Below, one piece after another: positions 1 through 42,863 of a stretch of DNA of 42,863 nucleotides (the stretch's first letter is position 1; each line of letters starts with the position of its first letter). Below the pieces are notes generated by a model, which saw nothing but the letters and a program-made list of their open reading frames with translations, made no database searches and was not told the DNA's origin. A program made the position numbers and the translations under genes. The DNA comes from a virus, in IMG/VR virus record IMGVR_UViG_3300036819_000170, positions 1 through 42,863 of that record. One strand, 5' to 3'.

Positions 1-20
1 TTATCAAAAAATACCGCAAG

Positions 21-70
21 ACCAGCAGCCACTTTGCCTTCACTCACAACGTGAGCTACCGGCTGCTGGT
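21..70. repeat. nested inverted repeat downstream of the first gene
   Basis: Perfect 10-bp arms ACCAGCAGCC (21-30) and GGCTGCTGGT (61-70) enclose a second hairpin CTCAC-AAC-GTGAG (41-53). Read on the minus strand, six Ts follow about ten bases after the outer stem (positions 6-11). It lies just beyond the stop of the minus-strand gene at 109-549, so a terminator for that gene is the simplest reading, although the gap between stem and T-run is longer than usual. Confidence 0.45.
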
Positions 71-108
71 TTATCGCGGGTGCTGCTGTCGGGGTGGCAT
101 CTTGTGCT

Positions 109-549
109 TTAGCGCTTGAACCGGTCACGACTATAACGAGCAAGAGCAGCGCGGCCAATTGGTTCGACTGGCTCAGACTGAGCAGGTTTCTTTTCAGTTG
201 CAATATCCCTGCAACCTTTACAGCGCCGCCACTTCGCTTGCTTGCGCCGCTCGGACTCACTCCATCCGTCAAAGTTGTAAACGTAGTTGCGATGGCCGCA
301 TTCCAGCAGCTCATACTTTTGGTCATCAGATTCAGTGACGCGATCCACAACGCGACGCATGGGCCTCGCGTAGATATCCTGCTTCCACTTTGGAATTTCA
401 GCCGGTGGAGTGGGCGCCCACTTGATAAGCGATGACCAATCCTTTTTGGGTGGAAGCTTTCCGTAAACGTGCGCAGTCGCGAAGCCACCATGTCGCGCAG
501 ATACGCAAGGACACGATTGAAGCGCTTCGAATTGCCAAGGGGGTGACAA
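109..549 (-). CDS. small zinc-binding protein, paralogue of the gene at 767-1450
   Basis: 146 residues if the TTG at 549 is used; no ATG or GTG gives a fuller product, and the start is uncertain. The centre carries LLECGH, and about 25 residues later RRCKGC, a plausible Cys-His-Cys-Cys zinc site, followed by a lysine-rich tail. The same elements (YGKLPP, then ECGH, then HCYKC, then ATAKKKPA versus IATEKKPA) occur in the same order in the plus-strand gene at 767-1450, which is the main reason to accept this frame over the plus-strand frames here. No known family is recognised. A DNA- or RNA-binding role is only a guess. Confidence 0.65.
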   Translation of the reverse strand: MSPPWQFEALQSCPCVSARHGGFATAHVYGKLPPKKDWSSLIKWAPTPPAEIPKWKQDIYARPMRRVVDRVTESDDQKYELLECGHRNYVYNFDGWSESERRKQAKWRRCKGCRDIATEKKPAQSEPVEPIGRAALARYSRDRFKR

Positions 550-643
550 CTCTCAGAAGACACTTAGAAAAGCCTTTTGATTTCCAGAATGGGCTTAGGA
601 TGAACGGCAGAATAGGAAAAGTCTTGCAGATTTTGTTGAGCAT

Positions 644-667
644 CGGAACCTTTCGGATTCCGGCCCC
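644..667 (+). terminator. weak hairpin plus T-tract
   Basis: CGGAA (644-648) pairs with TTCCG (658-662), and GCCCCTTTTT follows. It points along the plus strand into the early-operon promoter region. There is no plus-strand gene directly upstream in the window, so it would only matter for transcripts entering from the right-hand control region if the genome circularises. Confidence 0.25.
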
Positions 668-675
668 TTTTTCTA

Positions 676-711
676 CTTTACATAATATTCGTTATCGGAC
701 ATTGATGATAA
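676..711 (+). promoter_or_regulatory. putative early promoter and operator (motif copy R1)
   Basis: TAATAT at 683-688 is a reasonable -10. The block at 692-707, TTATCGGACATTGATG, begins where the transcript would start. The 26 bases at 686-711 are repeated exactly at 42737-42762, and related copies lie at 42820-42835 and, inverted, at 42587-42602. Within R1 the outer TTATC and GATAA form a dyad. The placement over the start site fits an operator that represses the early operon. No convincing -35 was found. Confidence 0.5.
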
Positions 712-766
712 CGGCGGTGAAAAGGCAGATGTGATGCAAGGAGACCTTCAAAAAGAAGGAACTCCG

Positions 767-1450
767 ATGCTCGCTGTGGTCAGACTCACGACGATTTACC
801 TGCTGGTCCTCACCGGATCCGCGCTGGCTGCTGTCCCCAAAGTAGTCAATCCAAAACACCCCCTTGTTCCCACTCTAATCAATACCCCCTTAGACCCTCT
901 TCTAAGGAGCACGTCCATGCAAGACACGCCCAGCGACGTACGCAGTGTGCTGGCTTACCTCCGTGACATGGTTACACGCTGCCGCGAGGCCAACCGTAGT
1001 GATCTCATGTCGGACTACGACGCAGCGGTCGATCTTGTTGCCGATCGAATTTACGGCAAGCTGCCGCCGCGCGTGGAGAAAAATTATTCTTTTTCGCGCT
1101 CTATTCAAACGCGCGATGTAACCGGGCCGTTCAACAAGAGCGGTACTGCTCACAATATCGCCTGGTCACTCGCTCCGGTTCTCGATGCGCCACCAGTCGC
1201 GAACGTGATCTGGACCAAGTCAAACACCACGCGCAGAAAAATTGTGGGCCGTTACTGGAAGCCGGCCAGGCATCAGCCCATGCCCATGGAAGTGCTCGAG
1301 TGCGGACACGAGCAGATGGGACCCATCGGCTACTCCATTCTTCATAAATACCGCCATTGCTATAAGTGCAAAAAACAAAAAGCCATGGCCACGGCAAAGA
1401 AAAAACCAGCCAGCGTAAAGCCCAGCGTCAGCAATGCGGTCTCCGCATGA
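767..1450 (+). CDS. zinc-binding early protein with possible signal peptide and second start
   Basis: First gene of the plus-strand operon. From the ATG at 767 (AAGGA six bases upstream) it encodes 227 residues starting with a signal-peptide-like stretch (TIYLLVLTGSALA). A second in-frame ATG at 917 has an even better Shine-Dalgarno, AAGGAG, and would give a 177-residue cytosolic form. GTG 731 and ATG 734 are further options. The body holds a helical region, YGKLPP, and a C-terminal ECGH / HCYKC zinc-type motif with a basic tail, all shared with the gene at 109-549. Function unknown. It overlaps the next gene by ATGA. Confidence 0.75.
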   Translation: MLAVVRLTTIYLLVLTGSALAAVPKVVNPKHPLVPTLINTPLDPLLRSTSMQDTPSDVRSVLAYLRDMVTRCREANRSDLMSDYDAAVDLVADRIYGKLPPRVEKNYSFSRSIQTRDVTGPFNKSGTAHNIAWSLAPVLDAPPVANVIWTKSNTTRRKIVGRYWKPARHQPMPMEVLECGHEQMGPIGYSILHKYRHCYKCKKQKAMATAKKKPASVKPSVSNAVSA

Positions 1451-1728
1451 CTGATCTCAAGCTGCTGGTCCTCTCCATCCTCGCGCAGCGCGGTCCGCAA
1501 TCGGACATGGCGTTGTGGGGACACACCCATCACTGCCAGGCGCTCGTCTCCATCGTGATGGCCACCACTGAACTTGAGAATGAAGGCCTGATAGCCAGGT
1601 CGCCTTTCTCCAGAAACCTATTCCCTGCCCGCGTGGTTGGCCATGAGCTGATCACGTATTGGCAGCTCTCAGAAAAAGGGCATCAATTTATGCCCGCTCC
1701 GAAGGAGGCGCATGCTGGAACTTGCTGA
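1447..1728 (+). CDS. winged-helix DNA-binding protein
   Basis: 93 residues; the ATG overlaps the previous stop as ATGA, implying coupled translation. The pattern (LLVLSILAQRGP, then a middle helix, then ATTELENEGLI, then a short wing ending YWQLSEKG) is that of PadR/MarR/PF03551-type winged helices: an N-terminal helix, a recognition helix near 40-50 and a wing near 65-80. It is a good candidate for an early transcriptional regulator, perhaps acting on the 16-bp motif at 692. Target and effector are not visible. The 3' end overlaps the next gene by 17 bases. Confidence 0.65.
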   Translation: MTDLKLLVLSILAQRGPQSDMALWGHTHHCQALVSIVMATTELENEGLIARSPFSRNLFPARVVGHELITYWQLSEKGHQFMPAPKEAHAGTC

Positions 1729-1960
1729 GTTTCAGAAGTCCCTGGTTCCCCTGGCCCGCCAGGCAATTCAGGCCGGCCTGGGTTATCGCGACGTGGCCGA
1801 TGTTTTTATGCAAACGCTGGTCACCGTGGCCGTCGAGGATTCCAAGGGCAACCAATCCATGGCCGCCCGCCGGCTGGGTGTCTCCGCGCCGTTCGTCAAC
1901 GCCGTCATTCAGGGCAAAACTCTGGCGCGGCGGCGTAAACATCCCGTGAAGGAAGGCTGA
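1712..1960 (+). CDS. Fis-like helix-turn-helix protein
   Basis: 82 residues, preceded by GGAGG. The C-terminal half (about residues 40-72) reads as a Fis/factor-for-inversion-type HTH: VAVEDSKGNQSMAARRLGVS followed by a second helix and a basic end (LARRRK). GNQSMAARRLGVS matches the G-N-x-x-x-A-A-x-x-L-G-V/I-S signature of Fis C-termini. Possibly a nucleoid-like or regulatory factor in early infection. The pairing with the winged-helix gene before it suggests a small regulatory module. Confidence 0.65.
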   Translation: MLELAEFQKSLVPLARQAIQAGLGYRDVADVFMQTLVTVAVEDSKGNQSMAARRLGVSAPFVNAVIQGKTLARRRKHPVKEG

Positions 1961-1961
1961 A

Positions 1962-2171
1962 ATGAATTTCCCGCTGCCTACCATTGCGGCCCTGGGCGAC
2001 AACTACCTGGTCGACCTCGGCCGGCTGGAGCAGGTAGCGGCCGTAAGTCCAGAAGCTGCGTATCAGATCGCCATGACGAGCGTGTTCGGAGATATGCCTG
2101 ACAGCGTTCCAGAACACCCCATGGTGTACCAGATTGACGAACACGGCGAACTGATCGCCGTCTTCGACTGA
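1962..2171 (+). CDS. hypothetical small acidic protein
   Basis: 69 residues starting ATG one base after the previous stop, with GAAGG as the ribosome site. Acidic, soluble, no recognised motif; a mid-region helix (SPEAAYQIAMTSVFGDMP) and an ending with alternating beta-like pattern (MVYQIDEHGELIAVFD). Retained as a gene because of tight operon packing and absence of a competing frame. Confidence 0.6.
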   Translation: MNFPLPTIAALGDNYLVDLGRLEQVAAVSPEAAYQIAMTSVFGDMPDSVPEHPMVYQIDEHGELIAVFD

Positions 2172-2180
2172 AAGGGATTT

Positions 2181-2387
2181 ATGGATTGGGAGAGAGTTTT
2201 CAAGGCGATCGTCATATACATGCTCTGGACCATAGCTGCGGCGCTGTCCCTCGCAGGATTTTATTTCCGGCTCCGTTACGATCTTTCCCTCCCTTTTCGC
2301 CTGTCCGCTTCCATTCTCTCTCTAGTCATTTCTTTCGCTGCGTTCTTAACCGGCTTTGAAATCCTGCGCTGTGAGGTCACGCGATGA
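2181..2387 (+). CDS. small two-helix membrane protein
   Basis: 68 residues with two predicted membrane spans, roughly residues 10-28 (IVIYMLWTIAAALSLAGFYF) and 42-60 (ASILSLVISFAAFLTGFEIL), joined by a short basic loop. AAAGGGAT precedes the start; the stop overlaps the next gene's ATG as ATGA-type coupling. It sits among early genes, far from the lysis-type cluster, so superinfection control or host membrane takeover is more likely than a holin, but nothing proves either. Confidence 0.65.
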   Translation: MDWERVFKAIVIYMLWTIAAALSLAGFYFRLRYDLSLPFRLSASILSLVISFAAFLTGFEILRCEVTR

Positions 2388-2971
2388 GCAAGGCTTTTCC
2401 TCTGAGATGGCCTCCAAATTGGAAGCGCACTCCCAAAGATCGCCGCACCGTGAATTATTCCTGGAAGGGAACTCCAGATAAGTATCGCCGTGCATTGCTG
2501 GATGAGATTCGCCGGCTCAACGGGCGTGAAGTCATCGTCTCCACCAATGTGGAGCTGCGGCAGGATGGAAGTTTCTATGCCGGCGCTCCCATTCCAGGGG
2601 ATCCAGGCGTTGCGGTTTATTTCGTTCGTGGTGAAAAGAAGCTGTGTTTTGCCTGCGATAAATATAGCCGCGTGGAGTGGAACGCTCACGCCATAGGCTT
2701 GACCATTGCCGCCATGCGTCAGATCGAGCGCTGCGGCGCCTCTGACATGCTGGACCGCGCCTTCACCGGCTTTGCTGCTCTGCCGCAAAACGTAGGGCGT
2801 CCGTGGCGTGAAGTCCTGGGCATAACTCTTTCCCTCCCAACCTTTGCTCACGTTGAGGAGAAATTCCGCGAAGCCGCGCGCCTCGTTCATCCGGATGTCG
2901 GCGGCAGTGAAGCAAAAATGCAGGAACTCAACGTCGCGCGGGACCAGGCGCGCGCGGAGCTCAAGCCGTAA
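2384..2971 (+). CDS. J-domain (DnaJ-like) protein
   Basis: 195 residues. The C-terminal segment, about 153-195, is a J-domain-like helical hairpin with the diagnostic HPD motif (REAARLVHPDVGGSEAKM), the signature by which J-proteins stimulate the ATPase of Hsp70/DnaK. The N-terminal 110 residues (opening with WPPNWKRTP, then a beta-rich stretch that includes KKLCFACDKYSRV) resemble phage J-domain proteins I have seen, but the fold is unknown. It may recruit host DnaK. Together with GroEL and GroES on the other strand it gives the phage parts of both main chaperone systems. No GrpE or DnaK is present. Confidence 0.8.
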   Translation: MSKAFPLRWPPNWKRTPKDRRTVNYSWKGTPDKYRRALLDEIRRLNGREVIVSTNVELRQDGSFYAGAPIPGDPGVAVYFVRGEKKLCFACDKYSRVEWNAHAIGLTIAAMRQIERCGASDMLDRAFTGFAALPQNVGRPWREVLGITLSLPTFAHVEEKFREAARLVHPDVGGSEAKMQELNVARDQARAELKP

Positions 2972-2975
2972 AGCA

Positions 2976-2987
2976 GCAAACGTTTGC
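2976..2987. promoter_or_regulatory. GCAAACGTTTGC palindrome, copy 1
   Basis: Perfect 12-bp palindrome in the only real gap of this part of the operon (2972-3012), ahead of the gene at 3013. Identical to five other copies in the window and to the centre of the E. coli PurR operator consensus. Confidence 0.7.
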
Positions 2988-3012
2988 AGCAAAGAAAAAG
3001 AAGCGAGGTCTT

Positions 3013-3243
3013 ATGGACGAACAGGCCCAAACACAACAACCCGCGCTCCCACCGCAACCGGCCACCAGGAAATTTCTGGTCGTTGAAATCCAAGGCGAAC
3101 CCAAAATGGTCGAGAGCTACCGCTCGCTCATCCAGATGGAGATCAGCACGGCCGTCGAGTTTTACCGAATGATGTTTTCCGCAGGCGGCAAAAAGAAAAG
3201 CAAGCTGCCCACCGTCCTGGTGCATGACAGGCAGGTGGAATAA
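3013..3243 (+). CDS. hypothetical protein
   Basis: 76 residues; GAGGTCTT precedes the ATG. A proline/glutamine-rich start (about 1-20) leads into a beta strand (KFLVVEIQG), a long helix (VESYRSLIQMEISTAVEFYR) and a basic GGKKKSK turn. No family recognised. The gap before it holds a GCAAACGTTTGC palindrome, so its expression may be separately controlled. The next ATG follows its stop directly. Confidence 0.65.
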   Translation: MDEQAQTQQPALPPQPATRKFLVVEIQGEPKMVESYRSLIQMEISTAVEFYRMMFSAGGKKKSKLPTVLVHDRQVE

Positions 3244-3504
3244 ATGCGCGTGTTCAGCGACTACATCCCTTTGATCATTGCCGCATTTGCGCTCGGAGCC
3301 ATGGCTGTTTCCGTGCTCCATCATCATGCGCGTCATGCGCATCCGAAAGTTTTTATCGACGAAGGCGGACGCCATTGCCGCGGCTGTTACGACATTTCGC
3401 GCTGCTCGGGCAACTCGTTCCAAGACCATTGCACAGGGTGTGTTTTAGACGATGACCTCTGCGCCTCCCTCGTTCCCCGGGCGGCATCCAGGAGGGTGCA
3501 ATGA
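3244..3504 (+). CDS. membrane-anchored cysteine/histidine-rich protein
   Basis: 86 residues. One N-terminal membrane span (YIPLIIAAFALGAMAVSVL, about 7-25) is followed by a histidine cluster (HHHARHAH) and then CRGC, a further C, and CTGC near the end. The arrangement suggests a membrane-tethered, metal-binding domain. No family recognised. Stop overlaps the next start (ATGA). Confidence 0.65.
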   Translation: MRVFSDYIPLIIAAFALGAMAVSVLHHHARHAHPKVFIDEGGRHCRGCYDISRCSGNSFQDHCTGCVLDDDLCASLVPRAASRRVQ

Positions 3505-3659
3505 AGCGCGTCTTGCAGGCCGCGGCCGGCGGCATCCTCTTTGGCTTTGGGCTGGGCTTCGGTTTTGAAGAGTTCTGGGTGCTCTCCATCGCCTTCTATT
3601 CCGCGTCGTGCCTTTCCTTGTGGCTGTTCATTCGCGCCTCCCTCCGGAGGTACTGCTGA
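3501..3659 (+). CDS. 52-residue membrane protein
   Basis: GGAGGG lies just upstream of the ATG. The product starts MKRVLQAAAGG and is almost entirely hydrophobic, with spans near residues 8-24 and 27-46 and a basic end (RASLRRYC). It overlaps the genes on both sides (ATGA, TGATG), which supports it as a coupled coding unit in spite of its size. It could partner the membrane protein before it. Confidence 0.65.
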   Translation: MKRVLQAAAGGILFGFGLGFGFEEFWVLSIAFYSASCLSLWLFIRASLRRYC

Positions 3660-3856
3660 TGGCCCACCACTACAACCGTTATGTCGTCAGCGATCGCGTC
3701 AATTGCAAGACCTGCGAAAAGAGCACCGACCACGCCGTCATCAACGGCCGGCTGGCGCACTGTCTCGATTGCTATGACCGGCGGCAAAAGCAGTCGGCGG
3801 AAAAGCTGGCGCTGCCGCAACAACAAGGTCTCGATTTCCGGGGAGTCGCTTCCTAG
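3659..3856 (+). CDS. small zinc-ribbon protein
   Basis: 65 residues starting MAHHYNRYVV at an ATG that overlaps the previous stop (TGATG). CKTC (about 16-19) and CLDC (about 36-39), 16 residues apart, form a classical four-cysteine zinc ribbon. Such knuckles are frequent in phage early proteins and usually bind nucleic acid or protein partners. Nothing more specific can be said. Confidence 0.7.
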   Translation: MAHHYNRYVVSDRVNCKTCEKSTDHAVINGRLAHCLDCYDRRQKQSAEKLALPQQQGLDFRGVAS

Positions 3857-4132
3857 ATGCCATTTATTGATCTGCTCGACGATAACGGCCAGCGCATCGG
3901 CACCGCGCACATCAACCTCGGGCGCAAGCACGTGGGCGTCTGCGCTTTCTGCCTCAAGTTGGATAAGCTGCGCCAGCTCGCCGGCAAACTCTGTGGTTTT
4001 CCGCTCGGCAACGGCAAGACATGTTCAGCGCCGCTGTGTGAGAAACACTCGACCAGCGCCGGCAAGGACATCGACTATTGCCCGGACCACGCGAGCGCCG
4101 CGCCCCAGAAGGCGCTGCAGTTTGGAACTTAA
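3857..4132 (+). CDS. zinc-finger protein
   Basis: 91 residues, ATG directly after the previous stop. Cysteine/histidine pairs CAFC (about 29-32), a CGF..CSAPLCEKH group and CPDH (about 77-80) could ligate two zinc ions; the AN1/LIM-like spacing is only suggestive. It and the preceding zinc ribbon form a pair. Function unknown. Confidence 0.65.
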   Translation: MPFIDLLDDNGQRIGTAHINLGRKHVGVCAFCLKLDKLRQLAGKLCGFPLGNGKTCSAPLCEKHSTSAGKDIDYCPDHASAAPQKALQFGT

Positions 4133-4309
4133 CTCAAGGGCTGGTGATCCCAGCCGGAAAGGATGTGGCGAATCGGCTAGAAAGTTACTCTGCATCGACT
4201 AATGCATTCCCCTGGAGGAAGTCGTGCCGCGCGGGGCGTCTCGCCGGCAAGTGGGAAGTCTTCCAGGGGAGTCATTCAACCATCCACCAGCTAAAAGCGG
4301 AGGTGAGCA
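4133..4309 (+). other. 177-bp non-coding leader with inverted repeat
   Basis: The longest gap inside the early operon. CCCCTGGA (about 4208-4215) and its complement TCCAGGGG (about 4262-4269) bracket a GC-rich stretch. A GTG at about 4166 opens a 55-codon frame without a proper ribosome site and with unremarkable composition; I do not accept it. The hairpin sits about 40 bases before the strong GGAGGTGA of the next gene, so a regulatory leader for the ParB-like gene pair is possible. Confidence 0.35.
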
Positions 4310-4513
4310 GTGCACAAGGGAAATCCTGATGTCTTCACGCCCAAGGCCTATCGAGTGAATGCGCTCGTGGCCCAGGGCAAGAGTTTCGACGAGGCCTTGG
4401 ATATCGCCGACTCGGAATACCAGCATGACGGCATGCAGCTCCGCCGCGGCACAACCGATCTTGAAGCCGCTCTCTTCAACGGCCTCGATCAGATGGGCTC
4501 GGTGCAATTTTGA
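4310..4513 (+). CDS. hypothetical protein upstream of ParB-like gene
   Basis: 67 residues from a GTG start chosen because GGAGGTGA ends five bases before it. Helical, acidic, with a region VNALVAQGKSFDEALDIAD that looks like a short UBA/CUE-like or degradation-tag helix pair; no certain family. The stop overlaps the TTG start of the next gene (TTGA), so the two are probably translated together. Confidence 0.6.
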   Translation: MHKGNPDVFTPKAYRVNALVAQGKSFDEALDIADSEYQHDGMQLRRGTTDLEAALFNGLDQMGSVQF

Positions 4514-6183
4514 CAGCATCCCTCAAGCCGAAGCTGGTACAAAATGATTCTCAAACTCCCACGGTCTATCCCAGCGTGCATGTGGCGCTCGGCCTGATCG
4601 CGCCGTCGCCCACCAATCGCCGCGTTGAAGCCAGCGACGAACTGATCGCCAGCATCAAGGAAGATGGCGTCACCAGTGACATTCTGGTCCGTCCCGTACT
4701 GGCCACTGAAGCACATGTCGTCCTCGCCGGCCCCCAGGCGAAATTCTCTGCCGGGCAGCAAGTTTATGAAATTGTCTTTGGCGAGCGGCGTTACCGCGGC
4801 TCGATGGCAATTGGTCTCGAGACCGTGCCGGCAAAAATCCGCGAGCTTTCAGATATGGAAGCCTTGCGGCTGCAGATCGACGAAAACGAACAGCGCGAAA
4901 ATCTCAGCCCCATGGACCGCGCCGCGGCCTATGAGCATTTGCGCAAACAGTTCATCAGGGACCATGAAGGCGAGCGCGGCTATACCGACTCAAAATGTAT
5001 CCAGGACATCGCCGGCGACCGCGGCGTTGAGGCGCGCACGGTTTACCAGGTGCTGGCGCTCAACAAGCTTGAGTTATTCGTGCAGCACGCGCTGCGCAAT
5101 GGCGAGATGGAAGCCAGCCACGGATATGAGATTGCACGGCTGGAAGGCCCGCAGCAATTGCAGGTGCTGGCGTGGCTCCGGAAAGAAACGCAACACTCTA
5201 TGGGCGCCGTTCCCAGCGTCCGCCGGCTCAAGCGCGAGATCAGCGCATTCCAGATCGCCTGGGACGAGAAAAAACGCCAGGCCAGTCTGCCGTTGGATGG
5301 CGACGGCGACGAAGCGCAAACGTCTGCAGAAGAGCAGAAGCCTGCAGGAAAGTTTGAAGTGTATGAAAAGTCGGAACGAAAAGAAGCTCCGAAGACCAAG
5401 CCCCAGAACGCTGCTCAGATCAAAAAGCAGGAAGAAGAGGTCGCCCAAGAAATTGCTGCCAATCTCAAAAGGCAGCGCGAGGCCGAGCGCGCGCGCAAGA
5501 CAGAGAAGACGTATCGCGGTTTGTTCTTCACTGCCCTCGCATCCAAGGTCACTATTAATTCGCGCTTCCTTTCCCACGTCGTGCCTGCTTTGCTTCTAGA
5601 GCTATGGGATAACGGCAATGTCCCGTTCGAACCTTTCTGCCAGAATTTTCTGGGCTGGCCTGCGCCCAAAAATAGCTGGGGCTATGAGCATGACGAAGTG
5701 TTGGCGTTGAGCAAACGGCATACACGCAAATTTACTTCCAAGCTTCTGGCCGCGCTTATCATCACTCTCAACCTGGACGCGATCGATGAGCAACGCGTGG
5801 CCAAATATAACGGCGTCGATCCTAAAAAGCTCTACGCAAAAGCTAAAGTCGCAGTGAAAGAGGAAGAGCGCCAGGCCAAGCTGCCCAAAGTTCCCACCAC
5901 GCAGCGAGAGAAGCAGCTTCACTATGCCGTGCATGGTGACGATAAAAAATGGAACAAGATCCGCCGTCTCGGGGCCAGTGACGCTGAGCTTAAAGATGGC
6001 TTGGGCAAGATGTGGGGAGAGCATCAGGGCTTCGGCAGTAAGGAGTTTGGTCACATTGAGTGCAAAGGCGGTAAAGACCCTAGCATCGTTTTTGATTTCA
6101 AAAGGGATGATGTGTTGCGCGGATCTGCCCTCATTGAGCAAGTCCGGGATCTGCTGAGGATCCCAGAGAAGAAGGCTGCCTGA
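4510..6183 (+). CDS. ParB/RepB/Spo0J-like protein
   Basis: 557 residues from a TTG overlapping the preceding stop. The N-terminal 35-110 region shows the ParB core: a strand ending PSPTNRR, LIASIKEDGVTSDILVRPV, the signature GERRYRG, a strand with VPAKIREL, and then LQIDENEQRENLSPMDRAAAY (compare E-N-x-Q-R-x-x-L-x-P-x-E-x-A). An HTH (SKCIQDIAGDRGVEARTVYQVLAL) follows, then a charged coiled coil (about 270-330) and a C-terminal domain I do not know. No ParA is present. ParB domains bind CTP and load at palindromic sites; the GCAAACGTTTGC repeats are candidate sites. A role in partition, genome organisation or regulation are all open. Confidence 0.8.
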   Translation: MTASLKPKLVQNDSQTPTVYPSVHVALGLIAPSPTNRRVEASDELIASIKEDGVTSDILVRPVLATEAHVVLAGPQAKFSAGQQVYEIVFGERRYRGSMAIGLETVPAKIRELSDMEALRLQIDENEQRENLSPMDRAAAYEHLRKQFIRDHEGERGYTDSKCIQDIAGDRGVEARTVYQVLALNKLELFVQHALRNGEMEASHGYEIARLEGPQQLQVLAWLRKETQHSMGAVPSVRRLKREISAFQIAWDEKKRQASLPLDGDGDEAQTSAEEQKPAGKFEVYEKSERKEAPKTKPQNAAQIKKQEEEVAQEIAANLKRQREAERARKTEKTYRGLFFTALASKVTINSRFLSHVVPALLLELWDNGNVPFEPFCQNFLGWPAPKNSWGYEHDEVLALSKRHTRKFTSKLLAALIITLNLDAIDEQRVAKYNGVDPKKLYAKAKVAVKEEERQAKLPKVPTTQREKQLHYAVHGDDKKWNKIRRLGASDAELKDGLGKMWGEHQGFGSKEFGHIECKGGKDPSIVFDFKRDDVLRGSALIEQVRDLLRIPEKKAA

Positions 6184-6575
6184 TGCAACGGATCAGCCTC
6201 AACGAAGCCGATTTCCAAAAGCTTGTCCGCGGTGAAATTGTCTCCCAGGGCGATCTTCAGGTTGCCCTGCAGAACATAGGCCACCAGCAAATATGCGATG
6301 CGGTTTGTGACGCCATTGCTGAAGCCCCCATGGTTCTTGAGCGGCTTCTGTCTCAACGCGCCCTGCATTTCAGCCGGCTCGATGAAGACACCGAGGAAAT
6401 TCGCCGCTGGATCCATGGCGTCAACCAGCATGAGCCGTCCCGTCCAGGCGATTTCCTGCTGGCCTTTGCCGCCGCCGTCTGCCGAGCCGATGCCGGCAAT
6501 TATCCGCTGCTGCGTCCGGCCATCGTGGCCCTCATGGTTAAGTTCCCGCAATACCGTTTCAAGGGGGATTTATGA
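6183..6575 (+). CDS. hypothetical early protein
   Basis: 130 residues, ATG overlapping the ParB-like stop by a base. All-helical, with regions DLQVALQNIGHQQICDAVCD and HEPSRPGDFLLAFAAAVCRA; no domain recognised. It is between the ParB-like and the putative initiator genes, so a part in replication or segregation is plausible by position only. Overlaps the next ATG. Confidence 0.65.
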   Translation: MQRISLNEADFQKLVRGEIVSQGDLQVALQNIGHQQICDAVCDAIAEAPMVLERLLSQRALHFSRLDEDTEEIRRWIHGVNQHEPSRPGDFLLAFAAAVCRADAGNYPLLRPAIVALMVKFPQYRFKGDL

Positions 6576-7315
6576 ACAACGGCGCTGTGAGCAACTACGT
6601 CGAGCAATGGCTCGCTCTCAAGGATTCCCTGCTCTCGCATCCAGGGGCGTTGCCAGCAGGGGCCGGTCCGCAGGGTGCTATCTATGAAAGATGGCTTCCG
6701 GAGGCGCGGCTTCTGCGCGTTCTGCCCTGCGGGCCGGAATATGCCCTCGCCATCCAGCACACCTTCCAGCAACGCCGCGGCTCAGTGCTGCTGCTCTCCA
6801 TTCTCGACTGGCTCGCCGTGGACACGCTGGCTAAAGCCGGCATCCCTATGCGCGCAGTATGCAACGGCATCCATGAAGCCTTCGATCGCTTCGAGCGCGG
6901 ACCAGCCAACGCCACGCGCTCGATCAACAGCTTAACTTTTTGCTGGCAGCAGATCCTCCGCGAATGCGAGCGGATGAAGGAATGCAGCGTAGGGACGCAT
7001 GCCACTGACAGAAACTTTGTTCCGGCCGGCCAGACTTTTCTGGTCGCGCTGCCGTCCAGCGGCCGCAAGATATTTGCCGCCATGCAGCAGCAGGACAAGC
7101 TGAATGCCTTGTGCCAGGGACCCGCCGGCATCGCCTTCACCGTCTATCCCGACGCCTGGCAAAAAGCCGAAGCCCTGCGCCGCGGCAACGTCCACCTGGA
7201 ATTTATGGATCCTGAAATTCCTCCGGGTCTCACTTCTCTACCCGGAGCTGCCGCGCTGGCGGGGCGCACGCACAGACGTTCCCGCCAGCCTTTTATGAGG
7301 AGTGCCAATGTCTAA
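6572..7315 (+). CDS. hypothetical early protein
   Basis: 247 residues, starting MNNGAVSNYVEQW after AAGGGGG. Mostly helical with a conserved-looking core (RGSVLLLSILDWLAVDTLAKAG, then IHEAFDRFERG). A GRKIFAAMQQ segment and a basic end (RTHRRSRQ) hint at nucleic acid contact. I do not recognise a family. It overlaps both neighbours, as is the rule in this operon. Confidence 0.65.
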   Translation: MNNGAVSNYVEQWLALKDSLLSHPGALPAGAGPQGAIYERWLPEARLLRVLPCGPEYALAIQHTFQQRRGSVLLLSILDWLAVDTLAKAGIPMRAVCNGIHEAFDRFERGPANATRSINSLTFCWQQILRECERMKECSVGTHATDRNFVPAGQTFLVALPSSGRKIFAAMQQQDKLNALCQGPAGIAFTVYPDAWQKAEALRRGNVHLEFMDPEIPPGLTSLPGAAALAGRTHRRSRQPFMRSANV

Positions 7316-7559
7316 ACACTGGACTGATGCTCTTGTTCTCTCGGTCACTGCCATCACCATCGGCAACGAGCATGGGACTGACAACCTGGATCGCGCGCGC
7401 CTCAGCTTGAACCTGGAAGAGACCCAAAAAATTGACGGTCCAAACGGGCCGATCGAGCTGAAGCTGAGCAGGGCTTATGCGACGGTCTATGTGTCCGAAG
7501 ATATCGCGCGGTCAATTCTGATCGGCGACAAGTTCCGCCTGATGGAGGACCGTGGCTAA
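7308..7559 (+). CDS. hypothetical beta-rich protein
   Basis: 83 residues. The ATG at 7308 (MSKHWTDALVL) is preferred over one two codons upstream because GAGGAG lies six bases before it. Sequence alternates beta strands (ALVLSVTAITIGN, RLSLNLEETQ, ATVYVSEDIARSILIGDKFRL), suggesting a small barrel. Overlaps the next start by eight bases. Confidence 0.6.
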   Translation: MSKHWTDALVLSVTAITIGNEHGTDNLDRARLSLNLEETQKIDGPNGPIELKLSRAYATVYVSEDIARSILIGDKFRLMEDRG

Positions 7560-7809
7560 TCTCAGCGGACTCATCTTACGTCTCGAAACCGACAAGGGCG
7601 TCGCGATCCATGATTGCGCAATTGAAGCCGTGCATATTGCCAGCGTGCTTCATATCACGGTCGAGTTCACCTTTAATGACGTGAAGTGCTTTGCGCATTG
7701 CGGCGAGAATCCCTTGGCTGTCATTCAGCGCTATCTGCGGCACCTGGAGCAGATGGCGGAAGCCTATCACCCGGTCAATATCCCGCCGCCTCCGGAGGAC
7801 AAGCATTAA
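7552..7809 (+). CDS. hypothetical protein
   Basis: 85 residues from GTG 7552 with GGAGG just upstream. Two beta strands (LILRLETDKGVAIHDC and ITVEFTFNDVKCFAHC) followed by a helix and a proline run (NIPPPPEDKH). A second GGAGG inside its last codons (CCGGAGGACAAGC) serves the next gene. No family recognised. Confidence 0.6.
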   Translation: MANLSGLILRLETDKGVAIHDCAIEAVHIASVLHITVEFTFNDVKCFAHCGENPLAVIQRYLRHLEQMAEAYHPVNIPPPPEDKH

Positions 7810-9226
7810 AACGCCTCCCCATCTTCGCGCTTACCAGATTGAAGACATTCTGCCCTCGCGCAAGCTCTCGCGCGCGCCGCTCTCCTATATCGGCGAGGAC
7901 AAAAACGAGTACGTCTCCGTGATCTGGGGCATGGAAGCCAACGGCGCCATTGCCGCCATCGGCGACGCGCCGGCCAGCGCCAGCGTCCACCGCGTGAGCC
8001 ATCAACAGCTCTCGCTCAGCCTGGGCATGCAGTCGCGCTCCACCTTCACCAAGCGCTGCATGAAATTTTCTGCCCCGGACCGCTGCCCGCGCTGCGGGTT
8101 GCAGAGCGTGAGAATTCTATGGAACTCCATTGCCACCCGCACCCCCGGAGGCCTGCAGTGTGAGTCGCCGCGCTGCCGGCATCGCTTTGCGCCGCGCTGG
8201 ACGGAAGAACGCCGGCTGAAGCACGGCGAGCTCATCAAGGAAATCGGCCGCAAGCATCCGCACTGGTCGCGCCCGCGTAAGCGCCATGCCGCGCTGCGCA
8301 CCGTCAAGCATCGCCGCAAATATCTGGGCTCCATCTTTGTGCGCAATGGCGGCTTTGGCGCCGCCAACAGTTATGCCCTGCCGGAAGCCGCGCGGCCGGC
8401 CATCCTCAAAGGCGGACGTCCCGACGATCCCACGTATGACGCCGCGGCCCTGGCCCGCCAGTTTGGTGACGATCTCTTTGATCGCCACGCTCACACCTGG
8501 CTCAAGTACGCCTCGCTCAACGGCTTCCGCAAATCCTATGGCTGGATCTGGCATCCCAACCTGCCGGACGCGCGCCGCTGCTCCTGCCGGCTCGGCCAGC
8601 GCAAACTGGAATTCGTCGGGATCTGCCCCAAGTGCAATGGAGCCGGCTTCATCATCACCAGCCGCGCGCTTGGTGGCAAATCCATGCCGGCCAACGGCCG
8701 CATCATTCTGCACTGGCTGCTCGATCGCGGCATTGACGAAGAGGTTCGCGACAAAGAAAACAAAATCACCAAGCATCGCGGGATCCTCGAACACTACACG
8801 CAGGCCGACATCGGCCGCGCCCTGGGCTTGGATGTCTCCACCGTGCGCCGTTACTTCCGCGCCTTTCGCTGGCTTAACCTGGTGCGGACCGTGCCCGGCA
8901 AGGTCACGTGGAACACGGATGGATCCGTCGCCGATCGCGAGGCGCACAAAATTCTCTGGCTGCCTTCACGCACCATGGACGAAGACGTTGCGCGGGCGGA
9001 AAAAGACCGGCTCGATGCGCTGGTAAAGTGGAATCGCCGCTTCCTGGAGCAGCGCCAGCTGGAGGCGCTGGAGTCGGCCGTGGCGCTGGCCAGGCAGGTT
9101 TTGGGCGAGTGGGAAGGCCAGGAACATCGCCTGGAGTCATTCTGGAATGAGATGCGCCGCCGCCTGGCGGCCCGTGACGATCATGCACGTCTCGTCAACG
9201 TGCTTTTCCCGCTGCAACGCGAGTGA
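7805..9226 (+). CDS. putative replication initiator: zinc-ribbon and HTH protein
   Basis: 473 residues when read from ATT 7805, which has a perfect GGAGG seven bases upstream and overlaps the previous stop; the only ATG-type alternative upstream (7691) would overlap the preceding gene by 119 bases. Cysteines at 94/97 and 119/124 (CPRC, C-x4-C) and at 259/261 and 274/277 (CSC, CPKCNGAGF, the last like a DnaJ zinc knuckle) suggest two zinc ribbons. Residues about 331-360 are an HTH (QADIGRALGLDVSTVRRYFR). A charged coiled coil ends the protein. As the largest DNA-binding early gene, last in the operon and next to a DnaA box, it is the best initiator/replisome-organiser candidate; a transcription factor is the alternative. 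Confidence 0.65.
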   Translation: MKTPPHLRAYQIEDILPSRKLSRAPLSYIGEDKNEYVSVIWGMEANGAIAAIGDAPASASVHRVSHQQLSLSLGMQSRSTFTKRCMKFSAPDRCPRCGLQSVRILWNSIATRTPGGLQCESPRCRHRFAPRWTEERRLKHGELIKEIGRKHPHWSRPRKRHAALRTVKHRRKYLGSIFVRNGGFGAANSYALPEAARPAILKGGRPDDPTYDAAALARQFGDDLFDRHAHTWLKYASLNGFRKSYGWIWHPNLPDARRCSCRLGQRKLEFVGICPKCNGAGFIITSRALGGKSMPANGRIILHWLLDRGIDEEVRDKENKITKHRGILEHYTQADIGRALGLDVSTVRRYFRAFRWLNLVRTVPGKVTWNTDGSVADREAHKILWLPSRTMDEDVARAEKDRLDALVKWNRRFLEQRQLEALESAVALARQVLGEWEGQEHRLESFWNEMRRRLAARDDHARLVNVLFPLQRE

Positions 9227-9560
9227 ATGTTCCCTACCAGTAAACAGTTGGCATGATCGGCGAAGCCAGCGCGACGGGAGAGTTGTGTCCCGGCCGCGCT
9301 GTTCGCGTTTACGGCTAAAAGTGCATATCTCCGCGCGGAGTCCGATGCTGATTCTTCGCAGTTTAGCACTCTAGTATTGCGACTGCTAGGTTATCCACAG
9401 GATACTTTCGCCTCGAATTCGCTTTACGTGCGAAGCCGCGCAAAATCAACAGCCTAGCGGCGCTCTTCGCCTGGAACCAGTGTGAATCTGCGCGGCAGGT
9501 ATAGTGTGCCTTTCCCGCTTCTTGCCTTGAGCGAGTGTATGAGTTTGCCGGATTTTGTGT
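9227..9560. other. candidate replication origin with DnaA box
   Basis: Gene-free stretch directly after the putative initiator. TTATCCACA at 9391-9399 is a perfect DnaA box. Weaker boxes (TGTGGAAAA, complement TTTTCCACA) occur at about 9648 and 9868. A single strong box is less than a typical host origin has, but enough for a phage that recruits DnaA. No iteron cluster was found. Confidence 0.4.
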
Positions 9561-9906
9561 GTGAACTTAGGCGGATACGGCCTTAGAGCTCTTTTGAGCA
9601 AAGAGCCATGGATGACACAGCAATATAGATTTCCGCCATCCTCGCTGTGGAAAAAGGTAGGGAGCGCGCTCAGAACGCGCGTCATGAATGCCGGAGGGGG
9701 AAGGAAACAGCCTGCATCCCCGCAGAAGGAACGTGCCCCCTCCGGACCGCCCCCAGACAAAGAAAAACCTTCCTCTGAAGTGTGCAAAGCAATCCGGGTG
9801 CCAGAGCATGGAGCCATGAAGGTCCACGCGGAACCGGCAAAAAGCAAAGGCGGGTTGAAAAATGAGAGTGTGGAAAAGGGAGGGGTGAGGGCTTAAAATC
9901 TCTGGT
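9561..9906. other. non-coding stretch with long inverted repeat
   Basis: CCGGAGGGGG (9691-9700) and CCCCCTCCGG (9736-9745) are perfect 10-bp arms round a 35-base loop. The open frames here are proline- and lysine-rich without ribosome sites or family features, so I call the stretch non-coding. The end of the stretch carries the promoter of the gene at 9907. Confidence 0.4.
9894..9906 (+). promoter_or_regulatory. -10 box abutting the start codon
   Basis: TAAAAT (9894-9899) is followed by only seven bases and then ATG 9907, with no Shine-Dalgarno, so a transcript would begin at or next to the ATG (leaderless). The paralogue at 12032 has the same TAAAAT six bases from its ATG. Confidence 0.5.
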
Positions 9907-10224
9907 ATGGACAGAAGAAACTTTTTGCGCGCCGCGGCGATGACTATCGGCGGGATCGCGCTCGATCAGGCAATTCCCTTCGGGCGGATATGGAGCTTTC
10001 CCAAAGTGATCAAGCCGGCGAATTATATTCGCCAGACAACTCACTATATGATCGCTGACGATATATTACGCCGGCGAGCGGGCCTCATCTGGCCGAATAA
10101 TTTATTGAAAGTGGAGTTCGATTATAGGCGCATGATGGCGGACGTTTACATTGATAAAGGGGATGGGAAAAAATCTTGCCTATTGTCCTATCCTATTGGC
10201 CGCCTTCAATCCCAAACTCTCTAA
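9907..10224 (+). CDS. Tat-signal-like small protein
   Basis: 105 residues. The N-terminus MDRRNFLRAAAMTIGGIALD is a textbook twin-arginine signal (RRNFL followed by a hydrophobic stretch). The same start, MDRR(N/K)FL..GG(I/V)ALDQA(I/V)P, appears in the gene at 12032, so the two are paralogous at least in the leader. The rest (WSFPKVIKPANYI, a charged C-terminus) is unknown; small RRxFL proteins with WSFPK are common in environmental phages. It points against the late operon and its last 45 bases overlap the end of the sigma-factor gene. Confidence 0.7.
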   Translation: MDRRNFLRAAAMTIGGIALDQAIPFGRIWSFPKVIKPANYIRQTTHYMIADDILRRRAGLIWPNNLLKVEFDYRRMMADVYIDKGDGKKSCLLSYPIGRLQSQTL

Positions 10225-10827
10225 TTGGCTGATCCGGCCGGCCGTCAATCCCATGGCCTCGGCGATCTCGCAGGTCTTCATGTCATAGCGATAACGCAGC
10301 TCCAGCACCATCATCAGCCGCGGATCGAGCGCGCATAAACATTTTTCCAGCCGGTCGCGCATCTCCACCAGGTCTGGATGCTCGGGCTCGGCCAGGGTCT
10401 CCATCAGATCGAGCTCATCTGAATCATTGCTGATGATCGGATTGCCGCAAGCCGATTCCCTTTCCAGCCGCACCTGGTAAAGTTCCGCCAGCGTCACGCC
10501 GGCGGCGGCGGCCAGCTCGTCGCTCTCTGGTGCGCGGCCGAGCGTGTTTGTAAGTATCTCTTCCGCTTGATCAATCTCTCTGCCCCGGGCGCGCGTGGCG
10601 CGGGACACCGGATCATCCCGGCGCAGGCTGTCCAGAATGGCGCCGCGGATCCGCGCGCTGGCGAAGGGCGTAAATTCTCCGTTGCGCGCGTCATAACGCT
10701 TCGCGGCGTCCAGCAGCCCCAGCATTCCTTCCTGCACCAGGTCGTCGAACTCCACATGTTGCGGCAGCCGGCGCGCGAACTGGCCGGCCAGCTTGTCCAC
10801 CAGCGGATAATACTTTTCCAGGTCCAT
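10180..10827 (-). CDS. FliA/WhiG-like alternative sigma factor
   Basis: 215 residues, GGGGAG just before ATG. Region 2 (about 5-75) reads YYPLVDKLAGQFARRLP, FDDLVQEGMLGLLDAAKRYD, FTPFASARIRGAILDSLRR, followed by region 3 (about 85-125, LGRAPESDELAAAAGVTLAE) and region 4 (about 165-212, MMVLELRYRYDMKTCEIAEAMGLT...RISQLE). This is the FliA/sigma-28 group. It is the most distal minus-strand gene, separated from the late operon by a terminator (10853-10878), so its level may depend on readthrough. Likely role: direct host RNA polymerase to a set of phage promoters. No promoter with full sigma-28 consensus was found. Confidence 0.9.
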   Translation of the reverse strand: MDLEKYYPLVDKLAGQFARRLPQHVEFDDLVQEGMLGLLDAAKRYDARNGEFTPFASARIRGAILDSLRRDDPVSRATRARGREIDQAEEILTNTLGRAPESDELAAAAGVTLAELYQVRLERESACGNPIISNDSDELDLMETLAEPEHPDLVEMRDRLEKCLCALDPRLMMVLELRYRYDMKTCEIAEAMGLTAGRISQLESLGLKAANRIGQ

Positions 10828-10847
10828 GGGCTCCCCGTTTCACGAAT

Positions 10848-10878
10848 AAAAAAGCCCGGAGCATGAAAGCCCCGGGCT
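10848..10878 (-). terminator. rho-independent terminator of the late operon
   Basis: On the minus strand AGCCCGG and CCGGGCT form a GC-rich stem round a 12-base loop, and TTTTTTATT follows at once. It lies between the gene at 10899 and the sigma-factor gene, so the sigma gene is reached only by readthrough or antitermination, or from a promoter in this 70-bp gap that I cannot see. Confidence 0.85.
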
Positions 10879-10898
10879 GGAGTGCAGAGAAGAAAGAA

Positions 10899-11174
10899 CT
10901 ATTTGGTTGCCGGCACGGCAGCTGCTGCAGGCGCAGCCGGAGTTGAGCCAGAGGCGTGGATGTGTGAGAGCAATCCGGTGAAGCTCTGGAACAGGTCGAT
11001 GAACACGGGCAAAGCGGCAATGCCCAGGTTCACTTCGCTGGCGATGGTTGCGACCTTGGTCTGGCCGGCCGTTGATTTAACGAACGGCGATGCGGCGGCC
11101 AGGCCGACCTGTTCAATGGCCTGAAGGTCCTGCTGGAAGGTGGATGCGGCGGTTGGTGCTGGTGCTGTTGACAT
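10899..11174 (-). CDS. small membrane-associated protein, lysis cluster
   Basis: 91 residues; ATG at 11174 is chosen because AAAGGAG stands eight bases upstream. Alanine/proline-rich ends surround one hydrophobic segment (VNLGIAALPVFIDLFQSFTGLL, about 46-67). Last gene before the terminator and next to a lipoprotein and a DUF5675 gene; a holin-like or virion-membrane role is possible but unproved. Confidence 0.6.
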   Translation of the reverse strand: MSTAPAPTAASTFQQDLQAIEQVGLAAASPFVKSTAGQTKVATIASEVNLGIAALPVFIDLFQSFTGLLSHIHASGSTPAAPAAAAVPATK

Positions 11175-11254
11175 GTGTGTTTCTCCTTTTGGTTTTTTTG
11201 AACGAAGTGAAGTAAAAAATGGTGGCGTAAAAAATTGGCGGAAGGCGAGCAGCT

Positions 11255-11479
11255 TCATGGCCGGGCTTCTAACTCCTGCGGATCAAAGACCACGTCATTG
11301 CAGCGGAACATGATTCCATCAGGCAGATAGCGGCAATGCGCGGCGTCAAAATGCGCCTTGTACGGAACGCGCGGCACGCGGACCGGCTTCCGCGCGTGGC
11401 ATCCCGTGGTCAGCGTGATCGCGGCCAGCAATGCCAGCACGGCCACAAACGTGGCCAGGGCACGCGTCAGGTCTTTCAC
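11255..11479 (-). CDS. small lipoprotein, possible outer spanin
   Basis: 74 residues with a lipoprotein signal: basic start, LALLAAITLTTGC, lipid-bearing cysteine near residue 27, then a proline-containing basic stretch (RKPVRVPRVP). Size, lipobox and place in a lysis-type cluster resemble Rz1-like outer spanins, though the mature part has two more cysteines and is not very proline-rich. A surface-exclusion lipoprotein is the alternative. Confidence 0.6.
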   Translation of the reverse strand: MKDLTRALATFVAVLALLAAITLTTGCHARKPVRVPRVPYKAHFDAAHCRYLPDGIMFRCNDVVFDPQELEARP

Positions 11480-11505
11480 GGTGAAGTTTTTGAGTGTGAA
11501 GTTTT

Positions 11506-11973
11506 TCAGAGGGCGCCTCGCGTGTCTTCTTCCGGCGCGTCCACAATCGTGATCCAGGTCTCTTCCTTCATCTGGAAGGCCTGGCAGCCGTGCTCTTCAT
11601 TGAATCCCACCTGCTCGGTGAGCTTATCCCACAGCGCTACGAGCGCATTGTGCGAACCAAAGACCGCGTTCAGCGCGCGCGTCTGACCCACCAGCAGACA
11701 GCCGTCGGTGTCTTCGTCGGTGTTGCCGGAGTGCATGCGGATGCCGGTGAAGTTGGGCACGTCCAGGATGTGGAAGGCATATTTCCGGAAGCGGTTGGAC
11801 CAATCGACGATCACGCGAAAGCGCCCGGCCCCGATCGCCGTCCGGTTCTGTATCTTCACGCCCGGCGCGCGGACCGTGTCTTCCAGCACAAAGCATTCGC
11901 GCTGGCCGTCGATCTCCAGATCGCTGATGGTGGACGTGGAGGTATACCGCTTCCGCGTGGAAAGAAGTTCCAT
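11506..11973 (-). CDS. DUF5675-family protein
   Basis: 155 residues from ATG 11973 with AAGGAG six bases upstream. The family hallmarks are visible: R....STISDLEIDGQRECFVLED, then TAIGAGRFRVIVDWSNRF, VPNFTGIRMHSGNTDEDTDG, CLLVG. The histidine, aspartates and cysteine of IRMHSGN..DTDGC look like a conserved active or metal site. DUF5675 members are common in phages and near lysis genes; enzymatic activity is not established as far as I know. It could be the lytic enzyme here, since no lysozyme, amidase or endopeptidase is otherwise seen. Confidence 0.8.
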   Translation of the reverse strand: MELLSTRKRYTSTSTISDLEIDGQRECFVLEDTVRAPGVKIQNRTAIGAGRFRVIVDWSNRFRKYAFHILDVPNFTGIRMHSGNTDEDTDGCLLVGQTRALNAVFGSHNALVALWDKLTEQVGFNEEHGCQAFQMKEETWITIVDAPEEDTRGAL

Positions 11974-12005
11974 GTGGTGCTCCTTAAAAATGTTCGAGTG
12001 GTTGG

Positions 12006-12025
12006 GCAAACGTTTGCAGTAAAAT
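12006..12025 (+). promoter_or_regulatory. GCAAACGTTTGC palindrome copy 2 with -10 box
   Basis: The palindrome at 12006-12017 ends two bases before TAAAAT (12020-12025); ATG 12032 is six bases further. An occupied palindrome would block this promoter, so the site behaves like an operator for the downstream Tat-signal gene. Confidence 0.6.
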
Positions 12026-12031
12026 GCGGGG

Positions 12032-12247
12032 ATGGACCGCAGAAAATTCTTGACCGGCCTCGGGGTAATCATCGGCGGCGTCGCGCTCGACCAGGCCGTG
12101 CCGAGGAAATCATCACAAATAGTCGGCTGGACTATCTATCAAAACACTCGCGACAATCCAATTATGCTGGGCACCTTTGATTGCGAGACAGGTAGGTGGG
12201 CTTACCACCCTATAGATGAGCCAACCAGAAATCGTATTTCTCTTTGA
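12032..12247 (+). CDS. Tat-signal-like small protein, paralogue of 9907 gene
   Basis: 71 residues beginning MDRRKFLTGLGVIIGGVALD, again a twin-arginine leader; the mature part has IVGWTIYQNTRDNPIMLGTF and ends RNRISL. Lies on the plus strand inside the minus-strand late operon and overlaps the end of the convergent gene at 12210 by 38 bases. Promoter appears leaderless and overlapped by a GCAAACGTTTGC operator. Likely a moron; function unknown. Confidence 0.7.
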   Translation: MDRRKFLTGLGVIIGGVALDQAVPRKSSQIVGWTIYQNTRDNPIMLGTFDCETGRWAYHPIDEPTRNRISL

Positions 12248-12410
12248 AGGACGGCACCCGCGCTGAGACCTCGTCAAAAGCCAGCTCGGCTTTCATCTGG
12301 GTCTCCCGCAGAGACCGGACTTCAATAATCGCTTTGCGCACAAACCAGGCCAGAATGAGCCCGATCACCTGCGTGCCGTAATCCTTGATCGCGTGAAGAA
12401 TGAATTCCAT
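12210..12410 (-). CDS. small membrane protein, holin candidate
   Basis: 66 residues: one membrane span (GTQVIGLILAWFVRKAIIEV, about 13-32) followed by an amphipathic charged helix. One-span proteins of this size with a charged cytosolic tail fit class III holins or i-spanins. It precedes the DUF5675/lipoprotein genes in the transcript, which favours a lysis role; this is inference from position. Confidence 0.55.
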   Translation of the reverse strand: MEFILHAIKDYGTQVIGLILAWFVRKAIIEVRSLRETQMKAELAFDEVSARVPSFKEKYDFWLAHL

Positions 12411-12413
12411 TGT

Positions 12414-12689
12414 TTATCCGTTCTGTGGTGAAGGGGGAGCGCCTGGTTGCGGGGGCTGATTTTGCGGCTGGGTTGGATCCTGCTGCTGCGGCTGCAGTCC
12501 GGCTTGTGTGCCGAGCTGGGCCGAGCGCTGGACCGCGCCTTCGATAAACACTTTGAATTTTTCCGTGGGCATCTGCAGCGCCAGCACGTGCAGCGCCTGC
12601 ATGCCCACCATGCCCATCAGCCGCGGATCGGCTTTCTCGATCAGCGCGTGCAGCAGCTCTTCATTAATGCGGGGTGATTCAGTGTCCAT
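12414..12689 (-). CDS. hypothetical late protein
   Basis: 91 residues from ATG 12689 (MDTESPRINEEL). Helical N-terminal half (LLHALIEKADPRLMGMVGMQ) and a glutamine/proline tail (QPQQQDPTQPQNQPP). The start is only 25 bases from the divergent gene at 12715 and lacks a clear ribosome site. Small virion-associated protein is the best guess. Confidence 0.6.
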   Translation of the reverse strand: MDTESPRINEELLHALIEKADPRLMGMVGMQALHVLALQMPTEKFKVFIEGAVQRSAQLGTQAGLQPQQQDPTQPQNQPPQPGAPPSPQNG

Positions 12690-12699
12690 ATTTTTGTTG

Positions 12700-12714
12700 T
12701 AAACTTTCGGAATT
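12700..12714 (+). promoter_or_regulatory. -10 box close to ATG of divergent small gene
   Basis: TAAACT (12700-12705) is nine bases from ATG 12715 and there is no Shine-Dalgarno, so the mRNA would be leaderless or nearly so. The -35 is not convincing. Confidence 0.35.
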
Positions 12715-12909
12715 ATGAGTGACGAACATAACCTCGAACTACCCGACCAGACTTTCAGCGAGCCGATGAAGGAAACAGAAATTCTCATCCTTCGAGCCAG
12801 ACTGTCCGAGCTGAGCCTTGTTCGCAGAGGCGGCTCTTTAGAGTGGCACGCTGAACAACGAAGACAAAGGCATCTGGCTCGATTGAAGGAGCTAGGAGTA
12901 AAGTTTTAG
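12715..12909 (+). CDS. small charged protein (moron)
   Basis: 64 residues, plus strand inside the late operon, starting MSDEHNLELPDQTFSEP. An acidic N-terminus leads into a long basic helix (WHAEQRRQRHLARLKELG). The end overlaps the convergent gene at 12906 by four bases. No family recognised; the gene fits the gap between two minus-strand genes exactly, as independent moron units do. Confidence 0.6.
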   Translation: MSDEHNLELPDQTFSEPMKETEILILRARLSELSLVRRGGSLEWHAEQRRQRHLARLKELGVKF

Positions 12910-13766
12910 TAACTCAGGCTCTTCAGCCATTTGTAAGCGGCATACACGCCGCCGGCTCCGGCCGCGCCTGCAGCTCCGGCCGCGGCTTTCTTCGCGCCCG
13001 CAACCGCAACCTGCTTGACATTGTTTTTGAGCAGCCATTCCGCGTAAAGCTTCGGGCTCGATCTCAGCAACTGCATGGTCTCAGTCTCGCCCAGCGCCGC
13101 CAGTCCAACCTTCGCGGCCGTGGCCGTCCCCGATACTCCGGCGATGGTCGCCAGCGTCTCAGCGCCAGCCGCGCCAACATTCAACGCGCCGGCTGCTTCA
13201 TCTTTCAGCCCTTCTTTTGAGACCCACCAGTTTGCTTCCGCCTGCGCGGATTTCTGCATCTGCTCTGGCCCCAGGGCGCGGCCCACATTCACCGCGCGGC
13301 GCATGGTGTCCGTGTTGTCCTCTCCAGGGAGAGGTTTCACTTCAAAGCGGCCGTCCGGAGCAATCTTGGTATGCCCCGACGCCTCAAATTGTGAAACCTC
13401 GCCCGGAAGCGCGTAAGTGACCCGGCCATCGGGCGTCACCATTTTCTGTACGTTCGGATTGTCCGGCGCAACGGCATAGTTCGCCTGGCGCGCTGCCGGC
13501 ACGCGATCTTCGGCGACGTAATTTGCCGAGCCGTCAGGCCCGGTCATTTTGTAAGCCGATTTATATCCCGCCGCCTGCGCTGCCTCCACGCGATCGGCCG
13601 AAACATTGACCGGCCCCTGCGGTCCGATCATCGGAACCATGTTTTGCGCTGGAGCCTGCTGCGCGGCTGGCTGTGGCGCTGGCGTGTTCTGATCAGGCGC
13701 TGCGGCCGGAGTTGGTGATGCCGGCTGCGCGCTTGCGGGATCTGATGCTTGAGTTGTGGGATCCAT
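12906..13766 (-). CDS. internal-virion-like protein with PDG repeats
   Basis: 286 residues. The N-terminal 45 are alanine/proline/glutamine-rich. Residues about 50-150 contain three imperfect repeats of the type DRV..A..AGY..A.KM..PDG...YV. The C-terminus is hydrophobic and glycine/alanine-rich (AVAGAKKAAAGAAGAAGAGG), as in proteins that enter membranes. Order after tail genes and next to two other low-complexity proteins matches the ejection-protein block of podoviruses. Likely released with DNA into the cell envelope; no enzyme motif seen. Confidence 0.6.
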   Translation of the reverse strand: MDPTTQASDPASAQPASPTPAAAPDQNTPAPQPAAQQAPAQNMVPMIGPQGPVNVSADRVEAAQAAGYKSAYKMTGPDGSANYVAEDRVPAARQANYAVAPDNPNVQKMVTPDGRVTYALPGEVSQFEASGHTKIAPDGRFEVKPLPGEDNTDTMRRAVNVGRALGPEQMQKSAQAEANWWVSKEGLKDEAAGALNVGAAGAETLATIAGVSGTATAAKVGLAALGETETMQLLRSSPKLYAEWLLKNNVKQVAVAGAKKAAAGAAGAAGAGGVYAAYKWLKSLSY

Positions 13767-13769
13767 AAA

Positions 13770-15656
13770 TTATTGTGCGATAGGGTGCGCTTCGGTGGAA
13801 GGATCAAAAGGCTTGGCTGCCGCCGTCTTCGGCTGGTTCTGCGGCAGGGCATAGCCGTATTGCTGATTAAGAAACCAATTTTTGCCGATCTTCGATTCCA
13901 CCTGAGAGTTGACCGCGCCTCTCATCCTGTCGGTCACTTCTTTTCTGGTGTCCTGGTTCAATGCAGCTGTTAAAGAGTTGAGGATGTGCATCTGCATACC
14001 CTCTGTCCCTGCGCCTCCGCCCGTCACTTTGGCGTAATCGTCTGCCACTCCCAGGGCTGTCTGGAGATAGCCGGCAACCTCTTTGTGGCCGCTGGCATAA
14101 TTCTCCGCATCAGAAATTTTGTTGAAGTACGGGAACTGATGGTTGGGTAGTTTGGAGCCTGCGTCCATCAACTGATCGAGAGTGCCGCCTTTGGAGATGA
14201 GTGAGTTTGCGGACCCAAAAAATTGGTTGGACTGCGGAGATTTAGAGACCTGTTCAGCTATCACCTCCATTGCCGGGTTGTAGGAAGGGTCAACCGCCTT
14301 GGCTGAGTTGATGGCTTCCTGCAGGCCTTTTCCGGTCATACCGCGAGTCTTAATATCGGCAAGGGTAACATCGTGATTTGCCAGCATTGGCCCCCATGCT
14401 TTTGGATCGCCCTGCTTGGCGGCCTGCTCTGCGTTCGCTTTCTGCAGCTGGTCTTGCTGAAACAGCGAGTGCGCGCTCTGCGCCTGGGCCAGCAATCGCG
14501 TGGCGCGAACTTTATCGGCCGGCGCGGTCGCGGGATCGGAAAGTTTATTTTGCAGCAGCGGAATGGCCGCGGATGATTTCTCGCCGGACATCTGCGAGGG
14601 ATCGTTCTCCATTTTGAAGAGCGGATCTGCTTCCTGCTGCGCCGTCCTCGCCTTGGCCTGCTGCTCCTGGAAGTCAGAGATCGATTTTTGATTATTCACG
14701 CGCGACAGGATCTGCGCCTGCACCTGGTTATCGAAGTTATAAAAATCGAAGCCGTTCACCACGGCGCCTTTTTTCATTACGTCCAGCTTGCCCTGCGCGG
14801 CCTGGATCGCCGGGTCTTTCTCGCCATTCGGCAAAACGCTTTTGGCAAATGTGATCTGGTTTTGCAGGTTCGCCAGCACGGGCGCGGCCTGCTCCAGCGG
14901 AATATTCACCTTGCGCAACTGGTCGAAAGAAAAGCCGTAGCTGTTGCCGGATCCGCCGACGGTGTCATCGTGGACCGGAATCACCGTATTGTTCACCAGA
15001 TCGCCGTTGGCTTTCTGGTTGATCGCATTCATGTGCGTGTCGGTGGTCTGTCCCTGGACGATCGGCACCGCGAACAGCGGATTGATGTGCAGCTTGTTGA
15101 CGTAAAGGTCGTAGAGCGCGTCCTGGTTGCCGATCACCAGCTTCTGATGCTCCAGCGGCGCGTTGATCTTATTGATCTCCGTCTGCGCGATGGTCGCGTT
15201 GGTCATCGCCTGGGTGTGCTGGATCATCGCCTGCGCCTGATTGTTGTCGCGCGTGTTGGCCTGCTGTTTTAAATTTGCATCCTGCTGCTGTGCGCGGGCC
15301 TGCAGCACTTCCTGCACGCCGCCTTCTTGACCGTGCGTGGCGATGGATTTTCCAAAAGAGTCCAGCCCCAGCGCGATGTTTTGCACGATATTAAGCAAGC
15401 CGGCATGCGGGGTGTTCGGGTTAGGAGTTGGACCTGCCGGCTGCTGCTGGGGAATATTGCCCGCGGCTTGTGCAGTCGGACTATTCATCATTGAAGTGGG
15501 GCCAGGCGCTGGCGCTGGCGCTGGCGCGGCAGACTGGTCCGCCACCGGCGTCACGCCGGCGGGCAGGTCCTGCGGTGGCGTCTGACTCACGTTCACCGAT
15601 TGTTGCGGAGCGCCGCTGTCAGAGAGTCCGCTGATTCCTTGCGTTATGTCATCCAT
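13770..15656 (-). CDS. large internal virion (ejection) protein candidate
   Basis: 628 residues. Proline/alanine/glutamine-rich N-terminus (1-80) followed by a long helical, glutamine-rich body (EVLQARAQQQDANLKQQANTRDNN) and a compact C-terminal region. Rich in Q, N and A, poor in cysteine, typical for internal core proteins of short-tailed phages. No lytic transglycosylase motif is visible. It sits between the 215-residue and the 286-residue companions with one- to three-base gaps. Confidence 0.65.
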   Translation of the reverse strand: MDDITQGISGLSDSGAPQQSVNVSQTPPQDLPAGVTPVADQSAAPAPAPAPGPTSMMNSPTAQAAGNIPQQQPAGPTPNPNTPHAGLLNIVQNIALGLDSFGKSIATHGQEGGVQEVLQARAQQQDANLKQQANTRDNNQAQAMIQHTQAMTNATIAQTEINKINAPLEHQKLVIGNQDALYDLYVNKLHINPLFAVPIVQGQTTDTHMNAINQKANGDLVNNTVIPVHDDTVGGSGNSYGFSFDQLRKVNIPLEQAAPVLANLQNQITFAKSVLPNGEKDPAIQAAQGKLDVMKKGAVVNGFDFYNFDNQVQAQILSRVNNQKSISDFQEQQAKARTAQQEADPLFKMENDPSQMSGEKSSAAIPLLQNKLSDPATAPADKVRATRLLAQAQSAHSLFQQDQLQKANAEQAAKQGDPKAWGPMLANHDVTLADIKTRGMTGKGLQEAINSAKAVDPSYNPAMEVIAEQVSKSPQSNQFFGSANSLISKGGTLDQLMDAGSKLPNHQFPYFNKISDAENYASGHKEVAGYLQTALGVADDYAKVTGGGAGTEGMQMHILNSLTAALNQDTRKEVTDRMRGAVNSQVESKIGKNWFLNQQYGYALPQNQPKTAAAKPFDPSTEAHPIAQ

Positions 15657-16304
15657 TTAAGCTGCTCCTCCCCCGCCTGCTCCAGTTCCTGCAAAACCCA
15701 GAGTTTTATATGCCCCCACTGCCGCCGTTCCCAGTCCGGCAATCCCGGAGATGATGCCGCCCGCATCCTGCCATCCTGCCTGCGTGCTGGCCAGGTAAGC
15801 CTTGCTCAGATCGGCGGTGGAATTTGCGGCGCCGTTGGCTGCGTTGGCATAGGCCGTGGGATTCTCCGCGTTGGCCACGTTGGTCAATCCGTTGATGGCC
15901 TGCCAGTAATTCTGATTTTGCAGCAGGCCGTTTTGAATATCGATGTTGCTCGATTCCTTCGCGTCTTCGGTCGCGCCGGCCGCGGCAATGCCGCCCTTGA
16001 TCTGCGCTCCCACGCCACTGCCCAGCTCCGCGCCGCCGTGCGTCGCCAGATAAGCGTTCGCGCCCTGCTGCGCGTTGAGCGTCTGCTGCGTTACCGTGTC
16101 GCTGGAGTTGGTCTTCATCAGCGCCAGCGTCTTGGGATCGAAGCCCTGCGGATTGTTCAGCGTGTTCGTCAGCTTGGCGCTCACGCTGTCCAGCTCGGCC
16201 TGATTTTTGCCGAAGGCCGTCTGAAAGCTCGAATTGAGCGTGGTCTGCATCGCGGCGGATGCGGTTTCCGATGCTTTTGCCGTGGAGTCGCCTGAGCAGC
16301 ACAT
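15657..16304 (-). CDS. internal virion protein candidate, small
   Basis: 215 residues, starting MCCSGDSTAKASETASAAMQ. Alanine, asparagine, glutamine and glycine dominate; a hydrophobic glycine-rich C-terminus (GIISGIAGLGTAAVGAYKTLGFAGTG) could cross a membrane. Overlaps the start of the acetyltransferase-like gene by one base. Same type as T7 gp14/P22 gp7-like ejection proteins by composition and position, not by detectable similarity. Confidence 0.6.
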   Translation of the reverse strand: MCCSGDSTAKASETASAAMQTTLNSSFQTAFGKNQAELDSVSAKLTNTLNNPQGFDPKTLALMKTNSSDTVTQQTLNAQQGANAYLATHGGAELGSGVGAQIKGGIAAAGATEDAKESSNIDIQNGLLQNQNYWQAINGLTNVANAENPTAYANAANGAANSTADLSKAYLASTQAGWQDAGGIISGIAGLGTAAVGAYKTLGFAGTGAGGGGAA

Positions 16305-16768
16305 TACAGAGTCTCTTCCTCGGGGGAAAGTGTGACCGCATTGGGATTGAGCAGCTTCAGCGTGTAGAGTTCGCGCTCTTCCGGCTTGAAGTCATGCGCG
16401 GCCGCCCATTGCGCGATCGGGATCTCGCTTTTGGTGAGCACATCAATTTCGTTGATCTTCCAGAAGCGCGCGAACTTCTCGAGCTCCGGAAGCATGGTAT
16501 CCAGCGCTTCCCGGTTCTTTTCCCGATCGTTTTCCGGATTGAAGCCCAGATAAGCGATCCGCATGGTCAGATACACCGGCATGAACAGCCGGGGGACCTT
16601 CACTCCGTCCACCTCTTCTTCAATCACCAGGAACGTGGCCGTGGAGTTGTTTTCCGGCATGCCGGCTTCCAGATCTTTGCGATCGATCTGCGGATTATTG
16701 GCCGCCCACGCGGCAAAGGCCGGCGCGTCCTCGGGCTGGGCAAAACGAAAGCTCATTTTGGGATTCAT
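16304..16768 (-). CDS. GNAT-fold (acyltransferase-like) virion-associated protein
   Basis: 154 residues, MNPKMSFRFAQPEDAPAFAAWAANNPQID; the opening strand-helix pair, a strand pair FLVIEEEVDGVKVPRLFMPVY and later ELEKFARFWKINEIDV.TKSEI with AHDFKPEERELYTLKL fit the GNAT order (alpha1-alpha2, beta2-4, final F.....L). The R/Q-x-x-G-x-A acetyl-CoA loop is not clear, so catalysis is doubtful. T7-like phages have a GNAT-fold protein at the same place (gp13), supporting a virion-assembly role. Confidence 0.65.
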   Translation of the reverse strand: MNPKMSFRFAQPEDAPAFAAWAANNPQIDRKDLEAGMPENNSTATFLVIEEEVDGVKVPRLFMPVYLTMRIAYLGFNPENDREKNREALDTMLPELEKFARFWKINEIDVLTKSEIPIAQWAAAHDFKPEERELYTLKLLNPNAVTLSPEEETL

Positions 16769-16794
16769 GTTTTCCTTTTACGATTGAACCATTC

Positions 16795-17262
16795 TTACGA
16801 TTGAACCAGCGCCCGGCTGCTGCCGGTGCCCAGGCCCGTCATGGACGTGGCGTTGGAATTCTGCTGCTGCAATACCACTGAAGCCGGCGCGGTGGTTTGC
16901 GTGGAATTAAAAATGATCGGCCCGGCGCCCGACGATGCCGCCAGCCGCGTGGTCCCGTTCGGCGTGGAGACCAGGATCGATGTCGCCTGGTAGTTCGGGT
17001 CCTGCGCTTGCGTGGGCGCGATGAACTGCACCCGGAATTGAATATTGCCGCCGCCCAGGTTCCGTCTGACCACCGTGACCGGCGCGGCTGAGTTCACCAC
17101 CGGAGGCGCAGCCGCCACTTTGATCTGCTGGATACGTGTGTTCAGAAACGAAGTCGCCGGATTCAGGTTGATCGGCTGGCTCGGCAAGTCAGTGAGCGAC
17201 GCCAGCTGCAGCATCGTGGGGTCAAGCCATCCCGGATATTTGTTGGGAACCTGGTTGGGCAT
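16795..17262 (-). CDS. hypothetical tail/virion protein
   Basis: 155 residues from ATG 17262 (MPNQVPNKYPGWLDPTMLQL), overlapping the previous stop as TAATG. Beta-rich middle (APVTVVRRNLGGGNIQFRVQFI, ILVSTPNGTTRLAASSGAGP) and asparagine/serine-rich end. An upstream extension of the frame is arginine-rich and belongs to another frame. Next to the tail-tube gene; presumed structural. Confidence 0.6.
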   Translation of the reverse strand: MPNQVPNKYPGWLDPTMLQLASLTDLPSQPINLNPATSFLNTRIQQIKVAAAPPVVNSAAPVTVVRRNLGGGNIQFRVQFIAPTQAQDPNYQATSILVSTPNGTTRLAASSGAGPIIFNSTQTTAPASVVLQQQNSNATSMTGLGTGSSRALVQS

Positions 17263-17426
17263 TACTCGATCTCGTCTGCCAATCCGCGCAAAGCGTCTGC
17301 GCGCGAGTCGGCCTTTGCATGCGCCAACGTCGAGCCGTCTTCGTCGACCAAAGAAGCGCACCACTCTTCGCCGATATTCGAATACACGACTTCGACGGTC
17401 GCAGCCGTTGAATCTGGAATACTCAT
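17262..17426 (-). CDS. 54-residue HicB-like small protein
   Basis: ATG at 17426 with GGAGA four bases upstream; stop overlaps the next ATG. MSIPDSTAATVEVVYSNIGE, then EWCASLVDEDGSTLAHAKAD, then ADALRGLADEIE: a beta-beta-(loop)-beta-alpha order with W-x-A in strand two and a final A-L-x-x-L-x-x-x-I helix, as in HicB/DUF1902-type half-domains. No toxin partner (HicA) is next to it. The ribosome site is part of a CACGGAGACACGGAG repeat. Confidence 0.6.
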   Translation of the reverse strand: MSIPDSTAATVEVVYSNIGEEWCASLVDEDGSTLAHAKADSRADALRGLADEIE

Positions 17427-17430
17427 ATTT

Positions 17431-17460
17431 CTCCGTGCCTCCGTGTCTCCGTGGTGAAAA
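17431..17460 (-). repeat. CACGGAG-type repeat, copy 1
   Basis: Minus strand reads CACCACGGAGACACGGAG followed by GCACGGAGAA. Similar copies at 28831-28866 and 42115-42139. Here it forms the end of the tail-tube gene and the ribosome site of the small gene at 17426. Confidence 0.6.
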
Positions 17461-19755
17461 CTAGTCGCTCTGATCGTGCTTCAGCGCGATCCCGTAAATC
17501 GTGCTGCCAAAGTTTTCCGGGGGAAAGCTGATCTTGACCTGCAGGTGATGCATCAGCCAGGAGTTCAGCATGTTGGGCATGCACTTCACGTCCCATTGCT
17601 TGGCCATCAGCGTGACAGAGGGCGCAGCGCCCAGGCCTGGTTCGTCCTGCACGTCCGGCAGATTTACAAAGCCCGGCCCGGTCACGCCCGTAATCTCGTT
17701 GGGCAAAATGGATACCGTGGGAATCGCGCCGCCCGCGGCGAAATAGCCGGCCACATAGTAAACAGGCAGCAGCGGCTCCAGCGGCTGGCTCAACACCATG
17801 TTGCCGATGGTGGCAAAGCATGCGCTGTAATTCGCGCCATCATCCTGGAACGTTCCCGGCGCGCGGCCCAGAATGAAGCCTCCGGCCGTCGCGCGGCCCG
17901 CGCACAGCGTGTAATTGCCAAGGCTGGTCTCAATGCTGTTCAAGGCCCGGATGCCGCCCACCGGCTTGTACGTGGTGGACCAGGCCTGCGTGTTCAGGCC
18001 CCAGCGCAGCAGGTCGGTTGAGCCGTCGCCCAGAAAAAGCCCGTTGTCCAGGCCGTTGCGGTGCGTGGTGAGATAACTCTGGTTCTCTGCAAACGTCTGC
18101 ACAATGTCGGCGATGAACGCGCTGGTCTCGGTCTTGCTGCTGGCGTTCAGGGTAAACACCTGGCCGCTGGTCAGCAGCGCGGTGACCGTGTCGCCGTCCT
18201 TGGTCACGCAGTTGGGCGAGCTGATGCCGAAATTTTCGAGCAGATCGTCTGAATAGTAAGTGAGCGTCTGCGGTCCGCCGGCGATGATCTTGACCTGGTC
18301 GCTCAGCCACACCAGCATGAGCGAGCTGGTTCCGGTGATCGCCTGCACCGGCCCGGGAAAAGTAAAAACGTTTGCCGGAGGCCAGCAGGCGTTGCCGTCG
18401 CCGTTGTCAATGTCCGGACCGGCCGTGAAATAAACCTTGCTGCCGGAAGCCGCCCAGAGTCTTCCCTGCCAGTCCGTGATGTAGCCCAGGGCGTCGCCCG
18501 CGGGCGAGTGCGTGCCCGTGGTTCCGGGCGGCGGATCGTAAAGCAAGGTCGTCCCCAGCGGGATGGTGATCTGCGTATTCAGCACCGCGTCAGTAATGTT
18601 GTCAGTAAAGCTCCAGGTTCCGCCCGCGGTGTTATTGGCCACGCTGCCGCAATAGTCGAAAGAAGATCCGCCGTCTTTGGTGCGATAGATATCCACCGAT
18701 CCCACATCGGTGTTGGTGGAAAACGCTCCCTGCAGCAGTTGGCTGTACGGCCCAAAGACCGGCCCGGTGGAATAAGTCACCGGCGATCCGCCCGAGAGAT
18801 GGTAATAGCCCGTGGCCACCAGCGGTGACTGCGTGCTGTACACAAACATGTACTGGTAGCCGGAGAAAACAGTCTGCGATCCGGTATTGCTGCGGCACGT
18901 CCACACCGCCGTGCCATCGCTCACGGTGTTGCCGATGGTCGTGCTCCACACCGGCGCGGTGGTCCCGCTGGTTCCGGCCGTGGTAAGCGCCTGCAGATTG
19001 CCGTTGCTGTCCACAATAAAGCGCGGCGCCTGGTCCAGCCGATACACTGTGCTGGCGTTCCAGGTGGAAGGCGCGCCCAGATTTTGCCAGCCGCCCGCGG
19101 TTTCCAGCGTGACAGAGCCAAAAGTTGTTGCCCAGGTGGGCGGCGCGGCCCCTGAAGTTGCGCCGCTGTTGGCGATCTGTATATTGCCGTTCGGATCCAG
19201 AATTACCGCGTTCGATGCATACACCACGTTCGGCTGCCAGAAAGTTGTGCCGGCCACTGTCGGCGCTTTCACCGTGTTCATCACCGCGGGTGCGGCGATG
19301 CCCAGCGTGTGCAGCGTGCCGGCAATCGTGTCATAGCGCTTCTGTCCGTTGGCCGTGCCGTTGCAGATATAAAGCTGGTCCTGCACCATCTGCGCAAAAG
19401 CCTGGTTCGCGGATCCCTTCGCCCACAGCTGCGTAATGGTCGATCCCGTAAACGTGGCCAGGCGCTGATTGCTGTCGTACATCGGGAAGATGGTTCCGGC
19501 GCTGTTGCGCGCTCCCATGAACTGATTCACAATCTCGCCGCCCGCGAGCTGCTGCGTGCAGGCCTTCACAAATCCCGGACGCCGCTGCAGCTGGTACGTG
19601 TCGGTGAGCTCCATGTCCTGGCCGTCGATCAGCGCGTCGGTCATGACCTGCACCTGCAGCCCGACAATCCGGATCGGCGCAAACAAAGCACTCCTGCGGG
19701 TGTATAGACCCGTGCGGAAGTACTGGATCACCGTAGGTTTGTGGGGTGCTGGCAT
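17461..19755 (-). CDS. tail tube/nozzle-type protein with tandem sugar-binding-like modules
   Basis: 764 residues. Opens MPAPHKPTVIQYFRTGLYTR, followed by a segment typical of podoviral tail tubular B/nozzle proteins (LYTRRSALFAPIR...LTDTYQLQRRPGF). Residues about 170-300 hold two tandem modules of about 60 residues: W.PN.VYASNAVILDPNGN...GATSG.APPTW...G..TLE..GGWQNLG, then STVYRLDQAPRFIVDSNGN...GTSGTTAPVW...G..VSDGTAVWTC. A related module lies in the protein at 33811. The remainder is beta-rich (propeller-like). No Shine-Dalgarno precedes the ATG; octamer repeats lie there instead. Likely the distal tail tube contacting cell surface sugars. Confidence 0.7.
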   Translation of the reverse strand: MPAPHKPTVIQYFRTGLYTRRSALFAPIRIVGLQVQVMTDALIDGQDMELTDTYQLQRRPGFVKACTQQLAGGEIVNQFMGARNSAGTIFPMYDSNQRLATFTGSTITQLWAKGSANQAFAQMVQDQLYICNGTANGQKRYDTIAGTLHTLGIAAPAVMNTVKAPTVAGTTFWQPNVVYASNAVILDPNGNIQIANSGATSGAAPPTWATTFGSVTLETAGGWQNLGAPSTWNASTVYRLDQAPRFIVDSNGNLQALTTAGTSGTTAPVWSTTIGNTVSDGTAVWTCRSNTGSQTVFSGYQYMFVYSTQSPLVATGYYHLSGGSPVTYSTGPVFGPYSQLLQGAFSTNTDVGSVDIYRTKDGGSSFDYCGSVANNTAGGTWSFTDNITDAVLNTQITIPLGTTLLYDPPPGTTGTHSPAGDALGYITDWQGRLWAASGSKVYFTAGPDIDNGDGNACWPPANVFTFPGPVQAITGTSSLMLVWLSDQVKIIAGGPQTLTYYSDDLLENFGISSPNCVTKDGDTVTALLTSGQVFTLNASSKTETSAFIADIVQTFAENQSYLTTHRNGLDNGLFLGDGSTDLLRWGLNTQAWSTTYKPVGGIRALNSIETSLGNYTLCAGRATAGGFILGRAPGTFQDDGANYSACFATIGNMVLSQPLEPLLPVYYVAGYFAAGGAIPTVSILPNEITGVTGPGFVNLPDVQDEPGLGAAPSVTLMAKQWDVKCMPNMLNSWLMHHLQVKISFPPENFGSTIYGIALKHDQSD

Positions 19756-19761
19756 GTTTTG

Positions 19762-19801
19762 AGATCGGGTAATCGGGTAATCGAGAAATCGGGGGATCGG
19801 A
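19762..19801. repeat. five tandem octamers, consensus NAATCGGG
   Basis: AGATCGGG, TAATCGGG, TAATCGAG, AAATCGGG, GGATCGGA in a row, placed in the 79-bp gap upstream of the minus-strand tail-tube gene. No ribosome site is seen between it and that gene's ATG. Could be a protein-binding iteron, an RNA leader or a slippage product. Confidence 0.6.
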
Positions 19802-19834
19802 AAAACTAAGAGCTAAGAGCCAAAGGCTGGTTTT

Positions 19835-21148
19835 TTATCCCCTCATCAAACTGCTGGCCGGAACCTCGCCCTGATCATTGGCTTCGCGCTCTTCGCCGGC
19901 CATGGCCATGCCGATGGACTGCTGTGCGACTTGAATCTGCGTATTCGTCTCCGCGGCGCTGATGCCCTTGGCAAAGCGGAAGGCATACACCAGCGCGGCT
20001 TCGCGCAGGACGTATCCCATATCGTCCGGCCACGCAAAGACGCTTTGCGGCGAAGTAAGTTTCGGCGCGCGCTGCTGGTAAATCATGTTGATCTGGACGC
20101 AATAGCTGCCGCCCGGCTCGGACAACCGGAAGCGCAGCACGCCGTTGTTTTCGTCCACCAGCATGCAGACGCGCGGCTTGTCCTGGCCGCCGGCGTTCGA
20201 AGGCATGAGCTCGCGGACCATCTGCATGTCCGGCGAGACCGGCTGCGGAAACGCCGTGGAATTAATGTTCTGCAGTGACGCTGATTCTCCCCAGCCCCAT
20301 GCCGGCAGTCCAATCGAGTTGCCGTTGAGATCGACGGTGCCAAAGCCCGGCGCTCCGGAGCAGATGTTTACCGTGCCGGTGTCCGCGCCGCTGGCCACGT
20401 CATTGTGCGTGAAAGTCGCGGTGAACTGCGTGCCCGTCGCGGAAAGAATCGCCACCTGCTGGCCGTTTAAAAATGTGTTCGTGCCCACGCCGGCAAAGGT
20501 CGCAACCTGGCCGGCCTTGAAGCTGTTGGCCGCGGTGACCGTGAGCACATCGCCATTAATAGCAATATTCGTAATCGTGGCCACGGTGTTGGCTGGCGCC
20601 GTAAAAGTAAAGTGGAACTGGTCCGGCACGGTGAGGATGGTGAATCCGCCGGTCCAGGCTGAAGTCCGATTGAGAGCGCTAAAAGTAAAGACCGAATTAA
20701 ATACAGAGTCCATTGCTCCTGAAAGAAATACCGTCGAGCCCGGCTGGAAAGGATGCGGATCGAGCGTCTGCACGGTGGCAATGCCGCCCGTGACCGTGAT
20801 GCCCGCCAGCCCGCCGCGCGCCGGGGTGTATGTCATGTCAATGCCCACGCCGCCGCCCGGAGCGGAAGTGCTGCCGCCCAGCTGCAGCACAAAAGCGCAT
20901 GCGCCGGCATGGCGATAGTCCTGCACGCCGTAGCGCGTGACCAGGAACGCGCCGTTGGTGGAGTCCAGCACCTTGCGGTTGAACTTCCAGCTCATGCTGC
21001 GCGAGAGCAGCGCCTGCACCATGGTGTTGCAGATGGTCATGGCCGGCTCGTTGTTCTGCCCGCCCACGCGAAAGTAGTTCTGCAGGCTGGTGTACCAGGA
21101 GCACCAGTCCATGATTTCCTGGACGGTCGTAGTTTGATTTAAGGGCAT
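19835..21148 (-). CDS. tail tubular A/adaptor-like protein with inserted beta modules
   Basis: 437 residues. N-terminus (VQEIMDWCSWYTSLQNYFRV) and C-terminus (YCVQINMIYQQRAPKLTSPQ, LREAALVYAFRFAKGIS) are helical and resemble head-tail adaptors that precede the nozzle protein. Residues about 105-265 are an insertion made of two beta modules with G..F..G..V...G....FNG.....L.....F...FT...VA pattern, probably exposed Ig-like domains. Gene order (adaptor, then nozzle, then GNAT and ejection proteins) is that of T7/P22-type tails. Ribosome-site region overlaps the divergent gene's promoter. Confidence 0.65.
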   Translation of the reverse strand: MPLNQTTTVQEIMDWCSWYTSLQNYFRVGGQNNEPAMTICNTMVQALLSRSMSWKFNRKVLDSTNGAFLVTRYGVQDYRHAGACAFVLQLGGSTSAPGGGVGIDMTYTPARGGLAGITVTGGIATVQTLDPHPFQPGSTVFLSGAMDSVFNSVFTFSALNRTSAWTGGFTILTVPDQFHFTFTAPANTVATITNIAINGDVLTVTAANSFKAGQVATFAGVGTNTFLNGQQVAILSATGTQFTATFTHNDVASGADTGTVNICSGAPGFGTVDLNGNSIGLPAWGWGESASLQNINSTAFPQPVSPDMQMVRELMPSNAGGQDKPRVCMLVDENNGVLRFRLSEPGGSYCVQINMIYQQRAPKLTSPQSVFAWPDDMGYVLREAALVYAFRFAKGISAAETNTQIQVAQQSIGMAMAGEEREANDQGEVPASSLMRG

Positions 21149-21206
21149 GGATAGACGATTCGCCTTTTATTCGATATGCTGAATATCTTTAACTTTGGGG
21201 TCTGCA

Positions 21207-21470
21207 ATGGGATATTTCGGTCTTAGCGATGAAATCAGGTACTGGTCCGTTACGTGTAAGCGCTGCCGGGAGCCGATCAACTTCGCCCATTTCGATCCCA
21301 GGGGATTTATGTACGACGCGAAGCCCTGCGTCGTCGCGGTGGAATGCCCGCGCTGCCAGGAGCGGCGGCGCTATCTCTTTACCGATATCTGGCGCCATCG
21401 CATCAGCGAAACCACCAAGGCGTCACTCAGTTACTTCATTACCGAGCCCATCTTCATCCAGTTCAAATAG
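21207..21470 (+). CDS. zinc-ribbon moron protein
   Basis: 87 residues from ATG 21207. CKRC (about 17-20) and CPRC (about 47-50) form a zinc ribbon; the end is aromatic and non-polar (SLSYFITEPIFIQF). First of a block of five plus-strand genes (21.2-23.0 kb) inserted between the tail adaptor and fibre genes. GATAT-GCTGA-ATATC just upstream (about 21173) is a small dyad in the presumptive promoter. Confidence 0.6.
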   Translation: MGYFGLSDEIRYWSVTCKRCREPINFAHFDPRGFMYDAKPCVVAVECPRCQERRRYLFTDIWRHRISETTKASLSYFITEPIFIQFK

Positions 21471-21478
21471 AAAGGGCT

Positions 21479-21504
21479 GCAAACGTTTGCGGACGTGGTA
21501 AGAT
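21479..21504 (+). promoter_or_regulatory. GCAAACGTTTGC palindrome copy 3 with -10 box
   Basis: Palindrome 21479-21490 lies between CTGCAA (a poor -35) and TAAGAT (21499-21504), nine bases from ATG 21514. The arrangement repeats that at 12006: operator just upstream of the -10 of a plus-strand small gene. Confidence 0.6.
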
Positions 21505-21513
21505 GACCGGCCT

Positions 21514-21750
21514 ATGACGAACCGAGGCATCATTGCAGCGGCCCTCATTTTGGGCGCAAGCATTATTTTTGCTGTCTGGTTGCCGCTCCACTACCAGACG
21601 GTCCGTCGGCTCGATCAGGAGCACAAAGCCGACTGTGCAGAGCAAAAAGCCGGGTTAGAGCGCTGTCTCGATGTTCCCTACCCCACGAATGAGGCCAGGG
21701 CTTCGTGCCGCGAAGCCTGGATGCCCGTTATTGCGAAGGCGTGCAAATGA
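21514..21750 (+). CDS. small exported or membrane-anchored protein
   Basis: 78 residues: basic MTNRG, a membrane span (IIAAALILGASIIFAVWLPL), then a charged part with four cysteines (DCAEQK, ERCLDV, SCREAW, KACK), probably two disulfides outside the membrane. The stop overlaps the ATG of the cysteine-rich peptide gene, so the two are co-translated. Confidence 0.65.
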   Translation: MTNRGIIAAALILGASIIFAVWLPLHYQTVRRLDQEHKADCAEQKAGLERCLDVPYPTNEARASCREAWMPVIAKACK

Positions 21751-21905
21751 AGCTCCTGCTCATCCTCGCCCTGGCTCTTCCGCTTACCGGCGCTCCCTCG
21801 CGCACGGTCTGCACTCACGGGTGCCATTCCAAGTACTGCAAAAAGTCGCATTGCGGCGATAAATGCCAAAAAGGTCCGGCCTGCCGCGGCTGCTGGAAAT
21901 ACTAA
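21747..21905 (+). CDS. secreted cysteine-rich mini-protein
   Basis: 52 residues with a signal peptide (MKLLLILALALPLTGAPS) and a mature part of about 33 residues containing seven cysteines and several histidines and lysines: CTHGCHSKYC, SHCGDKC, ACRGC. Compact disulfide-rich or metal-binding fold. Coupled to the preceding membrane protein by ATGA. No family known to me; see findings. Confidence 0.65.
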   Translation: MKLLLILALALPLTGAPSRTVCTHGCHSKYCKKSHCGDKCQKGPACRGCWKY

Positions 21906-21914
21906 AAATAAAGC

Positions 21915-21944
21915 TTGCAATCTGTAATACATTTGTATTACAGT
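21915..21944 (+). promoter_or_regulatory. promoter with perfect 22-bp palindromic operator
   Basis: -35 TTGCAA (21915-21920), 18-base spacer, -10 TACAGT (21939-21944). The 22-bp palindrome at 21922-21943 has arms CTGTAATACA and TGTATTACAG with a TT centre and fills the spacer and the -10. ATG 21954 is nine bases after the -10. Position and symmetry indicate autorepression by the RHH protein encoded next. Confidence 0.8.
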
Positions 21945-21953
21945 GTCTTTGCG

Positions 21954-22115
21954 ATGAAAACCAAGGACATTCCCGAGGTTGTCACCTTCCGGCCGAACCC
22001 GGAAGACCGCGAGGTGATCGGCGAGCTGGTCAGGCTTTTAAAGCCGCGTCAGATGTCAATGCTTATTCGTAAAGGACTTCAGTGTCTGCTGGAAAAAGAG
22101 CAGGCTAAGAAATAG
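21954..22115 (+). CDS. ribbon-helix-helix repressor
   Basis: 53 residues: a strand (EVVTFRPN), helix A (PEDREVIGELVRLLK) and helix B (RQMSMLIRKGLQCLLEKEQ), the MetJ/Arc ribbon-helix-helix order. The start MKTKDIPE is set by the promoter. Directly behind a 22-bp palindrome, its likely own operator. RHH proteins of this size are often antitoxins or phage repressors; no toxin gene of matching type follows. Confidence 0.75.
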   Translation: MKTKDIPEVVTFRPNPEDREVIGELVRLLKPRQMSMLIRKGLQCLLEKEQAKK

Positions 22116-22119
22116 ATCA

Positions 22120-22152
22120 GCCAGCCCGGATGTTAGAGCATCCGGAACTGGC
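22120..22152 (+). terminator. hairpin after the RHH gene
   Basis: GCCAG-C-CCGGATG, loop TTAGAG, CATCCGG-AA-CTGGC: 12 base pairs with small bulges, four bases after the stop of the RHH gene. No U-run follows, so it is either a rho-independent-like pause or a 3'-end stabiliser. A second short hairpin (GAGCG/CGCTC, 22172-22188) lies before the lipoprotein promoter. Confidence 0.45.
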
Positions 22153-22237
22153 TTCAACCACAGCTACAACAGAGCGATTAAGGCGCTCCAAACTATGGTC
22201 ACCAGTGATTCTACTTCTATTTTCAGCTACTCTGGAT

Positions 22238-22251
22238 TACACTCAGCGGGC
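22238..22251 (+). promoter_or_regulatory. -10 box close to lipoprotein ATG
   Basis: TACACT (22238-22243) followed eight bases later by ATG 22252, with no Shine-Dalgarno. Same leaderless layout as other plus-strand genes of the late region. Confidence 0.4.
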
Positions 22252-23028
22252 ATGAAAGTTACGTTCTTTGCCCTAGTCCTTTTGGCCACTGGTTGTGCAG
22301 CCATCAAGCAGCCGGTTGATAACCCAGCACCTAAAGCAGTCCCAACTCCTGTTGCTACTCCAACGCCGACGCCTACGCCAGTTCCGACGCCCACACCTAC
22401 GCCACTAACTGCGGCTCAAGTGTTCAGCAATATCGCTGAGACGTGGAATTTTGAAGGCGAGTGCTCGAATCTGCAACCGGATGGAACACGCGGGCCAGTT
22501 GTGCAAGCCCACGCATGGATAGATGTCATGCCACAATCCGATGGTTCAACGATCTTCCATTACACCAAAGACCAAAATTGTTTCTATTGGTTGCCCGATG
22601 CCCCGCAGGCCGAGCTTTACTTTGCCATGGCAAAAGACCCAACCGGAGCATGGTATTCAACCGGCGGACACATTATCGCGCCGTTAGGATTCCCATGGGA
22701 CACTGCCATTCCAAAGACCCCGCAAGACTTCATATATTCTGTCGATCCTGCTGATCCTGGAATGCCGCGCCCCTATTTAATTCTGGCTGATAGCGGAATT
22801 TCGGTTAATACGACCTTCACCGACTCCGGTATTCCCGGGACGCGCTGGTCAACCGTGATGCAGACTGAACCCGATGGCCTGCACAGCATTCAACATGAAG
22901 GCCCATGCACGTTTGAAGATTGGACTTTTGCGCCCGGACGCGGCCTCATCAAAGTTGTTGCTATTGATGAAGGCTCATGCACTGGAACCGTTCAAAATCC
23001 GGTTGCAGTAATGACCAGAACAAACTAA
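22252..23028 (+). CDS. surface lipoprotein with TP-rich stalk (moron)
   Basis: 258 residues from ATG 22252: lipoprotein signal (MKVTFFALVLLATGC, lipidated cysteine near 15), then a stalk of PTP/ATP repeats (about 30-62), then a beta-rich domain of about 190 residues with four or more cysteines (CSNLQPDG, NCFYWLPD, PCTFEDW, SCTGTV). A long Thr/Pro stalk holds the domain away from the outer membrane. Next to the fibre gene, on the opposite strand: lysogenic conversion or superinfection exclusion by receptor masking is plausible, not shown. Confidence 0.75.
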   Translation: MKVTFFALVLLATGCAAIKQPVDNPAPKAVPTPVATPTPTPTPVPTPTPTPLTAAQVFSNIAETWNFEGECSNLQPDGTRGPVVQAHAWIDVMPQSDGSTIFHYTKDQNCFYWLPDAPQAELYFAMAKDPTGAWYSTGGHIIAPLGFPWDTAIPKTPQDFIYSVDPADPGMPRPYLILADSGISVNTTFTDSGIPGTRWSTVMQTEPDGLHSIQHEGPCTFEDWTFAPGRGLIKVVAIDEGSCTGTVQNPVAVMTRTN

Positions 23029-24356
23029 GTAGTCCATTCAAAGATCACAATGCCGGAGCCGCCTGTTCCCCCAGCAGCGTTTCCGGCAGCACCTGCACCG
23101 CCGCCGCCAGAGCCAGTATTCGCCACTGCTGGATTACCAGCCGAACCATTGCCGGGGTTTCCAGAGCCACCAAGAAAAGAAGGGCCGCCGCCGCCGCTCA
23201 AGTTGCTTCCCGGTGCGCTGCCTCCAGCATTTCCAGCGCCGTTGATGTCACCATTTGTGCTGACCGCCGCACCTGCACCGCCTGCGCTGATTGCTCCAAT
23301 CGTGATTCCACCATTGCCGCCATTGGCCGTAACAGTGGTTATAGTTTGCGTTCCACTGGCTATGGCAGAAGCCGATCCGGCATTTCCTGTAGCGGTAGAG
23401 ACTCCGGTTCCACCCGCTCCGACGGTAACAGCAATGGTATTTCCCGGAGTCAGTCCTGTTAGGAACTTGATTGCCACTCCGCCAGATCCGCCGCCACCGC
23501 CGTTGTTTGCAGCCGTTGAGCCGCCACCCGCACCGCCGCCACCTACCACGGTAACTTTTACTGACGTGACGTTCGCCGGGATCGTGAAGGTTCCGTTGGC
23601 TAGGAACTTCTGGAAATTTAAAGTAGTTCCTCCATAGGTTGATGCGCCAGTAATGAGTGTATTGTTCAGTGTGCCTTGAGCCGTTCCATTCAGCGGGATG
23701 GAAAAGCGCGTGCCGTTGTTGCTGTCTTTAATGACCAGCGTGGTTCCGGTGATCTGCTGAATCACGCTCATCAGCATGATGGCCGCTTCTATCGAGCCGC
23801 TTACGTCGCCCTGCGTTCCGTTGCCCACGCCCAGAACATGCGCGGAGAGCCGGGAAAGCCCGGTGTCGGTTGCGCCGAATTGCTGCAGCGCGTTCAACAG
23901 CGCGGGAATGTCCGCGGCCACCAGGCTGCGGAAGCTCGGAAACGCCGCTGCGCCGGATGCCGGTCCGCCAAACAATAGATTGGCCAGCACGCTGCTGAAA
24001 GGCAATGACGCCGCGGACGAAGCCGGCGCCACTGGAATAATGGTGCCGATATCGACGGACGCGCCGCTCGATTGCGTGAACTGCCAGATCTGGTTCGAGA
24101 TCCGGCTGCCGTTTGCGTCTTTGAACGTGACCAGGTATTGCGTCCCCGGAGGATTCAGCTCGAAGTTGCTCCACAGCTTGCAGCTGCCGGCCAGGTTGCC
24201 GGTGGAGTCAAACGGAAACGTCCTCTGATAAGCGGACGGAACAAACCCGGGCGTGGCAATGACCACCGCGTCGCTGTTGAGCTGCAACGTGAGCGATCCG
24301 CCCGGCACGGCGACGCCGGCCAGGTTTTGTACGTTTCCGCCAGTGAGTGAAATCAT
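23025..24356 (-). CDS. tail fibre with glycine-rich receptor-binding C-terminus
   Basis: 443 residues. The N-terminal 200 are beta-rich (GGSLTLQLNSDAVV, TQYLVTFKDANGSRIS) with a collagen-free trunk. From about 270 comes FTIPANVTSVKVTVVGGGGA, the standard entry to glycine-rich fibre tips, and then a long run of G-G-x-G segments (NGGGGGSGGVAI, GGNGGITIGAISAGGAG) ending GGTGGSGIVIFEWTT. Such tips form polyglycine-II bundles whose loops read the host receptor, as in phage S16 gp38. Host-range determinant. Confidence 0.85.
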   Translation of the reverse strand: MISLTGGNVQNLAGVAVPGGSLTLQLNSDAVVIATPGFVPSAYQRTFPFDSTGNLAGSCKLWSNFELNPPGTQYLVTFKDANGSRISNQIWQFTQSSGASVDIGTIIPVAPASSAASLPFSSVLANLLFGGPASGAAAFPSFRSLVAADIPALLNALQQFGATDTGLSRLSAHVLGVGNGTQGDVSGSIEAAIMLMSVIQQITGTTLVIKDSNNGTRFSIPLNGTAQGTLNNTLITGASTYGGTTLNFQKFLANGTFTIPANVTSVKVTVVGGGGAGGGSTAANNGGGGGSGGVAIKFLTGLTPGNTIAVTVGAGGTGVSTATGNAGSASAIASGTQTITTVTANGGNGGITIGAISAGGAGAAVSTNGDINGAGNAGGSAPGSNLSGGGGPSFLGGSGNPGNGSAGNPAVANTGSGGGGAGAAGNAAGGTGGSGIVIFEWTT

Positions 24357-24364
24357 TGTTTTTC

Positions 24365-24880
24365 TTAGTAACCGGTGAGCGGCACAAATTCGCTGTACAG
24401 AGCGCGATCGCGCTGCTGCACCAGGTAATAGAGCGGATGTTGCGGGATCAGCGTTGACCGGCCGCTGCCGTCCACTTCAACATGTTCCGGCTCGATAAAG
24501 ATCGGGCAGTTGGTGCAGATGCCGCGGAGCTGGCGGTCTGGCCAGTTGCTGATGGGATAGATCGTGGACCCGCCCTTCTGGTCAGTGTGCGGGCAGCCGG
24601 CAATGCGCTTGGCTTTGTTTCCCTGCTGGATCTTCATCTGTCCCAGGAGTTGCTGGCGGTCGCGCTCAATCTTGGCCCTGGCAATTTCGTCTTTCGCGGC
24701 GATGGCCTCATCCTTGGCGAGCTCGCGCTCCAGAAGCCGGCGCTGCAATGACGCGGACTCTTCCTGCGACTTGAGCAGCAGCATGAGCATGGTCTGCATA
24801 TCGAGCTGCTGAATTTTTGGCTGCTCTTTGGGCTGCTCTGCGGACTGCGGAGCTGCGGACTGATTCTGTTGTTCCGACAT
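24365..24880 (-). CDS. coiled-coil protein with cysteine pair
   Basis: 171 residues from ATG 24880 (MSEQQNQSAAPQS), AAGGAAT upstream. Residues 30-110 are a coiled coil (LLLKSQEESASLQRRLLERELAKDEAIAAK). The C-terminal part holds CPHTDQKGG and CTNCPIF, a probable zinc site, then a tail with VQQRDRALYSEFVPLTG. Between capsid and fibre genes, so probably a structural or assembly protein. Confidence 0.6.
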   Translation of the reverse strand: MSEQQNQSAAPQSAEQPKEQPKIQQLDMQTMLMLLLKSQEESASLQRRLLERELAKDEAIAAKDEIARAKIERDRQQLLGQMKIQQGNKAKRIAGCPHTDQKGGSTIYPISNWPDRQLRGICTNCPIFIEPEHVEVDGSGRSTLIPQHPLYYLVQQRDRALYSEFVPLTGY

Positions 24881-24903
24881 TGGCTTATTCCTTTTCCGGT
24901 TTT

Positions 24904-25521
24904 TCATTCGAGATTGAGGTTCACGATCTGGTTGCTGTCGTCTTCGCGGAAGACCCGGGTATAACGGCGCCAGCGATCGGCATTGACGCCTTCGGAGTCT
25001 CCAAAAGTTTTGTGTACCTGCTCCCAGCGCAGCAGTCCGAGCGAAAGCAGCTTGAGCAGGACCGCGCGCCATCCCCGGATCTCGTCGCCGTCCATCAGGT
25101 TGCGATGATCGACCAGGATGGCCGTGAATTCCCGCAGCCAGCCCTTGGGAAAGCCGCTCACGTAAGTCAGCCGGCTTTGCACGTCAACGTAAAAGCCCCA
25201 CTGGTCTGGATAGTTCACCTGCTGATGCACATACACGCACGGATTGAGCTTCTGCACCCGGTAAATCAGCTCGCTGGAGTGCATCCACTGGCCGGAACGC
25301 TTGGCCAGGTCTTTGAGATCGTTGTGATCGGAGAGCCGGTAAGTTTCATGCCGCGGCTCAATGTGTTCCTGCTGGTAGCGCAGGATCGCTTCCTTGGCGG
25401 GAAGAAAATCGTTGCCCAAAAAGCGGGAGTCGTTGAGAACTAGCAAAATGGCCGGCCATAATTGCCGATCGGATATGCGATGCGGTTGCGAGTGAGATTT
25501 CTGGTCCAGAGCCCGCGACAT
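24904..25521 (-). CDS. hypothetical virion-region protein, start uncertain
   Basis: Up to 205 residues from MSRALDQK (ATG 25521); a TTG at about 25445, overlapping the stop of the small gene at 25440, would give about 180. The secure part begins near SRFLGNDFLPAKEAILRYQQ and continues through VDVQSRLTYVSGFPKGWLRE to DDSNQIVNLNLE. No family known. It overlaps the small gene at 25440-25607 in another frame by up to 82 bases, so one of the two starts is wrong or the coding is truly overlapping. Confidence 0.55.
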   Translation of the reverse strand: MSRALDQKSHSQPHRISDRQLWPAILLVLNDSRFLGNDFLPAKEAILRYQQEHIEPRHETYRLSDHNDLKDLAKRSGQWMHSSELIYRVQKLNPCVYVHQQVNYPDQWGFYVDVQSRLTYVSGFPKGWLREFTAILVDHRNLMDGDEIRGWRAVLLKLLSLGLLRWEQVHKTFGDSEGVNADRWRRYTRVFREDDSNQIVNLNLE

Positions 25522-25607
25522 GATGGCCCCATAAGAATTGAGAAACCTAGCAGGTTCTTCTCCTTCCACTGCTGGAAAGCCTGCGCATCTAGATCTGTTG
25601 CGTACAT
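25440..25607 (-). CDS. small overlapping gene
   Basis: 55 residues, MYATDLDAQAFQQWKEKNLL, with GGAGG four bases before ATG 25607 and a start inside the end of the upstream gene. Reads like a real protein (FSILMGPSCRGLW, RIAYPIGNYGRPFC) and has the best ribosome site of the region. It overlaps the gene at 24904-25521. Confidence 0.5.
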   Translation of the reverse strand: MYATDLDAQAFQQWKEKNLLGFSILMGPSCRGLWTRNLTRNRIAYPIGNYGRPFC

Positions 25608-26077
25608 ACGGCCTCCACAAATTCGGTGAAAGTGAAATCCAGAATCATGGTGCGCGCGCGGACCAGAATCTTTCCATCCACGCGATGGATGGAAATGACG
25701 CCGCCCGGCGCCACGATCTCCTGGCAAACGTTTGCGCCCGGCATCAGCCGCGCGATGGCCGCCTGGATTCCCTTTTGCGTGGTGATCACCACCGAAGGAA
25801 AGCCGTGAATCATGTAGCCGCAGATCTGATCCGGATCTTCCAGCCGCTCATCGGCTTCCGGGCAATGGTTCGCGGTGACGCAGTCCTGGAAGATAATCTC
25901 CGCTGTCTCAATGGCCGCGGCATGGGCCGTCGAAACGATCTGGCCGATCTTCTCAAAGCTTAAAAACTGTGCTGCAGCCTCCGCCCGTTCCCGGCCGCTG
26001 AGATCCAGCGGCGAGTCAAGGTCAGAGGATGCAGCACGAACAAGGTAGCCCAGCGGAGGTTTGTTGTAATCGATCAT
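25589..26077 (-). CDS. histidine-phosphatase-fold protein lacking catalytic histidines
   Basis: 162 residues. The order is that of SixA/phosphoglycerate-mutase-like phosphatases: strand with R-x-x (YLVRAASSD), LDLSGRERAEAAAQFL, then IVSTAHAAAIETAEIIFQDC (compare S-P-x-x-R-A-x-x-T-A), DERLE, and SVVITTQKGIQAAIARL where active members have a G-H-N-P loop. The first catalytic His (R-H-G) is Ala here (R14-A15-A16) and the second is absent. A pseudo-phosphatase, perhaps a structural or binding protein. It contains GCAAACGTTTGC at 25724. Confidence 0.65.
   Translation of the reverse strand: MIDYNKPPLGYLVRAASSDLDSPLDLSGRERAEAAAQFLSFEKIGQIVSTAHAAAIETAEIIFQDCVTANHCPEADERLEDPDQICGYMIHGFPSVVITTQKGIQAAIARLMPGANVCQEIVAPGGVISIHRVDGKILVRARTMILDFTFTEFVEAVCTQQI
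25724..25735. promoter_or_regulatory. GCAAACGTTTGC palindrome, copy 4 (intragenic)
   Basis: Perfect copy inside the histidine-phosphatase-like gene. Confidence 0.65.
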
Positions 26078-26124
26078 TTGTTTTTGCTTCTGGCCAACTA
26101 CTAATTACTGACCGACTGCTCTTC

Positions 26125-26745
26125 CTACATCAACATCGCGGCGAACTCGGCCAGGTTGACCACGTTGGCGGCGTTGCCGGCTGAGAGCGTTGCGGAAAGC
26201 AGGAAGTTCAGGTCGGCATCCTGCGCGAGCGTGGTCTGGGCCGTGGTGGCTGCCCATGCGTCCAGCAGGTTGCTGATCTGGTCAGTGAACTGGCCGTGCA
26301 GCAGCTTGGAGGTGGAGTCCCACTGCAATTCCGCCTGGATGACGAACTTGCCGGTGGTGGTATTCACCGCGCGCGCCGTGCTGGTGGCCAGGAGCTGGCA
26401 ACCAACGACTGATCCGGCAGCGAGGCCGGCGTCAATCACCGATTTAGGCACCTGGTACAGCTTGAGCGTGAGCGTGGCGTTGGCGCCGGTCACGCAGTTC
26501 CCCCAGGCTTGCAGGAAAAACGGCTTGCCGCTGTCCCAGAAAAAGACCGGGCTGACGCCGCTGGAAGGGATGATGCCCTGATCGCACAGGCGCAGAATGG
26601 CCGGCTTGGCCGCGATGACCGGGTTGGCCGCACTGTTGCCGTTGACCGAGAACGAAGCCTCGGCGGTGGAAGCGCCCAGGGCGAGCGGCTGCAGGTTGTT
26701 CTGCACGCTGCCCTGGTTAAGATATGCAAAAGTATCGTTTGTCAT
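26125..26745 (-). CDS. capsid-region structural protein, decoration candidate
   Basis: 206 residues (MTNDTFAYLNQGSVQNNLQP). Beta-rich, small residues, low charge; contains ATLTLKLYQVPKSVID and WDSTSKLLHGQFTDQIS, ending ADLNFLLSATLSAGNAANVV. It directly follows the major capsid gene in the transcript, the usual place for head decoration or minor capsid proteins. No similarity claimed. Confidence 0.6.
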   Translation of the reverse strand: MTNDTFAYLNQGSVQNNLQPLALGASTAEASFSVNGNSAANPVIAAKPAILRLCDQGIIPSSGVSPVFFWDSGKPFFLQAWGNCVTGANATLTLKLYQVPKSVIDAGLAAGSVVGCQLLATSTARAVNTTTGKFVIQAELQWDSTSKLLHGQFTDQISNLLDAWAATTAQTTLAQDADLNFLLSATLSAGNAANVVNLAEFAAMLM

Positions 26746-26803
26746 TTTCGTTTTTCTCCGGAGTCAGCTGAAAGGTTTCAGTTTTCCGAGTTGAGGAGTG
26801 GGC

Positions 26804-27793
26804 TTAGGCCGCGCTCACTTCGGCCTTGAGCCTGCGGAAGCCCTGGGTCGAGTTGGTGTTGGGACGGCCCACGACTCCGAGGAAATAGTCGTAAGAGATG
26901 ATCGTCTTGGTCTGCAGCGTGGGGTTGTCGACGGTCGGCGTGGTCAACGGCGTGACCATCACGGGGAATTTGGGGTTCTTGGGAACCTTGAAGCCCATGA
27001 TTTCGGAAGCGAACACCGCTTCCCTGCCCACCACAAACATGCCAAAGCCGGTCTTGCCGGACGAAGGATAGTTTGCGTACGTGGGCACCGTGCTGGTGCG
27101 GACCAGGCGCAATCCGCTCCACTCCAGGACCGTGTAGCTGGCGACCTGGCCGGACTCAAGCTGCTTCTGTCCGCTCTCACTGCGCTTCAGCGTGTCGGTG
27201 GCGCCGCCAGCGGTGTTGTCGCTGATGATGTCATACGAATGGAACGCGCTGCAGGCCGTGGTGTAGACTCCGCCATCGCGCGGGGGCACGTTGTTGGCGA
27301 CGAGCTGCGCTTCGATCCTGCGCAGGCTGGATGAAGTGGTGAATTCGTTGTCACCCAGGTTGATCTGGGCGGTGGCGTCGGCGTTGGCGATGGCGTCAAA
27401 GGCCGCGAAGGCGATGAAGTTGGAGGTCAGCGCTGCCTGGTAACCCAGGTTGCGGCTGGCGTCGATGGCAACGTCGCTCACGAAGGTTGCGTCCACCACG
27501 TTGGAAATACCCATCCAGCCGGCAAACTCGTCGGCAAACACCACGCTGGTGACCTGCGAGAGTCCCTGCGGAGCGGGCGGAACGCCTTCTGACACCGGGC
27601 CGGTGGCTGCGCCGAAAGGCTGTTGGCCATAGAGCTGATTGGTGCGGCCGCTGCGCCGCGCCATGGGCTTGAAATCGCACAGCATCTCAATGCCAGGCGT
27701 GTTGGCCTGCCATTCCAGAACGGCGGTGCGGTCATAGGCAATCTGCGGAAAGCCCTTGAGGCCTCCGGATTGTACTGAAGGAGGAATGATCAT
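26804..27793 (-). CDS. major capsid protein
   Basis: 329 residues from ATG 27793 with GGAGA eight bases upstream (an earlier start lacks one). Follows the scaffold gene and precedes the decoration candidate. Sequence pattern (IEMLCDFKPMARRSGRTNQL, then a long helix/loop, VVGREAVFASEIMGFKVPKN, PNTNSTQGFRRLKAEV) fits the HK97-fold capsid core. The most abundant virion protein in this scheme; likely client of the phage GroEL. Confidence 0.8.
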   Translation of the reverse strand: MIIPPSVQSGGLKGFPQIAYDRTAVLEWQANTPGIEMLCDFKPMARRSGRTNQLYGQQPFGAATGPVSEGVPPAPQGLSQVTSVVFADEFAGWMGISNVVDATFVSDVAIDASRNLGYQAALTSNFIAFAAFDAIANADATAQINLGDNEFTTSSSLRRIEAQLVANNVPPRDGGVYTTACSAFHSYDIISDNTAGGATDTLKRSESGQKQLESGQVASYTVLEWSGLRLVRTSTVPTYANYPSSGKTGFGMFVVGREAVFASEIMGFKVPKNPKFPVMVTPLTTPTVDNPTLQTKTIISYDYFLGVVGRPNTNSTQGFRRLKAEVSAA

Positions 27794-27895
27794 TGTGAAA
27801 TCTCCAATGGAGTTGCGGCCCACGCTTCAGAAGCGCTGCCGGGGGGAGATTTGTGTTTTCGGGGGCTGGCGTTACCGGATTTGTTGCTAAAAAAC

Positions 27896-28822
27896 TTATT
27901 GCTTGATGATGATCTGCTCGGACTTGTAGCCGCGGGCGATCAGTTCGTTGTAGGAATCGGTGTATTGCCGCGGGCTCAGCTGCGAGATGTCGAGCTCCAC
28001 TTTGCCTTTCGGCGTTGCGGCCACATCTTCTTTCGCGTGGCCATGCGTTCCCAGTGCGGTGGAGCTGGGCGCGATCTTTTTCGGCTTCGGAATTTCTGTC
28101 GTTGCTGCCGCGGCTGCCTGTTGTTCAGCGGTCTTGGCCGTGGCGGGGAAAACCAGTCCGCGCTTCTTCATCTCGGCATAAGCCTCTTCAAAACTTTCAA
28201 CCGATGGCTTTTTGCCCAGATTCAAGGTGGCAAGCATGAATCCCATGAGCTCAGTGTTCTGAGCCCCTCCCGGATAATCGCTCTCGCCAGCTTTGATCTT
28301 GGCCTTGAAGGCTTCCGTAGCTTCTTTCCATTTCTCGTTTTCAGCAGCGCTTTGTCCCGCCGTGACCTGTTTTTTTAAGTCCGCGACGTTCACCCCCTCG
28401 CTCTCGAGGTATTCGCGGATCACTCCAGACTTCACGATGAAGCTTTTCAGTACCGTTGGATCGCCCTTCTGCAGGCCAATGGAAATATCGAACAGCTCGG
28501 CGTCAGTAAATACAGGCTTGGGCTCTTCTTTTGCCGCGACCACCGGCGCAGGCTGCGCAGCTTCATTGGCCGCGGCAATCTGCTTCAGCAGGTTCTCCGG
28601 ATTGGCATCGCGGAAGACCATCTGTTTGCCGTTGATGGTCAAAGGCATTTCATAAATAACCGGCGTGTCGTCGGTCTTCGCGGCGGCAGCAGCTGCGGCA
28701 ACTGTGGCGGAGTCTGCGCCCGGAATTTCTACTCCGGCTTTTTCAGCGCCCTCTACGATGTTGGCATTCCACTCGGCGGCGGTGTTGCTCGCCGGCAGCG
28801 TGACTTCGATGACTGGATCCAT
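27896..28822 (-). CDS. scaffolding protein
   Basis: 308 residues, acidic, low complexity and mostly helical: alanine-rich N-terminus (ADSATVAAAAAAAKTDD), VFTDAELFDISIGLQKGDPT, a coiled region (VNVADLKKQVTAGQSAAENE) and a basic C-terminus (LIARGYKSEQIIIKQ) that would contact the capsid protein. Position directly upstream of the capsid gene supports the call. No protease is seen. Confidence 0.75.
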   Translation of the reverse strand: MDPVIEVTLPASNTAAEWNANIVEGAEKAGVEIPGADSATVAAAAAAAKTDDTPVIYEMPLTINGKQMVFRDANPENLLKQIAAANEAAQPAPVVAAKEEPKPVFTDAELFDISIGLQKGDPTVLKSFIVKSGVIREYLESEGVNVADLKKQVTAGQSAAENEKWKEATEAFKAKIKAGESDYPGGAQNTELMGFMLATLNLGKKPSVESFEEAYAEMKKRGLVFPATAKTAEQQAAAAATTEIPKPKKIAPSSTALGTHGHAKEDVAATPKGKVELDISQLSPRQYTDSYNELIARGYKSEQIIIKQ

Positions 28823-28830
28823 AAAGATTT

Positions 28831-28866
28831 TCCTCTGTGTTCCTTCGTGCCCTCTGTGGTGAAAAG
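28831..28866 (-). repeat. CACGGAG-type repeat, copy 2
   Basis: Minus strand reads CACCACAGAGGGCACGAAGG followed by AACACAGAGGA. It lies just upstream of the scaffold gene and supplies its ribosome site (AGAGGA). Confidence 0.6.
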
Positions 28867-28871
28867 GGTTT

Positions 28872-29234
28872 TTAGATGTAGCTTCCCGGAATGCGGTCGG
28901 TGACTGGCTGTTCTGCCGCGGACTGGAAGCCCGGCAGCGACTGCGCGCTGTAAATCGCGGCGTCGATGCGGTTGAATATTTCGGTGATCAGCTCGTGCGC
29001 CACCTGCGCCCGGACTTTCAGGATCACGATCTGCTCGTGGTCCCAGCCCGGATAATCGCGCGAGGCCTTCACCGCTTCCTGCTCCAGCATTTCGCAGATC
29101 AGGCGGATGTCATGGAATCCGGGCGCGGCCTTCTGCGCCAAAAGCCGGTTGGCCAGCGCCAGTACCTGCGCGACCGTGGGTTCGCCTGGGTGTTTAAAGG
29201 TTGCGGTTTGGCCGCCAATCGATTGATGGATCAT
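28872..29234 (-). CDS. hypothetical head-region protein
   Basis: 120 residues, AAGGAGAG before ATG 29234. Helical: VAQVLALANRLLAQKAAPGF, DIRLICEMLEQEAVK, HEQIVILKVRAQVAHELITE. Between portal and scaffold. Helical bundle head-completion or portal-associated protein is a guess. Confidence 0.6.
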   Translation of the reverse strand: MIHQSIGGQTATFKHPGEPTVAQVLALANRLLAQKAAPGFHDIRLICEMLEQEAVKASRDYPGWDHEQIVILKVRAQVAHELITEIFNRIDAAIYSAQSLPGFQSAAEQPVTDRIPGSYI

Positions 29235-29247
29235 CTCTCTCCTTCGT

Positions 29248-29259
29248 GCAAACGTTTGC
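29248..29259. promoter_or_regulatory. GCAAACGTTTGC palindrome, copy 5
   Basis: Perfect copy in the 30-bp gap between the portal gene and the gene at 28872; it lies just before the latter's ribosome site in the transcript. Confidence 0.7.
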
Positions 29260-29264
29260 AGTCC

Positions 29265-31361
29265 TTAAACGGCCCCGCCGCCGCCCGGCATGGCGCCCGG
29301 GGTTTCCGCGTGCTTGAAGACCTCTTCCTGCACCTTCAGCAGCGCGCGGTTTTCCGCCTGGTTTTCCTGTGTCTGGATCTTGCCCTGCGTCTGCGCGGAG
29401 ACCAGCGCCAGTTTGTCGGTCAGTCCGCCGCCTTTTTGCTGCTGTTGCGCGGCCAGGCGCTTTTTGTCGTCGTCGTCCATCGGCTTTACGATTTCCTGCT
29501 GGTACGGGAAGCCGGTGGAGCTGAACAGCGCGCCGATCAGCGCCTTGTAATCGATCTTCATGCCCTGCGTGGCCAGCTGCTCGGTCAAGCCGGGCTGCTG
29601 CAGGATGCTCTGGATGTAGCCGAGTGATTGATTCAGTGAATTACGCGCCTGCAGCCGCGCGCCCGCCGAGATCGTCACCTTGTAGCTGGCGTTGATCATG
29701 TCGATGGGGTCGGACTTCATGGCCGTGCCCAGCGTATCGTTCAACATCTGCCGCAACTGCGAGGGCGTGAGGCGCTTGTTGTTTTCCACGCAGAATTCCA
29801 GGAACGGGATCAGCATCAGGTCGCAGAACTGGTCGATCAGGTCCTGCATCTTCATGCCTTCGCCTTGTGCAAGCGTTTGCACGCCCGCGCCGGTCCGCAT
29901 GTCGCCCGTGGCGCCGGGGTTTGAGCCCTGTATGCCCGCGCCCGCGCCGCTGATGCCCGAGGCCCAGCTCTTGACCTGGGCCACCACCGCCAGCGGCTCC
30001 TGGCCGTTGGTGGAATTGCGCGTCATCGGCTTCAGGCCTTCCGGGCCGCTGGTCTTAAAGACCTTGCCGGGGAAGATCCACGCGGCCTGCCCGGTATTGT
30101 TCATGCCCTGCTCGGTCGTATAGGTCCCGGCCAGGTTTAAATTCAGGTCGTCAAAAAAGTAATTGACCACGCCCTGGGCAATGCGCTGGAAATCTGAGAG
30201 CCACATCCCCATGCCCCATCCGAATCCGGAATCAGGGGCCTCGCGGAAGACAAAACTAAGCATGTCCTGTCCGTCATGCGGGCAGTTCATGATGCAGGCC
30301 TGGTTTTCGAGGATCCAGCACTTGCGGTCGTTGGTGAAGTACTCGAAGACCTCAAACGGCTGCGCCAGCGGGTCCAGCGTGGAAGACTGGCTCATCCATT
30401 CCGGATACGCCTGCTGCGCGGAAGTCGTCCGGCGGTCCAGCACCGACGTGGAAGATCCCGTCGTCGTGTCCAGGACGTTCTGCCCGGCCGTATCTTTCAT
30501 CGGCGTGGTGAGCTTGATCAGCTCCTCGCGCGTGGGGATGTTGTAACCGTCGCAATCGCGGAACTTGTCCAGGTCGTAGGCGTTTAAATAAAGCAGCCGG
30601 CCGCGCCAGCGTGCCGTGCGAATGTTGCCGCCACGCCAGTCCGGCGCAGCCCGCACCCGGCGCAGAGGCACATGCTCGTAAACCGGGTGATTGTAGGTGT
30701 ACGACTCGATATATTCTTCGTAATCGTCGTCGCTTCCGTGGACCGTCGCCGTGGAGCCTTCAGAATTCAGCGCAATCGACTTGGATTGCGTCTTCGGCCG
30801 AAGCTTGCGCCGCTTGACGGTCCGCTGTTCCCAGGCACGCAGGCCCACGCCGGTGCCGAGCAGCAGGCAGTCATACGCGGTCTTGCGAATTTCCTGTTTA
30901 AACGTCGATCCAAAAGGCGCCGCCGTCTTGAGTTGCGCTTCAATCAGCGACTGCAACGCGCTGGCCACGTCCATGGTGGAGGAGACGGTCTCCTCGATCT
31001 TGAACGGCTCGTATCCGGAAAAAAGCTGCTGCTGGAAAACCGAGAGCGATGAATAAAAATTCTCAGCGAGCAAAGGTATGCCCAGGCTGGAGCGATATTG
31101 GTCAGATCCGCGCCACTTCACCGGCTCAACAAAGGCGCGCAGCACCACCGTGGTCATGTCCCACATGTAGGCAAAGCCGCGGCCGGCCATGAATCCCTCA
31201 GAGAGCATGCGATTGCCGATGGCTTCTTTGGCCATCGACAGATTCGAGCGGTCCTGGTCGGGAAAGCCGACTTCATCCTGGCTGAACGGCTGGCTGACTT
31301 CGCTCGTCAGCTCGCGCACGCCGGGGATATCGCTTAATCGAATTTGATTGCCTGATGACAT
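29265..31361 (-). CDS. portal protein
   Basis: 698 residues, the size of P22/N4-type portals. Features: N-terminal helices with LENFYSS-type stretch (LAENFYSSLSVFQQQLFSGY), a core with LLLGTGVGLRAWEQRTVKRR and VRAAPDWRGGNIRTARWRGR, the wing/stem region (DFQRIAQGVVNYFFDDLNLN), a C-terminal helical barrel rich in glutamine (RLAAQQQQKGGGLTDKLALV). Directly after the large terminase gene. Forms the dodecameric DNA gate. Contains a one-mismatch palindrome (GCAAGCGTTTGC, 29869-29880). Confidence 0.88.
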   Translation of the reverse strand: MSSGNQIRLSDIPGVRELTSEVSQPFSQDEVGFPDQDRSNLSMAKEAIGNRMLSEGFMAGRGFAYMWDMTTVVLRAFVEPVKWRGSDQYRSSLGIPLLAENFYSSLSVFQQQLFSGYEPFKIEETVSSTMDVASALQSLIEAQLKTAAPFGSTFKQEIRKTAYDCLLLGTGVGLRAWEQRTVKRRKLRPKTQSKSIALNSEGSTATVHGSDDDYEEYIESYTYNHPVYEHVPLRRVRAAPDWRGGNIRTARWRGRLLYLNAYDLDKFRDCDGYNIPTREELIKLTTPMKDTAGQNVLDTTTGSSTSVLDRRTTSAQQAYPEWMSQSSTLDPLAQPFEVFEYFTNDRKCWILENQACIMNCPHDGQDMLSFVFREAPDSGFGWGMGMWLSDFQRIAQGVVNYFFDDLNLNLAGTYTTEQGMNNTGQAAWIFPGKVFKTSGPEGLKPMTRNSTNGQEPLAVVAQVKSWASGISGAGAGIQGSNPGATGDMRTGAGVQTLAQGEGMKMQDLIDQFCDLMLIPFLEFCVENNKRLTPSQLRQMLNDTLGTAMKSDPIDMINASYKVTISAGARLQARNSLNQSLGYIQSILQQPGLTEQLATQGMKIDYKALIGALFSSTGFPYQQEIVKPMDDDDKKRLAAQQQQKGGGLTDKLALVSAQTQGKIQTQENQAENRALLKVQEEVFKHAETPGAMPGGGGAV

Positions 31362-31367
31362 TCGCTT

Positions 31368-33158
31368 TTATCCGCTCACCAATCCGCTTCCCGTTCCACC
31401 GCCGCCGAATTGCTCTGCCTCTTGCTGTGCCAGGCGCTGCGCATGCAATTGCCGTATGTACGTCAGCGGATCGCTTTGCGTGGGCGCCGGAATCAGAGCC
31501 GCGCCGTGCGGAGCTTCAACGGCATGTCCCAGGCAATCGCCGTAATCGTCGTGATGCGGGATCTTTGGCCACTTCTTCAGCTGGTTGCACAGCTTGTCGT
31601 AATCCTTCATGCCGGCAAACAGCCACAGCTTGCGATCAATGAGCCAGCTCAGTGACGAGCCGATCCGCAGCGTCTTGGCGTTGGGCTGCTTGTCCAGCTT
31701 TTTCCACTCGACGGGCAATTGCAGCACTCCAACCGCCGCGGCCTTGCGCATCAGAATGTTGTTGTAAGCTTCCCAGCCGAGAAAACGTTCCAGCCAAACG
31801 GCCTGCGGACGGTGCTGCATGATCGCCGCCAGAATGTTCGTGCAGGCCTGGTCAGAATCCCAGTTGCCGGCCAGACAGTCATAAACCCACAGCGTGCCCA
31901 GCCAGACTTTCACCAGGTAAAGAACGCTCAGGTCGCGCTTGTCGTCGCCGATGTAACTCAGGTCGCCCACCATGAACGTGCCCGATTCCGGCGGGATCAC
32001 GTTCAGATGGAAAAATGTTTGCCGCGCCAGCAGCTCCGGCGTGAAACGCTGCTGCTCTTTTGAGATCGGCGAGTTCTCGTACTGGTTGGCAAAATATTCC
32101 GCGCCTTTTTCCCGCCGTTCCGACTCCAGCATCTCGACCTTGAAGCCGATTTGCCGGCCGTCTTTTGTGATGGCCAGCGGGAATAAAACTTGTTTCTCGC
32201 CTGAATCGACAAAGCACTTGCACTCGCATGCCTGCTTGGTCTCTCTATCGATCCACCGGCAGGGTGGGCTGCTGAAATTCAGGTCTGAGTCGTGCCGGAT
32301 GTCCGGATGCCGGCAGGTTTTGCAAAACTTGATCCAGCATGATTTGATCGAGATCTTCCAGACGGTGTCTCCGGTCTCTTTTGTTTCCTGCTGCGCCGCT
32401 TCAATGATTCGCTCGTACGTATCGCCAAAGGCGTAGCGCGTTCCGGTGACGAACAGAAAGCCCGCAGGCTCCAGCAGCGGGCCGATGGCGCAATAGTCGT
32501 CCCAGACGCCCTGCAGCAGCTTGGCGGATTTGTAATTCTGTTCATTGACCAGGTCATCGCAAAAGATGACATCAAAATGCGAACTGGCCTTTACGCTCTT
32601 ACCCGACGAAATGCAGATCGTGGGCTCCGGAAAATCCATCGTCCGGTTTGGAACCGTGAACTCTTCCGATGATCCCGCCAGCTTCTTGCCTGGCGCGGGA
32701 CAAAAATCCGGATACAGTTGCCGGAATTTATCGGACGGGTTATCAAAAACCTTTTTCGTGCGCGCGAGCTGGCGCTTGGCCAGCTCTTTGGATCCCGAGA
32801 GAAACAGGATCCTGATATTCGGATAGTTCAGGATGAGCTGGACTATCTCAATGGTCACGCCGGAGGTTTTGAAGTGACCGCGCGGCCACAGCACCATCCG
32901 TTTTTTTGTCTTCGGATCGAGCAGGTACAGTGCTTTTCTCTGCTCAGGGTCTTTTTGTAGGAACTCTTTGAAGAGCGCCGCATGCGGGTTGACCTGGAAA
33001 TCTCCCAGCGCTCCGCCAATGACTTCAGTCGCCAGGAAGAGATGATCGATCTGTCCTTTGAGCCGCTGTTCCATCCAGGCTTGTTGCGCCGAAGGAGAAA
33101 GCTGATCAAATGATTCCCGGTATTTCTCCGGCAACACTGCCGGCGTGAAGACGGCCAT
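31368..33158 (-). CDS. terL: terminase large subunit
   Basis: 596 residues. Walker A WPRGHFKTSG (91-100), Walker B FDVIFCDD (195-202) with following acidic residues, and an RNase-H nuclease with D399 in MVGDLSYIGDDKRDL and D in HHDDYGDCLGHAVE near 555. Between ATPase and nuclease, an inserted cysteine cluster (274, 279, 282, 300, 311, 313, 315: CWIKFCKTC ... CECKC) is unusual and probably binds zinc. Packages DNA with the portal next door. Confidence 0.93.
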   Translation of the reverse strand: MAVFTPAVLPEKYRESFDQLSPSAQQAWMEQRLKGQIDHLFLATEVIGGALGDFQVNPHAALFKEFLQKDPEQRKALYLLDPKTKKRMVLWPRGHFKTSGVTIEIVQLILNYPNIRILFLSGSKELAKRQLARTKKVFDNPSDKFRQLYPDFCPAPGKKLAGSSEEFTVPNRTMDFPEPTICISSGKSVKASSHFDVIFCDDLVNEQNYKSAKLLQGVWDDYCAIGPLLEPAGFLFVTGTRYAFGDTYERIIEAAQQETKETGDTVWKISIKSCWIKFCKTCRHPDIRHDSDLNFSSPPCRWIDRETKQACECKCFVDSGEKQVLFPLAITKDGRQIGFKVEMLESERREKGAEYFANQYENSPISKEQQRFTPELLARQTFFHLNVIPPESGTFMVGDLSYIGDDKRDLSVLYLVKVWLGTLWVYDCLAGNWDSDQACTNILAAIMQHRPQAVWLERFLGWEAYNNILMRKAAAVGVLQLPVEWKKLDKQPNAKTLRIGSSLSWLIDRKLWLFAGMKDYDKLCNQLKKWPKIPHHDDYGDCLGHAVEAPHGAALIPAPTQSDPLTYIRQLHAQRLAQQEAEQFGGGGTGSGLVSG

Positions 33159-33164
33159 GTCTGG

Positions 33165-33479
33165 CTACTTCCACAAATAAACTTTGTCAGTTGCGGTCAG
33201 TGTGAGCAGCACCCAAAGCCCATGCTTGAACACATATTTCCTGCCTGCGGTCGCCGCGTCCCAGAGCACCACGTCCTGGTGCGCGACGCTGGAGAACTCA
33301 TCAAACAGAACGTTGCCGTTGATGTCGGTGATCTTTACTTCGTCGCCGGCTGCGGCCGGATTGACCAGCTTGATCAGGCTGAATTCCTGAATAAACATTG
33401 CGGTGAGAGCCGCGGGGATCGTGCCTGCGGTCCAGGCCGTGTCGAGAATGACGGGACTGCCGTTGAAGAGATTCGCCAT
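33165..33479 (-). CDS. small structural protein
   Basis: 104 residues, MANLFNGSPVILDTAWTAGT; beta-rich (EVKITDINGNVLFDEFSS, KYVFKHGLWVLLTLTATDKV). GGGGA precedes the ATG. A compact beta-sandwich, possibly a decoration or joining protein, placed between the 53-residue gene and terminase. Confidence 0.65.
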   Translation of the reverse strand: MANLFNGSPVILDTAWTAGTIPAALTAMFIQEFSLIKLVNPAAAGDEVKITDINGNVLFDEFSSVAHQDVVLWDAATAGRKYVFKHGLWVLLTLTATDKVYLWK

Positions 33480-33641
33480 TTACTTTTTCCCCGCTTCCTT
33501 CACGGTGTACGATCCGCCTTTGCCCAGGTTCACGACCTTGGGCGCTTTCTTGGCGGACGCGTTTTTGGCTTTCACCTTTTCCGGGTCAGCCTTCGCGTCG
33601 GACAGGCCGGCGATCGCGCTCATAAGATTTTTTGCTGCCAT
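33480..33641 (-). CDS. 53-residue lysine/alanine-rich protein
   Basis: ATG 33641 with AAGGAAA upstream, stop immediately before the next ATG. MAAKNLMSAIAGLSDAKADP, then KVKAKNASAKKAPKVVNLGK, then GGSYTVKEAGKK. Very basic; a DNA-associated head or packaging accessory protein is plausible. No family. Confidence 0.65.
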   Translation of the reverse strand: MAAKNLMSAIAGLSDAKADPEKVKAKNASAKKAPKVVNLGKGGSYTVKEAGKK

Positions 33642-33656
33642 GGTGATTTCCTTGAT

Positions 33657-33728
33657 TGGTGGATCCGGAAGAGATTCGAACTCTTCATTGCCAGTGCCCC
33701 AGCATCCTGCCCTTAGAATGACGGACCC
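33657..33728 (-). ncRNA. degenerate tRNA-like element with encoded CCA
   Basis: On the minus strand: acceptor GGGTCCG/CGGATCC (7 bp with one wobble), spacer TC, D-arm ATTC-TAAGGGCA-GGAT, T-arm AAGAG-TTCGAAT-CTCTT and 3' A-CCA. The middle is about four bases too short: the best anticodon stem is GCTG/TGGC with a six-base loop, no U33, and no standard anticodon. Upstream of the 53-residue gene in the late operon. A decayed phage tRNA or a tRNA-like structure; not annotated as functional tRNA. Confidence 0.5.
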
Positions 33729-33810
33729 ATTTTTGTTTTAAGCGCGGGACACAGAGTCCCCCGACAGAGTGTCCCGCGCCCAACTTGCAGCCGTTCCCCT
33801 GGATAAAGGG

Positions 33811-34773
33811 TTACGGTTGCAAGAAGTCGTATTCGTTGGCTGTGGGCTGGACCGTGCCGCCAGAGAGATTGGCGAACCGCAGACGCAGCAGATGCCAGCG
33901 TCCCAGGTTGGTCCACGTTGCGCCGTTGTCGACCACCGTGCCGTACTGCGCCGATCCCACAAAGTTCGGGACGTTCGCCGCACTGCTGGTGGTTCCGGCA
34001 ATGGTGCATTGAAACAGAATGTTGCCCACCACAATGAAGTCACCCGCGTTGAACGCAGTGGACGCAGCCCAGAGAGGCGCCAGGCAATCCACGGCCTGCA
34101 ACGAGATGCCGGATCCATCCGCTACGGCGTTGGGACGGTCATAATTGGTGATCCGCGCAACGTTGAACGGTACCGGGACCTTGACGAATAAATCAGAGGT
34201 TGCGTTGGTGGCGATGGCCGGCAGCGCGTACTGAATGCCAGACATGTTGACCACCGGGGGAGCCACGCCCGCGCCGTACACTTTTACGACCGCCGAAGTG
34301 GTGGCGATCGGAATATACGTAACGGTTGCGCCGCGCTGTGTGACCAGCGAGGAAAGAGCCACGCTCAAGCTGGCGGCCGCTTCGTTCGCAAGTTCGTTGC
34401 CTGCGCCCGATCCGGAATAAATCTTCCAGCCGACGATGGGCTGAGCGTTTAGCTGAGCGCCGGTGTTGAGGGATCCAATGGAAGCCAGCGAAACGGTTAC
34501 CGAACCCGTGGCGCCGGTGACTGAGACAGTGGCCTCAACGCTCGGCAGTGATTCGCCGATCGCCGTGATCCAGGTGATTTTGAAAGCGCCGGTGGTGGTG
34601 GCAAGTGAGCCGCCGCTGGCGGATGCAGCCAGGTTTGCGCCGGCTGAGAATGCTGTGCCCGTAGCTCCGGGGGCAAGTACCCCCCAGTCCTGCCGCGCAA
34701 CTGGATAATATGCGCAGCCAGGCGAGGCCTGTTTCGAATGCGCATTGCTTTTCACTGACAGTGGAATGGACAA
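33811..34773 (-). CDS. structural protein with sugar-binding-like module
   Basis: 320 residues from a TTG (34773) with AGAGGA seven bases before. Middle: an Ig-like region (TGAFKITWITAIGESLPSVE, TGSVTVSLASIGSLN). C-terminal: a module (FNAGDFIVVGNILFQCTIAG ... YGTVVDNGATWTNLGRWHLL) like those in the tail-tube protein at 17461. Adhesion- or decoration-type virion protein encoded upstream of terminase. Confidence 0.65.
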   Translation of the reverse strand: MSIPLSVKSNAHSKQASPGCAYYPVARQDWGVLAPGATGTAFSAGANLAASASGGSLATTTGAFKITWITAIGESLPSVEATVSVTGATGSVTVSLASIGSLNTGAQLNAQPIVGWKIYSGSGAGNELANEAAASLSVALSSLVTQRGATVTYIPIATTSAVVKVYGAGVAPPVVNMSGIQYALPAIATNATSDLFVKVPVPFNVARITNYDRPNAVADGSGISLQAVDCLAPLWAASTAFNAGDFIVVGNILFQCTIAGTTSSAANVPNFVGSAQYGTVVDNGATWTNLGRWHLLRLRFANLSGGTVQPTANEYDFLQP

Positions 34774-34830
34774 GGTGTGTCCTCTTTTCTGGGGGACTTT
34801 CCTTTTCGCGGGGGAGTGGGGGAGGGAGCT

Positions 34831-35166
34831 TTAAGTTAAGTGCGCTGGTATAGGGGGAAGAGCAACGGTCTTGCCGGCTAAAGCATGAGTGCTGTCGACA
34901 CAGAATTGAAGTTCCCCAGCCGTCAAGTGGTAATGGCAAATGAACGAAACGGGATCACCATTTGCGTCTCTGTTCCATTCTCCCGTCCATTGCCCATTAA
35001 TAAAGACTCGCTTCACTCCGGAATGCTTGAAGCTTGGGGTGAACGTCGGCTTCTCTAAATTTCCATCAAAGGTCCAGCTGTCAGGAAGCTTGTGCATCTG
35101 CTCGCATCCAGGGCACCAATGACCGAAGCCGCCTTCGATACTCCGCAATGTGCTGCTTACTCTCAT
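34831..35166 (-). CDS. DUF6527-like phage protein
   Basis: 111 residues, ATG overlapping the previous stop (ATGA). FGHWCPGCEQMHKL, then WTFDGNLEKPTFTPSFKH, CHYHLTAGELQFCVDSTHAL, AGKTVALPPIP: C-x2-C, H, PTF.PS and CH....G...FC.DS.HAL are the phage DUF6527 signature, a metal-binding small domain of unknown role. Common in phage genomes. Confidence 0.75.
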   Translation of the reverse strand: MRVSSTLRSIEGGFGHWCPGCEQMHKLPDSWTFDGNLEKPTFTPSFKHSGVKRVFINGQWTGEWNRDANGDPVSFICHYHLTAGELQFCVDSTHALAGKTVALPPIPAHLT

Positions 35167-35690
35167 AACTTTTCAAAATCCGGCATCAGGCTCCGCGCCG
35201 GCTGTTCTTTGGCAACTTTCTTCACGGCTTCAGTCTCGGCCGCGCGCTGCACGCGCCGTTTTACTGCCTGGCGATTGTTGGCCATGCCGTCCACAATCTT
35301 CTTTTCATAGTGCGGCGCCCAGGGCTGGCGATACTCGCGCACATCGGCCAGCAGCTTGATCGCGTCCATCTGCTCCCGGCTGATCTTCCCGCGCAGGATC
35401 ATCTTCGCCACCATCTTGCAAAAGGCGTCTTTCGGATCGTCGCCAAAATGCAGCGAGAGAATCATCACCATGCCCGCCGACTGCAGGATCCGCACGCCCA
35501 TCACGCGCACGCTCTCCGGTGTCTTCGCGTTGGGATAGCTCGCCATCACCGCGGCCCGCGCGTCATAGTTGTTACAGATGTAACATGCGAGAAATTTCCG
35601 CTGGTTCTCCGGCAGCAGCGCATATTCAGGGAGCCGCTTCAGCTCCTCGATCGGAACGCGCCCTTTACCTGGCTGCATTCTTGCGCTCAT
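35163..35690 (-). CDS. terminase small subunit candidate
   Basis: 175 residues. LPENQRKFLACYICNNYDAR, AAVMASYPNAKTPESVRVMG, VRIL resembles the HTH start of small terminases (Q..F...Y....A..AA..AGY). A middle helical region and a basic C-terminus (RQAVKRRVQRAAETEAVKKV) follow. It lies upstream of the large subunit in the same operon. Would bind the packaging site and recruit the large subunit; the site itself is not identified. Confidence 0.65.
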   Translation of the reverse strand: MSARMQPGKGRVPIEELKRLPEYALLPENQRKFLACYICNNYDARAAVMASYPNAKTPESVRVMGVRILQSAGMVMILSLHFGDDPKDAFCKMVAKMILRGKISREQMDAIKLLADVREYRQPWAPHYEKKIVDGMANNRQAVKRRVQRAAETEAVKKVAKEQPARSLMPDFEKL

Positions 35691-35955
35691 CCAAGCGCCG
35701 CAGTAACTCGCCCGCTATATCTTCGTCCGGGGCGTATTTCCAGGGATTAGGCCCCGCTGCAGAGCGAATCATCATGAGGGCGCTCTCTGTCCACTCGGCC
35801 GCAGCGTGCCATCCTATTGCCATGGCTCCAGGCGTAGTAAGGAAGCGCAGCGCATCTTCAAGGCCGCCGCCAACTGGAACAGCGTCCTGTCCGGCTTTGT
35901 GCGCGATCAGCTTTCTCTGGTTCGGGCCTATTACTCCGATCATTCTTCCAGCCAT
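35665..35955 (-). CDS. hypothetical protein
   Basis: 96 residues from ATG 35955 (84-92 if a later ATG at 35943, overlapping the groES stop as ATGA, is used). MIGVIGPNQRKLIAHKAGQD, ALRFLTTPGAMAIGWHAAAE, helical C-terminus with EDIAGELLRRLDERK. It overlaps both groES and the terminase small subunit gene. No family recognised. Confidence 0.6.
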   Translation of the reverse strand: MAGRMIGVIGPNQRKLIAHKAGQDAVPVGGGLEDALRFLTTPGAMAIGWHAAAEWTESALMMIRSAAGPNPWKYAPDEDIAGELLRRLDERKNAAR

Positions 35956-36227
35956 CCCAGTATCTCGCCCTCGCGTATCGAGAGATATTGCTCCCCGCTG
36001 ATCTGCACCTTGGTGCCGGAGTGCGGGCCAAAAATCACCACCATGCCGGGCTTGACCTTCATCGGAATGATCTCGCCGTTCTCTTTGCGATAGCCATCGC
36101 CCGCGGAGATCACCGATCCCATCAAATAATCGTCCCGGGCATTGTCCGGGAGCACGAAGTCTCCCATCTCTTTCTGCCCTTCCAGCACCTTGACCAGCAC
36201 GCGTTCATAGAGAGGAATAAATTTCAT
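35940..36227 (-). CDS. groES: GroES co-chaperonin
   Basis: 95 residues of full GroES length: IPLYERVLVKVLEGQKEMGD, FVLPDNARDDYLMGSVISAG, then a mobile-loop equivalent, KVKPGMVVIFGPHSGTKVQI, SIREGEILGWLEE. The pattern P-L-x-D/E-R-V-L-V and the GD-type strand with V-x-x-G-D..V.F.....G..V are clear. It is coupled by ATGA to the 105-residue gene that separates it from groEL. Host operons run groES-groEL; here the order is reversed. Confidence 0.92.
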   Translation of the reverse strand: MKFIPLYERVLVKVLEGQKEMGDFVLPDNARDDYLMGSVISAGDGYRKENGEIIPMKVKPGMVVIFGPHSGTKVQISGEQYLSIREGEILGWLEE

Positions 36228-36541
36228 AGGCGGTGCTCCTCCTCTTCGGCGCGAGCGCAGAGCGCTTCCAGCGATAGATGAGGATTAAAGATTGCCTTGC
36301 CGCGGAACTTGAACGCCTCACGCGCTTCGTGCTCGTACCAGGCCAACACAGCGGCCATGGCAGTCTGCACGACTTCGCCATCCGTCATGTGATCGGATAA
36401 TATCCATTTGCGGCCGGTCCACTCAGCGTCGGCGATCTGAAGATAAAGCCGGCCATCCTGCTGGCCAATTTGGATCTTCAAATTGGTACAACTGCATTCC
36501 AAAAGAAGATCTACGATTTCTTCCCGCCTATTTGGCTTCAT
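36224..36541 (-). CDS. hypothetical protein between groEL and groES
   Basis: 105 residues, start inside the last codons of groEL with GGAGG seven bases upstream. MKPNRREEIVDLLLECSCTN, then KIQIGQQDGRLYLQIADAEW, DHMTDGEVVQTAMAAVLAWY, FNPHLSLEALCARAEEEE. Alpha/beta, unknown. Embedded in the chaperonin pair, it may be a client-specific adaptor, which is speculation. Confidence 0.6.
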   Translation of the reverse strand: MKPNRREEIVDLLLECSCTNLKIQIGQQDGRLYLQIADAEWTGRKWILSDHMTDGEVVQTAMAAVLAWYEHEAREAFKFRGKAIFNPHLSLEALCARAEEEEHRL

Positions 36542-38147
36542 GGAAGTCCTCCGCGATCACTGCGTCCGAGTTGAGGATCGTCATCGCCACGGAGACCGCA
36601 TTTCTGATTGCTTCTTTCACAACCTTCACCGGATCAATGATCCCGGCCTGGATCATGTTTACGTATCCATCCTGCGCGGCGTTGTAGCCGGTCCATTCGT
36701 AAGGGCCGCCGGTAATGCCTTGCATATCGACAACGCGCTCCACGATGGCCTGCCCAGACCTGCCGGCGTTCTCTGCAATCTGGCGCATCGGCTCAAAGCA
36801 TGCATCGCGGACCATCTGTCCGCCCGCGCAAACGTTTGCAACGCCGTGCGGTCCGCGAATTCTCAATCCGGCGATGACCAGCGCCAGGCCTCCGCCCGGC
36901 ACAATGCCGGAATCCGCCGCAGCCTTGGTCGCGAACATGGCGTCTTCCACGCGGTCTTTCTTCTCGCGCATCTCCGCTTCCGTCGCGCCGCCCACTTTAA
37001 TCACAGCCACGCCGCCAATCAGTCCGGAAAGCCGTTGCTCGGTCAGCCGTATCTGCGCCGGGTCCTGCTGTTGTTCCTTCATCAGCGCAATGCGTTCCCG
37101 GATCTGCTCCGCGCGGCCTTCAATCACTGTCTTCTCGCCCTCGCCGCCGGTCACGATGGTCGTATCTTCGTTGATCACCACGCGCCGGGCGCGGCCAAAA
37201 TATTCCGCGGTAATGTTCTCCAGCTTCATTCCCTGCTCGTCTGTGATCGCCTGGGCGCCCGTGAGCGCAGCCAGGTCTTTTAAAATCTCTCGCCGGCGTT
37301 CTCCATAGCCGGGTGCGCGGATCGCGCAGCATTGGAATCCAAATTGAACTTTGTTCTGTACCAGGAACGCCAGAACTTCAGGCTCATAGTCGCCGGCAAC
37401 GATCACAAGCGGCCGGTCGATCTTTTTTGCCAGGCGCGCGACGGCCAGCATTGCCTGCGCCGATCCCAGGCGACCTTCGTGCAGCAGAAATAATGGTTTG
37501 TCCAGCGAACACTGCACACGATCAATCTGATTCATGAAGTAATGCGACCGCATGCCCTCAGGCAGCTGCATGCCGTCTGTAACTTCTAAAGTTGTGTCGA
37601 GTGAAAGCGAAGGCTCGCAAGCGATGACGCCGTCTTTGCCCACGCGGTTCACCGCTTCCACCACCAGCTTGCCGATCGCGGTATCACCATTCGATGAAAT
37701 CACCGCAACCTGCTCCAGCATGTCGCCCTCGGCCGGCAGCGCCATCGCGTCCAGCGCGTGCAATACCTGGTCGAGCGCCAGCCGGGCGCCGCGCTCCAGA
37801 TCGTCCGGAGTGTGCTTGGCTGCCATCTGCTGTATGCCGGCATGTACCAGGAACTGAGCCAGCAGCGTGGCCGTGGTTGTGCCGTCGCCGGCTTTCTGCA
37901 CGGTCTTCTGCGCGGCCTCGCGGATAAGATCGCATCCCATCTGCTCAATCGGATCAGAACAGTTCACATGGTCCGCGACGGTCACGCCGTCCTTGGTCGC
38001 GCGTGGCGACTCATTGAACGCGCGGCGTCCAATCACCACCAGCCGGCCTTTGGGACCAAGCGTGGCTTTCACTGTGTTGGCCAGGAGATCGATGCCGCGA
38101 AGCAACGCCTCGCGCGACTCCCGCCCGTGCTTGATAATTTTGTTCAT
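36528..38147 (-). CDS. groEL: GroEL chaperonin
   Basis: 539 residues, close to the usual length. ATP site GPKGR, KDGVTVADHV, GDGTTTAT (about 85-92); the catalytic acid region AGGLALV/GGGLAL; helix ATEAEMREKKDRVEDAMFAT. It lacks the C-terminal GGM tail found in bacterial GroEL (ends EDFHEAK). Probably a functional single-ring or double-ring chaperonin for the phage capsid or tail proteins. ATG overlaps the previous stop. A GCAAACGTTTGC copy lies at 36828. Confidence 0.95.
   Translation of the reverse strand: MNKIIKHGRESREALLRGIDLLANTVKATLGPKGRLVVIGRRAFNESPRATKDGVTVADHVNCSDPIEQMGCDLIREAAQKTVQKAGDGTTTATLLAQFLVHAGIQQMAAKHTPDDLERGARLALDQVLHALDAMALPAEGDMLEQVAVISSNGDTAIGKLVVEAVNRVGKDGVIACEPSLSLDTTLEVTDGMQLPEGMRSHYFMNQIDRVQCSLDKPLFLLHEGRLGSAQAMLAVARLAKKIDRPLVIVAGDYEPEVLAFLVQNKVQFGFQCCAIRAPGYGERRREILKDLAALTGAQAITDEQGMKLENITAEYFGRARRVVINEDTTIVTGGEGEKTVIEGRAEQIRERIALMKEQQQDPAQIRLTEQRLSGLIGGVAVIKVGGATEAEMREKKDRVEDAMFATKAAADSGIVPGGGLALVIAGLRIRGPHGVANVCAGGQMVRDACFEPMRQIAENAGRSGQAIVERVVDMQGITGGPYEWTGYNAAQDGYVNMIQAGIIDPVKVVKEAIRNAVSVAMTILNSDAVIAEDFHEAK
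36828..36839. promoter_or_regulatory. GCAAACGTTTGC palindrome, copy 6 (inside groEL)
   Basis: Perfect copy within the 3' third of groEL, encoding part of VANVCAGG on the minus strand. Confidence 0.65.
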
Positions 38148-38353
38148 GGTTTTTTCTTACGTATCTCTTCAATTGCTGCGTCAGATATTTCGGGCCAATC
38201 GGGATAAGAGCGCTCCAAATCGCTCGTCCGCATCCTGACAGTCAGAATCTCCGGAGAGTTCGGCGTTCTAGCGTGCGTAGTATTGCGAGCATGGACTATG
38301 ACTTCGCCGAACCACTGGCGCAGCATATTGACTTTTCTTTTTGATAAAGCCAT
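38144..38353 (-). CDS. hypothetical protein
   Basis: 69 residues from ATG 38353 (MALSKRKVNMLRQWFGEVIV), overlapping the previous stop (TGATG) and the groEL start (ATGA). Basic and small; ends DAAIEEIRKKKP. Coupled on both sides to chaperonin and DGTVK-type genes. No family recognised. Confidence 0.6.
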   Translation of the reverse strand: MALSKRKVNMLRQWFGEVIVHARNTTHARTPNSPEILTVRMRTSDLERSYPDWPEISDAAIEEIRKKKP

Positions 38354-38529
38354 CAGCCCTTCCACGGTCCGAAGTAGTCCATGCCGATCGTCTCGCCATC
38401 GGCCAGCGTGACTTCAGCCACAAATGTTTTGGCCGTCCACAGTCGCGCCAGGCGTCCCACATATTGCACACTGACGGCACCGGGAAACTCCCGCTTCACG
38501 GTCCCGTCAGCAGCAAAGTGTTTGAGCAA
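38353..38529 (-). CDS. DGTVK-motif protein, short paralogue
   Basis: 58 residues from TTG 38529, two bases after the previous stop. The start is set by the paralogue at 39202-39672: HFAADGTVK aligns with HFNSDGTVK, followed by R..P.A......G..A, then V.L..GE..G. Beta-rich. Two copies in one operon suggest a small conserved domain; function unknown. Confidence 0.6.
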   Translation of the reverse strand: MLKHFAADGTVKREFPGAVSVQYVGRLARLWTAKTFVAEVTLADGETIGMDYFGPWKG

Positions 38530-38530
38530 T

Positions 38531-38881
38531 CTAGGCCTCGCCGGCCAAAGCCAGTGCGTGTATGCCACTCACCGATGCGTTTGCGGCGTCCGCCATCTTT
38601 TTCGCGAGCGCGGCCTTTTGGATTTCTTCTTCCGCCAGCATGTCCTTGAGCTCTTTCGGCAGATCGAGCATGCCAAGCGAGATAATGTTGGCCGCGCACG
38701 AATCCTTGCACGCGGATTTCTGCACCGGGAAAATCTGGTCATGCACCACGAACGTGCGCACGAGAGTGATCCAGCGCTCAAGCTGCGGGATCTCTGAGGG
38801 AGCAACGTTCTTTTCTTTATGGAAATCCTGCTGCGTATCGCAGTAGTCGCAGGTGCGTCTTAAAATCTGGTGTTCTGCCAT
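38531..38881 (-). CDS. zinc-motif helical protein
   Basis: 116 residues, AGAGGAG before ATG 38881. MAEHQILRRTCDYCDTQQDF: CDYC, with further cysteines CKDSC (about 58-62), could hold zinc. A helical remainder (LPKELKDMLAEEEIQKAALA) is coiled-coil-like. Function unknown. Confidence 0.6.
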   Translation of the reverse strand: MAEHQILRRTCDYCDTQQDFHKEKNVAPSEIPQLERWITLVRTFVVHDQIFPVQKSACKDSCAANIISLGMLDLPKELKDMLAEEEIQKAALAKKMADAANASVSGIHALALAGEA

Positions 38882-38884
38882 TGC

Positions 38885-39199
38885 TCAAACTCCTCTTTTG
38901 CGTTTCCTGATGATCAGCTTGACCCACCAATTTTGTTTTGGCTCTGGAACCTTGGGCACGATGACGATCGGCTTCGGTTCTTCCACGCGGAATAACTCTC
39001 TGCCCATGTCCGCGGTGTAATACACCTTCAGGATCGTGGGCTTCTTGAGTGCTTCGATCGACAAACGGTACGCGGCATATCCATTGTCAGTCAGCGGCCC
39101 ATACTCGACGCAAAAGAAAGCGCCAGCTGGTCCAGCAGAAAGGATCTCCCTGCCCGGCTGCGCCTTCACGTGCCCGTTGTCTGAGATGACCGAGACCAT
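38885..39199 (-). CDS. hypothetical protein
   Basis: 104 residues, MVSVISDNGHVKAQPGREIL; beta-rich with a proline stretch (EEPKPIVIVPKVPEPKQNWW) and a very basic end (IIRKRKRGV). Compatible with a small binding domain plus basic tail. Starts two bases after the previous stop. Confidence 0.6.
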   Translation of the reverse strand: MVSVISDNGHVKAQPGREILSAGPAGAFFCVEYGPLTDNGYAAYRLSIEALKKPTILKVYYTADMGRELFRVEEPKPIVIVPKVPEPKQNWWVKLIIRKRKRGV

Positions 39200-39201
39200 C
39201 G

Positions 39202-39672
39202 TTAGACGCCGTCCGCGACAACCGGCGCCATCGCGGCGGGTTCAGTTGCGATCGGTGCAGCCGCAGGCCCTGGCTCTGACGGTGCTGGCTCTGCTACAGC
39301 CGCTTGCGTCGGCTGCGCGATGGGCTCGGCATGTTCTGTGGCCTGCTCGACTTCCCGCAGATGCTCCGCGAATGTGTGAATAGCTCCGAGGCCTTCCACG
39401 AGATCATGGATCGTCATCGGCGCAATCTCGGCGAGCAGTTCAGCCTCGGTCTCGACGTGAGCTACAGAAACGATTGGCTGAGCTCCAGCGGCTTCCAGGT
39501 GCTCTGCGATCGCCGCAACGAAAGATTCTCCAACCTGCTCGCCGGCTTCCAGCGGAACGGTCTGAATCGAGTTGCTGAAATGGACGTGCGCCACCGTGCC
39601 CAGCGTCTCCGCTGTGAGCGCCTCCGGCCACTGCTTCTTCACCGTGCCATCAGAATTGAAATGTGTGATCAT
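39202..39672 (-). CDS. DGTVK-motif protein, long paralogue
   Basis: 156 residues from ATG 39672, GAGGAG upstream. N-terminal 55 residues (HFNSDGTVKKQWPEALTAET, VPLEAGEQVGESFV) pair with the 58-residue protein at 38353. A helical region and a long Pro/Ala/Glu tail (AQPTQAAVAEPAPSEPGPAA) are extra. Function unknown. Confidence 0.6.
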   Translation of the reverse strand: MITHFNSDGTVKKQWPEALTAETLGTVAHVHFSNSIQTVPLEAGEQVGESFVAAIAEHLEAAGAQPIVSVAHVETEAELLAEIAPMTIHDLVEGLGAIHTFAEHLREVEQATEHAEPIAQPTQAAVAEPAPSEPGPAAAPIATEPAAMAPVVADGV

Positions 39673-39756
39673 GGTTGCGCTCCTCAGCTCGAAAAGTAAC
39701 TGCCTGTAACACAACAAAAAATCTGCGCCACTCTTTTATGCGCTGCAAACCCGGGG

Positions 39757-40803
39757 TCACGCCTGATTTTTTCCACCAGATTGTGACCGGTTGGGAGTGT
39801 CAACCGCCGGTCGCGAGGCCCTTGGGGGGCGAGACCCCCGGCCCCCATGCTTCAACAAAGGATCCCCCATAGCCCGCTGCTGCTGCTCTTGCGCGCCCGT
39901 TTGCGTGGACGAAGCCTGCAGGCCTGCGGCATCGCTGCCTGCGTCTGTGTGGGAATTTGTGTGGGGTTTTTCAGGAAACTCCGAGCCATCTCCAACGCCA
40001 TGGCTGGCGCTGTGCGCGACTGCTGTCGCACTCGTATTCTTCTTTGCCAGGCTCTGCTTCAGCGCGTCCATGATGTCAATCACAGGCGCAAGGCGTGTAG
40101 GCTGAGCGCTTGTTGCAAGCGTGTTGCCTTCAATCTTTGCAGCGATTAACCGCTGCACGTTCTCACGATACGAATCTTTGTACTTGTCCAGCTCAAATGC
40201 CGCGCGCATCGATTTAATCAGCCGCACAGCCATCCGCAGCTCCATCTCCTCGATCTCGCTGCAATCCGTCCTAAACTCTTCCACCTGGCGAATCTCGTCG
40301 GCATAATAAACCGTGTGCAGCACCAGACCATGTTCGCCCGGGCGCAAAATCACAATATGCTCTTGCCCATGCATCGCTATCTTCGCCACGCCCACATGCC
40401 CGCTATCGCGCAGCGCCTTGAATAGCAGCGCGTACGCTCGCTCGCCGGCTCCCACGCCTGGCGCAACGTAATAAGAGCTGTCCAGGTAAACCGGATTGAT
40501 TTCCTTCGCCTTCACAAATTCCAGGATTTCCACCGTCTTCGCGCTCTTCGGCTGGATCTCCTCCAGCTCAGCGTCCGTGATGACCACGTAGTGGTCCTTC
40601 TCGTACTCGTAGCCCTTCACAATCTCGCTGCGATCAACGGCCTTGTCTTCGAGCTGGCACATCAAAACCTGTTTCATGCGCGAATTGTCGGCGGCATGCA
40701 GCATGTTGAAGCTGATCGCCTCTCTGCGCGCAGCGCTAGTCAGCTTGATCGGCACGGTGACCAGGCCAAAACTCAAATGACCTTTCCAGACTGTGCTAGC
40801 CAC
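39757..40803 (-). CDS. ku: bacterial-type Ku protein
   Basis: 348 residues from GTG 40803 (GGAGGA seven bases upstream; earlier starts run into another gene). ASTVWKGHLSFGLVTVPIKL, SFNMLHAADNSRMKQVLMCQ, VKGYEYEKDHYVVITDAELE, YALLFKALRDSGHVGVAKIA, GLVLHTVYYADEIR are the Ku-core hallmarks, running to about 260. A 90-residue Ser/Thr/Gln tail follows. Ku homodimers bind double-strand ends and recruit LigD. No ligase or LigD domain is encoded in the window. Mycobacteriophages Corndog and Omega use Ku to join ends with host LigD, a model for this gene. Confidence 0.94.
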   Translation of the reverse strand: MASTVWKGHLSFGLVTVPIKLTSAARREAISFNMLHAADNSRMKQVLMCQLEDKAVDRSEIVKGYEYEKDHYVVITDAELEEIQPKSAKTVEILEFVKAKEINPVYLDSSYYVAPGVGAGERAYALLFKALRDSGHVGVAKIAMHGQEHIVILRPGEHGLVLHTVYYADEIRQVEEFRTDCSEIEEMELRMAVRLIKSMRAAFELDKYKDSYRENVQRLIAAKIEGNTLATSAQPTRLAPVIDIMDALKQSLAKKNTSATAVAHSASHGVGDGSEFPEKPHTNSHTDAGSDAAGLQASSTQTGAQEQQQRAMGDPLLKHGGRGSRPPRASRPAVDTPNRSQSGGKNQA

Positions 40804-41095
40804 GATTGAGTCCTCCGGCAAAAACAATTTGTGGACTCTGAGTCTTTTGCAGATCTTCGGCGATTCCCCGCCACTGATCACGCTCCGCTGCAATTTGCCG
40901 CACGAAATCCGCCATCACTTCTGCAAGCTCGATGAAGCCGCCACTGTAAAGCATCACTTTTGTATCGCCATTGTGGTGCCATCCAGCATGGATACAAAAT
41001 GCGCGGGCCTGCTCTTCCAGCGTTGGAGGCTGCAGTTTGTATGTGCCGGATAGGGTTAAATTGAGATCGTCAACGCCGTTAATTTTTTCGCTCAT
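40796..41095 (-). CDS. hypothetical protein between nusG-like gene and ku
   Basis: 99 residues from ATG 41095 (MSEKINGVDDLNLTLSGTYK). C-terminal helices (FIELAEVMADFVRQIAAERD). It overlaps the nusG-like stop by ATGA and the ku start by eight bases. Helical, slightly acidic. No family recognised; the tight coupling suggests shared timing with both neighbours. Confidence 0.6.
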   Translation of the reverse strand: MSEKINGVDDLNLTLSGTYKLQPPTLEEQARAFCIHAGWHHNGDTKVMLYSGGFIELAEVMADFVRQIAAERDQWRGIAEDLQKTQSPQIVFAGGLNRG

Positions 41096-41664
41096 ATCGC
41101 AGTCACCGCGTCCGCATCCACTTCCACGCTCATAGCTCTGCCAATCGTGCGGACTTCCACCACCACGCGGCATTTGTTTTTCTCGCGTACCAGAAAGCCT
41201 TCACGGCCCTGCAGCGGTCCGCGCGTCACCTTCACGCGGTCACCCACGTGGATAAGCTGGTGCGGCCGCGGATCATTACCGTTATGTGTTGCTGATTTCA
41301 ATTGCTCGATCTCCGCATCTTCCAGCGCTTCCGGTGTTCCATTCGCGCCCACCAGGTAAACCACGCCCGGCGCCGCGACAACGTTTAAAAGATTTTCCAG
41401 CGTCCGCGGGATCCTCACGAATACATAGCCCGGAAACAACGGCAGCAGCAGCTCAGTCTTGCGATCGCTCCATTGCCGCGTGTCTTTGTACTGCGGCAGA
41501 AACGCTTCCACCTGGCGCGCGGCCATGTGCTCCATCACGCGGCTCTCATGCCGCGATCGCACATAAGCAGCAAACCATTGCCGCTGACGGGTCGCCACGC
41601 CCACTACTCTCAAGCGACAGTCGTTGTCTGAGTCCAGCTCGTAGCTGTAAAACTCGTCGCTCAT
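41092..41664 (-). CDS. NusG/RfaH-like transcription factor
   Basis: 190 residues. NGN domain about 25-120: RQWFAAYVRSRHESRVMEHM, VEAFLPQYKDTRQWSDRKTE, LLLPLFPGYVFVRIPRTLEN, AAPGVVYLVGANGTPEALED. KOW domain about 140-185: VGDRVKVTRGPLQGREGFLV. Overall order and spacing match the specialised paralogues (RfaH/UpxY/LoaP), not the cellular NusG. Those load at defined DNA/RNA signals and suppress termination. As an early gene of a 30-kb operon it is a natural antiterminator. ATG overlaps the previous stop (TGATG). Confidence 0.9.
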   Translation of the reverse strand: MSDEFYSYELDSDNDCRLRVVGVATRQRQWFAAYVRSRHESRVMEHMAARQVEAFLPQYKDTRQWSDRKTELLLPLFPGYVFVRIPRTLENLLNVVAAPGVVYLVGANGTPEALEDAEIEQLKSATHNGNDPRPHQLIHVGDRVKVTRGPLQGREGFLVREKNKCRVVVEVRTIGRAMSVEVDADAVTAI

Positions 41665-41924
41665 CAGCTGGTCGCGCTCCGCGTAAACATTTGCCGGGCA
41701 CGTCCCAGAAATGCATCAAGCCGCTGTGTGATCGTTTGCGCGATAGAAGAATCTTTCGCTGCCGTTTCTTTGTGCAGCTTCTCCGCGGCTTTTCTCAGCT
41801 CATGCCGCATCCGCATGCAGGCTCTGTGCCGCCTGTTCCGGCCCAGGGAGCGCATGTTGCGCCGCACCCAGCCCTTGTCTGCCATCCGTCGCGCCTTGAT
41901 GTACTCCGGTGCCGCTGTTCTCAT
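41664..41924 (-). CDS. small very basic protein
   Basis: 86 residues, MRTAAPEYIKARRMADKGWV, then RRNMRSLGRNRRHRACMRMR. Strongly basic, helical; likely nucleic-acid binding. Coupled to the NusG-like gene, so an RNA-binding helper of antitermination (compare the arginine-rich motifs of lambda N) is possible but unsupported otherwise. Confidence 0.6.
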   Translation of the reverse strand: MRTAAPEYIKARRMADKGWVRRNMRSLGRNRRHRACMRMRHELRKAAEKLHKETAAKDSSIAQTITQRLDAFLGRARQMFTRSATS

Positions 41925-41970
41925 AGCTTCGCCATCTCAGTCCCAAAATCGCAATGCCCTAAAACGCCAA

Positions 41971-42023
41971 AACCCCGGAGACCCATCACTCGCATTTCCT
42001 GCGAATCATGAATCTCCGGGGTT
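41971..42023 (-). promoter_or_regulatory. nested RNA hairpin in leader of nusG-like operon
   Basis: AACCCCGGAGA (41971-41981) and TCTCCGGGGTT (42013-42023) are a perfect 11-bp stem; inside, CGCA/TGCG (41991-42003) forms a second stem. Transcribed on the minus strand, the upper stem is followed by TTGGCGTTTT. It may be a weak terminator or a put/LoaP-type recruiting hairpin ahead of the basic and NusG-like genes. Confidence 0.6.
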
Positions 42024-42114
42024 CGGTTGTGCCGGTGTCCCAGTGGAGACAAAAATTAAATTGTCGAGGCCTACTCTAAACCAAGCCGTTTACTTTTTGC
42101 AAGCCTTTAAATTT

Positions 42115-42139
42115 TTCCTTTGCGCCCTCTGCGGTGAAA
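42115..42139 (-). repeat. CACGGAG-type repeat, copy 3
   Basis: Minus strand reads TTTCACCGCAGAGGGCGCAA followed by AGG; the most diverged of the three copies, in the gap downstream of the gene at 42144. The rest of 41925-42143 holds only the nested hairpin. Confidence 0.5.
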
Positions 42140-42143
42140 TCCT

Positions 42144-42557
42144 TCACTCCTGAATCGTAAAATTCTTCAGCACGCCATCCAGATAATGCGCTTCCACCGC
42201 GGTCAGCACCGTGCGTATAAAGAGTTTGCTGCGCAGATCGTCTATCACCTTATCGACAGGTTTCTTTCGTCCCGGATCCGGCAGCTCCTGCCGCAACGCG
42301 GCCGGCTGGTCTAGTTTTTTTGATTGTCGGCGGATCACCGCCATCGCCACGCACGCCGCGGCTTCCGGGCGCAAACCTATTTCCACGTAGAGTGTTCCGG
42401 TATATCCGGGAATGGCAACTGATTCAAGAGCGGAGCGGATTTCTTCCACAGGGATAGGGACTCCCTGCTGAGCGGCCAGGCTAAGCATAAGTTTTTTCGT
42501 TGGAAATTTCTTCTTTTTTTGGGGAACTCTGAATTTGAGAATAACCCACTTTTCCAC
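42144..42557 (-). CDS. hypothetical first gene of the minus-strand operon
   Basis: 137 residues from GTG 42557 (MEKWVILKFRVPQKKKKFPT); ATG at about 42488 is an alternative start. A very basic N-terminus, then AALESVAIPGYTGTLYVEIG-like strands and a C-terminal helix (SKLFIRTVLTAVEAHYLDGV). Unknown function. It would be the first gene transcribed leftwards from the control region. Confidence 0.6.
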   Translation of the reverse strand: MEKWVILKFRVPQKKKKFPTKKLMLSLAAQQGVPIPVEEIRSALESVAIPGYTGTLYVEIGLRPEAAACVAMAVIRRQSKKLDQPAALRQELPDPGRKKPVDKVIDDLRSKLFIRTVLTAVEAHYLDGVLKNFTIQE

Positions 42558-42586
42558 AGATGCAACATCGTTTTGCTGCCGTCCGC

Positions 42587-42602
42587 AATCAACGTCCGAT
42601 AA
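42587..42602 (-). promoter_or_regulatory. 16-bp motif copy R4
   Basis: Minus-strand TTATCGGACGTTGATT, one or two differences from R1/R2, about 15 bases downstream of the presumed leftward start site. Confidence 0.6.
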
Positions 42603-42644
42603 CCAGCCCTTCCCCGTCCATTAATAGTTCAGTTTTTATTTAAT

Positions 42645-42675
42645 TGACAGACCTACCCGCAATTTTGCTACAGTA
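42645..42675 (+). promoter_or_regulatory. sigma-70-type promoter
   Basis: TTGACA (42645-42650) is a perfect -35; TACAGT (42670-42675) with an upstream TG (42667-42668) is an extended -10. The 19-base spacer is long; an alternative -10, GCTACA, gives 17. Start would be near 42682, right before a terminator hairpin. Confidence 0.65.
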
Positions 42676-42679
42676 TCCG

Positions 42680-42716
42680 CAGGCAAGTGAGGTCACCTTG
42701 CACAGCTGCTTTTTTA
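42680..42716 (+). terminator. promoter-proximal terminator
   Basis: GCAG and CTGC (outer) and GCAAG and CTTGC (inner, with TGA/TCA inside) form a stem, directly followed by TTTTTT (42711-42716). The transcript from the promoter at 42645 would end after about 35 bases. Confidence 0.65.
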
Positions 42717-42742
42717 CCCCATAGCGTTTTACTCGCTATTCG

Positions 42743-42758
42743 TTATCGGACATTGATG
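42743..42758 (+). promoter_or_regulatory. 16-bp motif copy R2
   Basis: TTATCGGACATTGATG, part of a 26-bp exact repeat (42737-42762) of 686-711. Confidence 0.7.
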
Positions 42759-42819
42759 ATAAGCCCGAATTGGCGCAGGTTTTAAGTGTTTAATGGCTCT
42801 ATTTGTGCGATTTCAGAGA

Positions 42820-42835
42820 TTATCGGACTTTGATG
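42820..42835 (+). promoter_or_regulatory. 16-bp motif copy R3
   Basis: TTATCGGACTTTGATG, one change from R1/R2; near the right end of the window. Confidence 0.6.
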
Positions 42836-42863
42836 TTTCACTCATACCGCAACGCCACCATTG

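Follow-up and report, generated by a model that had tools for sequence, protein, structure and literature searches.

A phage that encodes both a GroEL ring and a GroES lid raises the question of where the pair came from and which proteins it would fold. Chaperonins were first discovered through phage assembly. We analyzed such a pair in a 42,863-base IMG/VR virus contig, hereafter the window, from a phage known from metagenomes only.

The window encodes a diverged GroEL and GroES

The locus consists of three overlapping genes on the minus strand, transcribed in the order groEL, 105-aa gene, groES. The groEL gene (36528..38147) encodes a group I chaperonin of 539 aa that ends in ...VIAEDFHEAK and lacks the GGM tail. 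It overlaps the 105-aa gene (36224..36541) by 14 nt, and this gene in turn overlaps groES (35940..36227, 95 aa) by 4 nt (ATGA). Shine-Dalgarno-like sequences were found before the 105-aa gene (GGAGGA) and before groES (AGGAGG). A consensus promoter scan of the chaperonin region gave matches not above those in shuffled sequence. A sequence-only reading of the window had described a groEL without the GGM tail, a 105-residue gene and a groES, all overlapping, and this description was confirmed by the coordinates and by comparisons with Pfam, PHROGs, NCBIfam and the PDB.

The window GroEL matched Pfam Cpn60 over its whole length with 186.8 bits (cut-off 34.3) and passed the NCBIfam GroEL subfamily NF000592 (530.1 bits, cut-off 397). 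It remained below the NCBIfam equivalog TIGR02348, which marks orthologue-level GroEL (527.6 vs 582.1 bits), which makes it a diverged homologue and not a GroEL of the standard kind. GroES likewise matched Pfam Cpn10 over its whole length (76.2 bits, cut-off 21.1) and fell short of the NCBIfam GroES cut-offs (78.7 vs 133). The PDB comparisons confirmed both proteins as whole-length.

The pair is found throughout a phage lineage, always with groEL first

Membership of the lineage was decided on terminase, portal and capsid, without use of the chaperonin. In the first set, which consists of the window and seven other contigs and spans 27.8-96.7 kb, groEL and groES were present in all eight. Scanning more widely with the capsid brought in another 25 contigs; GroEL was present in 16 of them and GroES in the same 16, in each case as groEL followed by groES on one strand. 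Combined, 24 lineage contigs carry groEL or groES, and each of them had both, adjacent and with groEL leading. Two pairs of these contigs look near-identical (G157/G181 and G176/G180), so that ~22 of the 24 are independent, and in two contigs groEL is cut by the contig end. The pair was present in every lineage contig of at least 48.9 kb (11/11). Nine related contigs of 22-45 kb had neither gene and are probably fragments.

As controls we took 131 loci from outside the lineage in which the two genes are adjacent; all 131 ran groES-groEL and none was reversed. They comprised 93 bacterial loci (80 + 13, with a few possibly shared between these two sets), 35 further loci from IMG/VR and three from a phage collection. 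The bacterial order on which the sequence-only reading had relied was thus seen in each of the 93 bacterial loci, and the reversal that it had pointed out is real, but it is a trait of the whole lineage rather than the quirk of one phage. The lineage does not resemble the EL/OBP type, a ring without a partner GroES gene, since groES adjoins groEL in 24/24 contigs, nor the gp31 type, a lid that works with host GroEL only, since a phage groEL is present in every contig that has groES.

The pair heads the virion-assembly genes

In the window the chaperonin trio is directly upstream of terminase, portal and capsid genes, all on the minus strand. These are the terminase large subunit (31368..33158; phrog_38; 78% and 69% identical to those of the relatives G001 and G002), a SU10-like portal of the podovirus type (29265..31361; PF23899, phrog_332) and a major capsid protein (MCP) of 339 aa (26804..27823; phrog_1357). 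The order groEL-groES-TerL-portal-MCP was the same in all eight lineage genomes. Between groES and TerL lies a 175-aa gene (35163..35690, minus strand) that is terminase small subunit-like judging only by its position and appearance; searches of Pfam and PHROG found no match for it. A gene of this kind followed groES in seven of the eight genomes and was not detected in G030. Gene order places the chaperonin within the virion-assembly block, and the pair is an old core part of this block in an uncultured phage family. A histidine-phosphatase-like gene (25589-26077, minus strand) was also noted inside the structural block.

On the other side of groEL, a conserved neighbour (38531..38881, minus strand) encodes a 116-aa protein with a zinc-type CxxC...CxxxC pattern, and such a gene was present upstream of groEL in six of the eight genomes. 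Its AF2 model found no match in the PDB. We regard this protein as a better candidate for a chaperonin partner than the product of the 105-aa gene.

The 105-aa gene is probably optional cargo

The sequence-only reading had proposed the middle gene as a possible chaperonin adaptor. Its overlap with both neighbours means that it is co-translated with groEL and groES, which would suit such a role. Its distribution, however, argued against it. Among the eight lineage genomes only the window has the gene: in G002 and G029 the slot is empty and groES directly follows groEL, G030 has a 166-nt gap without the gene, and in G001 and G032 other small ORFs occupy the slot. The protein belongs to the phrog_1540 family (E 2.8e-18) and is 45-47% identical to counterparts on contigs L052-L055. 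Other family members occur in Caulobacter, Rhizobium and Microbacterium phages; in phages Paso and phiCbK no chaperonin genes were found near the phrog_1540 member, and GroES was absent from both records. An AF2 model of the 105-aa protein was of moderate quality (pLDDT 75) and found no match in the PDB. We rejected the adaptor on conservation and consider it very unlikely; the gene is probably an optional cargo gene.

groEL and groES are inherited together with the virion genes

If the pair had recently been picked up from a host, or if the contig were an assembly chimera, near-identity with a host chromosomal groEL and its flanking genes would be expected, and the sequence-only reading had named this as what would overturn it. 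The evidence pointed the other way. The nearest cellular GroEL in a GTDB scan was only 43% identical. In the GroEL tree the window and its seven relatives formed one clade with 100% support, on a long stem among bacterial group I GroELs and apart from the other sampled phage GroELs. The same block was found in independent contigs of other samples, and the reversed order did not occur in any of the 93 bacterial loci that have the pair. At the sequence level, pick-up or chimera was excluded on these grounds, and we put its probability close to nil.

Across the eight genomes, pairwise GroEL identity correlated with that of TerL (r 0.94) and of the portal (r 0.96), and a deep split was common to the TerL, portal, MCP and GroEL trees with 97-100% support. 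The tree of GroES, which is short and fast-evolving, disagreed moderately at one branch. The dN/dS values of groEL and groES (0.10-0.27) were comparable to those of TerL and MCP. The two genes are intact, evolve under purifying selection and are co-inherited with terminase, portal and capsid.

The binding groove and allosteric contacts are altered, the nucleotide site is intact

Window GroEL was 40.7% identical to E. coli GroEL, and the alignment indicated that the ATP-binding and catalytic residues T30, G32, K51, D52, D87, T89-T91, D398, G415 and D495 are all kept. A few nucleotide-site residues vary in the other lineage GroELs, mainly in the large-genome branch. Changes were seen lineage-wide in the apical domain at sites that are near-invariant in bacteria (Y199 to M/F/L and V264 to Q/K/Y/G/N), and at a further near-invariant site L237 was replaced by A/M in four lineage GroELs. 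R197, D83 and E409, known to form salt bridges in GroEL allostery, were mostly replaced in the lineage, and the inter-ring positions 434, 461, 463 and 464 were altered in window GroEL. The substrate/GroES-binding groove and the allosteric salt bridges thus appear changed, as expected for a private GroEL/GroES pair. From these substitutions we infer that phage GroEL partners its own GroES with altered ring cooperativity, and perhaps as single rings.

When aligned with E. coli GroES, window GroES retained the hydrophobic residues of the mobile loop, with FVL at the position of IVL and a loop shorter by one residue. It also retained the roof segment. This segment was deleted from GroES of the 59-97-kb branch, G032, G036 and G037 (L110, L108 and L109), an observation that covers the alignment of these three. 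Roof loops are likewise missing from T4 gp31, the lid that serves to fold the T4 capsid protein gp23 (PMC6318259); in this respect gp31 resembles the lids of this branch and differs from window GroES.

The divergence of the apical groove and of the inter-ring positions would also be consistent with a GroEL that is no longer a folding machine and has been put to another use, such as acting as a decoy for, or blocking, the host chaperonin or a defence system. Such a protein would need neither an intact nucleotide site nor a lid that is inherited with it and conserves its mobile loop, and we consider this explanation extremely improbable.

A probable role in folding virion proteins

We think it probable that the genes encode a core chaperonin-lid pair that folds virion proteins, the clients being presumed. 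The genes that head the virion-assembly block would supply the phage with folding machinery of its own, a group I GroEL ring and a GroES lid to go with it. Phage proteins in a non-native state, with virion proteins such as that of the capsid as the likeliest, would bind the ring; upon ATP binding the phage GroES would cap it, and the client would fold and then be released. We infer ring assembly, pairing with the phage's own GroES and not that of the host, and virion proteins as clients. MCP is the leading candidate client, a guess suggested by the parallel with the roof loss of gp31 together with the position of the genes. A phage chaperonin tuned to virion proteins had been suggested from the sequence; the 43% identity, the co-inheritance and the clade bear out a genuine phage chaperonin, while the tuning is a conjecture that fits the place of the genes in the block.

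Group I chaperonins usually have many clients, and those of phage GroEL are conjectural, which would agree with a general proteostasis or host-takeover chaperonin that, in the infected cell, supplements or replaces host GroESL for many proteins and has no special tie to virion proteins. The fixed place at the head of the virion block in all eight genomes and a divergence in step with TerL and portal count against this alternative, which we regard as unlikely. Folding of virion proteins remains our preferred reading. A more far-reaching version of it is that the pair is private, essential and virion-dedicated in the whole podovirus family, with groove, salt bridges and inter-ring contacts rewired, with its own GroES as the only partner and possibly with a single ring, and that the roofless lid of the large-genome branch enlarges the chamber for capsid folding, in parallel to T4 gp31. 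We offer this version only tentatively and hold it to be somewhat doubtful.

Genome size and the nearest cultured relative

The closest relative, G001 (40,403 bases), was colinear with the window and circularly permuted, and it spans the window's break point. Since G001 reads through the window ends and its own ends carry an identical 123-nt stretch, we took it as complete at ~40.3 kb, which supports the window as a near-complete genome. A 35-nt direct repeat was also seen near both ends of the window (677-711 and 42728-42762; 89% identical, 26 nt exact). For the viral GroELs of Marine 2017, gene order reportedly follows GroEL phylogeny and the carrier genomes are said to be > 70 kb; our lineage, by comparison, includes this complete smaller genome.

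The SU10-like portal suggests a short-tailed, podovirus-like phage. Comparison of portals turned up a single cultured relative, the Tunturiibacter phage Tunturi_3, a podovirus of an acidobacterium, with TerL, portal and MCP homologous to those of the lineage. Unlike the lineage, it had no GroEL in its record, and GroES was not found in the two parts searched. The virion proteins of this family thus do not always need a chaperonin of their own, and setting Tunturi_3 beside the lineage offers a natural way to ask which of them depend on a private chaperonin and how the GroEL/GroES interface is re-tuned. This one cultured relative is a weak hint at an acidobacterial host, whereas the homologues of the 105-aa protein are in Caulobacter and Rhizobium phages instead.

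Comparison with known chaperonin systems

GroEL is no rarity among phages, with matches in 253 phage records, although a few of these look like bacterial contigs, and we therefore do not count both genes in a phage as novel by itself. The sequence-only reading had called both together unusual for a phage of about 43 kb; it needs the correction that phages with both GroEL and GroES were already on record (PMC7185714, citing Marine 2017). What is new, as far as we checked, is a lineage of podovirus-like phages whose core genes include a reversed groEL-groES pair, set beside the virion genes and tied to the virion module, in genomes down to ~40 kb.

Like our lineage, the GroELs of Marine 2017 (virioplankton) and of soil viruses come from uncultured viruses, and for the soil viral GroELs both transcripts and peptides have been observed (PMC8390657). 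In its genome of 160 kb, Flavobacterium phage immuto carries both genes side by side, as the lineage does, but in the order groES-groEL, in a larger genome and on another branch of the GroEL tree. The rings of phiEL (gp146) and OBP (gp246) are GroEL-like with no co-chaperonin known, that of EL being 22% identical to GroEL (PMC7185714, PMC5934643), whereas lineage GroEL always comes with GroES. T4 gp31 is a GroES-type phage lid for virion folding that uses host GroEL, while the lineage has its own. Compared to the E. coli groES-groEL operon, GroEL and GroES are homologous over their whole length and have the same nucleotide-site residues, but the phage order is reversed, the apical groove, salt bridges and inter-ring positions are changed and the GGM tail is absent.

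Elsewhere in the tree, phage GroELs seem to have been acquired repeatedly, with four Vibrio phage GroELs beside gammaproteobacterial ones and Bacteroides and Flavobacterium phage GroELs in one group with a Bacteroidota GroEL. Other genes of the window included a Ku-type DNA end-binding protein (39757-40893, minus strand; Pfam Ku, 165 bits), also present in G001 (51% identity), a ParB-like protein (4510-6183, plus strand) and, near the start of the minus-strand block, a NusG-like transcription antiterminator (41092-41664, minus strand) that is conserved in G001 and G002.
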